Assembly: GCA_021299455.1 (NCBI GenBank)
Contig: JAJTGQ010000004.1
Span: 1 to 44,253 of the forward strand
Length of the DNA stretch: 44,253 nt
Origin: Flammeovirgaceae bacterium
GTDB taxonomy: Bacteria > Bacteroidota > Bacteroidia > Cytophagales > Cyclobacteriaceae
Reading direction: 5' to 3'
Shown here: positions 1 to 44,253 of the stretch, piece after piece
Numbering within the stretch: the stretch's first letter is position 1
Layout of the letters: every line of letters begins with the position of its first letter
Position numbers and translations under genes: made by a program
Notes under the pieces: generated by a model
What the model saw: only the letters and a program-made list of their open reading frames with translations
Databases searched by the model: none
What the model was told of the DNA's origin: nothing

Positions 1-27
1 CAAAACTTATTTCTGTGCTTTCCATAT

Positions 28-60
28 AATTTTAGGTGGCCTAAATGGCCAACTAAAATT
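28..60. terminator. Hairpin downstream of the RCC1/T9SS gene
   Basis: A 14-bp inverted repeat with one mismatch (arms 28-41 and 47-60, loop TAAAT) lies 35 bases beyond the stop of the minus-strand gene that ends at 96. The outer part of each arm is A/T-only, so the stem could act as a terminator in either direction. There is no long U-run, which limits confidence. Confidence 0.45.
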
Positions 61-95
61 AGCAAAATTCATCTTCGTTCGGGTGTGCTAGTCGC

Positions 96-3000
96 TCATG
101 GAGATTTCATGATCTTAAAATGGACTAAGTTATCTCTTGAATGAAGGCGAATCAAATAGATCCCGCTTCCTAAATCAGAAAAATCAACAGATGTCTCCTT
201 GCCATTCACTTTCTTCGAAACTACAATCTGCCCTATTAAATTAGCAACCGTTACTTCATCTATTCCGGCATGATATGTAACACTCAAGATATCAGTAACC
301 GGGTTAGGATAGAACTCTAGAAGGGGGTCATTTATTTCTATACCCGTAATTAAAGATGCAGTGACTTTTAAAAACGATACACTTTCGCAGCCCAACACAG
401 TCTGAGTGGCATAGTAAGAAGATCCGCTGAGTACTTGAGTTGATAGTGCCAGGGTATTTCTTGTATTGATAGCATCCATTTCTGTTGCATACCATTTGAT
501 CGATGCACCAACAGCAGCTAATGCCGTAATAGTTTTTCCGGTCTCAACAATCTGTGAAGAAGCGCCTGAAGGTGCGGGTGGAATTGGATTGACTATGGCG
601 GTTATGCTTAACCTAGCGCTCGATTCACAACCCACTACGGTTTGAGATGCAAAATATTGAATATTGTTCACCAGTAGTGTAGAAGAAGGTAAGGGAGTAC
701 CACTGGTTGAGGTGGAGTACCACTTGATTGCGTTTCCTGTTGCTACTAAATTGCCTATTGTCGCTCCTTGACAAAAGGTTTGAGTTGAAGCTCCGACAGG
801 TGCTGATGCTGTGGTTACGTTAGCAAGTACCTCCAACCGCACAACCGATTCACATGAGTTCAAGGTTTGAGAAGCATAATAGCGAACCCCGTTTGTCAAA
901 GCCATAGTAGATACCAGCGTGGTTCCTCCCGTTGCTGCTGCGTACCATTTAATATTATTTCCAGAAGCGACCAAGTTGGCAACTGTCGCTCCTGAACAAA
1001 AAGTTTGGGAAGAAGCACCAGTAGGTGGTAACGAACTATTTAATGTTACCAAGACCTCCAGACGTGTGTGCGACTCGCAATTATTGAGTGTTTGAGTTGC
1101 GTAATACCGAGTTCCATTCGTTAGAGTGGCAGTGGACGCAAGCGATGCTATTGCCGTTAGAGAAGCGTACCATTTAATGTTGGTGCCTGTTGCCAACAAG
1201 TTTGCAACAGTAGCACCGGCACAGAACGTTTGACTGGTTGATCCTGAAGGTAACGTAGTGCTATTCAGAGTTACTAAAACCTCTAAGCGTGTTTGTGACT
1301 CACAAGCGTTAACTGTTTGAGAAGCATAGTAGCGAGTTCCGTTTGTTAAAGCATTTGTAGGTGCCAATGGTGATCCACCAGTTGCTGAGGTATACCATTT
1401 AATTGCGGATCCGTTCGCAACTAGGTTTTCAATTTTAGACGAAGGACAAAGGTTTTGAGCTACTTCACCTATTGGAGCTACCGGTGGGGACTCATTTATG
1501 GATACAAGTACCTCAAATCGGTATTTGGATTCACAAGTATTAATGGTTTGAGAAGCGAAATAGCGGGTAGAGTTTATTAATGCAGACGGAGCAGGAAGAG
1601 GAATTCCTCCGGTTTGACTATTGTACCACTTTATTCCTTGCCCAATTACCTGCAAATCTGAAATGCTTCCAGCCATACAAAATACCTGATTGGAAGAGCC
1701 TGTTGGTGCAGAGACAACACCTTCATTTATTGATGTTGATATACGCAACCGTGACTGCGATTCGCATCCGTCAATTATTTGTGCAGCGAAGTAATCACTG
1801 TTGTTTGCAAGAATTTCTGAACTAGAGAGCGGAATTCCTCCATAAGAACTTCTATACCACTTCAGGGCAGAACCAATTGAAGATAAGTTTGCCACAACCG
1901 GTGTCGTTTCACAGAATGACACCTGTATTGGATAACAAGCCGGGATAAACATTTGAGAGTTGCCAACAAAAGCACTTGCTCCAAAATACTCACCCCAACT
2001 CCACAAAGTACCATCTGATTTAGTAGCCGTGGTCCGATTTTCATATGAGAAAATATGCAGCCAGTTAGTATCTGAGCCTACTTTTGTGGGGACACGCTTG
2101 GCACGGGTTGTAAAGTCGCCATGTTGAAACTCCCCATTAATGCCCCAAGCCCACAAAGTCCCGTTCTCTTTAATTGCAAGACTAAAGTACTGACCCGCTG
2201 AAATATTCATCCAATCTTTGTCGGTACCAATTTGAACGGGTGAAAGCTTGTTGTTCGTTGTGCCGTCTCCTAATTCCCCACGAATGTTAAAGCCCCATGC
2301 CCATAATGTGCCATCGGCCTTAATTGCTAGGGTATGGTATGTGCCCAAAGCAATTTTTCTCCAATTGTTGTCCGTCCCAATTTGTTTCGGAAGGTCAGAA
2401 AAAATACTTTCTCGAATGCCACTGCCTAATTCACCATAGGTATTGTTTCCCCATGCCCACAGAGTACCATCTTTTTTTATTGCAAAAAATCTATAATGAC
2501 CAGCTGACACTGATTGCCAATCACTGGCGTTGCCCCACCTAATTGGTCGATCTTCGTCTGACTCACCCCATTCCCACAAAGTACCATCTGTTTTTACTGC
2601 ATAGCAATTATGCTTATCGGTGGAGATAGACTGCCAATCATTATCTGATCCAATTTGAACAGGCGCGTTACGATTTATTCTTGTCCCATCGCCCAGTTGA
2701 CCTAGGTGATTATCTCCCCATGCCCACAACGTACCATTGCTTTTCAATCCAAAAGTTCGAAAAAATGCACCATTTGAAACAAAGCTCCAGTTTGTATCGG
2801 TCCCTACCTGTCCGCTCCCCCCGTTACTGCCAGTGCCTAGTTGTCCATAAAAATTTTCACCCCAAGCCCATAGTGTTCCATCCGCTTTAATTGCAAAGGT
2901 GGTGCTCAAGGTTGTAACACTAATTCGCCATTCTTTGTTTAAAGGATTTTCAACTGTTGGGGTAGTCTTTATTGATACCGACACTTTTAAACGAGAAGTG

Positions 3001-4985
3001 GATTCACAACCATTTACAGTCTGGGAAGCATAATAGATATCTCCATCTTTTAGAGTATATGAAGAGGGAAGGCTAGTGCCCCCTGCTGGTGCATCATACC
3101 ATTTCACATTTAAACCCTCAACCAACAACTTTGTAATATCTGCAGAACTACAAAAAGTCTGAATAGCTTCTCCCGTAGGAATAACAGATAATCTAACTTT
3201 TACCGGCAATCGTACACAAGATTCTAGAAAACCAACATTGGAAGTAGCATAATAGATGCTTCCATTAACTAGCTTCGTATCTGGCATTAATTCCATTCCC
3301 CCTTTTGCGAGAGTAAACCACTTAACCGAAGTTCCATTTATTACAATGTCTTTTACTTTAGAACCATCGCAAAAATCTTGTACGCTCGAACCAGTTGGTT
3401 GGGGAATAGTATTAATGCTCACCAATACATCTAATCTTGTTGTTGACTCGCAAGAATTATCGGTTTGGGATGCGTAATAACGATTCCCATCAAATACTGG
3501 AGTGTTATTGGATAATGGGGCTCCTCCAGTGCTTAAAGAATACCATTTAATATTTTTTCCTAAAGCTTCCAAACCAGATACTTTATCATTAGCGCACAAT
3601 GCTTGGACAGAAGCACCGGTGGGTGGAGGGGTTTGAGTATTGTTAATTAATGCGGTAATTTCAAATCGTGATATTGATTCACAAGAGTTGACAAACTGAC
3701 TGGCATAATAGCGACTTCCACTCAAAACTATTGTATTCATTGACAAAGGCATTCCTCCAAATGGGCTGCTGTACCACCTTACGTTTGTTCCATTTGCCTT
3801 TAGATTTCCAACAGTAGCAGACGTGCAAAATTGCTGAATTATCTCACCTGTTGGTGGTAGGGACAATGACTGCGGTTCGTAATAATCATTCCATGTGCCA
3901 TCTCCTATTTTCCCCCAAGTGCCTTCACCCCAAGCCCAAAGCGTGCCATCGGTTTTAAATGCAAATGAATGTTTCTCGCCAGATGAATTTAATTGCCAAT
4001 TTGTATCCAGACCAATCTGAGTAGGAATAGTATTTGTATTAGCTGCGCCAAATCCAAACTTACCAATAATCCATCCACAGGCCCACAGAGAACCATTTGT
4101 TTTGGTCGCAACAAAATTATTATACCCGGCTGAAATGGTTTTCCAGTCTGCGCCTAGTCCTACTCGCGTTGGAACATTCTTGTTATCGAAAGAGCCGTTA
4201 CCCAGTTGACCCAAATCATTACTGCCCCATGCCCATAGCGTTCCATCGGTTCTTATGCCAATAGAGAATGAATTTCCTACCGCAATTGATTGCCAATTGG
4301 TATCGGTCCCGATTTTATTCGGAGTAATTCTATCTGTTGATGTTCCATTGCCTAATTGCCCATTATAGTTATAGCCCCAAGCCCATAGCGAACCGTCCAC
4401 TTTAATTGCAATTGTATGATTGCCTCCCGCAGAAACAGCTTTCCAATCTGAGGATGTGCCAACGCGCGTAGGCACGAAGGCGGCACTCGCCTGATTGCCC
4501 AATTGGCCAAAGAGGTTGTTACCCCAAGCCCAGAGGGTTCCGTCAGTTTTGATTGCCAAAGTAAATGCCCTTCCCTCAGATACGGATTCCCAATTATTGT
4601 CCGTACCAATTCTTACAGGGATAAATCTTTTATTGCCAAAAGAGCCATCTCCCAATTGTCCCCAAAAGTTATCACCCCAAGCCCACAAGGTTCCATCTTT
4701 TTTTATAGCAAGAGAAGAATTACCTCCGGCTGAGATTATTTTCCAATTTGAATCATTTCCAATTTTAACAGGAACACTTTTTTCTATTGTTGTTCCGTCT
4801 CCTAATTGACCCGCGCCATTAAAGCCCCACCCCCATAACGTGCCATCTGGCTTAATAGCAATGGTGTGATCGATTCCCGCAGAGACGGCCTGCCAACATT
4901 GCGCATTAAGTGTTGTGCTAAAGAGAAAAAGAAAAGCAATGGTGCCTAATTTTCTTATTCGGTGATATCGTTTTGTTTTTATCAC
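96..4985 (-). CDS. Giant secreted RCC1-repeat / Ig-like protein with T9SS sorting domain
   Basis: Exported protein of 1629 residues, probably surface-attached or released by the type IX secretion system. A basic n-region ([10 protein letters not shown]) and hydrophobic core ending at LNAQ form a signal peptide. Residues about 30-375 hold seven RCC1-type blades (repeated WAWGxNxxGQLGDGT). Four Ig-like modules follow (each with FC near the start, IKWY in the middle, YYASQ and CES near the end). A second set of seven RCC1 blades lies at about 700-1040, then seven more Ig-like modules. The last 75 residues ([14 protein letters not shown] to KIMKSP) match the T9SS type A sorting domain. RCC1 proteins fold as seven-blade propellers, so each block is a complete propeller. 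The start is GTG at 4985; no ATG precedes the signal peptide. The gene stands alone, divergent from the 5226 operon. Ligand unknown; adhesion or carbohydrate binding is a guess. Confidence 0.93.
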
Positions 4986-5212
4986 AATGATCTTTGCGTT
5001 CTTTGTTCTCTTGCCTAGGCAGAACCATAAATTTAGTAAAGTTTATGCAATACCCATGAAGGAGTTGGTTGTAAAAATTGTCAGTTCTGCGCTCAAGAAT
5101 TTGCAAATCATTGTTATCGTATTGTGAGCGGCAAAAAAAAGGGATTCTGACACCTTACTAAAGAATTACCAAATGACTACTTAACTCCTACAGCAGCTAC
5201 GAGAGGTTTTTT

Positions 5213-5220
5213 TAGCTTTG
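5213..5220 (+). promoter_or_regulatory. Bacteroidota -7 box TAGCTTTG before the 5226 operon
   Basis: TAGCTTTG matches the TAnnTTTG consensus exactly and ends five bases before the ATG at 5226. No TTTG is visible 19-20 bases upstream, so the -33 element is weak or missing. If used, the mRNA leader would be nearly absent. Confidence 0.4.
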
Positions 5221-5225
5221 TAACC

Positions 5226-5735
5226 ATGATACAAAAAATAAGTTGGCCTTTCCTGCTGATAGTTGTGTTTGCTTCTTGTCAAAAGTCAAAGACTGAAAAG
5301 TCAGCCTACCCAGATCACGTGGGTGATATTGCTTTCGATGAAAAAACAGATGATCCCAACTTTAAAATTTGCTTAAATGGACGGATTCCACAGTACTACG
5401 AATTTGGTAAAAGTCTTCAATACAAAGGAGAGAAACCCGCCATTGACAAACATTTTGAAATTCTTAAACAGAATGAATCAACAGCAGAATCAGGTTACAT
5501 TACCATTCGATTCGTTGTGAATTGTGAGGGGAAGACAGGGCGCTACAGAATTGAAGAAATGAGTAACGACTACCAGCCTATGTCGTTTGACAAAAAATTG
5601 GTAGAGAAGATCTTGACTTTGACTAGAGAATTGAATGGTTGGATTGTCGGTGGAGATCAAGCGCATCCTGTTGACTACTATCAATACCTGACTTTCAAAA
5701 TCGAGGGAGGAAAATTAATTGAGATTATGCCATGA
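5226..5735 (+). CDS. Lipoprotein with TonB C-terminal-like domain
   Basis: A 169-residue protein with a short lipoprotein signal (hydrophobic stretch then VVFASC, lipidated Cys about 18). The C-terminal half (GYITIRFVVNCEGKTGRYR, then a helix and KIEGGKL) resembles the TonB C-terminal-like domain of small Bacteroidota lipoproteins: a strand-helix-strand unit with the phrase VNCEGKTG. It lacks the transmembrane anchor and proline-rich linker of true TonB, so energy transduction is not implied. Its stop overlaps the next start in ATGA (5732-5735), so the two genes are translationally coupled. Family assignment is from motif memory; the function is unknown. Confidence 0.75.
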   Translation: MIQKISWPFLLIVVFASCQKSKTEKSAYPDHVGDIAFDEKTDDPNFKICLNGRIPQYYEFGKSLQYKGEKPAIDKHFEILKQNESTAESGYITIRFVVNCEGKTGRYRIEEMSNDYQPMSFDKKLVEKILTLTRELNGWIVGGDQAHPVDYYQYLTFKIEGGKLIEIMP

Positions 5736-6580
5736 CCAAGAGTATGCTGTCTGCCAGTCGACTTGTTTTTGTTTTTCTACTAACGTCACTCGCGTTGGTT
5801 GCTTTTGCCGAGCCTAACTGCAATATCTACAAAATGGAGAATAATATGCCATGCTATGAGGCGTGCGTTCTTGCAACCACGGGTGGAGGGGAACAGGGAT
5901 CCAGAAAATCTCAAGAGAAATTTGACAAAGCCATCGAGCAATGCCCCGCATTGGACTATGCCTACATGGAAAAATCTGTGCCTTATTTGAAACGTGGCGA
6001 ATTCATTACCTGGAAAAAATTGATCGACAAGGCTGTGGAGTTAAATCCAACTCTTCACTTGGGCTATCGGGGTTGGTGTCGTTATCAGTTTTTGAGAGAT
6101 TACCGTGGTGCTATCAAAGATTTTGAAAGGTTGGATACTCTGTTTCCGCACGACATTGGATATTCTCAAAACGGGGACTATCAGCTAACTATCGTGAAGG
6201 CTCTCTGCTATAGCGCGATTGGTGAAAAGGATAAGGCTATCACAATCATAGAAGCTCAACTCGGTAAAAAGGGATATTCCCCCATGGTGTATGATTACCT
6301 CCACCTGGGTGTTTTAAAAATGGAGACGGAAGATATAGCCGGAAGTATAGAATCTCTTACCAGATCAATTGCACTTAATGATTACCTGGCTGAACCCTAT
6401 TATTATCTTGGGCTTATCTATAAATCGAAAAATCTTAAGGCAGAATACAAATCCGCTATGGAAAAAGCAAAAGCCTATTACCTGAAGGGATACAAACGAT
6501 TTGATCCGTATACTCACCCGATGCACAAAGTGTATTTGGGTGATATTGATAATGAGCTTTCCATTGCCCAAACATTCTGA
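5732..6580 (+). CDS. Exported TPR-repeat protein
   Basis: 282 residues with a signal peptide (hydrophobic VFVFLLTSLALVAFAE). Helical repeats from about residue 55 onward have TPR spacing, with phrases such as AYMEKSVPYLKRGEF, LGYRGWCRYQFLRDYRGAIKDF and AEPYYYLGLIYKSK. The protein probably acts as a periplasmic scaffold for protein contacts. It overlaps the preceding lipoprotein gene by four bases (ATGA) and the next gene by one base (TGATG), so all three are one transcription unit. No catalytic motif is visible. Confidence 0.85.
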   Translation: MTKSMLSASRLVFVFLLTSLALVAFAEPNCNIYKMENNMPCYEACVLATTGGGEQGSRKSQEKFDKAIEQCPALDYAYMEKSVPYLKRGEFITWKKLIDKAVELNPTLHLGYRGWCRYQFLRDYRGAIKDFERLDTLFPHDIGYSQNGDYQLTIVKALCYSAIGEKDKAITIIEAQLGKKGYSPMVYDYLHLGVLKMETEDIAGSIESLTRSIALNDYLAEPYYYLGLIYKSKNLKAEYKSAMEKAKAYYLKGYKRFDPYTHPMHKVYLGDIDNELSIAQTF

Positions 6581-7647
6581 TGGCTAATTTATTCAAAACA
6601 ATAGCTTGTTCGTTCACGCGTTATTCGTGCATAACCTTTATGTTCTTGAAATTCTTGTTTGCTTTTCTTGTAATGAGCCCTTTTCTGAGCCTTGCTCAGC
6701 TCTCTGTGGAAGAGTCTGAGCTAATGGCACGAATGGCGCCCAATAGTACCATCCCTAACGAACTCGTTTCTACCCGCTCGGTGGTTGTTTACCAAAATAC
6801 TTTTACAGCGAAGGAGTTGCAAGAAGCTCACACCTTCTTTCAACAAACAGGCATAGATGCCGTTGCCTATTTTGATATCGCGCGTTTACTGGCTGGCCAT
6901 GAAAGTAGAAAGGCCTATGCCGCTAACCTATTGGCCAGGGGAATAAAATATTTGATCCTATTTCAAAAGATTGAAAAAGGGTATCGATTTATATTTTGCC
7001 CTTTCAATGGTAAGCCAGACTTTGTAGAAAACAACAGCTTGGTGTGGCAACAAGAGAACGCTTCTCTGAACGAACTGCTCAAAACCGTCTATCGTTTTGC
7101 GGTGAGCAATTTGAAGAAAACGAATTTTCTTATCAATGATCTTCCCGAGACAGACCTTACTGTGAACGTGTTCAAAGGACGCATTAATCAAAATTTCTCA
7201 CCCCTTGTAAAAACCTTTAAAACGGCCATTCCCCGTTTTGGCAATGCAGCTGCAGATGCTGAACTGGAAGCCTACCTCAAAGAAAATTTTCCGGTTAAGT
7301 ATGAATTCGTAGATCCACAAATAGATGAAGCAGCGTTAGCGGCCAAAGGCTTTCGAACAATTTTACGTTATGTCCACACGCGCGGATTACTTGCCAAGGA
7401 GATATTGGGCTTTGACATGACGCAACAAGCACGTTCGTTACCCACTGCCATCGTGGTTAACAATGAGATTCAAATTAAAACCATACTGGCAGAGCAAACC
7501 GTGTATAAATTCTTTTTCAAAAATCTTGATTATGGTGATCTGTTCCTCGGCAACAAGTGGGATGCCGATGTTACCTGGCAGGACGCCCTGCGAAATCACA
7601 TTGAGGCATTGAAACTAAATCAGCAAATCACCTCAGTAAATAAATAG
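6580..7647 (+). CDS. Exported protein of unknown function
   Basis: 355 residues as annotated. The ATG at 6580 overlaps the preceding stop. An internal ATG at 6640 (MFLKFLFAFLVMSPFLSLAQ) would give a cleaner signal peptide and may be the true start. The mature part is soluble, mixed alpha/beta and free of obvious repeats or catalytic motifs. Phrases such as NELVSTRSVVVY and KYLILFQKIEKGYRFIF look like a lineage-restricted Cytophagales family that I cannot name. Third gene of the 5226 operon; a joint envelope function with the lipoprotein and TPR protein is inferred only from the overlaps. Confidence 0.75.
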   Translation: MANLFKTIACSFTRYSCITFMFLKFLFAFLVMSPFLSLAQLSVEESELMARMAPNSTIPNELVSTRSVVVYQNTFTAKELQEAHTFFQQTGIDAVAYFDIARLLAGHESRKAYAANLLARGIKYLILFQKIEKGYRFIFCPFNGKPDFVENNSLVWQQENASLNELLKTVYRFAVSNLKKTNFLINDLPETDLTVNVFKGRINQNFSPLVKTFKTAIPRFGNAAADAELEAYLKENFPVKYEFVDPQIDEAALAAKGFRTILRYVHTRGLLAKEILGFDMTQQARSLPTAIVVNNEIQIKTILAEQTVYKFFFKNLDYGDLFLGNKWDADVTWQDALRNHIEALKLNQQITSVNK

Positions 7648-7663
7648 AAACAGACCGAACAGC

Positions 7664-7975
7664 TTACGCCTTTCCGGTCTTTCTTCCTTTTTGCACTAAT
7701 ACGAAGGCAACGATCAACAACAATAAAATGACAAATCCATTACCCGTCTGAAAGAAGGGGAAATGAAAATCTCCCCATCCAAAAAAGAGCTTGAATGGAA
7801 GGGCAATCATCGCTATACATGCTCCAAAAATGGCCGCGATAATACCAATTGCTGCTCCAAACAGCCCGACAATCACGCCAAAAAGTGCGGCAAGCACTGC
7901 AATCCAGATCGGGAAAGTGATAACCAGAAGTACGACAACCAGTAGTGTGGAGGTTCCAGAAGAAGATCGCGCCAT
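7664..7975 (-). CDS. Small glycine-rich membrane protein
   Basis: About 103 residues from the ATG at 7975 (MARSSSGTSTLLVV). Two long hydrophobic stretches (residues about 10-55, rich in Gly, Ala and Ile, and about 80-96) are separated by an aromatic loop (GWGDFHFPFF). A short basic tail ends the protein. An upstream in-frame ATG at 8005 adds ten polar residues and is less likely. It converges with the 5226 operon, only 16 bases away. I recognise no family with certainty. Confidence 0.6.
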   Translation of the reverse strand: MARSSSGTSTLLVVVLLVITFPIWIAVLAALFGVIVGLFGAAIGIIAAIFGACIAMIALPFKLFFGWGDFHFPFFQTGNGFVILLLLIVAFVLVQKGRKTGKA

Positions 7976-8128
7976 AAGATTTTTGTTTTGCTGGCTATGC
8001 TGCAATAATCGTTCAGCTTTTACCCAAACATTGAATTTATTCTATTTTGGCCACTTTTTCGCGCGAGTAAATATTAATCTGTTACAAACTGTCTAATTCT
8101 GAACAACTGTTTATGCAAAAATGAACAG

Positions 8129-8326
8129 CTAATCCTGTACCCACACCAAAAACGAAACCATCACCAACTGATCATTGAGGTATTGAATGATGGGATCTTC
8201 CGGGTCAAATTGATTGCCATATTTCTTGCGGATTTCAGTCAACTCTTCATCTGTCACATACTGAGTCGCGATCAATCGGTGCGATGGGTCTACCTTTTTC
8301 TTGAGGGAAATAAGCATTCTCTTCAT
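8129..8326 (-). CDS. Small hypothetical protein
   Basis: A 65-residue ORF from the ATG at 8326 (MKRMLISLKKKVDPSHRLI). It is rich in charged residues, with a plausible helix (DEELTEIRKKYG), and ends in a hydrophobic VMVSFLVWVQD. The composition looks more like a real protein than a shadow ORF, and no ORF on the other strand is better. It lies 97 bases downstream of the DUF3368 toxin gene on the same strand. Function unknown. Confidence 0.4.
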   Translation of the reverse strand: MKRMLISLKKKVDPSHRLIATQYVTDEELTEIRKKYGNQFDPEDPIIQYLNDQLVMVSFLVWVQD

Positions 8327-8423
8327 ATTGGTGGTATTTATCAAACAATGGTACAATCTGTTTTTCCACCAAAGAATGATATCCGTCAGGTTTGCAGAGA
8401 GCAAAGAAATTCGGATTTGCGAT

Positions 8424-8903
8424 TTAGGTCTCGCCAGCCAAATCTAAAACATATCTTCTAAGCTTCGGACTAATATGAAAACCAGCGTTTTCGGAAAGGC
8501 TATCCAAAGTTTGAGAAACTGAATTGATGAAGCCTTTCTCCTTAGCCCTTAATAAAGTACCAAGCAGTCCAACAATTTTTATTCCGAAGGACTCAGCTAT
8601 CTTTCGTCCGATTAATTCATCAATGATAAGAAAGTCGGCTTTTAGTTCGATCGCCAACGCAATTGCTTCTGATTCTCCAGCATCCAAATCTAATGCTAAC
8701 TTTTCAACTAGCTTTAAATCAGAGGTTGATCTTATTTCTATCCATTCTAAGGAATCAATGATGTGTTTCTGCTCTTCAATCTCGCACAACTCTACATAAA
8801 CTTTCGTTGGAATGGTTATGCTGCCATAAACTTGGTTGAGAATCAGTAGCAAATCAATCTTTAACAAATTTGTGATCGCTGAAGTATCACTAACAACGAT
8901 CAT
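8424..8903 (-). CDS. DUF3368 PIN-like toxin of a toxin-antitoxin pair
   Basis: A 159-residue protein with PIN-fold acidic residues: VVSDTSAITNL (D6), E38, LDAGESEAIALA (D74, E77) and FLIIDE (D95, E96). LDAGESEAI is characteristic of DUF3368, a VapC-related family usually paired with UPF0175 proteins. PIN toxins are Mg-dependent ribonucleases that cut tRNA or mRNA; the target here is unknown. Its ATG overlaps the antitoxin stop in ATGA (8900-8903), the usual coupling for such pairs. All PIN-type acidic positions look intact, so it is probably functional. Confidence 0.87.
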   Translation of the reverse strand: MIVVSDTSAITNLLKIDLLLILNQVYGSITIPTKVYVELCEIEEQKHIIDSLEWIEIRSTSDLKLVEKLALDLDAGESEAIALAIELKADFLIIDELIGRKIAESFGIKIVGLLGTLLRAKEKGFINSVSQTLDSLSENAGFHISPKLRRYVLDLAGET

Positions 8904-9139
8904 TGCAAAAGCTTAAGATTTCTAATTTCTGATTCTAAATCTTCGATCCCTAGTTGTAAATAAATGTTTCTCTTAGCCAATTCCTTTTGAAACTGAACTA
9001 AGTCTAACCCAGCTATTCGTCTCGCCTTACCAATGCTCATACGTTGCTTTTCATACAAATAAGCCGCTATTTCAATACGCATTTCCATTGGACTGGTATT
9101 GGTGCTACTTAGTATTTCGTCTGGTATCGTAACAGTCAT
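8900..9139 (-). CDS. UPF0175 family antitoxin
   Basis: 79 residues. The N-terminus MTVTIPDEIL and the core MRIEIAAYLYEKQRMSIGKARRIAGLDLVQF match UPF0175, a small helical family with a helix-turn-helix-like segment (ARRIAGLDLVQFQKELAKR). It is the partner of the DUF3368 toxin and is encoded immediately upstream with a four-base overlap. By analogy with other pairs it should neutralise the toxin and may repress the operon. A perfect TAnnTTTG box lies eight bases before its ATG. Confidence 0.85.
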   Translation of the reverse strand: MTVTIPDEILSSTNTSPMEMRIEIAAYLYEKQRMSIGKARRIAGLDLVQFQKELAKRNIYLQLGIEDLESEIRNLKLLQ

Positions 9140-9147
9140 TTTTTTTA

Positions 9148-9155
9148 CAAAGATA
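9148..9155 (-). promoter_or_regulatory. -7 box TATCTTTG before the toxin-antitoxin operon
   Basis: Read on the minus strand, TATCTTTG matches TAnnTTTG exactly and ends eight bases before the antitoxin ATG. A minus-strand TTTG lies 24 bases upstream, longer than the usual 19-20, so the -33 match is imperfect. Confidence 0.4.
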
Positions 9156-9204
9156 TTAAAAAAAAGGTCGATATTAATTCAAAATTCAGTAGTCAAATTA
9201 ACCA

Positions 9205-10503
9205 ATGGCCTCACCAAAAAAAATCGGCATCTGGACAAGCACCTCATTGGTGATGGGCAACATGATTGCCTCTGCCATGTTTATGTTGCCGGCCACACTA
9301 TCAACGTACGGCAGTATTAGTTTGATTGGTTGGGTGGTATCAGGCTTAGGTGCCATTTGTTTGGCTCTTGTATTTAGCTGGCTTAGTCAATTAATGCCTC
9401 TGGCCAATGGTGGGCCTTACGCCTACACGCGCGAAGGCCTGGGAGATTTTGCGGCCTTCCTGGTCGCGTGGGGCTACTGGCTTTCTATCTGGAGTACGAA
9501 TGCGGCCATTGCCGTTGCCTTTCTAAGTTACCTCACCGTTTTTTTTCCCGCACTGGGTATAAACTCAATGTTTGCTGTTGGCGTAGGTCTTTCCGCCATT
9601 TGGTTTCTTACCTGGATAAACACCCGTGGAATCAGAGATGCCGGAGCTGTGCAAGTCATCACTACGATACTAAAAATTGCACCGCTCTTGCTAGTCACAA
9701 TCGGTGGATTGTTTTACATCAACACCGAAAACTATTTTCCTTTCAACAGTAGCGGCACATCAAATATCAACGCCATCACCACGACCGCTACACTTACCCT
9801 GTTTGCTTTTCTGGGATTAGAATGTGCAACAATCCCATCGGGGCAAGTTGAAAATCCCGAGAAAACAGTTCCGCGCGCCACGTTGTACGGCACACTGGCT
9901 GTTACACTTCTCTACATTTTGGGAACGGTAGTAATTATGGGGGTGCTATCGCCAACAACACTTCAAACATCTAAGGCTCCCTTTGCTGATGCGGCAGCCT
10001 CCATGTGGGGCGAGTGGGCTCGCTATCTAGTGGCGGGCGGTGCCGTCATGTCGACATTTGGTGCGCTGAATGGTTGGATACTCATGCAGGGTCAAATACC
10101 TGCTGCTGCTGCCGTTGATAAATTGTTCCCTTCTGTGTTAAAGACTGAAAACAAATTCGGATCTCCGTATATCAGTATCATTGCAGGAAGTGTATTTGTT
10201 TCCTTTCTACTCTTGATGAATTTCTCCAGAAGCCTGGCGGATACCTACCAGTTTATCATTTTACTTTCCACGATGACGGTGTTAGTGCCCTATTTATTTT
10301 CTGCTGTATCATTCGCCATCTTGGCGGTAAGAACCAAACAACTAAAATGGAATAGCGCTACTAAACTCACAATCGCACTACTCGCTTTCGGATACTCTAT
10401 GTGGGCAGTGGGTGGCTCGGGACAAGAAACGGTCTATTGGGGATTTTTGCTTCTTATGGCAGGTGTGCCTTTGTACGGGTGGAGTAAAATGAGGAGTAGT
10501 TAG
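9205..10503 (+). CDS. APC-superfamily amino-acid transporter, AdiC-like
   Basis: A 432-residue integral membrane protein with about twelve hydrophobic segments, typical of APC antiporters and permeases. GNMIASAMFMLPATL in segment 1 corresponds to the unwound substrate-binding helix (GSGVFLLP type). PEKTVPRAT is the conserved loop after segment 6. ALNGWILMQGQ places W291 where AdiC (arginine/agmatine antiporter) has its gating Trp293. I infer an amino acid or amine exchanger; the true substrate cannot be read from sequence. No decarboxylase lies next to it, though the amidinotransferase-fold gene at 14655 may act on arginine-type compounds. It stands alone, divergent from the toxin-antitoxin operon. 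Confidence 0.88.
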   Translation: MASPKKIGIWTSTSLVMGNMIASAMFMLPATLSTYGSISLIGWVVSGLGAICLALVFSWLSQLMPLANGGPYAYTREGLGDFAAFLVAWGYWLSIWSTNAAIAVAFLSYLTVFFPALGINSMFAVGVGLSAIWFLTWINTRGIRDAGAVQVITTILKIAPLLLVTIGGLFYINTENYFPFNSSGTSNINAITTTATLTLFAFLGLECATIPSGQVENPEKTVPRATLYGTLAVTLLYILGTVVIMGVLSPTTLQTSKAPFADAAASMWGEWARYLVAGGAVMSTFGALNGWILMQGQIPAAAAVDKLFPSVLKTENKFGSPYISIIAGSVFVSFLLLMNFSRSLADTYQFIILLSTMTVLVPYLFSAVSFAILAVRTKQLKWNSATKLTIALLAFGYSMWAVGGSGQETVYWGFLLLMAGVPLYGWSKMRSS

Positions 10504-10533
10504 TAGACTTCTTCTCAGCCAATCGGTTTTTTT

Positions 10534-10541
10534 TATCTTTG
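10534..10541 (+). promoter_or_regulatory. -7 box TATCTTTG before a small ORF
   Basis: TATCTTTG matches TAnnTTTG exactly. It lies five bases before the ATG at 10547 and 18 bases before a second, out-of-frame ATG at 10560. No -33 TTTG is visible at the expected distance. Use would give a leaderless transcript for the first ORF. Confidence 0.35.
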
Positions 10542-10546
10542 TATAA

Positions 10547-10717
10547 ATGAATTTGAAATATGAGCTACAACGTATCATTTCAGGAGTTAGCGAAAATCCA
10601 GAAGGAAATATTATCAAATCAGCAGCCGGTTTCCTTAGAAAAAGCAAAGAAGCAAGTTCAGTCTCTTCAACAATCGAGCTCACAAAAGATCAAGAAACGG
10701 AGCAGTTAATCTGTTAG
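10547..10717 (+). pseudogene. Possible truncated fragment of a Bacteroidota accessory protein
   Basis: A 56-residue ORF starting MNLKYELQRIISG and continuing through NIIKSAAGFLRKSKEAS to EQLIC. From memory, this resembles the N-terminus of longer mobile-element-associated Bacteroidota proteins (polyvalent-protein type) that continue well beyond this point. Here a stop follows early, so it may be a remnant or a small free-standing homologue. An overlapping ORF in another frame (10560-10709, MSYNVSFQELAKIQKE) is an alternative reading. The position between the transporter and the AT-rich restriction-modification genes fits an insertion boundary. Confidence 0.35.
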
Positions 10718-10815
10718 AATGATCAAAAAACATTTCAGCAAACTGCTATTGACGAAAAGCGATTTTTTGCTGAGATTACAATAAAAGTTTGTTTCGATTA
10801 TAATAGATAAGCAAC

Positions 10816-10823
10816 TAAATTTG
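10816..10823 (+). promoter_or_regulatory. Candidate -7 box TAAATTTG for the restriction-modification operon
   Basis: TAAATTTG matches TAnnTTTG and lies 29 bases before the methyltransferase ATG. The nearest exact TTTG upstream (10788-10791) is 24 bases away, slightly too far. The surrounding 130 bases are very AT-rich and hold no other recognisable signal or controller-protein operator. Confidence 0.35.
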
Positions 10824-10852
10824 TAATTAACGTAAATTGTATAATTGCATAA

Positions 10853-13800
10853 ATGTCAGAAACTGATCTGTTAGAATTTACTGGTCTCGACAGAGCCATA
10901 TCTATAAGTTCTAAGGGTAAAAATCACTCGGAAAGCGAATCTATTGTTTTAGACCAAGTCAATGAATTTGGATTAGATTCTGTTTACTTCAATACTGATG
11001 AGAATGGGAATAGCTTTCCAGCAGTGTTTTTGAAAAGAGTAAAAGATTTTGACATAATAACACTGCAAGCAGTTGCCGAAACCCACAAAAAGATATGGAA
11101 CTACAAAAAAGTGTTATTCTTCTATGTTTATTCCGATAGAGAAATTCGTATCTATAACTGTTCCGAAAAACCTTTGATTGTAACGAAGGGAGGTTTTGAT
11201 TTTGAAAATGAATTGAAAAGCATTGAAATTAAGGCTTATATCTTATCAGACAAAGAGCAACTTAATGAACTTACCAAGTTGTTTTCAAGAACTGCGATTG
11301 ATTCGGGGATTGTTTGGACCTTAGAAGATGCTCAGTTTATCAGAGATAAAATAAATCTGCAAAATAGAGTCGATAAATATTTAGTAGAAAGTTTAGTAAA
11401 TACCGCACAGCAACTCGAAAAGCAGGGGCTTGAAATTGACTTTATTCATAAAATCATTCTACGTTCTCTTTTCTTACTGTATCTTGAGGACAGAGGCGCT
11501 ACAGATGATAGATTATACTCTCAGATAAAAAAAGGTGCAAAATCATATTTTGACCTTCTAAATGATACAAAAGCTACTTATCAATTGTATGAACGACTGG
11601 AGGAGTATTTTAATGGCAACATTTTTACTATTGAGAAAGGTGAAAAAATAACTTTTGATCAGCTACAACTTTTAAAAAAATGTTTCATCAGTGGCAATGA
11701 TAGTACAGCACAAGTACAATTATTTGAAAACTGGAGATTGTTTGATTTCAGCATCATACAAATTGAATTGCTAAGTGAAATCTACGAAAACTTCTTGTTC
11801 AAAACTGACCCAAGCCAAAAGAAGCGAACAGGAACATATTATACACCTCCTGCATTAGTGGAGTTTATCCTGAACGAAAAACTACCCATCAACAAAACAG
11901 AAAAAAACTATAATGTTAAAGTTTTAGACCCAAGTTGCGGTTCGGGTATTTTTTTAGTAGAAAGTTTTAAGCGATTGGTAAAACGCTATGAAAACCAACA
12001 TAAAGAAAAGCTAAGTGACTTTGACAAGCTAAAAAAACTCTTAACTGATAACATCTTTGGAATTGAACTACATCAACAAGCGATAAAAGTAGCTGCATTT
12101 AGTTTGTATTTGGCGTTGGTTGATCAGCTAGATCCAAAAACGTTATGGCAAAAGAAAAAACATCGTTTGCCGAATCTTATCAATAATCCTAAGGACAAAT
12201 CATTAAAGAAACAAGGCAAAAATCTATTTTGCAGAGATACTATTCAGCAAAATATAGAAATTGAAAGTATTGATTTCAATTTGGTAATCGGAAATCCACC
12301 ATTTGGAACAACTGATTTACAGAAATCTGTCCGTAGTTATTGCGATAACTATGGTTTTGCCAAGGAAATGGTACTACCTTTTCTTCACAAAGCAACAAAG
12401 TTTGCCCCTAAGGGCGAAATAGCTCTGATATTCAATACCAAAGTTTTAACCAACACAGGGGGCACTTATCAGAGCTTCAGAAAATGGTTATTTAATGATT
12501 GTTATGTAGAAAAGGTTTTTAACTTTTCAATTCTTCGTAATGCAAAAAAGAATTTTGGTGGCCAGTTATTTGGCGATGCAACCGGCCCAATAAGTATTGT
12601 TTTCTATCAAAATAAGCAACCTAAAAAGCCTTTCAATAAGATTGCATATTACGCTCCAAAAACATTCATCAAAACCAATGTGATTGATGGATTGAGTATT
12701 GACTTCACCGATTTAAAATATCTGCCAAGAGAAGAATGTCAAAAACCCGATACAAAAATTTGGAAAGTTGCAATGTGGGGCGGAATGAATGATTGGGAGT
12801 TGATACAACGGTTGGACAATTCTAAACTTAATTCTATAAATAAATTTGCAAAAAAAAATAATATAGAATCAGGGGTTGGCTTTCAACTGCTCACCCAAAA
12901 GAAAGATAAAGCCAAATTTAGTGAAACCTTAACTAAGCTAAAATACTTAGATGCTGATGTTATAACAAGATATTACACATCGGATAAGTTATTGAGGGAT
13001 GTAAAAAAGTCTATCAAAACTCCCAAAGCAACCAAGTTCTATAAAGATTACTATAAAATTGGTGATATTAATGGATTAGAAAAACTAACAGCTTTTAGAA
13101 GATTAGGAGATATTGAAGCTTTTACTAAACCACATATAATAGTAAAAAAAGGTTTAGAACAAAATAGTATTTGTGCTTCTTTTATTGAAAATCAGTGTTC
13201 ATTTAGAGATGGGGTTTATGGTTTTTACACCAGCAAAGAAAATATTGAAGAGTTGCATTTGCTATTAAGTTATTTTAATTCAAATCTAAGCACTTATTTT
13301 CTTTTTATGACCATTTCGTCATACGGAATTGAAAGAGAGCAAATAATGAAGAATGAATACTTGTCAATTCCTATTAATTTGAATGATGGGCAAAGTTTAA
13401 AAATAAAAAAAGCAACAACGCAAGTTTTATCGAAGCTAAAAGCAAAAAGCTTTTTGACTAATTCTATTGAAAACAAAGAGCTTGAAATTTTTATATCTAA
13501 AAATATTGACAGCGTAATTTATGAGAGTTTACATTTAGATATTAATGAAATTAATCTAATAAATGATAGTATAAATTACAATGTGGATTTATTTCACAAG
13601 CAAGAAAAATCAATTGCTCTATATCCTGTTCTACAAGAACAAACAACAGAATACGGAAAAACAATCAGTGCTAAACTCAATGAATTTCTTGATAGTCAAG
13701 ATTTGTTTGCAAATGCCACAATCTATAATATCAGCAGGTTTACACCTTTAATGACCATTAAACTTTCTTTTTCTAAAAAGCAAAAAGAAGTAGTCACATC

Positions 13801-14008
13801 TCAAGAGTTTGTTGATGGTGAACTAGAAAAAATAGACCAGCATTTATGGGAAGAAAAATCAAGTAATATATATTTTAGAAAAAAACTAAATTACAAAACA
13901 GGAGATGATATTTATATCATTCGTCCTAACCAACGCAGATTTTGGTCGCAGTCAATGGCGTTAGAAGATGCTACAGAGCTAATTCTCGAAATATTAAACG
14001 GGAAGTAA
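10853..14008 (+). CDS. Eco57I-like DNA adenine methyltransferase / specificity protein
   Basis: 1051 residues. GTYYTP (327-332), DPSCGSG (359-365, AdoMet-binding motif I) and NPPF (481-484, catalytic motif IV of N6-adenine methylation) define a gamma-class methyltransferase of the type IIG/Eco57I kind. Residues 1-150 occupy the place of the nuclease domain in type IIG enzymes. They look degenerate: FPAVFLKRV has the shape of a PD-(D/E)XK strand but lacks the acidic partner of the Lys. The C-terminal half (about 600-1050) should carry DNA target recognition. Three bases separate its stop from a second gene with an intact nuclease motif, suggesting methylation plus specificity here and cleavage there. 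Much AT-richer than its neighbours, consistent with horizontal transfer. Confidence 0.88.
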   Translation: MSETDLLEFTGLDRAISISSKGKNHSESESIVLDQVNEFGLDSVYFNTDENGNSFPAVFLKRVKDFDIITLQAVAETHKKIWNYKKVLFFYVYSDREIRIYNCSEKPLIVTKGGFDFENELKSIEIKAYILSDKEQLNELTKLFSRTAIDSGIVWTLEDAQFIRDKINLQNRVDKYLVESLVNTAQQLEKQGLEIDFIHKIILRSLFLLYLEDRGATDDRLYSQIKKGAKSYFDLLNDTKATYQLYERLEEYFNGNIFTIEKGEKITFDQLQLLKKCFISGNDSTAQVQLFENWRLFDFSIIQIELLSEIYENFLFKTDPSQKKRTGTYYTPPALVEFILNEKLPINKTEKNYNVKVLDPSCGSGIFLVESFKRLVKRYENQHKEKLSDFDKLKKLLTDNIFGIELHQQAIKVAAFSLYLALVDQLDPKTLWQKKKHRLPNLINNPKDKSLKKQGKNLFCRDTIQQNIEIESIDFNLVIGNPPFGTTDLQKSVRSYCDNYGFAKEMVLPFLHKATKFAPKGEIALIFNTKVLTNTGGTYQSFRKWLFNDCYVEKVFNFSILRNAKKNFGGQLFGDATGPISIVFYQNKQPKKPFNKIAYYAPKTFIKTNVIDGLSIDFTDLKYLPREECQKPDTKIWKVAMWGGMNDWELIQRLDNSKLNSINKFAKKNNIESGVGFQLLTQKKDKAKFSETLTKLKYLDADVITRYYTSDKLLRDVKKSIKTPKATKFYKDYYKIGDINGLEKLTAFRRLGDIEAFTKPHIIVKKGLEQNSICASFIENQCSFRDGVYGFYTSKENIEELHLLLSYFNSNLSTYFLFMTISSYGIEREQIMKNEYLSIPINLNDGQSLKIKKATTQVLSKLKAKSFLTNSIENKELEIFISKNIDSVIYESLHLDINEINLINDSINYNVDLFHKQEKSIALYPVLQEQTTEYGKTISAKLNEFLDSQDLFANATIYNISRFTPLMTIKLSFSKKQKEVVTSQEFVDGELEKIDQHLWEEKSSNIYFRKKLNYKTGDDIYIIRPNQRRFWSQSMALEDATELILEILNGK

Positions 14009-14010
14009 TA

Positions 14011-14619
14011 ATGGCTTTGAATACGGTTGTTTACGAAAAACTCAGGAATGCTTTTGAGCAAAAATGTTGGCGGTTAATCATTGAAGCATATCAAATTTCA
14101 TTGAAAGAACAAGTAATTCAATTAGACTGGAATGAAAACGATATTTCTTCCGAATTGCACCGCCATGTAAAAGAAAATCCTTTACGACTAAAGTGGAAAG
14201 TTTCAACCAGTGTAGAAGCGGATATTCCAAAAGACATTCCTAAAGTTAAAGGATTTTCAGACAGATTCCCGAGAATAGATTTTCGACTGACCTCGTTTAT
14301 TTCAACTTATGAATATGAGTATTTCTTTGAAGCTAAAAATCTGAAACAAAACGATTCAGCGTTAAAGCGCAGATACATTATCACTGGGATTGACAACTTC
14401 GCTTCTAAAAAATACGAAAACGGTAGTTTGATAGGATACCTTCTTCAAGGAAAGACTGACGAAACCATTTTGGAAATTAACTCGATACTAAAATACAGAA
14501 AAAGAAGTGCAGAAGTTTTAAATTATAAAATGAGCAAATCTCTGGGAGTCTTTTATGAATCCAATCATAATGGAATTGGAACACTGAAGCATTTAATTTT
14601 TGACTTTACTTCTTTATAG
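14011..14619 (+). CDS. PD-(D/E)XK nuclease-like partner of the methyltransferase
   Basis: 202 residues from the ATG at 14011, two bases after the methyltransferase TAA (14006-14008). The segment FPRIDFRL then YEYEYFFEAKNL gives D90 and E107-A-K109, the Asp...Glu-x-Lys signature of PD-(D/E)XK nucleases. A leading helix (STSVEADIPKD) and a basic stretch (LKRRYIITGIDNF) complete a plausible fold. I infer that it is the restriction subunit acting with the large protein's target recognition. A longer frame start at 13942 overlaps the methyltransferase and is less likely. I cannot name a characterised homologue, so cleavage is unproven; a solitary repair-type nuclease is the alternative. Confidence 0.72.
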   Translation: MALNTVVYEKLRNAFEQKCWRLIIEAYQISLKEQVIQLDWNENDISSELHRHVKENPLRLKWKVSTSVEADIPKDIPKVKGFSDRFPRIDFRLTSFISTYEYEYFFEAKNLKQNDSALKRRYIITGIDNFASKKYENGSLIGYLLQGKTDETILEINSILKYRKRSAEVLNYKMSKSLGVFYESNHNGIGTLKHLIFDFTSL

Positions 14620-14654
14620 CACGCTGATTATCGTATTAGATTATATCTGTACCC

Positions 14655-15536
14655 ATGAACCTCACCTGCCAATCCGAATACGGAACGTTACAAAGTGTCT
14701 TTATTAAAAATGTGGTCGATGCGTTTGTTGATCAATCGACCATTTCAAAGGAGTGGAAAGAATTAAACTTTTTAGGCGAACCTGATTTCAAGATCGCTCA
14801 AAGCGAATACTTACTTTTTGAAAAACTCTTGCAAACGAATCGTAGCGAAGTTAAAAAGTTTGAAAAAAACGCCTCGGTTACAATGGACTCTATTTACTGT
14901 CGCGATGCAAGCATTGCCACCGACAACGGAATGATTCTATGCACTATGGGCAAGGCGGGACGAATGAACGAACCTGGCGCTGCTGAGAAAATGTATCGAG
15001 AACTCGGTGTCCCTATTTTGGGAAGAATTGAAGCGCCCGGAACAGTAGAAGGTGGAGACGTGGCTTGGCTTGATCAACATACATTGGCCATAGGCAGAAC
15101 CTATCGCACCAATGCAGAAGGCATACGGCAGATACGTGAACTACTGACTCCGAGTGGTGTCAAGGTATTGGAAGTGCAACTTCCTCACTACAAAGGCCCT
15201 TCAGATGTGTTTCATTTAATGTCCATTTTCAGTCCTGTGGCAAAAGACCTGGCAGTGGTTTACTCACCATTAATGCCAATTGTGTTTCTTGAGGAGTTGA
15301 TAAAGCGCGGCTTTCAATTGGTCGAAGTTCCCGATCCTGAATTTGAAAGTATGGGTTGCAATGTGTTGGCTATCGGCCCTCGCCAGTGCATCATGGTGAA
15401 GGGAAATGAAACAACCAAAGCAAGACTCTTGCAGGCGGGATGCACCGTATTAGAATATGAAGGACAAGAAATCAGTTATAAAGGGGGTGGTGGTCCAACC
15501 TGCCTGACACGCCCCCTTTGGCGTAAGGCTGAGTAA
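14655..15536 (+). CDS. Amidinotransferase-fold hydrolase (DDAH/arginine deiminase superfamily)
   Basis: 293 residues with the signatures of guanidine-modifying enzymes: SIYCRDAS (80-86, substrate-binding YxRD), GTVEGGD (E132-GG-D135), SDVFHLMS (His187) and GGGGPTCLTRPL (nucleophile Cys283). Cys, His and Glu/Asp are all present, so the enzyme should be active. The family hydrolyses or transfers guanidino groups of arginine, methylated arginine or relatives. Dimethylargininase-type release of citrulline is plausible, but substrate cannot be decided. It stands alone between the restriction system and the 15624 gene; base composition returns to the background here. Confidence 0.85.
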   Translation: MNLTCQSEYGTLQSVFIKNVVDAFVDQSTISKEWKELNFLGEPDFKIAQSEYLLFEKLLQTNRSEVKKFEKNASVTMDSIYCRDASIATDNGMILCTMGKAGRMNEPGAAEKMYRELGVPILGRIEAPGTVEGGDVAWLDQHTLAIGRTYRTNAEGIRQIRELLTPSGVKVLEVQLPHYKGPSDVFHLMSIFSPVAKDLAVVYSPLMPIVFLEELIKRGFQLVEVPDPEFESMGCNVLAIGPRQCIMVKGNETTKARLLQAGCTVLEYEGQEISYKGGGGPTCLTRPLWRKAE

Positions 15537-15567
15537 CATCAGAATAGCTCCACTCGTCACGTTGTGC

Positions 15568-15598
15568 TTTGGCATCATTCGAAAATCAATTATCTTCG
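15568..15598 (+). promoter_or_regulatory. Promoter of the 15624 gene (TTTG-N19-TATCTTCG)
   Basis: TTTG at 15568-15571, a 19-base spacer, and TATCTTCG at 15591-15598 (7/8 to TAnnTTTG) match the Bacteroidota housekeeping promoter layout. The box ends 25 bases before the ATG at 15624. Confidence 0.5.
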
Positions 15599-15623
15599 AT
15601 CTTAGTGGTATAAAGAAATTTAG

Positions 15624-17264
15624 ATGTTTCGCTGCCTTGTCTTTTTTTCAATCATAAGTTCCTCTGTATTCTCTCAAAGACTGGTAGAGGCAACTATTGT
15701 TGACAAGGAAACAAAAAAGCCTGTTCCATTTGCTTCCATCGGAATCATCGGAACGTCCAAAGGAACGAGCTCCAACCTGAATGGACAGTTTTCTATTTCG
15801 ATAAATGAAACCGACTCCATTAGGATCACGTGTGTTGGTTACGAATCACTTTCATTGGGCGCCACACAATTGCTTCCTTCTATCGATTTAACACCGATAG
15901 TCACACAGTTGAGCGAAATCGTCATTCTTGATCGGGCCATCAACGCGAAAAGAGTTCTGCGCAGAGCTTTTGCAAACATTGATATCAACTACAACAATCG
16001 GCCTTTTCTTCAACAATTTTTCTATCGGCACTACTGCAAAGATGGCGCTGCCTATGGCCGATTGATTGAGGCGGCTATCGATGTGTGGAAGACCTCCGGC
16101 TATCGAACGGTTCAGCATGCGGCTGGGGAAAAGGAAGAGATTCGAGTGACCCAATTGCGAAGAAGTTTGGATAAAACCGAAATGGCCCAAGGTCATGATC
16201 CCATTTCTGTGGGAAACATTTTACAAGCTGATATAGTGGCCTATCAAACGGACAAAAGGAGTGAGCACATGTCATTCTATACAGACGTGAGCAATCTAAG
16301 AACCGACTTTGATAAGTATGATTTTTTATGCAAAGGAATTACCTATTACGATGGGTTAGAAGTATATGAGATTACCTACCAAAACAAAAAAGACTCGGTC
16401 CTGACTACGACCGGAAAGTACCTGGACTTGGTTGACATCAAGGGCACGCTTTTTATCACCACAGGAGGCTATGCGTTTGTAAGAACAGAAGAGCATAAAT
16501 CATATGGGACAAACTCTCTGCTCACCTCTACCTTTTATCGAAAAGTGAATGATCGCTACTATCCTTATCATTTCATACGGCAGGGTGAAAGTGAATACGC
16601 AGATAAGCGAGTGCATTCCGTGCACCTGGAATTAATGTCGATGGAAATCAAAACAGATCCAACCATCAAAATCGTTGGTCAACTACCCAACCGCGAAGCC
16701 TTGTTGAGTATCTCCTATGATTCTACGTTTTGGAAAAGTAACTCCATCTTGAAAACTACTCCCCTGGAAGACGACATCATTCGCGATTTGGGCGGAGGAG
16801 TCTCACTTGATAAACAGTTTCTAAGGTACCATCAATTTGAAATGAACACGCGCGATGGCGGTGTAAATGGAGAAGAGAAGTTCAAATGGTTATTGGCCGA
16901 TACTAAGGGGAATCGCATGTTGTACCTTCTTGTCTGGGCTGGCAATTTTAAATCGTACCTGGTTGATGTAGAGTTGGCCAAGCGTCTCCAGAAAAAATAT
17001 AGAAATAAGGTGACGTTTGTTTTCTTATCTCTCGAAGACGATGAAAAAAGATGGAATGAAGTGGTAGAAAAATTTAGTTTGTATACGGACGGAATTATTA
17101 ATTACCGAATAGGAAGTCGTTCGAAAACGGCCGCTTCTTTGGCAATTTCAGAAGCCCCAGGCTTTATGCTGCTAACACGCGATGGAGAAATGATTCGACC
17201 CACAAAAAGACCAAGCGATCCTTCTTTAGAAGAAGATTTGCTCAAACTGATCGGGCAAAAATGA
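15624..17264 (+). CDS. Exported carboxypeptidase-like-domain protein with degenerate thioredoxin-like C-terminus
   Basis: 546 residues. A signal peptide (FFSIISSSVFSQ) is followed by a CarboxypepD-reg-like beta-sandwich at about 20-100 (VEATIVDKETKKPVPFASIGI, GTSSNLNGQFSI, ITCVGYES), common in Bacteroidota envelope proteins. The middle part (about 105-380) matches the uncharacterised domain that usually follows it. The last 150 residues look thioredoxin-like: KGNRMLYLLVWAGNFKSYL is where TlpA-type proteins carry W-C-x-x-C, and EAPGFMLLTRDGEMI resembles the cis-proline segment. The Cys pair is absent, so redox activity is not expected. No partner gene overlaps it. The role is probably structural or binding in the envelope. 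Confidence 0.75.
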   Translation: MFRCLVFFSIISSSVFSQRLVEATIVDKETKKPVPFASIGIIGTSKGTSSNLNGQFSISINETDSIRITCVGYESLSLGATQLLPSIDLTPIVTQLSEIVILDRAINAKRVLRRAFANIDINYNNRPFLQQFFYRHYCKDGAAYGRLIEAAIDVWKTSGYRTVQHAAGEKEEIRVTQLRRSLDKTEMAQGHDPISVGNILQADIVAYQTDKRSEHMSFYTDVSNLRTDFDKYDFLCKGITYYDGLEVYEITYQNKKDSVLTTTGKYLDLVDIKGTLFITTGGYAFVRTEEHKSYGTNSLLTSTFYRKVNDRYYPYHFIRQGESEYADKRVHSVHLELMSMEIKTDPTIKIVGQLPNREALLSISYDSTFWKSNSILKTTPLEDDIIRDLGGGVSLDKQFLRYHQFEMNTRDGGVNGEEKFKWLLADTKGNRMLYLLVWAGNFKSYLVDVELAKRLQKKYRNKVTFVFLSLEDDEKRWNEVVEKFSLYTDGIINYRIGSRSKTAASLAISEAPGFMLLTRDGEMIRPTKRPSDPSLEEDLLKLIGQK

Positions 17265-17338
17265 TCGTTGTACAATTGATTATTTCTTTGACGAGGTTTT
17301 GAAATACCTCTTTGTACATTCACCAAAAGTTAAAAGTT

Positions 17339-18364
17339 ATGAACAGAATTATTGTCGTCTCCGTCACTTCTATTTGCACTCTGCTGTTCTTTGCTTGTAC
17401 CCAAAAGCATTTTGAACATGATCTAGTAGAAGATAACACTCCTTGGTCTTACGAACCGAAGAACAAACCGGGTGACCAGTTTTCGTTTGCAATGATTGGC
17501 GACTTGAATAGCGGTGAACGTGCAGGTGTAGTAGAGGTGGCAGTTGAGCAAATCAATCTATTGCGACCGGATTTTATCTTGAGCATCGGTGATCTGGTAG
17601 AAGGTGGCACAGAAGATACTATTCAGCTAAAAAAAGAATACGATCACTTTGATGAACGAATGAGCAAGGCCAAAGCTCCTATTTTTCACCTTGGCGGAAA
17701 TCATGATCTAACCAACCCCGTGATGCGCAAGTATTGGGAGAAACGGTACGGCAAACGTTACTACCATTTTGTGTTTAAAAACGTCTTATTCCTCGTGCTG
17801 GATACAGAAGACTACCCGGAAGAAAGGATGTGGAAAATCTATAAAGCCCGGAAACGCTCGCTCGAATTACTGGATAGCGGAAAATTAGAAATGGCTCAAC
17901 TTACAGAATACTTTCGCATGCCTGAGCGTGCGACCGGTGAAATCAGCGATGCCCAATCTAGCTATTTCGAAAAAGTAATTGCAGATCATCCAACCGTTCG
18001 TTGGACTTTTGTGCTGATGCACAAACCTGTGTGGCAACGAACTGGGAAGGGAGGTTTAGAACGGATTGAAGGTGCGCTGGGAAGTCGCAAGTTTACAGTT
18101 TTAAATGGGCATCAACACAAATATTCATATACTGAGCGCAACCAACATGACTACATTATGATGGCTACGACAGGCGGTGGTCAAGATGCTAAAAGTGATC
18201 GTGCTTTCGACCACATTATGCTTGCCACAATTGCGGAGGGAGAGCCTGCTATTGCTAATCTCCGATTAGATGGAATTTTAAACAAACAAGGTCGGATTCC
18301 ATTAGATGTAGAAAAGGTTTGTTTTCAGGCATCAAGATGTAGTGACACCACCAAGGTGCATTAA
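17339..18364 (+). CDS. Metallophosphoesterase lipoprotein (calcineurin-like)
   Basis: 341 residues from the ATG at 17339; an earlier in-frame start at 17312 would put polar residues before the signal. The lipobox LLFFAC ends at Cys20. All calcineurin-type metal ligands are visible: IGDLNSG (D55), SIGDLVEG (D85), GGNHDL (N121-H122-D123), LMHKPVW and GHQHKY (about 256). The enzyme should be a periplasmic or outer-membrane-anchored phosphomonoesterase or phosphodiesterase; substrate unknown. Its TAA overlaps the stop of the convergent histidine kinase gene by three bases, leaving no room for a separate terminator. Confidence 0.87.
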   Translation: MNRIIVVSVTSICTLLFFACTQKHFEHDLVEDNTPWSYEPKNKPGDQFSFAMIGDLNSGERAGVVEVAVEQINLLRPDFILSIGDLVEGGTEDTIQLKKEYDHFDERMSKAKAPIFHLGGNHDLTNPVMRKYWEKRYGKRYYHFVFKNVLFLVLDTEDYPEERMWKIYKARKRSLELLDSGKLEMAQLTEYFRMPERATGEISDAQSSYFEKVIADHPTVRWTFVLMHKPVWQRTGKGGLERIEGALGSRKFTVLNGHQHKYSYTERNQHDYIMMATTGGGQDAKSDRAFDHIMLATIAEGEPAIANLRLDGILNKQGRIPLDVEKVCFQASRCSDTTKVH

Positions 18365-19734
18365 TTTAGCCTTTCATTAGACCATTCTTTTTGCCGCTTT
18401 GGGATGCGAATCTTAAAGCTAGAGCCTTTGTCTATTTCGCTTTCCACTTCTACCACTCCATTTAATTTTTCTACCGATTCTTTCAGGATGTAAAGGCCCA
18501 AGCCAGAACCCGGAACACTGGGGCTACCCCTAAAAAACATCTTAAAAATATTGTCCCTGATTTCTGCATTCATCCCACGCCCATTGTCAGCAACTTCAAA
18601 AACATAAGCTCGATCATGCTCATGTGCCACCACTTTGACATACGGCCGCTCCCTTTCCTCCTCAAGATGAAATTTGATGGCATTTGAGAGGAGATTATTA
18701 AATATGATGCGGAGGCGCGTTTCGTCAGAATAAAAAGAGGAGGACAGGCTATCCTCCAGTTGTAATTCTATTTTGCTCTGTTGCTTGGTATAGTATAGGT
18801 GATCTTCCCAAATTGATTTTACCAATGAAGAAACATCTATTTTTTCATGCTTGACCGGCATTCTGCTGTTGCGTGAATAATTCACAATGTCATGAATAAA
18901 TGTCTCCAACTTGGAAACGCTTTTATTTATTAAATCCAGGTATTGATTAATTATTGGGGTTGGAGCTTCCATTTTGGTAATCTGAATAAGCCCCCCAATG
19001 GACTTTAGTGGTGCACTCAAATCATGAGACGCAGAGTAAACAAATTTATCCAACTCATGATTAACTCTTTTTAGTTCTTCGTTCTGTTCCAGCGTTATTG
19101 CATTATTTCGAAGCATCTCCTTTTCAGCTAAATTTGTGATCTGCATAATTTTAAACATCGAATAGGTTGCTAGAAAAAAGGTAATAGTGCTATTGATGAT
19201 TAGAAATGTATCGGACTGTTGCTGAGTCAAATTCATTGGCTCAATAAAACCGAACGGGTATGTTCTAGCCAAAACAAAACATAGAAATGCAAAACATGTA
19301 AGCCCGAAGGCGAGTAATCTGTCTTTGTAACCAAAAAAAACAAATGGCATTATTCCATATAAAACATAGTAGTGATCGGTGCCCGAATCTGCACCCACCC
19401 TTTGAACAATAAACATTGTTGAAATAGAGGTTAGAATCAATCCGAAAACCATTGCAAATTTAAAATACCCGTAATACGTTAATACTAGCATCAGAGCGAT
19501 CATTCCTGCCGAAACGAGCGCGTAATAGGTTGTTTCTGAATTATATCCGTAAAACGTAGCATAAAAAAAGAGGCCCAGATAGATTGTAATCTGCGCGAGG
19601 GCCATGCCAATCGCTACCATTACCCTTTTCTTGTCGAGTGGATCATGAACTCGAATCAATACGCCTGAAAATACTCTCTCAAGAAGACTACTAGAAAACT
19701 TAGGTTCCAAATGTAAAGAGGTTACGTAAGACAA
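18361..19734 (-). CDS. Membrane sensor histidine kinase
   Basis: 457 residues. About six membrane segments fill residues 38-205, followed by a coiled linker (NNAITLEQNEELKRVNHELD). The HisKA box FVYSASHDLSAPLKS holds the phospho-accepting His237. The ATPase domain shows the N box (FNNLLSNAIKFH), G1 (ADNGRGM) and G2 (GSGLGLYI). No response regulator is adjacent, so it is an orphan kinase. The start is uncertain: the frame opens at TTG (19734), but a minus-strand TATATTTG promoter-like box overlaps that codon. TTG at 19710 or ATG at 19620 are alternatives; the last would remove the cytoplasmic N-terminus before segment 1. Confidence 0.87.
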   Translation of the reverse strand: MSYVTSLHLEPKFSSSLLERVFSGVLIRVHDPLDKKRVMVAIGMALAQITIYLGLFFYATFYGYNSETTYYALVSAGMIALMLVLTYYGYFKFAMVFGLILTSISTMFIVQRVGADSGTDHYYVLYGIMPFVFFGYKDRLLAFGLTCFAFLCFVLARTYPFGFIEPMNLTQQQSDTFLIINSTITFFLATYSMFKIMQITNLAEKEMLRNNAITLEQNEELKRVNHELDKFVYSASHDLSAPLKSIGGLIQITKMEAPTPIINQYLDLINKSVSKLETFIHDIVNYSRNSRMPVKHEKIDVSSLVKSIWEDHLYYTKQQSKIELQLEDSLSSSFYSDETRLRIIFNNLLSNAIKFHLEEERERPYVKVVAHEHDRAYVFEVADNGRGMNAEIRDNIFKMFFRGSPSVPGSGLGLYILKESVEKLNGVVEVESEIDKGSSFKIRIPKRQKEWSNERLN

Positions 19735-19740
19735 ATATAT

Positions 19741-19796
19741 GCCTTTTTCATAAAGGCCTGTTAGTTTGAATATTTGTTCTTAAAAAGCGAAACTAA
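19741..19796. promoter_or_regulatory. Two dyads in the kinase / PadR divergent spacer
   Basis: A 6-bp hairpin (GCCTTT/AAAGGC, 19741-19757) and a separated 7-bp dyad (TTAGTTT at 19761-19767, AAACTAA at 19790-19796) lie between the divergent kinase and padR genes. PadR proteins bind dyad operators, usually of the ATGT-N8-ACAT kind. These do not match that pattern, so the assignment is tentative. Confidence 0.25.
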
Positions 19797-19835
19797 TAGG
19801 TTTCGAGCCTCGTTAAAAAAACCAAATTTTGAATA

Positions 19836-20165
19836 ATGAAGACTTACCTGGGAGAATTTGAAGAGCTGGTTCTGCTGACGATTGCATCATTGGGCGAGGA
19901 AGCTTATGGTGTATCCATCCAACAAGACATTGAAACGCGATGTAAGCGATCGATCAGTATTGGTGCTTTGCATGCAACCATCGCTCGACTTGAGGAAAAG
20001 GGATTTTTGAAATCCTGGTTAGGTGGTGCCACTCAAGAACGAGGTGGACGTAGTAAGCGATTCTATGAGATAACACCGTCCGGCAAAAAAGCTGTGTCCG
20101 AGAGCAAAAGTTTACGCGATGAGTTGTGGAATCTATCTAAAATAAAACTATCCGCAGCCAAATGA
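19836..20165 (+). CDS. PadR-family transcriptional regulator
   Basis: 109 residues with the PadR winged-helix layout: LGEFEELVLLTIASLGEEAYGVSIQQDIE, then SIGALHATIARLEEKGFLKSW and GGRSKRFYEITPSGKKAV for the wing. The regulator probably represses its own operon. Its stop overlaps the permease start in ATGA (20162-20165). PadR plus FtsX-type permease is a frequent Cytophagales arrangement, in which the regulator controls the transporter. The inducer is unknown. Confidence 0.9.
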   Translation: MKTYLGEFEELVLLTIASLGEEAYGVSIQQDIETRCKRSISIGALHATIARLEEKGFLKSWLGGATQERGGRSKRFYEITPSGKKAVSESKSLRDELWNLSKIKLSAAK

Positions 20166-22765
20166 AACAATCTCAACCGCCAAAATTAGCACGCGCCCTT
20201 TTTGAATGGTATTGTGGGCATGCCAAAGTAGAAGATCTAGTAGGAGACTTGGACGAGAAGTATTATCTCTATCTAGAAAGCAACTCTCCCTTTCGGGCAA
20301 AGTTGAAGTATTGCCGTGATGTTGTTTCGCTACTATTCTCCTATGCCATTCGTAAACGCAAGCGAGAAGCGAGTACTGGATCTTATTCCACTTCAAATTT
20401 TTCATTAGATATGTTACAGAATTACATCAAGGTGGCAGTGCGCAACCTCTATCAACACAAATACTTTTCTACGCTCAATGTCTTTGGTTTAGCGGTGGGT
20501 ATGTCGGTTAGCCTATTGCTTATTTCGATGGTTAGCTACATTAAAACGTATGATAACTTTCACGTGAACAGAGATAACATTTATACGATTGTTACTACCC
20601 GGCACGAAGGCATAGAGGAATCGGAGTATGCAAGCGCACCAATCGTATTGGCTGACAAGCTAAAAGATTATCCGGAAATTAAAGAAGTCGTTCGCATTCA
20701 ATCTGGTTTTAACGAAGAGATAAAAATGCAGCTAGGCGATATTCCCTTGCGGGGATACTACGTTGAACCAAATTTTTTCAGTGTATTTACGTACAACATA
20801 CTCAGAGGAGATGGAGGCAATGCGTTGACTAAACCAAATAGCGTTATCATCACAGAGTCCGCTGCATTAAAGATTTTCAATTCAACCGATGTGGTTGGCA
20901 AAACACTTGAGTTGAAACAGGGTGGCCTTTTGGAAATTTCCGCCCTAATGAAAGATCATCCTATCAACTCTCACTTAAAGTTTGAAGTCTTAGTTTCCTA
21001 CAGTACGCTGCCAGCTATACAAAAATCTACAAATGATCAATGGACGAAGTACCGGAACCAATACCTCTATACTTTATTGGTTGACGGTGCGAAACCTTCA
21101 AAATTGAATGACTATCTCACAAATGTTTCGAATTTGCAGTATGCTCAGTCTGCTATTAAGGTTGATTTCGCAACAGAACATATCGATGGTATCACGATGG
21201 GCCCAGACTATAACAATGCTATAGGTCCGAAATGGGATATGCTTGGCGTGATTGTCTTTGGCATAGTTGCTGCGCTGATTTTACTGCCCGCTTGTTTTAA
21301 CTACACTAATCTTTCTATCGCCCGCGCTCTGAAGCGTTCCAAAGAAATCGGCCTGCGCAAGACAATGGGCGGGGTCAAAAACCAAATCTTCTTTCAATTC
21401 ATCACCGAAACCGTTGTCATTACATTAATTGCATTGGCAGGCGCAGTGTTGATTTTTTTCATAATTCGCAAAGAATTTCAAACGATGATGGTTGCTTCTT
21501 CTTCGCTCGATCTGAGTTTAACGCCATTCACACTCTTGCTGTTTTTTGCCTTTGCAGTTGGAACTGGCTTAGTCGCGGGCGTCTTTCCGGCTCTTTACTT
21601 TGCCCGTCTCAATCCTATTCAAGCGTTGAAAACAAAAATTTCCGGTAAAGGCTCAGCAGGTATGCGTATCCGAAAAGGGCTAACTGTTTTTCAGTTTGCC
21701 TTGTCCTTTTGTTTCATCCTCTCGTTGGTTGTATTTAGTCGGCAGTACAAGTATTCGCTCAATTTTGACTTTGGTTTTGCCAAGCAAAATATGGTAGACT
21801 TGCAATTGCAGGGTGTAAAGTCAGAACTTGTGAAAGCTGAATTTGCCAATTTATCCACTGTGCAAACCGTGTCGATGTCTTCCTCGTTACTGGGCCTTAA
21901 CTACTCGGAAACCTGGATCAAGAATAATGAAAAAGACTCCACTGAAGTGGCACAGGTTTTTGTAGATACGCAGTACATTCCCAATTTTGGTTTGCAATTT
22001 TTGGCCGGCAAAAATTTTCCGGAAGAAGCTTGGCGGCACGAGCGGTTCATTATTGTAAACGAAGAATTTCTAAAAGCTTATAAAATCAATAGTCCTGCAG
22101 AGGCAATCGGGCGAACCTATAATGTGGAGGGAAAAGATCTTGAGATCATTGGCGTGCTAAAAAATTTCCACTTTGCTACCCTTCGCCTTCCCATAGGAAA
22201 GTTCTTCTTTCGTATGGATCCGGCTCAATTCGCTTACGCTAATTTAAAGGTATCTTCAAAGGATGCCTACACCATGTTTAGTCAATTTGAGCAAACGTGG
22301 AAAAGTGTAAGCCCGTTAAGATTAGAAGCGCAATTTTTTGAAGAAGAATTAAATGAAGGTTATAAGATGTATCAAGTGTTACTAAAGATGGTAGGATTTT
22401 TAGGCTTACTGGCAATCACAATCTCCTTATTGGGGATGTTGGGCATGGTTGTTTATACATCAGAAGGGAAAATTAAAGAGGTGAGCATTCGCAAGGTAAT
22501 GGGCGCAAGCACCAGCAGCATTACTTATCTCCTCTCGAAAGACTATTTCAAATTAATGCTCTGGGCAATCGTACTTTCTATTCCATTGACCGTGGTGTTT
22601 TTTGACAAATTTTTGACTCAATTACAGTACTACAGCGTTCAGTTAACCGTTTGGGATGTTTTGTTGAGTAGTACCTTCTTGCTGGCCTTGGGAATAGCTA
22701 CCATTGCATCGCAAACCGTTAAGACAGCAAATGCAAATCCAGCTGAAACATTAAAGATGGAATAG
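20162..22765 (+). CDS. MacB/FtsX-type ABC transporter permease with permease-prefix domain
   Basis: 867 residues. An N-terminal soluble segment (1-70; LARALFEWYCGHAKVEDLVGDLDEKY) is the permease-prefix domain of Bacteroidota. It is followed by two MacB-like halves. Each has a periplasmic core and an FtsX membrane domain; the marker phrases are RSKEIGLRKTMGGVKNQI and IKEVSIRKVMGASTSSI. No ATP-binding subunit is adjacent, so the ATPase must be encoded elsewhere. MacB-type systems drive periplasmic export or lipoprotein transport rather than cytoplasmic import. It is translationally coupled to the PadR gene. Confidence 0.9.
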   Translation: MKQSQPPKLARALFEWYCGHAKVEDLVGDLDEKYYLYLESNSPFRAKLKYCRDVVSLLFSYAIRKRKREASTGSYSTSNFSLDMLQNYIKVAVRNLYQHKYFSTLNVFGLAVGMSVSLLLISMVSYIKTYDNFHVNRDNIYTIVTTRHEGIEESEYASAPIVLADKLKDYPEIKEVVRIQSGFNEEIKMQLGDIPLRGYYVEPNFFSVFTYNILRGDGGNALTKPNSVIITESAALKIFNSTDVVGKTLELKQGGLLEISALMKDHPINSHLKFEVLVSYSTLPAIQKSTNDQWTKYRNQYLYTLLVDGAKPSKLNDYLTNVSNLQYAQSAIKVDFATEHIDGITMGPDYNNAIGPKWDMLGVIVFGIVAALILLPACFNYTNLSIARALKRSKEIGLRKTMGGVKNQIFFQFITETVVITLIALAGAVLIFFIIRKEFQTMMVASSSLDLSLTPFTLLLFFAFAVGTGLVAGVFPALYFARLNPIQALKTKISGKGSAGMRIRKGLTVFQFALSFCFILSLVVFSRQYKYSLNFDFGFAKQNMVDLQLQGVKSELVKAEFANLSTVQTVSMSSSLLGLNYSETWIKNNEKDSTEVAQVFVDTQYIPNFGLQFLAGKNFPEEAWRHERFIIVNEEFLKAYKINSPAEAIGRTYNVEGKDLEIIGVLKNFHFATLRLPIGKFFFRMDPAQFAYANLKVSSKDAYTMFSQFEQTWKSVSPLRLEAQFFEEELNEGYKMYQVLLKMVGFLGLLAITISLLGMLGMVVYTSEGKIKEVSIRKVMGASTSSITYLLSKDYFKLMLWAIVLSIPLTVVFFDKFLTQLQYYSVQLTVWDVLLSSTFLLALGIATIASQTVKTANANPAETLKME

Positions 22766-22841
22766 TACACCTGCGACTTGTGAATATGCCTCTCTGTGAA
22801 TTTTTGTATTTTTCGTCTAAACTTCAACTGGCAGAAAAACT

Positions 22842-23189
22842 ATGATCGTCTACGGCATCAAAAATTGCAACACGGTAAAATCTGCAATAGACTGGCTGAA
22901 TAAAAACAAAGTAGAATTTGAATTTCACGATTACAAAAAATCCGGCATAACCGCTGAAAAGTTGAGCGCGTGGAGCAAACAAGTTGGATGGGAGAATCTC
23001 GTCAACAAACGGGGTACCACCTGGAGGCAGTTACCCGAAGCCGATCAGAAAAAAGTGACCCATGAAAAAGCTGCCATTGCCCTTATGGTTGAAAAGACTA
23101 GTGTGATCAAACGACCATTGATAGAAGAAAAGGGTAAGGTGATTTTGTTAGGATTTGATGAGGGTACGTACAAGAAAGTATTGAAGTAG
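22842..23189 (+). CDS. ArsC/Spx-family protein, YffB-like
   Basis: 115 residues with a thioredoxin-like ArsC fold. VYGIKNCNTVKSAIDWL carries the single N-terminal Cys9, and VNKRGTTWRQL and VIKRPLIE are typical of YffB/ArsC proteins. True arsenate reductases need additional conserved Arg/Cys residues, and YffB proteins are of unclear function (a glutathione-linked thiol reductase has been proposed). Spx-type RNA polymerase binding is another possibility within this fold. It is monocistronic. Confidence 0.82.
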   Translation: MIVYGIKNCNTVKSAIDWLNKNKVEFEFHDYKKSGITAEKLSAWSKQVGWENLVNKRGTTWRQLPEADQKKVTHEKAAIALMVEKTSVIKRPLIEEKGKVILLGFDEGTYKKVLK

Positions 23190-23355
23190 GCGCAGCGCAC
23201 ATGCACACCTGGAGAAGATTGAGCGTTAACACGGGCAAAACAACAAAGCAACCATTGCAGACTTCAATTTTCATTGGTTGGCTATTTTGTGGTGATTACA
23301 CTAGTCAGCTATGTGTTGTACGTGACGAAGAGGGAAAAGGGGTAGTTAGGCGTTT

Positions 23356-23372
23356 GACACCTTCAAGGTGTC
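23356..23372. repeat. Perfect palindrome GACACCTTCAAGGTGTC
   Basis: The eight-base arms mirror perfectly around a central C. As RNA it can form a 7-bp stem with a TCA loop. No U-run follows, so a REP-like repeat is more likely than a terminator. Confidence 0.5.
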
Positions 23373-23540
23373 TTGACTGCTGAGTGGCTTATCGCATGAA
23401 CGATGGAGGCATTTGTTTGAGCCCAGCCTTTGCTGTGCTTCGGCTGGCTGGCCGAAAATGGCTCGCGAGTGCCGACAGCGCGACCCCGTGATAACCAAAT
23501 GCTCTGAGGAATCCTACACTTTTGAAGTGCAGAGCACCTT

Positions 23541-23561
23541 GTTCGCGGGGACACGCCCAAA
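23541..23561 (+). repeat. Short repeat with TTCG-loop hairpin, copy A
   Basis: The element GTTCGYGGGGACACRCCCAAA occurs here and at 27784-27804 in the same orientation, with 19/21 identity. In both places the bases before it (CCTT here, CCCC there) can pair around a TTCG loop with the GGGG after it. It ends next to the stop of the LytTR regulator gene. Confidence 0.45.
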
Positions 23562-23565
23562 GCCA

Positions 23566-24306
23566 TCACCTTTCAAACAAATTCAGCAAATCTTGTTTCT
23601 TATTGGCCGATACTTCCAGTTCTTGATTGTTTTTCATTGTCACGTAGCCGCCTTTGCCTTTGGAGTAGCGAACCACAAAAGAGGGGTTGATTACATGCGA
23701 CCGATGGATGCGCACAAAGCCGTGGGGATGCAACACATCTTCAAAATACTTTAAAGTACGGCAAATCATGAGCGGTGGGCTTTCTTCGAAATGAAACTTT
23801 GTGAAATTATCGGCCGCCTCGCAGTAAATAATCTTAGCAATGGGCACCACCTCAAACCCTTCTAACGTTGGGAGCATGATTTTTTGATGGCCATTGTTTT
23901 GAATGTTTTCGAGCAACACCCGTGTGTGTTGGGTATAACTAGAGTTAGCTTTCTCCACTTTAATTTTATCAACCGCTTTCACCAATTCATCGATATCAAT
24001 TGGTTTCAGTAAGTAGTAGGCAGCGCTTTGATTAAGTGCCTGGATAGCATAGTTTCCAAAGGCCGTTACAAAAATCGTTTCAAAGGTGTGGCTATTCGCT
24101 TTCTCCAACAAATCAAATCCGTTTCCGTACGGCATTTCAATATCCAAAAAAACAATGTCGGGTTGATGTGCTTCTATTGTTTCCAAACCTGTGGCTACCG
24201 ATTCGCCAAATCCGCATACGGTAACGTCTGGGCAGTACTTAGTTAGATAGTTGGACAGAATCAGTCGGCTATCTTTCTCATCATCTATAATGACAGCTTT
24301 CATCAT
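23566..24306 (-). CDS. LytTR-family response regulator
   Basis: 246 residues. The receiver domain (1-120) has the acidic pocket D8-D9, phospho-acceptor D55 (IVFLDIEMP) and YLLKPI with the conserved Lys. The C-terminal LytTR DNA-binding domain (about 140-246) shows IIYCEAADNFTKFHF, RTLKYFEDVL, FVRIHRSHVINPSFV and LEVSANKK. It is the partner of the sensor kinase immediately upstream; the kinase stop overlaps this start in ATGA (24303-24306), so the two are cotranslated. A second ATG directly follows the first. LytTR proteins bind direct repeats about 21 bp apart; such repeats lie upstream of the kinase gene. Confidence 0.93.
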   Translation of the reverse strand: MMKAVIIDDEKDSRLILSNYLTKYCPDVTVCGFGESVATGLETIEAHQPDIVFLDIEMPYGNGFDLLEKANSHTFETIFVTAFGNYAIQALNQSAAYYLLKPIDIDELVKAVDKIKVEKANSSYTQHTRVLLENIQNNGHQKIMLPTLEGFEVVPIAKIIYCEAADNFTKFHFEESPPLMICRTLKYFEDVLHPHGFVRIHRSHVINPSFVVRYSKGKGGYVTMKNNQELEVSANKKQDLLNLFER

Positions 24307-26288
24307 GCGGCAGCGGAATTTGAAAGTGGCAAGTAAATACGTACAGTCGTTCCCCCGCCTTCTGGCAAATCTTCTATTATCACGCGGTAGTTGGAGCGAT
24401 AAACTTGATTGATAATCTTCAATCGTTCGTTAATGTTTTTCAACCCGGTGGATTGGTGCTTGCGCTGGTTAAGTGTTTTCAACTCCAATGATTTTCTTCT
24501 TCCAATGCCATTGTCTGCAATTTTCACCTCCACCTCGTTTTGTGTTTTGTTGATGGACACCGTAAGATGCCCTGCACCTTCTTTGTAGCGGAGCCCGTGC
24601 CATATCGCGTTTTCTATATAGGGTTGAATGAGCATGGGCGGCAATTCAATTGCCTCCGTAGCAATTGCCTGGTCAACCGTAAACTCATATTCAAACTTAT
24701 CGCGAAAGCGATAATGCTCCAACTTCAAATAAAGAGACAGCAATTCTTGTTCTTTATTGAGGGTGATGAAATCTTGTTCGGAATTCTCCAGTACCAAACG
24801 CATCAGAAGTGAGAAGTCAGACAAAAATTTATTGGCCGTTCGCTCGTCTTGCTGTGCAATGAAGTGGTTGACAGAATTGAGTGCATTGAAGATAAAATGG
24901 GGGTTCATTTGGCTTCGCAATGACTTTAATGCCAATAGTTGGTTGGCTTGTTGTTTGGCGAGTGAATTTCGATACATGAAGTAGGCGGCTATGCCGATGA
25001 TGGCAATAATCACTAGCAAGCCGAAGATAACTAGCTGCTGACGATAAACGGTGGCTTCTTGCAACGACTCTTCTTGTTTGCCCAATGACACATCTGAACT
25101 CAACCGCTCAATATTGCTTTGCTTGCCAATGATGCTATCGCGAAGGGCTCGTTGGGTTTCATATTGCACCTGCGATTCTGAAACCGATTGGCTATATTTC
25201 TTGTAGGTTCTCAACGCTTGCGCATTTTTTCCATTCTTTTCATACAATTCTGCGAGTGACAGCAACGCATTGGCTCTCTCTTTCGGGTTGTTAATTGATT
25301 CGGCTAGTTTAGCCGCTTCTTCCATTTCCCGAATAGCTTCTTGCGTTTCACCCTTGGCTTCCAATGTTTTGCCTATTTCCACTTTGTCTTTTGTTACTTC
25401 ACTTAGGTTATCGGTTTGCTGATTGTACTCGATAGAACTTTTTCGCAATTTAATTTCATCATCGTATTGCTGACGGCTTCGGTAGGTAGTGGCCATTTCT
25501 TCTTTGGTTTGTTGAAGCGAATAGTCTGCCTCGGGTGCTATGTTGCTACCTGATTTTAGTCTTTCAAGTGAATTGGAAAAAATAGTAGGGCCCGGCTGAG
25601 ATTTATTCAACGTCACATCGATTTTTGCTTGTTGATTTTGGACAAGGGTTTCGATGAACCCATCTCGCTTTCTATCAATGTAGATTTCTTTTAACGTGTT
25701 TTGTGCTTCTACAAATTGGCCTTTTTGATAATACACTTCTGACTTTGCCAATTGCATCTCAGCCTTTTGCTGGCCGTTAGCCAATCGAATGCCCTCCTCG
25801 AAATAGGCTAAGGCTTTGTCGTATAGTTTTAATTGAAGAAAGGAATAGCCCAGCCCCCGAACCGATTTCAGCAAATCATCGGACACGGCTTTTTTTGTAC
25901 TCAATAGATCGTAAGCCTTCAAATAATTTTCCTGGGCGAGTGTCCAAGCCATAATTTGCTCATTGATTTCACCGAGTAACACGTAACACTTTGCTTCTGA
26001 ATTTGTATTGCCCTCGGCTACGCTAAGAGCCAATGCTTCTTGCACTTTATCTAACGCTGCCGCGGGATTTGCCTCTTTGAGAGTTGAAGCATCTTTTATC
26101 AATACCGTGACTTCATCTGAAGCAGACTTGCGCCTATAGCTGCGGTAGGCATCTTGCTTTTTGCTTTGCGCAAAGCTGCCATTGGCAAACAAAATCAAGA
26201 CACCAATGAATAATAGGAAACCCGGTCGGTTCAAGTTTTGAATTATTTCCGGAAAGTTAACACAATAAAAAATACGGATTTCGTACAC
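24303..26288 (-). CDS. LytS-type sensor histidine kinase with TPR repeats
   Basis: 661 residues. A signal-type N-terminus (GFLLFIGVLILFANGSFAQ) is followed by periplasmic TPR repeats (about 60-370), a coiled coil, one membrane segment (about 415-435; LVIFGLLVIIAIIGIAAYF) and the His_kinase domain. SQMNPHFIFNALNSVN holds His464; PYIENAIWHGLRYK and DNGIGR are the ATP-binding N and G1 boxes. The frame opens at GTG 26288, but TTG at 26234 (before NRPGFLLF) would give a more compact signal peptide. It pairs with the LytTR regulator. TPR-type ligand sensing in the periplasm is the usual idea; the signal is unknown. Confidence 0.9.
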   Translation of the reverse strand: MYEIRIFYCVNFPEIIQNLNRPGFLLFIGVLILFANGSFAQSKKQDAYRSYRRKSASDEVTVLIKDASTLKEANPAAALDKVQEALALSVAEGNTNSEAKCYVLLGEINEQIMAWTLAQENYLKAYDLLSTKKAVSDDLLKSVRGLGYSFLQLKLYDKALAYFEEGIRLANGQQKAEMQLAKSEVYYQKGQFVEAQNTLKEIYIDRKRDGFIETLVQNQQAKIDVTLNKSQPGPTIFSNSLERLKSGSNIAPEADYSLQQTKEEMATTYRSRQQYDDEIKLRKSSIEYNQQTDNLSEVTKDKVEIGKTLEAKGETQEAIREMEEAAKLAESINNPKERANALLSLAELYEKNGKNAQALRTYKKYSQSVSESQVQYETQRALRDSIIGKQSNIERLSSDVSLGKQEESLQEATVYRQQLVIFGLLVIIAIIGIAAYFMYRNSLAKQQANQLLALKSLRSQMNPHFIFNALNSVNHFIAQQDERTANKFLSDFSLLMRLVLENSEQDFITLNKEQELLSLYLKLEHYRFRDKFEYEFTVDQAIATEAIELPPMLIQPYIENAIWHGLRYKEGAGHLTVSINKTQNEVEVKIADNGIGRRKSLELKTLNQRKHQSTGLKNINERLKIINQVYRSNYRVIIEDLPEGGGTTVRIYLPLSNSAAA

Positions 26289-26310
26289 GATGGTTTGGAA
26301 ACGCCTTATT

Positions 26311-26359
26311 ACTAAGTCAACTCAATGGTTCACCAAGTGTATCGCCTTGCTCACTAAGT
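26311..26359. promoter_or_regulatory. Three ACYAAGT direct repeats at 21-bp period (candidate LytTR sites)
   Basis: ACTAAGT at 26311, ACCAAGT at 26332 and ACTAAGT at 26353 are exactly 21 bases apart, two helical turns. They lie between the divergent LytS-type kinase and vWA genes. LytTR regulators such as AgrA bind paired direct repeats at about this spacing, and the cognate regulator is encoded in the same locus. The first and third copies are also preceded by CGCCTT. Confidence 0.45.
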
Positions 26360-26378
26360 CTGGCTATCTAAAGCCAGA
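26359..26378. promoter_or_regulatory. Perfect 7-bp dyad before the vWA gene
   Basis: TCTGGCT (26359-26365), a six-base loop ATCTAA and AGCCAGA (26372-26378) form a perfect stem ending 12 bases before the ATG at 26391. It could be an operator or an mRNA 5' hairpin. It abuts the third ACYAAGT repeat. Confidence 0.3.
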
Positions 26379-26390
26379 ACCATACGTAAA

Positions 26391-27551
26391 ATGTACGAAA
26401 CCAATAAATGTATGATACCTAATAACTTCTTCCGAAAAAGCACTTACGCCTTCATGGCTATGGTTGCCTTCAGTCTCATGTCCTTTCGTATTGGTACAGA
26501 AAAGCCAGCGAAAGAGCAAAACATTCAACTTGCCTTGTTGCTCGATACCAGCAACAGCATGGATGGCTTGATTGAGCAGGCCAAATCGCAATTGTGGAAA
26601 ATTGTGAATGAGCTGGCTGCCGCCAAATGCGATGATGGCTCACGGCCTGCCATTAAAATTGCATTGTATGAATATGGCAACGATGGGTTGCCCGGCCGCG
26701 AAGGATACATCCGCATGGTGAGCGGCTTTACCACCGACTTAGATTTAATTTCTGAGAAACTCTTCTCCCTTCGCACCAATGGCGGGAACGAATACTGTGG
26801 CCAAGTTATCCATACTTCGTTGCAACAACTAAATTGGTCTGTATCAAGCAATGATTTAAAAGTCATTTTTATTGCTGGCAATGAGCCTTTCACGCAAGGG
26901 TCTGTTTCCTATCGTACGGCAAATAGTAATGCAAAAGAAAAAGGAGTAGTGGTAAATACTATTTATTGTGGCGACTTCAGCGAGGGCATTAACACCAATT
27001 GGAAAGACGGAGCGGATATGACAGGGGGTAGCTATATGAGCATTGAGCAAAATCAAAAAACCGTTTACATATCAACGCCCTACGATGACAAAATTTCAGA
27101 ATGCAACGAGAGACTGAACCGCACATATGTTTACTATGGAACACAAGGTCAGTCAAAAAAAGAATCACAAACCCGTCAAGATAGCAATGCAGATAGCTAT
27201 GGCAAAGCCAACAAAGTAGAACGGGCCGTTTCCAAAAGTTCACATGCCTATGAAAATTCATCGTGGGATTTGGTAGATGCTTCAAAGTCAAATGACAAAA
27301 TCATTGTTGAGGCAGAGGAAGAAAGTTTGCCAAAAGAGATGAAAGGGATGACGGTTGAGAAACGTAAAGCATACGTTGCTCAGAAAGCGGAAGAACGCAA
27401 AGTCATTCAAAATGAAATACAAACACTGAACAAAAAACGCCTTGAATACATCAAGACCAACACCTCAAAAGAAAGCAACGATACAAGCCTGGATGGTGCG
27501 ATGATGCGGTCGATAAAAGTACAGGCTAAATCAAAAAAATTAAATTGGTAG
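26391..27551 (+). CDS. Exported von Willebrand factor A-domain protein
   Basis: 386 residues; an internal ATG at 26412 (MIPNNFFRKS) may be the real start and gives a tighter signal peptide (AFMAMVAFSLMSF). The vWA domain (about 45-245) has an intact metal-ion-dependent adhesion site, LLLDTSNSM (D52, S54, S56). Further conserved parts are ALYEYGNDG, RTNGGNEYCG and VIFIAGNEPFTQG. The C-terminal 130 residues are polar and helical, with a Lys/Glu-rich coiled stretch (VEKRKAYVAQKAEERKVIQ). Exported vWA proteins mediate metal-dependent protein binding. It is divergent from the LytTR system and may be controlled by it (inference). A terminator follows. Confidence 0.85.
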   Translation: MYETNKCMIPNNFFRKSTYAFMAMVAFSLMSFRIGTEKPAKEQNIQLALLLDTSNSMDGLIEQAKSQLWKIVNELAAAKCDDGSRPAIKIALYEYGNDGLPGREGYIRMVSGFTTDLDLISEKLFSLRTNGGNEYCGQVIHTSLQQLNWSVSSNDLKVIFIAGNEPFTQGSVSYRTANSNAKEKGVVVNTIYCGDFSEGINTNWKDGADMTGGSYMSIEQNQKTVYISTPYDDKISECNERLNRTYVYYGTQGQSKKESQTRQDSNADSYGKANKVERAVSKSSHAYENSSWDLVDASKSNDKIIVEAEEESLPKEMKGMTVEKRKAYVAQKAEERKVIQNEIQTLNKKRLEYIKTNTSKESNDTSLDGAMMRSIKVQAKSKKLNW

Positions 27552-27571
27552 GGTTTGATTTGTTGGGAGTG

Positions 27572-27608
27572 AATAATCCTGGTGCATGTGCGCTGGGATT
27601 ATTTTTTT
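27572..27608 (+). terminator. Intrinsic terminator of the vWA gene
   Basis: AATAATCC (27572-27579) pairs with GGATTATT (27596-27603) around a 16-base loop. The U-run occupies 27602-27608, overlapping the end of the right arm. It lies 21 bases after the vWA stop. Confidence 0.65.
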
Positions 27609-27783
27609 GAACTTGTGTGTTTGCAGTTAAGGAAATACGATATCAACCAGAGTTAAACAAAAACCTCGGCAATTCTTCTGGCTTTTCCCAGGACAGTTTG
27701 TGTGGTATGGACACACTCTTTTGTTCTGCGATAAGTTGTGCATTGGCAATTGCTTACGTATCGATACCTTGACAGCAAACCCC

Positions 27784-27804
27784 GTTCGTGGGGACACACC
27801 CAAA
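27784..27804 (+). repeat. Short repeat with TTCG-loop hairpin, copy B
   Basis: Same 21-base element as at 23541-23561, with 19/21 identity. CCCCG-TTCG-TGGGG can form a five-pair hairpin with a stable TTCG loop; the last pair is G-T. Confidence 0.45.
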
Positions 27805-27862
27805 AAATCTCAGCTCCCCTTCTAATCTACCCGAAACGATGCATTGCCGTGCATTTCCATCA

Positions 27863-27884
27863 AATGACGGGCGAATGACGGGTG
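27863..27884. repeat. 11-bp tandem repeat AATGACGGGYG
   Basis: AATGACGGGCG is followed directly by AATGACGGGTG, one helical turn each. The repeat lies 66 bases before the ATG of the HTH-membrane gene. Tandem turns of this kind are typical of cooperative operators; autoregulation by the XRE-domain protein is a guess. Confidence 0.4.
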
Positions 27885-27950
27885 AAAATGGCAACGGCTG
27901 ATTCCACCATGCCCGTTAAACGCGTAACATTGTGCTTCAATAAAATTGTT

Positions 27951-28775
27951 ATGCAACAACCAGAATTAGGCAGGCGACTGACCACTTTACGCAAAGAAAA
28001 AAACCTGACGCAGGAAGAGTTGGTGGAAAAAAGCCACGTGAGTGTGCGCACCATTCAGCGCATCGAGGCGGGAGAGGTATTGCCCCGGACGATTACTGTA
28101 AAAATTTTATTGGAAGCACTTGGAGAAAGTTATGAGTCATTTTCAACCAAACAAAACCAAGTGATGGAAACACAAAAAAGTACTTTACCTACCACCCACC
28201 GAAACACGCTCTTGATAGCCGTGGTGGCGGGAGTGGTCTATCTGATTTCTGAAATTATTCTCGGCACGATGGACATTGCCTGGTTAACGGACGGTCGCGA
28301 CTGGGGATTCCGGATGAATGCCATCTACACCGGCCTTACGGTGGTGATGGTGATTTCATTTGTGCTTTTTGCGCGTGGATTTGTCGTGCTAAGCACGGTA
28401 TTTGAAAACTCTTTGTTGAAAGTAGCGGCTTATATGCTCATGGTTGTCACCTTTGGCAAGGGCATTTTTGATGTGAGTTCGCTAGCTGCAGAGGACGTGG
28501 AGAGTGTTTGGATTCCGTATGCAGCAATCGCTGTGGTGATGGGCGCGTTGGGTATTGTATTCGGAGTGGCCCTTCTTCGGTTACAAGATAGCATGGGCGA
28601 GCTATCGCGCATGGCGGGGATATTGGAAATAGTGATGGGCTGTATGCTCATTACCGTTGTGTTGTTTTTTATCAGCTACGTGGTATTGATACCAGCCGTT
28701 GTGTTAGAAATACTGGTGCTCTATCGTGGTTATGAATATCTTTCTAAATCGCCAGAAGCTGTCAACGAAGCTTAA
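27951..28775 (+). CDS. XRE-type HTH protein fused to a multi-pass membrane domain
   Basis: 274 residues from the ATG at 27951. Residues 1-65 form an XRE helix-turn-helix domain (ELGRRLTTLRKEKNLTQEELVEKSHVSVRTIQRIEAGE, written in two parts: ELGRRLTTLRKEKNLTQEEL and VSVRTIQRIEAGE). After a polar linker come five or six hydrophobic segments from about residue 80 to the end. Membrane-tethered HTH proteins like this occur in Bacteroidota, but the sensed signal is not known. It probably regulates itself or the following hydrolase genes at 28821 and 29693, which share its strand with short gaps. Confidence 0.82.
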   Translation: MQQPELGRRLTTLRKEKNLTQEELVEKSHVSVRTIQRIEAGEVLPRTITVKILLEALGESYESFSTKQNQVMETQKSTLPTTHRNTLLIAVVAGVVYLISEIILGTMDIAWLTDGRDWGFRMNAIYTGLTVVMVISFVLFARGFVVLSTVFENSLLKVAAYMLMVVTFGKGIFDVSSLAAEDVESVWIPYAAIAVVMGALGIVFGVALLRLQDSMGELSRMAGILEIVMGCMLITVVLFFISYVVLIPAVVLEILVLYRGYEYLSKSPEAVNEA

Positions 28776-28820
28776 CGAAGTTTCTTCAATAATACTTTTT
28801 CAAAAACTTATTTCTTTTTT

Positions 28821-29669
28821 ATGAAACTTAAAATTGCCGGGATTGGTGTGTTCTTTTTAGTCGTTATCTTTTTCTATTTGGGTTGGCGTACGCCTTCGCT
28901 ATCCGATAATCATGGAAAAATGGATACGCATTTATACTTGAGTGATGGCGCAAAGCAGCCGTTGGTCGTTGCTTTTGGAGGAGGCTCGGGGGGGAATGAC
29001 TGGGAGCGAAATTATTTGAAAGACAAACGCGATTCAATATTGGTGCATGGCTTTGCCGTGTTGGCGATCGGCTATTTCAAAACGGAGAACTCGCCCGGTT
29101 CACTCGACCGCATTTCGCTCAACGCCATTGCTGATACGATTCTTAGCATTGCCAGACGAACTCCACAAATCGACACCACTCGAATCATTTTAATGGGCGC
29201 CTCGAAGGGGGGAGAATTGGTGTTAAATCTAGCCAGCCGTTATCCATTCTTTAAAGGAGTGATAGCACTTTCAACTTCTCACGCGAGCTTTCCGGCCATT
29301 ACAATATCAGCCAACACCTCTTCGTGGATGTATAATGGTAAAGAAGTAACCTATGTGCCCGCTCCCTTCAAAACCATCTGGCCCGCATTGAAGGGAGATT
29401 TGCTCGGTGCTTTTTCAATAATGTTGGAAAACACAGAAGCCGTTACGCAAGCTGAAATTGAAGTGGAGAAAATCAATGGGCCAATCTTTACTATTTCTGC
29501 TGACCAAGATGAACAATGGCCGGCTAAAGAAATGTCTGAGCAATTGGTGGAACGGTTGAAGCGAAAAAAATTTGCACATCAGTATGAGCACATTGTGGTG
29601 GTGGGCACGCATATCGAACCACTTAATCACTTTGATAAGGTGTATGCGTTTTTGGATGGCATACAGTAG
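28821..29669 (+). CDS. Alpha/beta hydrolase, BAAT C-terminal (acyl-CoA thioester hydrolase-like) family
   Basis: 282 residues with one N-terminal hydrophobic anchor (VFFLVVIFFYLGW) and an alpha/beta hydrolase domain. The nucleophile elbow is MGASKGGEL (Ser128). Candidate Asp (TISADQDEQWPA) and His (VGTHIEPLNHF) complete the triad. GASKGGEL and ISADQDEQWPA are typical of the BAAT-C family, which includes bile acid-CoA transferases and acyl-CoA thioesterases. In bacteria the substrate is usually unknown. It starts 45 bases after the HTH-membrane gene and is followed 23 bases later by a second serine hydrolase. Confidence 0.85.
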   Translation: MKLKIAGIGVFFLVVIFFYLGWRTPSLSDNHGKMDTHLYLSDGAKQPLVVAFGGGSGGNDWERNYLKDKRDSILVHGFAVLAIGYFKTENSPGSLDRISLNAIADTILSIARRTPQIDTTRIILMGASKGGELVLNLASRYPFFKGVIALSTSHASFPAITISANTSSWMYNGKEVTYVPAPFKTIWPALKGDLLGAFSIMLENTEAVTQAEIEVEKINGPIFTISADQDEQWPAKEMSEQLVERLKRKKFAHQYEHIVVVGTHIEPLNHFDKVYAFLDGIQ

Positions 29670-29692
29670 CTAACAACCAAATCATTCATGCT

Positions 29693-30964
29693 ATGAAAAG
29701 AATACTACTCTTTGTTTTAAGTACCATCCTGCTCATGTTTCTATGGGCTAGCATGGCCCTTTTTGGTACGGTAGACGGTTGGTTTCATCAACCTATTGCT
29801 AGATCAAAAACACCCGCACCTTTTCTTAAGGCTGTAAACGGAGAAATGAATAAACAATTCGTTGGAAATTTTGCGATGGCTGTAATGAAGAATGGAAATG
29901 TTGAACATGAAAAATTCTATTCCGCAGGAAAACCAGTAGATAAAAATACTGTGTTTCAAGTATCATCATTGAGCAAATGGATTTCTGCTGTTGGAATCAT
30001 GAAGCTGGTAGAAGATGGAAAGCTCGACTTAGATGTACCGGTAAGCAACTACTTAACACGATGGCAATTGCCACCCAGTAAATTCAATAGCGAAGAAGTG
30101 ACCGTGCGAAGACTGCTAAGCCATACGGCCGGCCTTACGGATGGACTCGGCTATTCTGGTTTTGAAAAGGGCACCCCAGTACAATCCATTGAACAATCAT
30201 TGACCAAAGCAGCCGATGCGGATGAGGGTATTAGTGGAGAAGTACGTGTTGGCGTGAAGCCTGGCAGTGAGTTTAAATATTCGGGTGGTGGCTATACACT
30301 CCTGCAACTACTGGTGGAAGAAGTAAGCGGAAAGTCCTTTGCTTCTTACATGAAGGAGAACGTATTTATTCCTTTAAACATGCTGCACTCTTCATATGTG
30401 TGGCAAGATTCATCACGTTTTGCGCTAGCGGAGTTTTACAACAGTGACGGAAGCAAGGCTGGTCACTATCGCTACACATCACTTGCCGCTACATCGCTGT
30501 ACACTTCTCTCGCGGATTTAGAATTACTCTTTCAGGCATTTTTGAAAGGAAAAAATAACGAACCCATTGGCAGAAATGTACTTAAACCGGAAACACTGGT
30601 AAAAATGCGAGAGCCTCATGGAAAATCAATGGGGGTAGATATTTGGGGATTGGGAACTGTGCTTTATGCAACGACTGCTGGTAACGATTTCATCATCGGT
30701 CACGATGGAAAGAGCACTCCACCCATCAATACAGCTGTTCGGTTGAACCCGGAAACGGGTGATGGGATCATTGTTCTTGAAACCGGAGACCCCGCACTTG
30801 CCACAAAGTTGGCCAGTGAATGGGTCTTCTGGAGAACCGGAAAAGTGGATACGTTTCTTTTTCCAATGTTGATTGATGAAATGCTTTGGACTATTGGGAT
30901 AGGTTGGGTTGTGATTATCTTAACTACAGTTCTATTACGAGCACTTTACCAACGTGAGCGATAG
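29693..30964 (+). CDS. Class C beta-lactamase-fold serine hydrolase
   Basis: 423 residues. An N-terminal membrane segment (LLFVLSTILLMFLWASMAL) is followed by a penicillin-binding/beta-lactamase domain. The motifs are SLSK (nucleophile Ser92, Lys95), FKYSGGGY (YSG in place of YxN) and IGHDGKS (HxG in place of KTG). These variants are usual for esterase- or peptidase-like members (EstB or D-aminopeptidase type), so antibiotic resistance is not implied. A C-terminal hydrophobic segment (TIGIGWVVIILTTVLL) suggests a second membrane anchor. Third plus-strand gene of a short cluster; an intrinsic terminator follows. Confidence 0.87.
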   Translation: MKRILLFVLSTILLMFLWASMALFGTVDGWFHQPIARSKTPAPFLKAVNGEMNKQFVGNFAMAVMKNGNVEHEKFYSAGKPVDKNTVFQVSSLSKWISAVGIMKLVEDGKLDLDVPVSNYLTRWQLPPSKFNSEEVTVRRLLSHTAGLTDGLGYSGFEKGTPVQSIEQSLTKAADADEGISGEVRVGVKPGSEFKYSGGGYTLLQLLVEEVSGKSFASYMKENVFIPLNMLHSSYVWQDSSRFALAEFYNSDGSKAGHYRYTSLAATSLYTSLADLELLFQAFLKGKNNEPIGRNVLKPETLVKMREPHGKSMGVDIWGLGTVLYATTAGNDFIIGHDGKSTPPINTAVRLNPETGDGIIVLETGDPALATKLASEWVFWRTGKVDTFLFPMLIDEMLWTIGIGWVVIILTTVLLRALYQRER

Positions 30965-30977
30965 AAGAGGGAAGCAA

Positions 30978-31004
30978 AAAGCCCGGAATTTCTCCCGGGC
31001 TTTC
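30978..31004. terminator. Bidirectional terminator between convergent hydrolase and fadE genes
   Basis: AAAGCCCGG (30978-30986) pairs with CCGGGCTTT (30995-31003) around an eight-base loop. The arms carry A-runs on one side and T-runs on the other, so the stem can serve both converging genes. Confidence 0.7.
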
Positions 31005-31006
31005 TT

Positions 31007-31025
31007 ACGTCTTACTACTTATGTC
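31007..31025 (+). repeat. Repeat R, copy 1, just after the fadE stop
   Basis: ACGTCTTACTACTTATGTC lies six bases downstream (on the minus strand) of the fadE TAG. It matches 18/19 to copy 3 (33290-33308, same orientation) and 18/19 to copy 2 (32848-32866, opposite orientation). So fadE itself is bracketed by inverted copies of R. Confidence 0.6.
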
Positions 31026-31031
31026 TAACGT

Positions 31032-32834
31032 CTAGAAAGGATATTCTCCTTTGCCAATAGCATAGTTCGCTACTTTACGTCTGGCTTCTTTCAAGTTATA
31101 AGCATCTATCTTGGTGAAGCGCTTAAGGCCGAGCATCATAAAACGTAGCTCGTCTCCTTCCGCAAACCCGTAGATGGCTTGCTTGCCGGCACCAGCTGCT
31201 TTCTCAATAGCATAGTGCAGATAGATCATCGCCATCGCAATTTCCACTTCACACGCTTTCTCTCCGCGCACGCCCACTAATTTTTCTACACGCAAAATCA
31301 CCGACTCGGCCACATAGCCCTCAATAAGCATATCAGCCAGATTCATTAATATCTCCTGCTCATCAGATAGCTTCATCATAAACTTTTGAATGGCTGCACC
31401 CGATACCATCAGGCCCGCTTTCTTCAAATTCGCCAATGCTTTTTTCTCTTTCGCAAAAAGGGCAGTGTCATCACTTGCACCAAAATCAGGTATAGAAGTC
31501 AATTCTTTTTGCACGGCCATCGCAGGCGTCATCAAATCCAATGTGCCCTTCATCGCACGCTTTAACAACATGTCGATAGTAAGTAATCGGTTGATCTCAT
31601 TCGTTCCTTCAAAAATGCGGTTGATGCGCGCATCGCGATAGGCGCGATCCATCGGCCCTTCTGCCGAGAAGCCCATGCCTCCATAAATCTGCACACCTTC
31701 ATCGACTGAAAAATCTAACACTTCACTGCCGTGTACTTTTAATATGGCGCACTCGATAGCAAATTCTTCCAATGCTTTTAATCTCGCCTGACCTGAATCC
31801 ATACCCCCAGCTACAAATGCATTGTAGGCATCATCAATGTTCTGCGAAGCGCGATAGTGCGCTGACTCTGACGCGAAAATTTTTGTTACCACTTCTGCAA
31901 TCTTATGCTTGATCGCTCCGAAGGTGGAAATAGCCACACCAAATTGCTTGCGCTCATTGGAATACTTGATCGCCTGGCTGATGGTACCCTTCGATCCACC
32001 CAAAGCACCCACACCTAGTTTAATGCGGCCAATGTTTAATATGTTCACCGCGATCTTGAAACCGTTTTCGCGCTCGCTCAATAAATTTTCTACTGGCACT
32101 TTGCAATCGTTAAAGAAAATCTGGCGGGTGGAAGATCCCTTGATACCCATTTTCTTTTCTTCTTCATTCATGGTGATGCCACCAAAGTCTTTCTCTACGA
32201 TAAAAGCCGTAAGGTTTTTGTCGTTGTCGATTTTTGCAAAGACAATAAAAACGTCTGCAAAGCCACCGTTAGTGATCCACATCTTCTGACCGGTGATCAG
32301 ATAATGCTTTCCATCAGCCGTCAATTTTGCTTTGGTCTTTCCGCTGTTAGCATCAGAACCGGAATCAGGTTCTGTCAAACAGTAGCTCGCCTTCCACTCT
32401 CCCGATGCCAGCTTAGGAATGTACTTCTTCTTTTGGGCGTCATTTCCATAATACAAAATCGGCAGTGTGCCAATACCGGTGTGAGCAGAGATCGCTACGG
32501 CAAACGAATAACCTCCGCCAACAGCTTCGGCTACCAACATGGTCGTATTGAAATCCATTCCAAAGCCACCTAGCTCTTGAGGAACGGAGGTACCCAATAG
32601 TCCGAGAGCCCCTGCCTTATCAAGAAGCGAAGGCATCAACTTGGGATCTTTCTGCGAATCAATTAAATCCAAATGCGGATATACTTCTTGTTTCAAAAAG
32701 TCTTTGCACGTTTGTGCAATCATCTTTTGCTCTTCTGTAAATTCTTCAGGAATGAAAATTTCATGTGCCTGTGTTTCGCGGATTAGGAATTCTCCTCCTT
32801 TAATCGCCTTTTTTGTTTCTGTTAGTGTGCTCAT
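31032..32834 (-). CDS. fadE: Acyl-CoA dehydrogenase, long C-terminal type
   Basis: About 600 residues from the ATG at 32834 (MSTLTETKKA); an upstream in-frame start at 32873 overlaps the four-helix-bundle gene and is unlikely. FAD-dependent enzyme that forms the trans-2 double bond in acyl-CoA. Conserved parts are YCLTEPDSGSDANS and MWITNGGFADVFIVFAK (flavin and substrate binding) and GGMGFSAEGPMDRAYRD, RINRIFEGTNEI near the active site. A C-terminal extension of about 180 residues resembles VLCAD/ACAD9 and Bacillus FadE (about 594 residues). Last gene of the marR-fadN-fadA-fadE operon; a four-helix-bundle gene lies directly before it. Confidence 0.92.
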   Translation of the reverse strand: MSTLTETKKAIKGGEFLIRETQAHEIFIPEEFTEEQKMIAQTCKDFLKQEVYPHLDLIDSQKDPKLMPSLLDKAGALGLLGTSVPQELGGFGMDFNTTMLVAEAVGGGYSFAVAISAHTGIGTLPILYYGNDAQKKKYIPKLASGEWKASYCLTEPDSGSDANSGKTKAKLTADGKHYLITGQKMWITNGGFADVFIVFAKIDNDKNLTAFIVEKDFGGITMNEEEKKMGIKGSSTRQIFFNDCKVPVENLLSERENGFKIAVNILNIGRIKLGVGALGGSKGTISQAIKYSNERKQFGVAISTFGAIKHKIAEVVTKIFASESAHYRASQNIDDAYNAFVAGGMDSGQARLKALEEFAIECAILKVHGSEVLDFSVDEGVQIYGGMGFSAEGPMDRAYRDARINRIFEGTNEINRLLTIDMLLKRAMKGTLDLMTPAMAVQKELTSIPDFGASDDTALFAKEKKALANLKKAGLMVSGAAIQKFMMKLSDEQEILMNLADMLIEGYVAESVILRVEKLVGVRGEKACEVEIAMAMIYLHYAIEKAAGAGKQAIYGFAEGDELRFMMLGLKRFTKIDAYNLKEARRKVANYAIGKGEYPF

Positions 32835-32865
32835 AATTTTTTGTGATGACATAAGTAGCAAGACG

Positions 32866-33231
32866 TTAGACATAAGACTCTTGGCGCAGCGTCTTGATCA
32901 GGCCAAAGGTCATTTTTTGTATTTCAGAAATTTTCGTTGTTAGGTTTTCTAGTTGCGCGGAAGAAATAAAGTTTACATCAAGGCTTAGGATGAGAAGTGT
33001 TTCTAGTTCATAAGCAGAGCCAAGACTAATATTCAAAAAATGAGAAAAATCCTTGTCAGTGTTCCTTCCTGCGCCCTCTGCTATGTTCGTTGGGATTGAC
33101 ACCGTGCATCTTCTTATTTGCGAGATTAATCCATACTTTTCAGCTGCGGGAAAAGTTGAAGTAATCTCATAAACCTCCTTAACGAGCTTCCTCGAAATTT
33201 GCCAAACCTTCAACTCTTTAAAATTATGCAT
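32866..33231 (-). CDS. Four-helix-bundle protein, 23S rRNA IVP family (copy 1)
   Basis: 121 residues. FKELKVWQISRKLVKEVYEI, TFPAAEKYGLISQIRRCTVS, IPTNIAEGAGR and LGSAYELETLL match the four-helix-bundle family found in 23S rRNA intervening sequences; a related fold is Avd of diversity-generating retroelements. Such bundles are basic and probably bind nucleic acid; the biological role is unresolved. No reverse transcriptase is present. It sits inside the beta-oxidation operon with no metabolic link. Its final codons (SYV and stop) lie inside the left inverted-repeat arm. Two direct repeats AAGTATCAAG (33236 and 33257, 21 bases apart) precede its start. Confidence 0.9.
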   Translation of the reverse strand: MHNFKELKVWQISRKLVKEVYEITSTFPAAEKYGLISQIRRCTVSIPTNIAEGAGRNTDKDFSHFLNISLGSAYELETLLILSLDVNFISSAQLENLTTKISEIQKMTFGLIKTLRQESYV

Positions 33232-33235
33232 GATA

Positions 33236-33266
33236 AAGTATCAAGTAGTACGACCCAAGTATCAAG
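33236..33266. repeat. Direct repeat AAGTATCAAG x2 before IVP gene 1
   Basis: AAGTATCAAG occurs at 33236-33245 and 33257-33266, exactly 21 bases apart. It could be an operator of the IVP gene or part of the element's terminal structure. Confidence 0.45.
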
Positions 33267-33289
33267 ATAATGGCTATCGAATTCGTCTT

Positions 33290-33308
33290 GCGTCTTACTA
33301 CTTATGTC
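33290..33308 (+). repeat. Repeat R, copy 3, beside the fadA stop
   Basis: GCGTCTTACTACTTATGTC is the core of the right arm of IVP element 1. The similarity to copy 1 extends over about 29 bases (26/29), and both copies run up to the CTA that is the TAG stop codon of the minus-strand gene (fadA here, fadE for copy 1). Confidence 0.6.
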
Positions 33309-33314
33309 TTAAGT

Positions 33315-34490
33315 CTAATTCAGTAATTCATAAATCCCTGCCACTCCCTGTCCTCCGCCTACGCAAGCAGTCACCATTCCGTATTTTTTATTTTGCCTGC
33401 GGAGTTCGTTGAACAATTGAACTGATAAGCGTGCGCCTGATGAACCGAGTGGATGACCCACTGCAATAGCACCTCCGTTGACATTTAGTTTGGATCGATC
33501 AATGCCCAGCTCTTTTACTACCGCCAATGATTGTGCGGCAAAGGCTTCGTTCAACTCAATCAAATCAATGTCTTGTAGTTTCAATCCGGCAATTTTGAGT
33601 GCTTTAGGAATAGCGGCCACAGGACCAATACCCATGATGCGTGGATCAACGCCAGCAGTAGCATAACTCACCATGCGAGCGATGGGTTTTAGATTCAGTT
33701 GCTTCACCATCTTCTCACTCATCACAGCCACGAAGGCTGCGCCATCTGAAGTTTGAGATGAATTTCCAGCGGTAACAGAACCGCCCACCGCAAATACCGG
33801 TTTCAATTTTGATAGCCCTTCAAAGGTGGTGTCCGCACGAATACCTTCATCTTTGTTGACTATGTATTCGCGAGTTTGCTTTTTCATGTTCTCGTCCACA
33901 AACACTTCTTTCACAGTGATGGGCACGACTTCATTCGTGAATTTACCATCCTTCCACGCTGCAGCCGCTTTCACATGCGATTCCACTGAAAATTGATCTT
34001 GCTCTTCGCGGGTAACATTAAATTGCTTTGACACTTCTTCAGCCGTCAACCCCATGCTTGTATAATAAGTCGGGTTGTCTTTGGCGATCGCATAATTCAA
34101 GGCCGTCTTAAAACCCATCACTGGAACTAAAGACATGGACTCTGTTCCACCGGCAATAATTACATCGGCTTGTCCCGCTTGGATGCGATGACTCGCAATA
34201 GCGATAGCCTCCACTCCTGATCCGCAATAGCGATTGATCACCATGCCTGGTGTATCAAGACCAAGCGCAAGCAGTGAAATGATGCGACCCATCTGCATGC
34301 CTTGCTCCGCTTCGGGAACCGCATTGCCAACGATGAGATCATCGACCATTTTGTTTTCTAAGCCGGGGATTGATTTCACCAAGTGTTTAATCACATCCGA
34401 GGCAAGGTCATCCGGCCTTACAAAACGGAACCCTCCTTTTTTTGCTTTGCCTACCGCTGTGCGGAATCCGGCTACGATGTATGCATCCAT
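33315..34490 (-). CDS. fadA: Acetyl-CoA acyltransferase (thiolase)
   Basis: 391 residues, the usual thiolase length. It cleaves 3-ketoacyl-CoA with CoA to release acetyl-CoA, the last step of beta-oxidation. NRYCGSGVEAI has the acyl-accepting Cys89; NGGAIAVGHPLGSSGAR and CVGGGQGVAGIYE hold the second His and Cys of the active site. Start MDAYIVAGFRTAVGKA is typical. In the operon it lies between fadN and fadE as in Bacillus, but each flank has a four-helix-bundle gene within inverted repeats. Confidence 0.95.
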   Translation of the reverse strand: MDAYIVAGFRTAVGKAKKGGFRFVRPDDLASDVIKHLVKSIPGLENKMVDDLIVGNAVPEAEQGMQMGRIISLLALGLDTPGMVINRYCGSGVEAIAIASHRIQAGQADVIIAGGTESMSLVPVMGFKTALNYAIAKDNPTYYTSMGLTAEEVSKQFNVTREEQDQFSVESHVKAAAAWKDGKFTNEVVPITVKEVFVDENMKKQTREYIVNKDEGIRADTTFEGLSKLKPVFAVGGSVTAGNSSQTSDGAAFVAVMSEKMVKQLNLKPIARMVSYATAGVDPRIMGIGPVAAIPKALKIAGLKLQDIDLIELNEAFAAQSLAVVKELGIDRSKLNVNGGAIAVGHPLGSSGARLSVQLFNELRRQNKKYGMVTACVGGGQGVAGIYELLN

Positions 34491-34526
34491 GTCGTTGTGT
34501 TTAAATTCTCAATTTTTATTTTTAAA

Positions 34527-35014
34527 TAGGCAGTAAGCAAAAGCAATAGGCAAAGCTTACTGCATACCGACTTTCTTCTCTCTTCTCAAATATTTTTCGG
34601 GGTTTTCAACCATGTGATTAAGCATTCTACCAACCTCTTCCGATCTTGCCAATAAATCTTTGTACATTTCATCAGCTACATAATTGCAAGCGTAAGAGAA
34701 ATCAAGCCAAGATTGCGTTTCGCTGTTCTCCATATCAGCATCTGACGATTTGCTTACGAAATAGGCTTTATAGCTTCGCTTTCTGTAAGCTTCTGCAACA
34801 CAACTACAGACCGCTCGCGATGATCTTCTAATTTGGTCTGTGAGCGAGTACCTCTCTTCTTTTGGAAATGTCTTTGTCATCTCAAATATTTTCATCGCTA
34901 AATCAAATGCTTTTTTATAAACCGTCAAATCCCTAAAGCTTTGATTTGGTTCATTCATAACCTGTAGCTTATTGCTTATTCTAAATTTTGCCGATTGCTT
35001 TTGCTTACTGCCTA
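34527..35014 (-). mobile_element. Inverted-repeat-bounded IVP element 2 in the fadN-fadA spacer
   Basis: Arms at 34527-34552 and 34989-35014 are inverted repeats with 25/26 matches (core GCAGTAAGCAAAAGCAAT). They enclose a single four-helix-bundle gene. The right arm ends at 35014, directly next to the fadN stop codon (35015-35017). A second, perfect 9-bp dyad (GCAGTAAGC at 34530 and GCTTACTGC at 34555-34563) overlaps the gene's 3' end. The arm sequence is unrelated to that of element 1. The near-perfect arms argue for recent formation or selection to pair. No transposase is present. Confidence 0.5.
34557..34958 (-). CDS. Four-helix-bundle protein, 23S rRNA IVP family (copy 2, long type)
   Basis: 133 residues of the same superfamily as copy 1 but from a different subgroup. 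FRDLTVYKKAFDLAMKIFEM, TFPKEERYSLTDQIRRSSRA and VAEAYRKRSYKAYFVSKSSD replace the NIAEGAGR region; the tail is longer and charged (PEKYLRREKKVGMQ). The two copies are clearly diverged, so they were probably acquired separately rather than by tandem duplication. It is encoded between fadN and fadA inside a 26-bp inverted repeat. Nucleic-acid binding is likely from charge and family; the function is unknown. Confidence 0.9.
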   Translation of the reverse strand: MNEPNQSFRDLTVYKKAFDLAMKIFEMTKTFPKEERYSLTDQIRRSSRAVCSCVAEAYRKRSYKAYFVSKSSDADMENSETQSWLDFSYACNYVADEMYKDLLARSEEVGRMLNHMVENPEKYLRREKKVGMQ

Positions 35015-37414
35015 CTAATTCCTCAATGGTTTCCCTCCCGTTAATATTGCCTGAATTCTTTCCAGTGTTTTCTTCTCACCTGTCAATGACAAGAATGCTT
35101 CGCGCTCAAGATCAAGTAAGTATTGCTCGCTTACTTCTTGTGGAGAGGTCAAATCGCCTCCGCACATAATGTTAGAGATCCACTTGGCAACTTTGGCATC
35201 ATGCTCTGAAATGTACTTGCCCATTTTCATTCCTTGCAAGCCTGCTAAGAACAAAGCTTGACCGGTTCGACCTTGTACTTTAATATTTTTTGCTTGCGGT
35301 TGCATGGTATAGCCTGCTTCCACCAGATCAAGCACGGCTTGCTTAGCATCGGCAATCTGTCTGTCTTTATTCATCGACACGCGGTCGATCTTTTTCAAGA
35401 TGCCAAACTCACGCGCTTCCTCTGCCGAGGTAGCAACTTTTGCTGTCGCAATAGTCATGAACGCATTTTGAAGTGCATTCAATTCCACATCACCTTCTTC
35501 CATCGCATCACTCACCCGTTTGGTGAATTCTTTGGTTCCGCCTCCACCGGGGATTAGTCCAACACCCACTTCTACTAAACCGATATACGTCTCTGCCGCT
35601 GCTTGCGCGATGTCTGCATGCATGGTCATTTCACAACCGCCTCCTAATGTTCTGCCTTGCGGGCAAACTGCCACCGGCACTCCGGAGTACCGAATGCGCA
35701 TCACCGATTGTTGGAAAGCCTTAATCATGAAATCGATTTCATCATAATCTTGCTCGATGGCATACATAAACACCAAGCCTAAATTAGCTCCCAGCGAAAA
35801 GTCTGCACCTTGGTGGCCAATCACCAGACCTTTGTAATCTTTCTCCGCCATATCGATGGCTTTGTTCATTCCCTCGATGACCGCACTGCCTAATGTGAAG
35901 CTCTTGCTATGCCAGCCGAAGTTTAGTACGCCATCGCCCAAATCAATAATTTTTGAATCGGCATTTTTCCAAACGATGTTTTCGCTCTTGTTTTCTAGAA
36001 TGATAAAATTCTCTCTTCCAGAAATCGATTTATATGTCTTGGTAGGAATGTCATAGTACTTCTTCTGGCCGCCTTCTGCTTTGTAGAAGGTTTTGTTTCC
36101 CGAAGCAATCATGTCATACACCCATTGCGCTGGTTTGTATCCGGCTGCTTCCATGAGTGGAATTGATTTTTCAACACCTACCGCATCCCATGTTTCGAAC
36201 GGACCGAGATCCCAACCAAAACCGCCACTCACCGCATCATCAATACGGAAAAGTTCATCGCTGATTTCGGGAATACGGTTAGTCACATATTGGAACAATC
36301 CGTAAAAACAATCGTGATAAAAATCACCAGCCTTATCTTTTCCGGCAAGCAACACTTTGAAGCGATCTTTTAAATTGTCAATCGTCTTCGTTGTTTCAAG
36401 TGTCGCAAATTTTGCTTTTGCCTTTGGCTTGTATTCTAATGTCTTTAAATCCAGAGTTAAGATTTCTGTTTCGCCTTTAGCATTCTTTGATTTTTTATAG
36501 AAGCCTTGGCCTGTCTTATCTCCCAACCATTTGTTCTGCTCGAGCTTCGTAACCACTTCAGGAAGTTTAAACATTTCTCTGCCTTCGTCATTTACTAATC
36601 CGGCATAGAGATTATTGGAAACTTTCACCAAGGTATCTAAACCCACTACATCCGAAGTGCGGAATGTGGCAGACTTTGGTCTGCCGATGACCGGCCCAGT
36701 TAACTTATCTACTTCGTCCACATTCAAGTCAAACTTGCGCATCGAGTCAATTACTTTCAGCAGCCCAAAAATTCCCACCCTGTTTCCAATGAAAGCAGGC
36801 GTGTCTTTGCACAGTACTGTCGTCTTTCCTAGGAAAAGATCGCCATAATGCATCAGGAATTTCGTAACGGCCGGATCAGTCTTCCCTGTTGGGATGATCT
36901 CCAATAATTTTAAGTAGCGGGGAGGGTTAAAAAAGTGTGTGCCCGCAAAATGCTTTTGAAAATCTTCGCTACGCCCTTCGCCCATCAAATGAATGGGAAT
37001 ACCCGAAGTATTAGAAGTAATTAAAGTGCCTGGCGTTCTGTACTTCTCAACCTCTTCATAAACTTTCTTTTTAATGTCCAGGTTCTCGACAACGACTTCG
37101 ATTGTCCAATCAACATTTTTGATTTTGGACATATCATCTGTGAAATTGCCCAGCTTGATACGTGAAGCAAACTTTTTGCTAAACAGCGAAGCAGGATTGG
37201 CTTTCAACGTGGCATCGAAGGCTGCAGTCACAATTCTGTTTTTGACAGCCGGATGATCGAGGGTTAAGTTCTTCTTTTTCTCATCATCTGTAAGTTCTCT
37301 GGGCGCGATATCCAGCAGCAGCACTTCACAACCAATATTGGCGAAGTGGCACGCAATGCGTGAGCCCATAATACCTGATCCTAAAACTGCGACTTTGCGA
37401 ATGGTACGGTTCAT
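35015..37414 (-). CDS. fadN: 3-hydroxyacyl-CoA dehydrogenase / enoyl-CoA hydratase fusion
   Basis: 799 residues. The NAD-binding dehydrogenase part comes first (VAVLGSGIMGSRIACHFANIG region with GxGxxG, then SNTSGIPI, GTHFFNPPRYLKLLEII and CKDTPAFIGNRVG). The hydratase part follows in the last 330 residues (GADFSLGANLG, PQGRTLGGGCEMTMHADIA, VEVGVGLIPGGGGTKEF). This dehydrogenase-then-hydratase order is that of Bacillus FadN, the reverse of E. coli FadB. It hydrates enoyl-CoA and oxidises the product to 3-ketoacyl-CoA for the thiolase. Second gene of the operon, 78 bases after marR. Confidence 0.94.
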   Translation of the reverse strand: MNRTIRKVAVLGSGIMGSRIACHFANIGCEVLLLDIAPRELTDDEKKKNLTLDHPAVKNRIVTAAFDATLKANPASLFSKKFASRIKLGNFTDDMSKIKNVDWTIEVVVENLDIKKKVYEEVEKYRTPGTLITSNTSGIPIHLMGEGRSEDFQKHFAGTHFFNPPRYLKLLEIIPTGKTDPAVTKFLMHYGDLFLGKTTVLCKDTPAFIGNRVGIFGLLKVIDSMRKFDLNVDEVDKLTGPVIGRPKSATFRTSDVVGLDTLVKVSNNLYAGLVNDEGREMFKLPEVVTKLEQNKWLGDKTGQGFYKKSKNAKGETEILTLDLKTLEYKPKAKAKFATLETTKTIDNLKDRFKVLLAGKDKAGDFYHDCFYGLFQYVTNRIPEISDELFRIDDAVSGGFGWDLGPFETWDAVGVEKSIPLMEAAGYKPAQWVYDMIASGNKTFYKAEGGQKKYYDIPTKTYKSISGRENFIILENKSENIVWKNADSKIIDLGDGVLNFGWHSKSFTLGSAVIEGMNKAIDMAEKDYKGLVIGHQGADFSLGANLGLVFMYAIEQDYDEIDFMIKAFQQSVMRIRYSGVPVAVCPQGRTLGGGCEMTMHADIAQAAAETYIGLVEVGVGLIPGGGGTKEFTKRVSDAMEEGDVELNALQNAFMTIATAKVATSAEEAREFGILKKIDRVSMNKDRQIADAKQAVLDLVEAGYTMQPQAKNIKVQGRTGQALFLAGLQGMKMGKYISEHDAKVAKWISNIMCGGDLTSPQEVSEQYLLDLEREAFLSLTGEKKTLERIQAILTGGKPLRN

Positions 37415-37419
37415 AATTG

Positions 37420-37481
37420 GTTGTTGGTTGTTCGTTATTTGTTGTTGGTTAGCGGCCTTCGATCAACGAACAACCACCAAC
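37420..37481. repeat. Gene-free inverted repeat in the marR-fadN spacer
   Basis: GTTGTTGGTTGTTCGTT (37420-37436) and AACGAACAACCACCAAC (37465-37481) are inverted repeats with 16/17 matches around a 28-base loop. Further partial copies (GTTGTTGGTT, GATCAACGA) sit in the loop and outside. It fills almost the whole spacer. The style matches the IVP element arms, but no gene is enclosed. An attenuator hairpin or operator for the MarR protein is an alternative. Confidence 0.55.
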
Positions 37482-37492
37482 GATCAACGATC

Positions 37493-37942
37493 TCATTGTA
37501 AAACTTTATCGTAAATACTATTCTTTTCAACTAATTGATTAATGGTTTGTACTACATCAAAAAACACATTTAGCTTTTGTGTAGAAACTTCTTCCCGAAC
37601 TGCTTCATTAAATCGCAATACAGTTTCCCGCGATTTCTCTTTCATCTTCTTCCCCTCGTTTGTCAACAAGACTTTTACGGAACGCTTATCGTTTTTGTCG
37701 ACTTGTCTAAAGATCAGGCCCTTCTCCTCCATTGACTGTAAGAGCCTGGTGAGGCTTCTTGGTTCCAATCCCATCAACGGCCCGATCTTCATCGCAGCAG
37801 TCCCTTCTTCCGAAGAAATATTCAGCAACGCATAGCCAATCGACATGGTCCCATCATACTTCATGGCCTGCTGATTGTACATGCGCGCGATGGCATGCCA
37901 GGCAGTCTTAATGTGATAGTCTATGGTTTCTTCTCTTTTCAA
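37493..37942 (-). CDS. MarR-family regulator of beta-oxidation
   Basis: 149 residues if started at TTG 37942 (LKREETIDYHIKTAWHAIAR). The winged-helix region is visible: GYALLNISSEEGTAAMKIGP, LEPRSLTRLLQSMEEKGLIF and NDKRSVKVLLTNEGKKM. The frame stays open upstream to 38041, but those residues (CSKKIRKKYFRKYSACRIIF) are unlike MarR proteins, and a promoter-like TACCTTCG lies seven bases before the TTG. As first gene of the operon it probably represses fadNAE until an acyl-CoA ligand binds, by analogy with MarR/FadR-type control; the ligand is not shown by sequence. Confidence 0.85.
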   Translation of the reverse strand: MKREETIDYHIKTAWHAIARMYNQQAMKYDGTMSIGYALLNISSEEGTAAMKIGPLMGLEPRSLTRLLQSMEEKGLIFRQVDKNDKRSVKVLLTNEGKKMKEKSRETVLRFNEAVREEVSTQKLNVFFDVVQTINQLVEKNSIYDKVLQ

Positions 37943-37949
37943 ACGGATG

Positions 37950-37957
37950 CGAAGGTA
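37950..37957 (-). promoter_or_regulatory. -7 box TACCTTCG of the marR-fadNAE operon
   Basis: On the minus strand TACCTTCG matches TAnnTTTG in 7/8 positions and ends seven bases before the TTG start of marR. No TTTG is seen 19 bases upstream. It supports the TTG start and a very short leader. Confidence 0.35.
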
Positions 37958-38132
37958 TAAAAAAATTATTCTGCATGCCGAGTATTTTCTGAAATATTTT
38001 TTCCTGATTTTTTTAGAGCACATGACTTCAGTCAGCAGCATTACTACTGAAAATCATAGCAAGGCCTAAAGAATGTCATGTCCCCACAAAAAACCTTCAG
38101 CCACTTTTGGGCTGACAAAAAGACAAAACCTT

Positions 38133-38714
38133 ATGGACTTTTCTAAAAGCACTAAAAAATTGACAATTATTCTTGGTCTCATAGCTCTGAGTTTCACGCT
38201 TGGGGCACAGACCAACTTCAAACAGGCAGATGGTTCTTATATAACTATAGCCGGTACCTCCACATTACACGAGTGGACGATGACCTCACTTCAGGCGGGC
38301 GTGCAAGCCTCTTTTCAGATGGACGAGAAGGGTGCTCCAACCGAGCTTAAATCACTGAGTGTATCAGTTCCCAGTGAAAGTCTTAAGAGTGCACACAAAG
38401 CGATGGACAAAAATGCTTACTCTGCTTTAAAGGCAGATAAGTTTAAGGCGATTGGCTTTACGCTTGCCTCGGCCACCACAAATAGTAATGTTTTCCAATG
38501 TAATGGTAGTCTCACAATCGCAGGAGTAACGAAATCAATCAGTCTGGACGCTACCTGCCAACCAAAAGAAAAGACACTTCGATGCACCGGAAGCAAAAAA
38601 ATGAAGATGAGTGATTTCCAGGTGGAAGCGCCTTCATTCATGTTCGGCTCCGTAAAGACAGGCGATGAAATCACCATCAGTTTTAACATCGATTTAACAG
38701 CAGTCAAGAATTAG
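38133..38714 (+). CDS. Exported YceI-family lipid-binding-like protein
   Basis: 193 residues from the ATG at 38133, chosen because it gives a normal signal peptide (TIILGLIALSFTLGAQ); an in-frame ATG at 38073 adds 20 polar residues. The mature protein is a YceI lipocalin-like barrel: YITIAGTSTLHEWTMTS, KSLSVSVPSESLKS, DKNAYSALKADKFKAIGFTL, LTIAGVTKSISLDA and MSDFQVEAPSFMFGSVKTGD. YceI proteins bind isoprenoid or fatty-acid-like ligands in the periplasm. It lies just before the porin-like gene and divergent from the beta-oxidation operon; a lipid link is attractive but unproven. Confidence 0.88.
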   Translation: MDFSKSTKKLTIILGLIALSFTLGAQTNFKQADGSYITIAGTSTLHEWTMTSLQAGVQASFQMDEKGAPTELKSLSVSVPSESLKSAHKAMDKNAYSALKADKFKAIGFTLASATTNSNVFQCNGSLTIAGVTKSISLDATCQPKEKTLRCTGSKKMKMSDFQVEAPSFMFGSVKTGDEITISFNIDLTAVKN

Positions 38715-38753
38715 TAAAGTAAAATGTATATGTATAACCAAAAAACAGTTATT

Positions 38754-40109
38754 ATGAAAACAAGATCACTTTTTGCAAATGGGTTGACGGCCCTGTTGCT
38801 CTTTAGTTCACTGGGGCTATGGGCACAAGGTCAGCCTGCTATTCAGTATTTCAGGAATTATGATAAACGTGGTATTAACGTATTTGAAACCACAAAAACG
38901 GACTCCGTTCCCTACGAGGGGCTAAAGATTCGCTTTGGCGCGGGGTTTACTCAGGGCTATCAAAGCCTTAGTCACAGCAACGGTTTGGCCACCCCGCAAT
39001 TGTATGAAATGGGTGGTGGCTTTCCACTTGCCCAAGCGAACTTCAATATCGATGTGCAATTGTATGATGGCGTGAGCTTGAATCTAGTGTCATACATGTC
39101 ATCTCACCACCATAATGAATTTTGGGTAAAAGGTGGTTATCTGCAAATTGACAAAGTAGGCTTTATGAAGAGCGAATTCTTTGACAAACTTTGGAAAAAC
39201 CTGACTTTGAAAGTCGGACACATGGAAGTGAATTATGGTGATGCACACTTCCGCAGAAGCGATGGTGGCCACACCCTGTGGAACCCCTTTATAGAAAACA
39301 ACATCATGGATGCCTTTACAACAGAGATTGGTGCCGAGTTATACTGGAAGAAAGATGGCTTGTTTATCATGGGTGGTTATACAGATGGTGAAATACAAGG
39401 TAACGTGGCAGCTCCATCTACACCTGCTGGTGCAAAACGTGCACCCTCCTTTTATGGAAAAGTTGGTTTCGATAAGCAGTTAAAAGAAAACCTGCGTGTA
39501 AGACTTACGGGTTCGGTTGTTACAACCTCATCATCTGCCAGCAACACACTTTTTGGTGGTGACCGCGCAGGCTCTAACTATCAGTATGTAATGGAAAATG
39601 CTCCCGTTACGCTTACCGGAAATTCTTTCTCCGGTCGGTTTAACCCTGGGTTCCGCGATAACCTTACTGCCTTTGTAATAAACCCATTCGTGAAATTCGG
39701 TGGCCTAGAAGTGTTTGGAACTTTTGAATCTGCTACTGGAAAAAATTCGTTTGAAAACGGAGAAGGAGTAACAGGTTATTCTAAGGAACCTGATCGTATG
39801 GCCACACAAACAGCTGTTGAAGCATTATACCGCTTCGGAAAAACTGAACAGTTCTATGTTGGCGCTCGCTACAACACCGTTGCAGCTACTATTGCCGAAG
39901 GCTATTCCGCTACTGTACGCGGAACTCGTACTGATGTGACGATCGACCGCACCTCAATTGCAGCGGGTTGGTTTATTACTCCAAGTATCTTGCTAAAAGG
40001 CGAATATGTAACCCAGAACTATGGAGGTTTTCTGGCTACTGGAGCCAACAACCGCTTCTATAATGGCAAGTTTGATGGATTTGTTATCCAGGGAGCAATC
40101 AGTTTCTAA
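38754..40109 (+). CDS. Porin-like outer-membrane beta-barrel protein
   Basis: 451 residues from the ATG at 38754 (MKTRSLFANGLTALLLFSSL, signal peptide ending LWAQ); the in-frame ATG at 38724 is less likely. The rest alternates amphipathic beta-strands with Gly/Asn-rich turns (LKIRFGAGFTQGYQS, VSLNLVSYMSSHHHNEFWVKG, FYVGARYNTVAA). It ends in a terminal Phe (QGAISF), the outer-membrane assembly signal. It is likely a passive or substrate-specific channel. It follows the YceI gene by 39 bases, so the two are probably cotranscribed, and ends at a strong terminator. Confidence 0.8.
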   Translation: MKTRSLFANGLTALLLFSSLGLWAQGQPAIQYFRNYDKRGINVFETTKTDSVPYEGLKIRFGAGFTQGYQSLSHSNGLATPQLYEMGGGFPLAQANFNIDVQLYDGVSLNLVSYMSSHHHNEFWVKGGYLQIDKVGFMKSEFFDKLWKNLTLKVGHMEVNYGDAHFRRSDGGHTLWNPFIENNIMDAFTTEIGAELYWKKDGLFIMGGYTDGEIQGNVAAPSTPAGAKRAPSFYGKVGFDKQLKENLRVRLTGSVVTTSSSASNTLFGGDRAGSNYQYVMENAPVTLTGNSFSGRFNPGFRDNLTAFVINPFVKFGGLEVFGTFESATGKNSFENGEGVTGYSKEPDRMATQTAVEALYRFGKTEQFYVGARYNTVAATIAEGYSATVRGTRTDVTIDRTSIAAGWFITPSILLKGEYVTQNYGGFLATGANNRFYNGKFDGFVIQGAISF

Positions 40110-40131
40110 TTTTGGTTCTTGTTTTACTTAT

Positions 40132-40162
40132 CCGGCCGACCCTTTGGGTTGGCCGGTTTTTT
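40132..40162 (+). terminator. Strong intrinsic terminator after the porin-like gene
   Basis: CCGGCCGACCC (40132-40142), loop TTT and GGGTTGGCCGG (40146-40156) form an 11-bp stem with one G-T pair, followed by six T (40157-40162). It starts 22 bases after the porin stop. Confidence 0.9.
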
Positions 40163-40190
40163 GTTATCCCTCTTGGAATTCTTAACTTTG
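40160..40190 (+). promoter_or_regulatory. Promoter TTTG-N19-TAACTTTG overlapping a terminator
   Basis: TTTG (40160-40163) is 19 bases from TAACTTTG (40183-40190), a perfect match to the Bacteroidota consensus. The -33 element is built from the U-run of the upstream terminator. The -7 box ends six bases before the ATG at 40197. Confidence 0.65.
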
Positions 40191-40196
40191 TATGCT

Positions 40197-40805
40197 ATGA
40201 AAGTCTTAGGGTTTCTACTGACATTTCTTCTATTGGCCGGTTTTACCCACCGGGAAGATGCCGATTTGGTACATCGTTTTATTGTATTGCCCGATAGTCA
40301 TCTCACAATTGGCGGTAAAACCAACATCAATACTTTCAACTGTGCCATCCCTCGATATAAAGGGAGAGACACACTGGTATTGCACGAAGGAGGGCGCAAT
40401 GTAAGGCCCGTATTTGTGAAGGGCTCCGTCACATTAGATGCCTCCAGTTTTGATTGTGGGTTATCTGTAATGACCTCTGATTTTTGCAAGACGATCAGTT
40501 CAAAATCGTATCCGGCAATCATCATTGATTTTGTTTCCTTTGAAAGAGCCCCGACCTATGGACATGGCGAAGATAGGTTTAAGGGAATCGTAAAGATTTC
40601 ATTGAGTGGTATTACAAAATTATTTGAAATGGATTGCAGCATTGAGGCAAAGTCGTCTGGCCTTATCCACCTGAAAGGTGGACGTGATTTCCTCTTTTCT
40701 GATTTCAATCTGGAGCCTCCCAAGCATATGATGGGACTGGTAAAAGTTCAGCAGAATCTCACTGTGGGCTTCCGTTTGGTTCTCAAATTGGATGGCGATT
40801 TTTAA
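40197..40805 (+). CDS. Divergent YceI-like exported protein
   Basis: 202 residues from the ATG at 40197; earlier in-frame codons would read through the terminator. A signal peptide (GFLLTFLLLAGFTHRED) leads to a domain that keeps the YceI ends (FIVLPDSHLTIGGKTNINTF; FLFSDFNLEPPKHMMGLVKVQ) but has a longer, Cys-containing middle (CAIPRYKGRD, SFDCGLSVMTSDFCKTISSK). Four Cys are present in the mature part, so disulfides are possible. A second YceI-like gene two genes away suggests a paired role with the porin-like protein, but it has its own promoter. Ligand unknown. Confidence 0.78.
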   Translation: MKVLGFLLTFLLLAGFTHREDADLVHRFIVLPDSHLTIGGKTNINTFNCAIPRYKGRDTLVLHEGGRNVRPVFVKGSVTLDASSFDCGLSVMTSDFCKTISSKSYPAIIIDFVSFERAPTYGHGEDRFKGIVKISLSGITKLFEMDCSIEAKSSGLIHLKGGRDFLFSDFNLEPPKHMMGLVKVQQNLTVGFRLVLKLDGDF

Positions 40806-40898
40806 GTTTCCTTGTTCCTGTGTCAGGAACCGAATCACTTTGTTAATGGCAAACGGTATATTCGTTTTGAATTTCTGCCATTTACAATTATCTAAGCT

Positions 40899-41684
40899 AT
40901 GCCCATTCAACTGATCAACGGAGCACACATGTATTTTGAGCGATCCGGTGAGGGAGACGAAATTATCGTGTTCTCACACGGGCTACTTTTTAATCACCAC
41001 ATGTGGGATGCTCAAGTGGCACATTTCAAGAATAACTTTTGTTGCATTGCCTATGATCACCGAGGGCAGGGGCAAAGCGATTCCATCGGGAATTTGGATA
41101 TGGATACGCTCTATGAAGATGCGGCTACTTTGATTGAGGCATTATGTCCAGGTAAGCCCGTCCATTTTGTTGGTCTTAGCATGGGTGGCTTTGTCGGTAT
41201 GCGATTGGCTGCCCGTAAACCACAATTGCTCAAAAGCCTTATTCTGCTAGACACGTCTGCCGATCCTGAACCCAACAGACTTAAATATCTTCTGCTGAAT
41301 CAGGTGTTTGGGTGGGGAGGGGCTAAGCTGGTAAGTGACAAAGTCATCCGCATTCTATTTGGAAAATCTTCATTGGAAGATCCGTCTAAAAAATCAATTC
41401 TTGAAATGTGGAAAAGAACCATTGAAAACCATCCTAGAAACATAACCAAAGCCGTGGCGGGAGTCATCTATCGAAAAGGTATTTACGAAGAGCTTTCACA
41501 AATCAACACCAAAACCTTAGTAGCGGTGGGTGATGAAGATGTGGCGACTACGCCCGCGAAAGCCGAAAGAATTCATCAGGCTATTTCAAATTCTCAATTC
41601 AAACGTATTGCCAGAGCTGGCCATAGTGCATGCATTGAACAACCGGAGTCTGTCAATCAGCTTATCGGGAGTTTTATACGGTAG
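40899..41684 (+). CDS. Alpha/beta hydrolase
   Basis: 261 residues, cytoplasmic, without a signal peptide. FSHGLLFNHHMW (oxyanion region), YDHRGQGQSD, VGLSMGGFVGM (nucleophile Ser94), VAVGDEDVATTP (Asp) and ARAGHSACIEQP (His) give a complete catalytic triad. The pattern is that of the 3-oxoadipate enol-lactonase / esterase group, but no aromatic-degradation genes are next to it, apart from a carboxymuconolactone-decarboxylase-family gene at 42766. The start follows directly on a short spacer with a 7-bp hairpin at 40814-40830 (GTTCCTG/CAGGAAC). Confidence 0.88.
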   Translation: MPIQLINGAHMYFERSGEGDEIIVFSHGLLFNHHMWDAQVAHFKNNFCCIAYDHRGQGQSDSIGNLDMDTLYEDAATLIEALCPGKPVHFVGLSMGGFVGMRLAARKPQLLKSLILLDTSADPEPNRLKYLLLNQVFGWGGAKLVSDKVIRILFGKSSLEDPSKKSILEMWKRTIENHPRNITKAVAGVIYRKGIYEELSQINTKTLVAVGDEDVATTPAKAERIHQAISNSQFKRIARAGHSACIEQPESVNQLIGSFIR

Positions 41685-41723
41685 CTGTCGAACTTACCAA
41701 AGGAAATCACCAAGCTTGCTCTT

Positions 41724-42575
41724 CTATTTTCGGTGCCTAGCAAGTGCTGCCGCCTGGCCAATCCAATTGTCTCTGCCTATACGATCTGGAAAAAACTTGA
41801 TAGAAGAAGTAACATGCTCAATAGCCTGAGGTGTGAATTCGCTGATCTGTCGAAATGTGTAAATGCCCAGTGCGTTTAACTTCTGTTCAAGTACAGGCCC
41901 TATCCCTGAAATCATCTTAAGGTTATCCTTCTGTTTTTCGGTAAACTTAGCGTGCCCTAGAAATGCAGGCTCAACGGGTTGTCGTTTTGGCGCCTTTGAT
42001 AATTTAGCTTCTTCCAACTCAATGTACTGTTTTTTGTTGATCTCGTTTGCCTCCAATAGCTGGTTCTCCATCTGCTTCATTTGAAAAGTGATGCGGCCAA
42101 GCTCAATGTCGGCCAGTTGAACTTTAGGTCGCAGTACTTGTAGCTCTTCCCGCATTCGTGTTGCTTCTTTTCTTTCTGGTTCTAGCTCGGCATTCAACTT
42201 TTCCCTTTCCAAACTGAGCTGTTGAAAATCTGCTTTAAAGGTCTGCTGAGCTCTTGCCAGTTTCTGTTCTGCTTTGTCCGCGAGCTCTCTGTAAGTACTT
42301 GCCTGCTGACTCATTTCTTTATATTGCTTTACCAATAATGAGTGAGCGAGTTGAGTTTTTTCTATTGACCCCTTTCTCAAAAACCACGCAATACCAAAAC
42401 CAATTAATGTTGCTACAAACAGCATGGTTAAAATTTCGACTATCGCCAACGTCATTTGAGTGGCATTAAAACGGCTTGGATCTGTGGGGAGTCCTTTTAC
42501 GCCTAACAAATACCATTGCGAAGCAATCAGGCACCACACTAAAAATCCTGCAATCAGCGCATAACTAAATTTCAT
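41724..42575 (-). CDS. Membrane coiled-coil protein with C-terminal helix-hairpin-helix domain
   Basis: 283 residues. Two membrane segments (about 4-28 and 42-66; LAIVEILTMLFVATLIGFG) are followed by a long charged coiled coil (about 75-200). The C-terminal domain (about 210-283) has KMISGIGPVLEQKLNALGIY and TFRQISEFTPQAIEHV, the GxGP-type helix-hairpin-helix seen in Bacteroidota proteins beside ribosomal or membrane genes. Such domains usually contact DNA or protein. A membrane-anchored nucleic-acid tether is one possibility; I know of no proven role. Convergent with the alpha/beta hydrolase gene. Confidence 0.8.
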   Translation of the reverse strand: MKFSYALIAGFLVWCLIASQWYLLGVKGLPTDPSRFNATQMTLAIVEILTMLFVATLIGFGIAWFLRKGSIEKTQLAHSLLVKQYKEMSQQASTYRELADKAEQKLARAQQTFKADFQQLSLEREKLNAELEPERKEATRMREELQVLRPKVQLADIELGRITFQMKQMENQLLEANEINKKQYIELEEAKLSKAPKRQPVEPAFLGHAKFTEKQKDNLKMISGIGPVLEQKLNALGIYTFRQISEFTPQAIEHVTSSIKFFPDRIGRDNWIGQAAALARHRK

Positions 42576-42765
42576 AGCATTCTATTTGGAGGGTGAAACT
42601 ACTAAAAAATCGGTAAATTGATCATTCTACGAATATTTCCGTGTGGAAGAAAAACGAATGTAGTGTCTCGTAGCTTGGTGGGGTGAGTCAAACATCAAAC
42701 CTGTTATGCGCTTTTTCGCCCGTTGATTAGTCCTTACTTTTACAGGCAAATTTCAATCCATCACT

Positions 42766-43104
42766 ATGAGTCTTGTAGAACAATTCAACGCATATCGCAG
42801 CCAGATGAACGAAAAGATCATGGAAGCCGACAACCTGATCATAAAACGAATCTTTAACCTGGATACAAACGCTTACCAGGCTGGCGTGCTAGACGTAAAA
42901 TCAAAAGAACTGATTGGGCTTACGTGTTCGCTGGTTCTCCGCTGCGATGATTGTGTAAAATATCATTTGGGCAAGTGCAAAGAAGTGGGTTTTACCACAG
43001 CCGAAGTGCATGAAGCAATGGGTGTGGCGACACTTGTGGGCGGAACAATTGTGGTTCCTCACCTACGCAGGGCGTTTGAATATTGGGACGAACTTTCGAA
43101 ATGA
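42766..43104 (+). CDS. Carboxymuconolactone decarboxylase / AhpD-like family protein
   Basis: 112 residues. The family core is complete: LIGLTCSLVLRCDDCVKYHL with C60-x-x-C63 and His67, then TTAEVHEAMGVATLVGGTIV. The CxxC...H pattern is that of AhpD-like alkyl-hydroperoxidase proteins rather than true decarboxylases, so a thiol-redox function is more likely than ring-cleavage chemistry. The next gene starts two bases after its TGA, suggesting an operon. Confidence 0.9.
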   Translation: MSLVEQFNAYRSQMNEKIMEADNLIIKRIFNLDTNAYQAGVLDVKSKELIGLTCSLVLRCDDCVKYHLGKCKEVGFTTAEVHEAMGVATLVGGTIVVPHLRRAFEYWDELSK

Positions 43105-43105
43105 C

Positions 43106-43501
43106 ATGTTTAAGCGCGATTTAGATTTAGACAGACAGTGGAACCGTCTACTGCTGGAGATAGAAAAACAGATTGATAAAAAGCCGAAAGACCTGAATGA
43201 GGTGCTGTTCTTGGTGGGTGTGCAGGAACTGGGGCACGGGGCCAAGCGGTTTGAGAAGGAAGAAAAGCAGGATCTGATGCACATTGCTATCTGCAAAGTG
43301 CTGAGCCTGGCTGGCTACTATGAACTGGAAGGACTTGACAAGGACGGTTGGCCACATTGGAAACTTGTAAAAAAGCTTCCTCATTTTGATATGCTCGAAC
43401 AAGAGAAGTTGTTGAAGATGCATGTGATCGAGTACTTTGAAAGGGAGTATGGGTGGAGGATTTCCGTGGCGAGCGAAGGATCTGACAACCCAGAGAACTG
43501 A
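43106..43501 (+). CDS. Conserved hypothetical protein
   Basis: 131 residues from the ATG at 43106 (MFKRDLDLDRQWNRLLLEIE), one base after the stop of the preceding gene; the frame is open upstream but would overlap that gene. It is charged and mainly helical, without signal peptide or membrane segment. Phrases such as NEVLFLVGVQELGHGAKRF, DLMHIAICKVLSLAGYYEL and MHVIEYFEREYGW look like a Bacteroidota-specific family I cannot name. Cotranscribed with the AhpD-like gene. Confidence 0.78.
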   Translation: MFKRDLDLDRQWNRLLLEIEKQIDKKPKDLNEVLFLVGVQELGHGAKRFEKEEKQDLMHIAICKVLSLAGYYELEGLDKDGWPHWKLVKKLPHFDMLEQEKLLKMHVIEYFEREYGWRISVASEGSDNPEN

Positions 43502-43621
43502 CAAATAGCGCTTTGAAATTTCAACGGTTGGCTGGTGCTGATCAAAATGTTGAAATAGTGTAACTCGCTCCCTATCTTGGTGGATTAAAACTATCTTTCC
43601 GGTCAACGCGTTTCAGGTATT

Positions 43622-44253
43622 GTGAGTGAGGGAATAAACCAAATCCATCAAAAAGTAGCCGCTTTCAAACGAAAGTATTACGCCAACCTTTTTCTTAAGG
43701 GGAGCTTACTTACATTAACATTTGTCCTGGGGTACTTCTTGATTGCTGCGCTGCTAGAATATAATCTGTGGCTTGGAAGAGAAGCGCGTTTTTTGATACT
43801 CGCCTCCTTTTTTGGCCTGGTGGCTTTTTGTCTCTTTCAGTTTTTGAAAGAACCCTTGACCTGGTGGCTTTACAAAAAAGGCTTGGGCGAAGAAGATAGC
43901 GCAAAATTGATTGGCAATTACTTTCCTGCTGTGGGGGACCGATTGCTAAACGTATTACAGCTTTCCGAAAAAAATGCCGGAGCGCTGGCAGAGGCTGGTA
44001 TCTTCCAAAAAGCAAATACCTTCAAAGACATCTCTTTTGAATCGGCCATTGACTTCAAGGCAAATACGAAATACTTAAAATACCTGGCGGCCCCTGTGGC
44101 ACTTTGCATTTTGCTTCTTTTTATTGACCGCGGTATTTTCACCCAAAGCACTCAACGGATCGTACAATTCAATCAAGAGTTTTCGCCCCAAGCGCCCTTT
44201 TCGTTCTCTGTTGACAAAGAATCTCTTTCTGCTTTTTTCAATGAAGACTTTAC
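43622..44253 (+). CDS. DUF4175-family membrane protein (N-terminal part, cut by window end)
   Basis: The frame opens at GTG 43622 (read as MSEGINQIHQKVAAFKRKYY) and is still open at the window end after about 210 residues. Three hydrophobic segments are visible (LTLTFVLGYFLIAALLEY; FLILASFFGLVAFCLFQF; KYLAAPVALCILLLF). Between them KLIGNYFPAVGDRLLNVLQL resembles the conserved part of DUF4175 proteins, large Bacteroidota membrane proteins of over 1000 residues with long coiled C-termini. An in-frame TAA at 43586 bounds the start. The full length is outside the window. Confidence 0.72.
   Translation, partial: MSEGINQIHQKVAAFKRKYYANLFLKGSLLTLTFVLGYFLIAALLEYNLWLGREARFLILASFFGLVAFCLFQFLKEPLTWWLYKKGLGEEDSAKLIGNYFPAVGDRLLNVLQLSEKNAGALAEAGIFQKANTFKDISFESAIDFKANTKYLKYLAAPVALCILLLFIDRGIFTQSTQRIVQFNQEFSPQAPFSFSVDKESLSAFFNEDF

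Follow-up and report, generated by a model that had tools for sequence, protein, structure and literature searches.

We judge it fairly probable that the spacer between fadN and fadA in the window (the whole stretch of 44,253 nt analysed here) holds an insertion element of about 490 bp, L005, which is of the rRNA-IVS kind and lies in a protein operon, and that its gene-less companions resemble REPINs. Its parts are an IVP gene and two inverted arms, one on either side; in the family as a whole, such arms are mostly arrays of some four to five heptamers. The element immediately follows the stop codon of fadN and is read with the operon.

The upstream arm, given on the coding strand, was placed at 34982–35014 (minus strand) by an inverted-repeat and alignment search. 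The downstream arm (34527–34559, minus) is its reverse complement and ends 36 nt short of the fadA start codon. The arms measure 33 nt each, are 91% complementary and have 422 nt between them. Their core matches at 27 of 28 nt and contains the 25/26 match described in the earlier note. The alignment score of 51 exceeded the maximum of 24 obtained from 100 shuffles, and the pair ranked first among the inverted repeats of the 44 kb window (at least 18 nt, copies no more than 700 bp apart). The outer arm ends at 35014 and the TAG stop of fadN occupies 35015–35017, confirming that the two abut. The IVP gene between the arms (34557–34958, minus) encodes 133 residues and scored 97.7 bits with TIGR02436 (cut-off 24). 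It is flanked by genes for a fadN-like 3-hydroxyacyl-CoA dehydrogenase/enoyl-CoA hydratase (35015–37414), a fadA-like acyl-CoA thiolase (33315–34490) and, further on, a fadE-like acyl-CoA dehydrogenase (31032–32873), all on the minus strand. Between the outer arm ends of L005, no ORF of at least 90 residues was found except the IVP, and no transposase, nuclease or RAYT gene. A search of Rfam gave no match up to E 1 in 30900–38100.

Read from the fadN stop, the upstream arm parses as TAGTAGG CAGTAAG CAAAAG CAATCGG CAAA, i.e., as CARTNNN-like units, one of them of 6 nt. The periodicity of the L005 arms was itself not significant: lag 7 on the upstream side was matched by 17 of 60 shuffles, and the best lag on the downstream side, 6, by 6 of 60. 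We adopted the CARTNNN reading because relatives at the fadN–fadA site show such units. When eight other loci at this site were examined, one side or both gave a significant period in the orthologues L008, L011, L024 and L045, and neither side did in L010, L012, L033 and L084.

Elements occur in three spacers of the fad operon of the window. The fadA–fadE spacer carries a second IVP gene (32866–33231, minus; 121 residues; TIGR02436, 128.9 bits), which is bracketed by the second-ranked inverted repeat of the window. Its upstream arm (33285–33308, minus) is of the AAGTAGTAAGAC type, with lag 7 on that side, and its downstream arm lies at 32848–32871 (minus). The marR–fadN spacer is filled by a gene-less inverted repeat of TSGTTNN heptamers (37417–37492, no strand assigned). 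Both arrays of this hairpin were the only period-7 stretches in the window to score at least 12. Neither the hairpin nor the second IVP gene figures in the earlier note. A separate 21-nt inverted repeat of 86% (41020–41040 / 41390–41410) lies inside the ORF 40899–41684.

A TIGR02436 search of the 3.9-Mb assembly to which the window belongs yielded six genes. Five are found in the contexts fadN-X-fadA, fadA-X-fadE, murD-X-ftsW, mraZ-X-rsmH and metH-X-metF, and the sixth has an M20-peptidase gene upstream and a NUDIX gene and argH downstream; neighbour names outside the fad genes are our reading of the translations. All six share the direction of their neighbours. The arm score was reached by none of 100 shuffles at five of the IVPs and by two at the other one. 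Periodicity on at least one side was seen at lag 7 or 14 in L001, L002, L003 and L006, and at lag 8 in L004. The arms of the six copies differ greatly from each other. The same genome has one reverse transcriptase-family gene (L371, G000:C156), on a contig without any of the six IVPs.

The wider sample was made up of 80 loci with relatives of the window protein, another 57 taken from samples of the order and the phylum, and the six genes above. These 143 loci gave 126 non-redundant ones with flanks, leaving out L025, L055, L083 and L173 (broken or short frames), 11 near-identical proteins and 2 loci without flanks. Significant inverted arms were detected at 92 of the 126 and were lacking at the other 34; of 345 control genes taken from the same sequences, 19 showed them. 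The share was 57 of 69 among query-like loci and 35 of 57 among the others. The inverted-arm architecture is general for IVP loci. A period of 7 or 14 was found on one side or both in 86 of the 126 loci; 70 of these belong to the 92 that have arms. Significant upstream flanks (n = 76) showed lag 7 in 41 cases and lag 14 in 22 (63 together), and downstream flanks (n = 78) in 45 and 21 (66 together). The median arm was 29 nt and the median element 492 bp, with medians of 4.4 and 4.6 units per flank where the 7/14 period was significant (55 and 51 flanks). Of 148 genomes sampled from the phylum, taken as Bacteroidota, 114 had TIGR02436 genes, with up to 16 each. The contexts of the elements extend beyond beta-oxidation operons and include fad, nuo, mur, met, arg and mraZ genes (names from translations).

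The placement of the elements follows a pattern. The upstream neighbour was co-oriented with the IVP in 71 of 76 loci, and both neighbours in 61 of 76, redundant loci being included in these counts. In 51 of 87 loci, no more than 9 nt separate the start of the arm from the upstream stop. This stop was TAG in 41 of 87, compared with 73 of 301 control genes (p = 9e-5). At the fadN–fadA site, fadN ended in TAG in 18 of 23 IVP-filled and 6 of 37 unfilled spacers, in related genomes that are not independent. The stop-codon placement is probably a survival filter, which would spare the coding sequence and the leader of the next gene.

Besides a mobile element, the earlier note had offered an mRNA-processing device that separates fadN from fadA. 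In such a device, the arms would pair in the fadN–fadA transcript and RNase III would cut the stem, freeing the IVP message and parting the two genes. The predicted fold of the minus-strand RNA (35030–34500) does contain the stem (−132.5 kcal/mol, z = −3.48, none of 100 shuffles as good). The predominant co-orientation with operons also speaks for the device, as does the precedent of the Coxiella 23S IVS, which ends in a 28-bp stem and is an in vitro substrate of RNase III according to the available part of PMC4990558. Were the arms kept similar by pairing in RNA, more G–U than A–C mismatches would be expected. Such an excess was not observed: the pooled counts were 113 G–U and 110 A–C (95% CI of the G–U share 0.44–0.57), composed of 80 and 84 in the 92 loci, and 33 and 26 in 41 of 57 further loci. 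Selection on an RNA stem is thus unsupported, and the unbiased mismatches favour insertion units at the DNA level over an RNA device. The absence of the gene from most order-level spacers and the differences between close relatives, both described below, also count against processing. Apart from the predicted stem and the rRNA precedent, the processing option receives little support; we regard it as improbable. The stem would form in the mRNA, probably as a by-product.

The composition of the arms tracks the IVP clade. Similarity of arm 4-mers correlated with IVP similarity across 92 loci (rho = 0.551; maximum of 500 permutations 0.166), compared with rho = 0.058 for a control flank. The agreement comes in part from shared descent. 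Many IVPs of the window type have CARTNNN arms, in Bacteroidota groups, Ignavibacteria, Scalindua, Cloacimonadota and Calditrichaceae, and the arms of other IVP clades are built of AAGTNNN, GTGAGNN, TSGTTNN and other units. At a finer level, 12 of the 17 CARTNNN matches listed for G105 (21 in all) are made of CAGTGCY units, 8 of these 12 being one array, and the arms of its IVP L287 read CAGTGCA CAGGGCC CAGAGCT CAGTGCT. Locus-specificity of the variable heptamer positions was apparent in a fixed register (0.75/0.59/0.77 within and 0.32/0.32/0.43 between loci) and was lost under best local alignment, which gave 0.74 between loci against 0.70 within; we therefore relied on rank scores only. By rank, the own downstream flank came first in 29 of 126 loci and was among the top 5% in 74. 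In the CARTNNN class, it was best in 10 of 38 and in the top 10% in 22. Evidence for concerted evolution of orthologous arms was weak and mixed: similarity within and between was 0.853 and 0.783 in the fad set, and 0.829 and 0.821 in the Mucilaginibacter set.

Arrays were also found without a gene. Strict TSGTTNN×3 matches, with overlaps counted and the reversed control in brackets, numbered 18 (1) in the genome of the window, 43 (0) in G019, 12 (0) in G078, 11 (2) in G064, and 0–5 (0–7) in seven others. Merged, they form 11 arrays at 10 sites in the genome of the window and 29 arrays at 22 sites in G019, some adjoining an IVP. Among 20 TSGTTNN sites, 16 were intergenic, and 11 had an inverted partner, all 2–40 nt away. 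CARTNNN matches, again with the control in brackets, numbered 37 (3) in G035, 27 (7) in G050, 55 (14) in G091, 21 (2) in G105, 14 (8) in G064, 10 (5) in G078, 6 (0) in G019, 44 (65) in G132 and 1 (8) in G119; strict matches were absent from the genome of the window (control 2) and from G144 (control 0). G019 has seven IVP genes, and one of these shares the TSGTTNN motif with two gene-less spacers. TSGTTNN arms were found on none of the six IVPs of the genome of the window. Some genomes thus carry many arrays of a motif that is absent from their own IVP arms (TSGTTNN in the genome of the window, CARTNNN in G035). Among 11 gene-less inverted spacers of fad operons, 6 agreed in motif, as judged by eye, with an IVP of their own operon, and 5 did not.

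These arrays could mean that IVP genes are passengers in pre-existing hairpins, the arrays spreading alone by slippage, template switching or recombination. An excess of TSGTTNN sites over IVP genes (10 and 6 in the genome of the window, 22 and 7 in G019) and the genomes that have arrays without any IVP of that motif would fit such a history. It would not, however, lead one to expect that the arm motif follows the IVP clade. It is also at odds with two cases from the comparison of relatives. In one Cloacimonadota genome, two copies are 86% identical over 612 bp including the arms, with unrelated flanks. At nuoF–nuoG in one genus, the spacer is 13 nt in G215 and G211 and a 64-nt gene-less sequence in G200, G244 and G173, whereas G185 has an IVP element of 455 nt there. 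The arms of the latter were matched by 1 of 500 shuffles and have lag 14 on both sides; the 64-nt spacers are different, with a weak and non-heptameric inverted repeat (matched by 14–22 of 500 shuffles). Inspection by eye revealed no target-site duplication. We consider passenger genes an unlikely explanation. In L338, the G185 locus, the end of nuoF misses a short stretch present in relatives, 5' of the element, possibly by an assembly error.

The comparison of relatives revealed turnover at the fad sites as well. The fadN–fadA survey covered 80 stretches, of which 20 were without a readable pair and 60 were measured; 50 of the 60 came from an order search, which matched 119 genomes, 70 of them covered here. 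Spacers with and without the gene, which the earlier note had proposed to look for, were both found. An IVP gene was present in 23 of the 60, 11 being of the window type and 12 more similar to the second IVP. At the order level, 13 of 50 spacers had the gene and 37 did not, which is contrary to a gene that is always present in spacers devoid of inverted repeats. Two genomes of the same genus have no IVP at this site and spacers of 94–95 bp with inverted repeats. A close relative, 93.7% identical in nucleotides over 3.1 kb and 98% in FadN, has the same fadN–fadA element. Its fadA–fadE spacer holds an IVP that is 52% identical to that of the window and has a different motif, and its marR–fadN spacer a different repeat. 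At one Scalindua site in two genomes, the IVPs are 91.5% identical and the flanks 74–76%. The presence and absence of an element at nuoF–nuoG within one genus, the different fadA–fadE IVP in the close relative and the duplication that includes the arms support the mobile-element option of the earlier note. In L124 and L136, the fadN–fadA spacers are filled by other palindromes, CCCCTCCTT...AAGGAGGGG, and a similar one is found in L142.

Host-selected regulatory cassettes, tuning the translation or stability of operon genes and swapped by homologous recombination, would be another way to account for such sites. In their favour, the fadN–fadA spacer is the site of the IVP in 10 of the 80 loci whose protein is related to that of the window, and IVP genes are under purifying selection: ten of 13 pairs gave dN/dS values, eight of 0.04–0.13, one of 0 and one of 0.33. 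The purifying selection speaks equally for the insertion-element reading. The turnover, the absence from near relatives and the varied gene contexts listed above point the other way, and we find this explanation very unlikely.

We know of no established function for TIGR02436 genes. The IVP of L005 was predicted to fold with a pLDDT of 93.7, and the model matched 2gsc, 2rld and, more weakly, 4dwl. Its score above the curated cut-off and the predicted four-helix bundle place it in the IVP/S23p family, to which it had been assigned from the letters alone. It shares the fold of the Avd protein of DGRs (4dwl_D, TM 0.73/0.89, Foldseek E 0.01), but scored only 36.5 bits on the NCBIfam Avd model, against a cut-off of 80. 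A resident reverse transcriptase as mobiliser is unsupported, because 9 of 14 genomes with IVPs have no member of the family PF00078. Solved homologues of the S23p family crystallise with five chains, and S23p is described as a homopentamer in the available part of PMC4990558. On the insertion-element reading, which we prefer, an IVP oligomer may recognise the repeats and could help arrays to spread, whether or not they contain the gene, by analogy with what has been proposed for RAYTs and REPINs. Enzymes for cutting or copying would be supplied by the host. Several observations count against this reading: the arms of L005 have no significant period and L004 has period 8, the six copies in the genome of the window differ greatly in their arms, strict CARTNNN matches are absent there, some genomes abound in arrays of a motif foreign to their IVP arms, 34 of the 126 loci lack significant arms, the gene-less nuo spacer has a weak, non-heptameric repeat, and neither a transposase or nuclease gene nor a target-site duplication was seen.

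The nearest known systems resemble L005 in different respects. The 23S IVS of Coxiella burnetii has 428 nt, a 28-bp stem and direct heptameric repeats upstream of the S23p ORF (PMC4990558, available part). L005 likewise has an IVP gene between terminal inverted repeats, with arms of 28–33 nt and a length of about 490 bp. As for heptameric repeats beside the ORF, 86 of 126 loci of the family have lag 7 or 14, and L005 alone gives no significant period. L005 lies between fadN and fadA and not in rRNA, and for this reason we did not file it as a 23S IVS. The present elements further differ in occupying protein-operon spacers at stop codons, in their many repeat types and in the gene-less arrays elsewhere. 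REPINs, as portrayed in the available part of PMC3116915, are short extragenic hairpins of inverted repeats, with non-autonomous copies near a specific protein gene. Extragenic inverted hairpins, non-autonomous copies and a nearby specific protein gene are found here too, and as for dispersed doublets beside a gene with the same repeats, 11 of 20 TSGTTNN sites have an inverted partner; the motif is shared by an IVP in G019, but by none in the genome of the window, where the CARTNNN type of L005 has no strict matches either. In contrast to the REPIN/RAYT system, L005 has no RAYT gene, its protein is a four-helix bundle, and IVP arms are arrays of short units that vary from site to site. L005 differs from an insertion sequence in that its single gene encodes this 133-residue bundle and not a transposase. 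The TAACTGA heptamers of Beggiatoaceae form arrays that mostly lie a short way upstream of start codons and are described as direct repeats, a single case being inverted (PMC4679880, available part). Reverse-complementing TAACTGA gives a unit of the CARTNNN type, and the heptamer is oriented as in a downstream arm, but the available part of PMC4679880 does not link these repeats to an IVP. We found no published account of such elements among the matches listed by a full-text search, judged by title and abstract opening, with subscription journals and preprints outside its scope.

A more ambitious and rather doubtful proposal would join these observations in a mobile system free of transposase. 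Each subunit of an IVP pentamer would read one heptamer of an array of about five, and the pentamer would spread hairpins and its own gene; the heptamer would serve as a clade-specific 'address', with rRNA IVS and TAACTGA arrays as special cases. The link between IVPs and typed arrays gives a testable hypothesis of sequence-specific binding and mobilisation in trans. It also places the puzzle of the rRNA IVS within a broader group of elements, and some dispersed heptamer repeats could have originated in this way. Gene-less ACCACAAAGAACACAGAG / CTTAGTGTCTTTGTGG spacers were seen in two distant groups, at nuoF–nuoG in L340, L339 and L341 and at fadN–fadA in L237, and they appear related to a common bacterial intergenic repeat.
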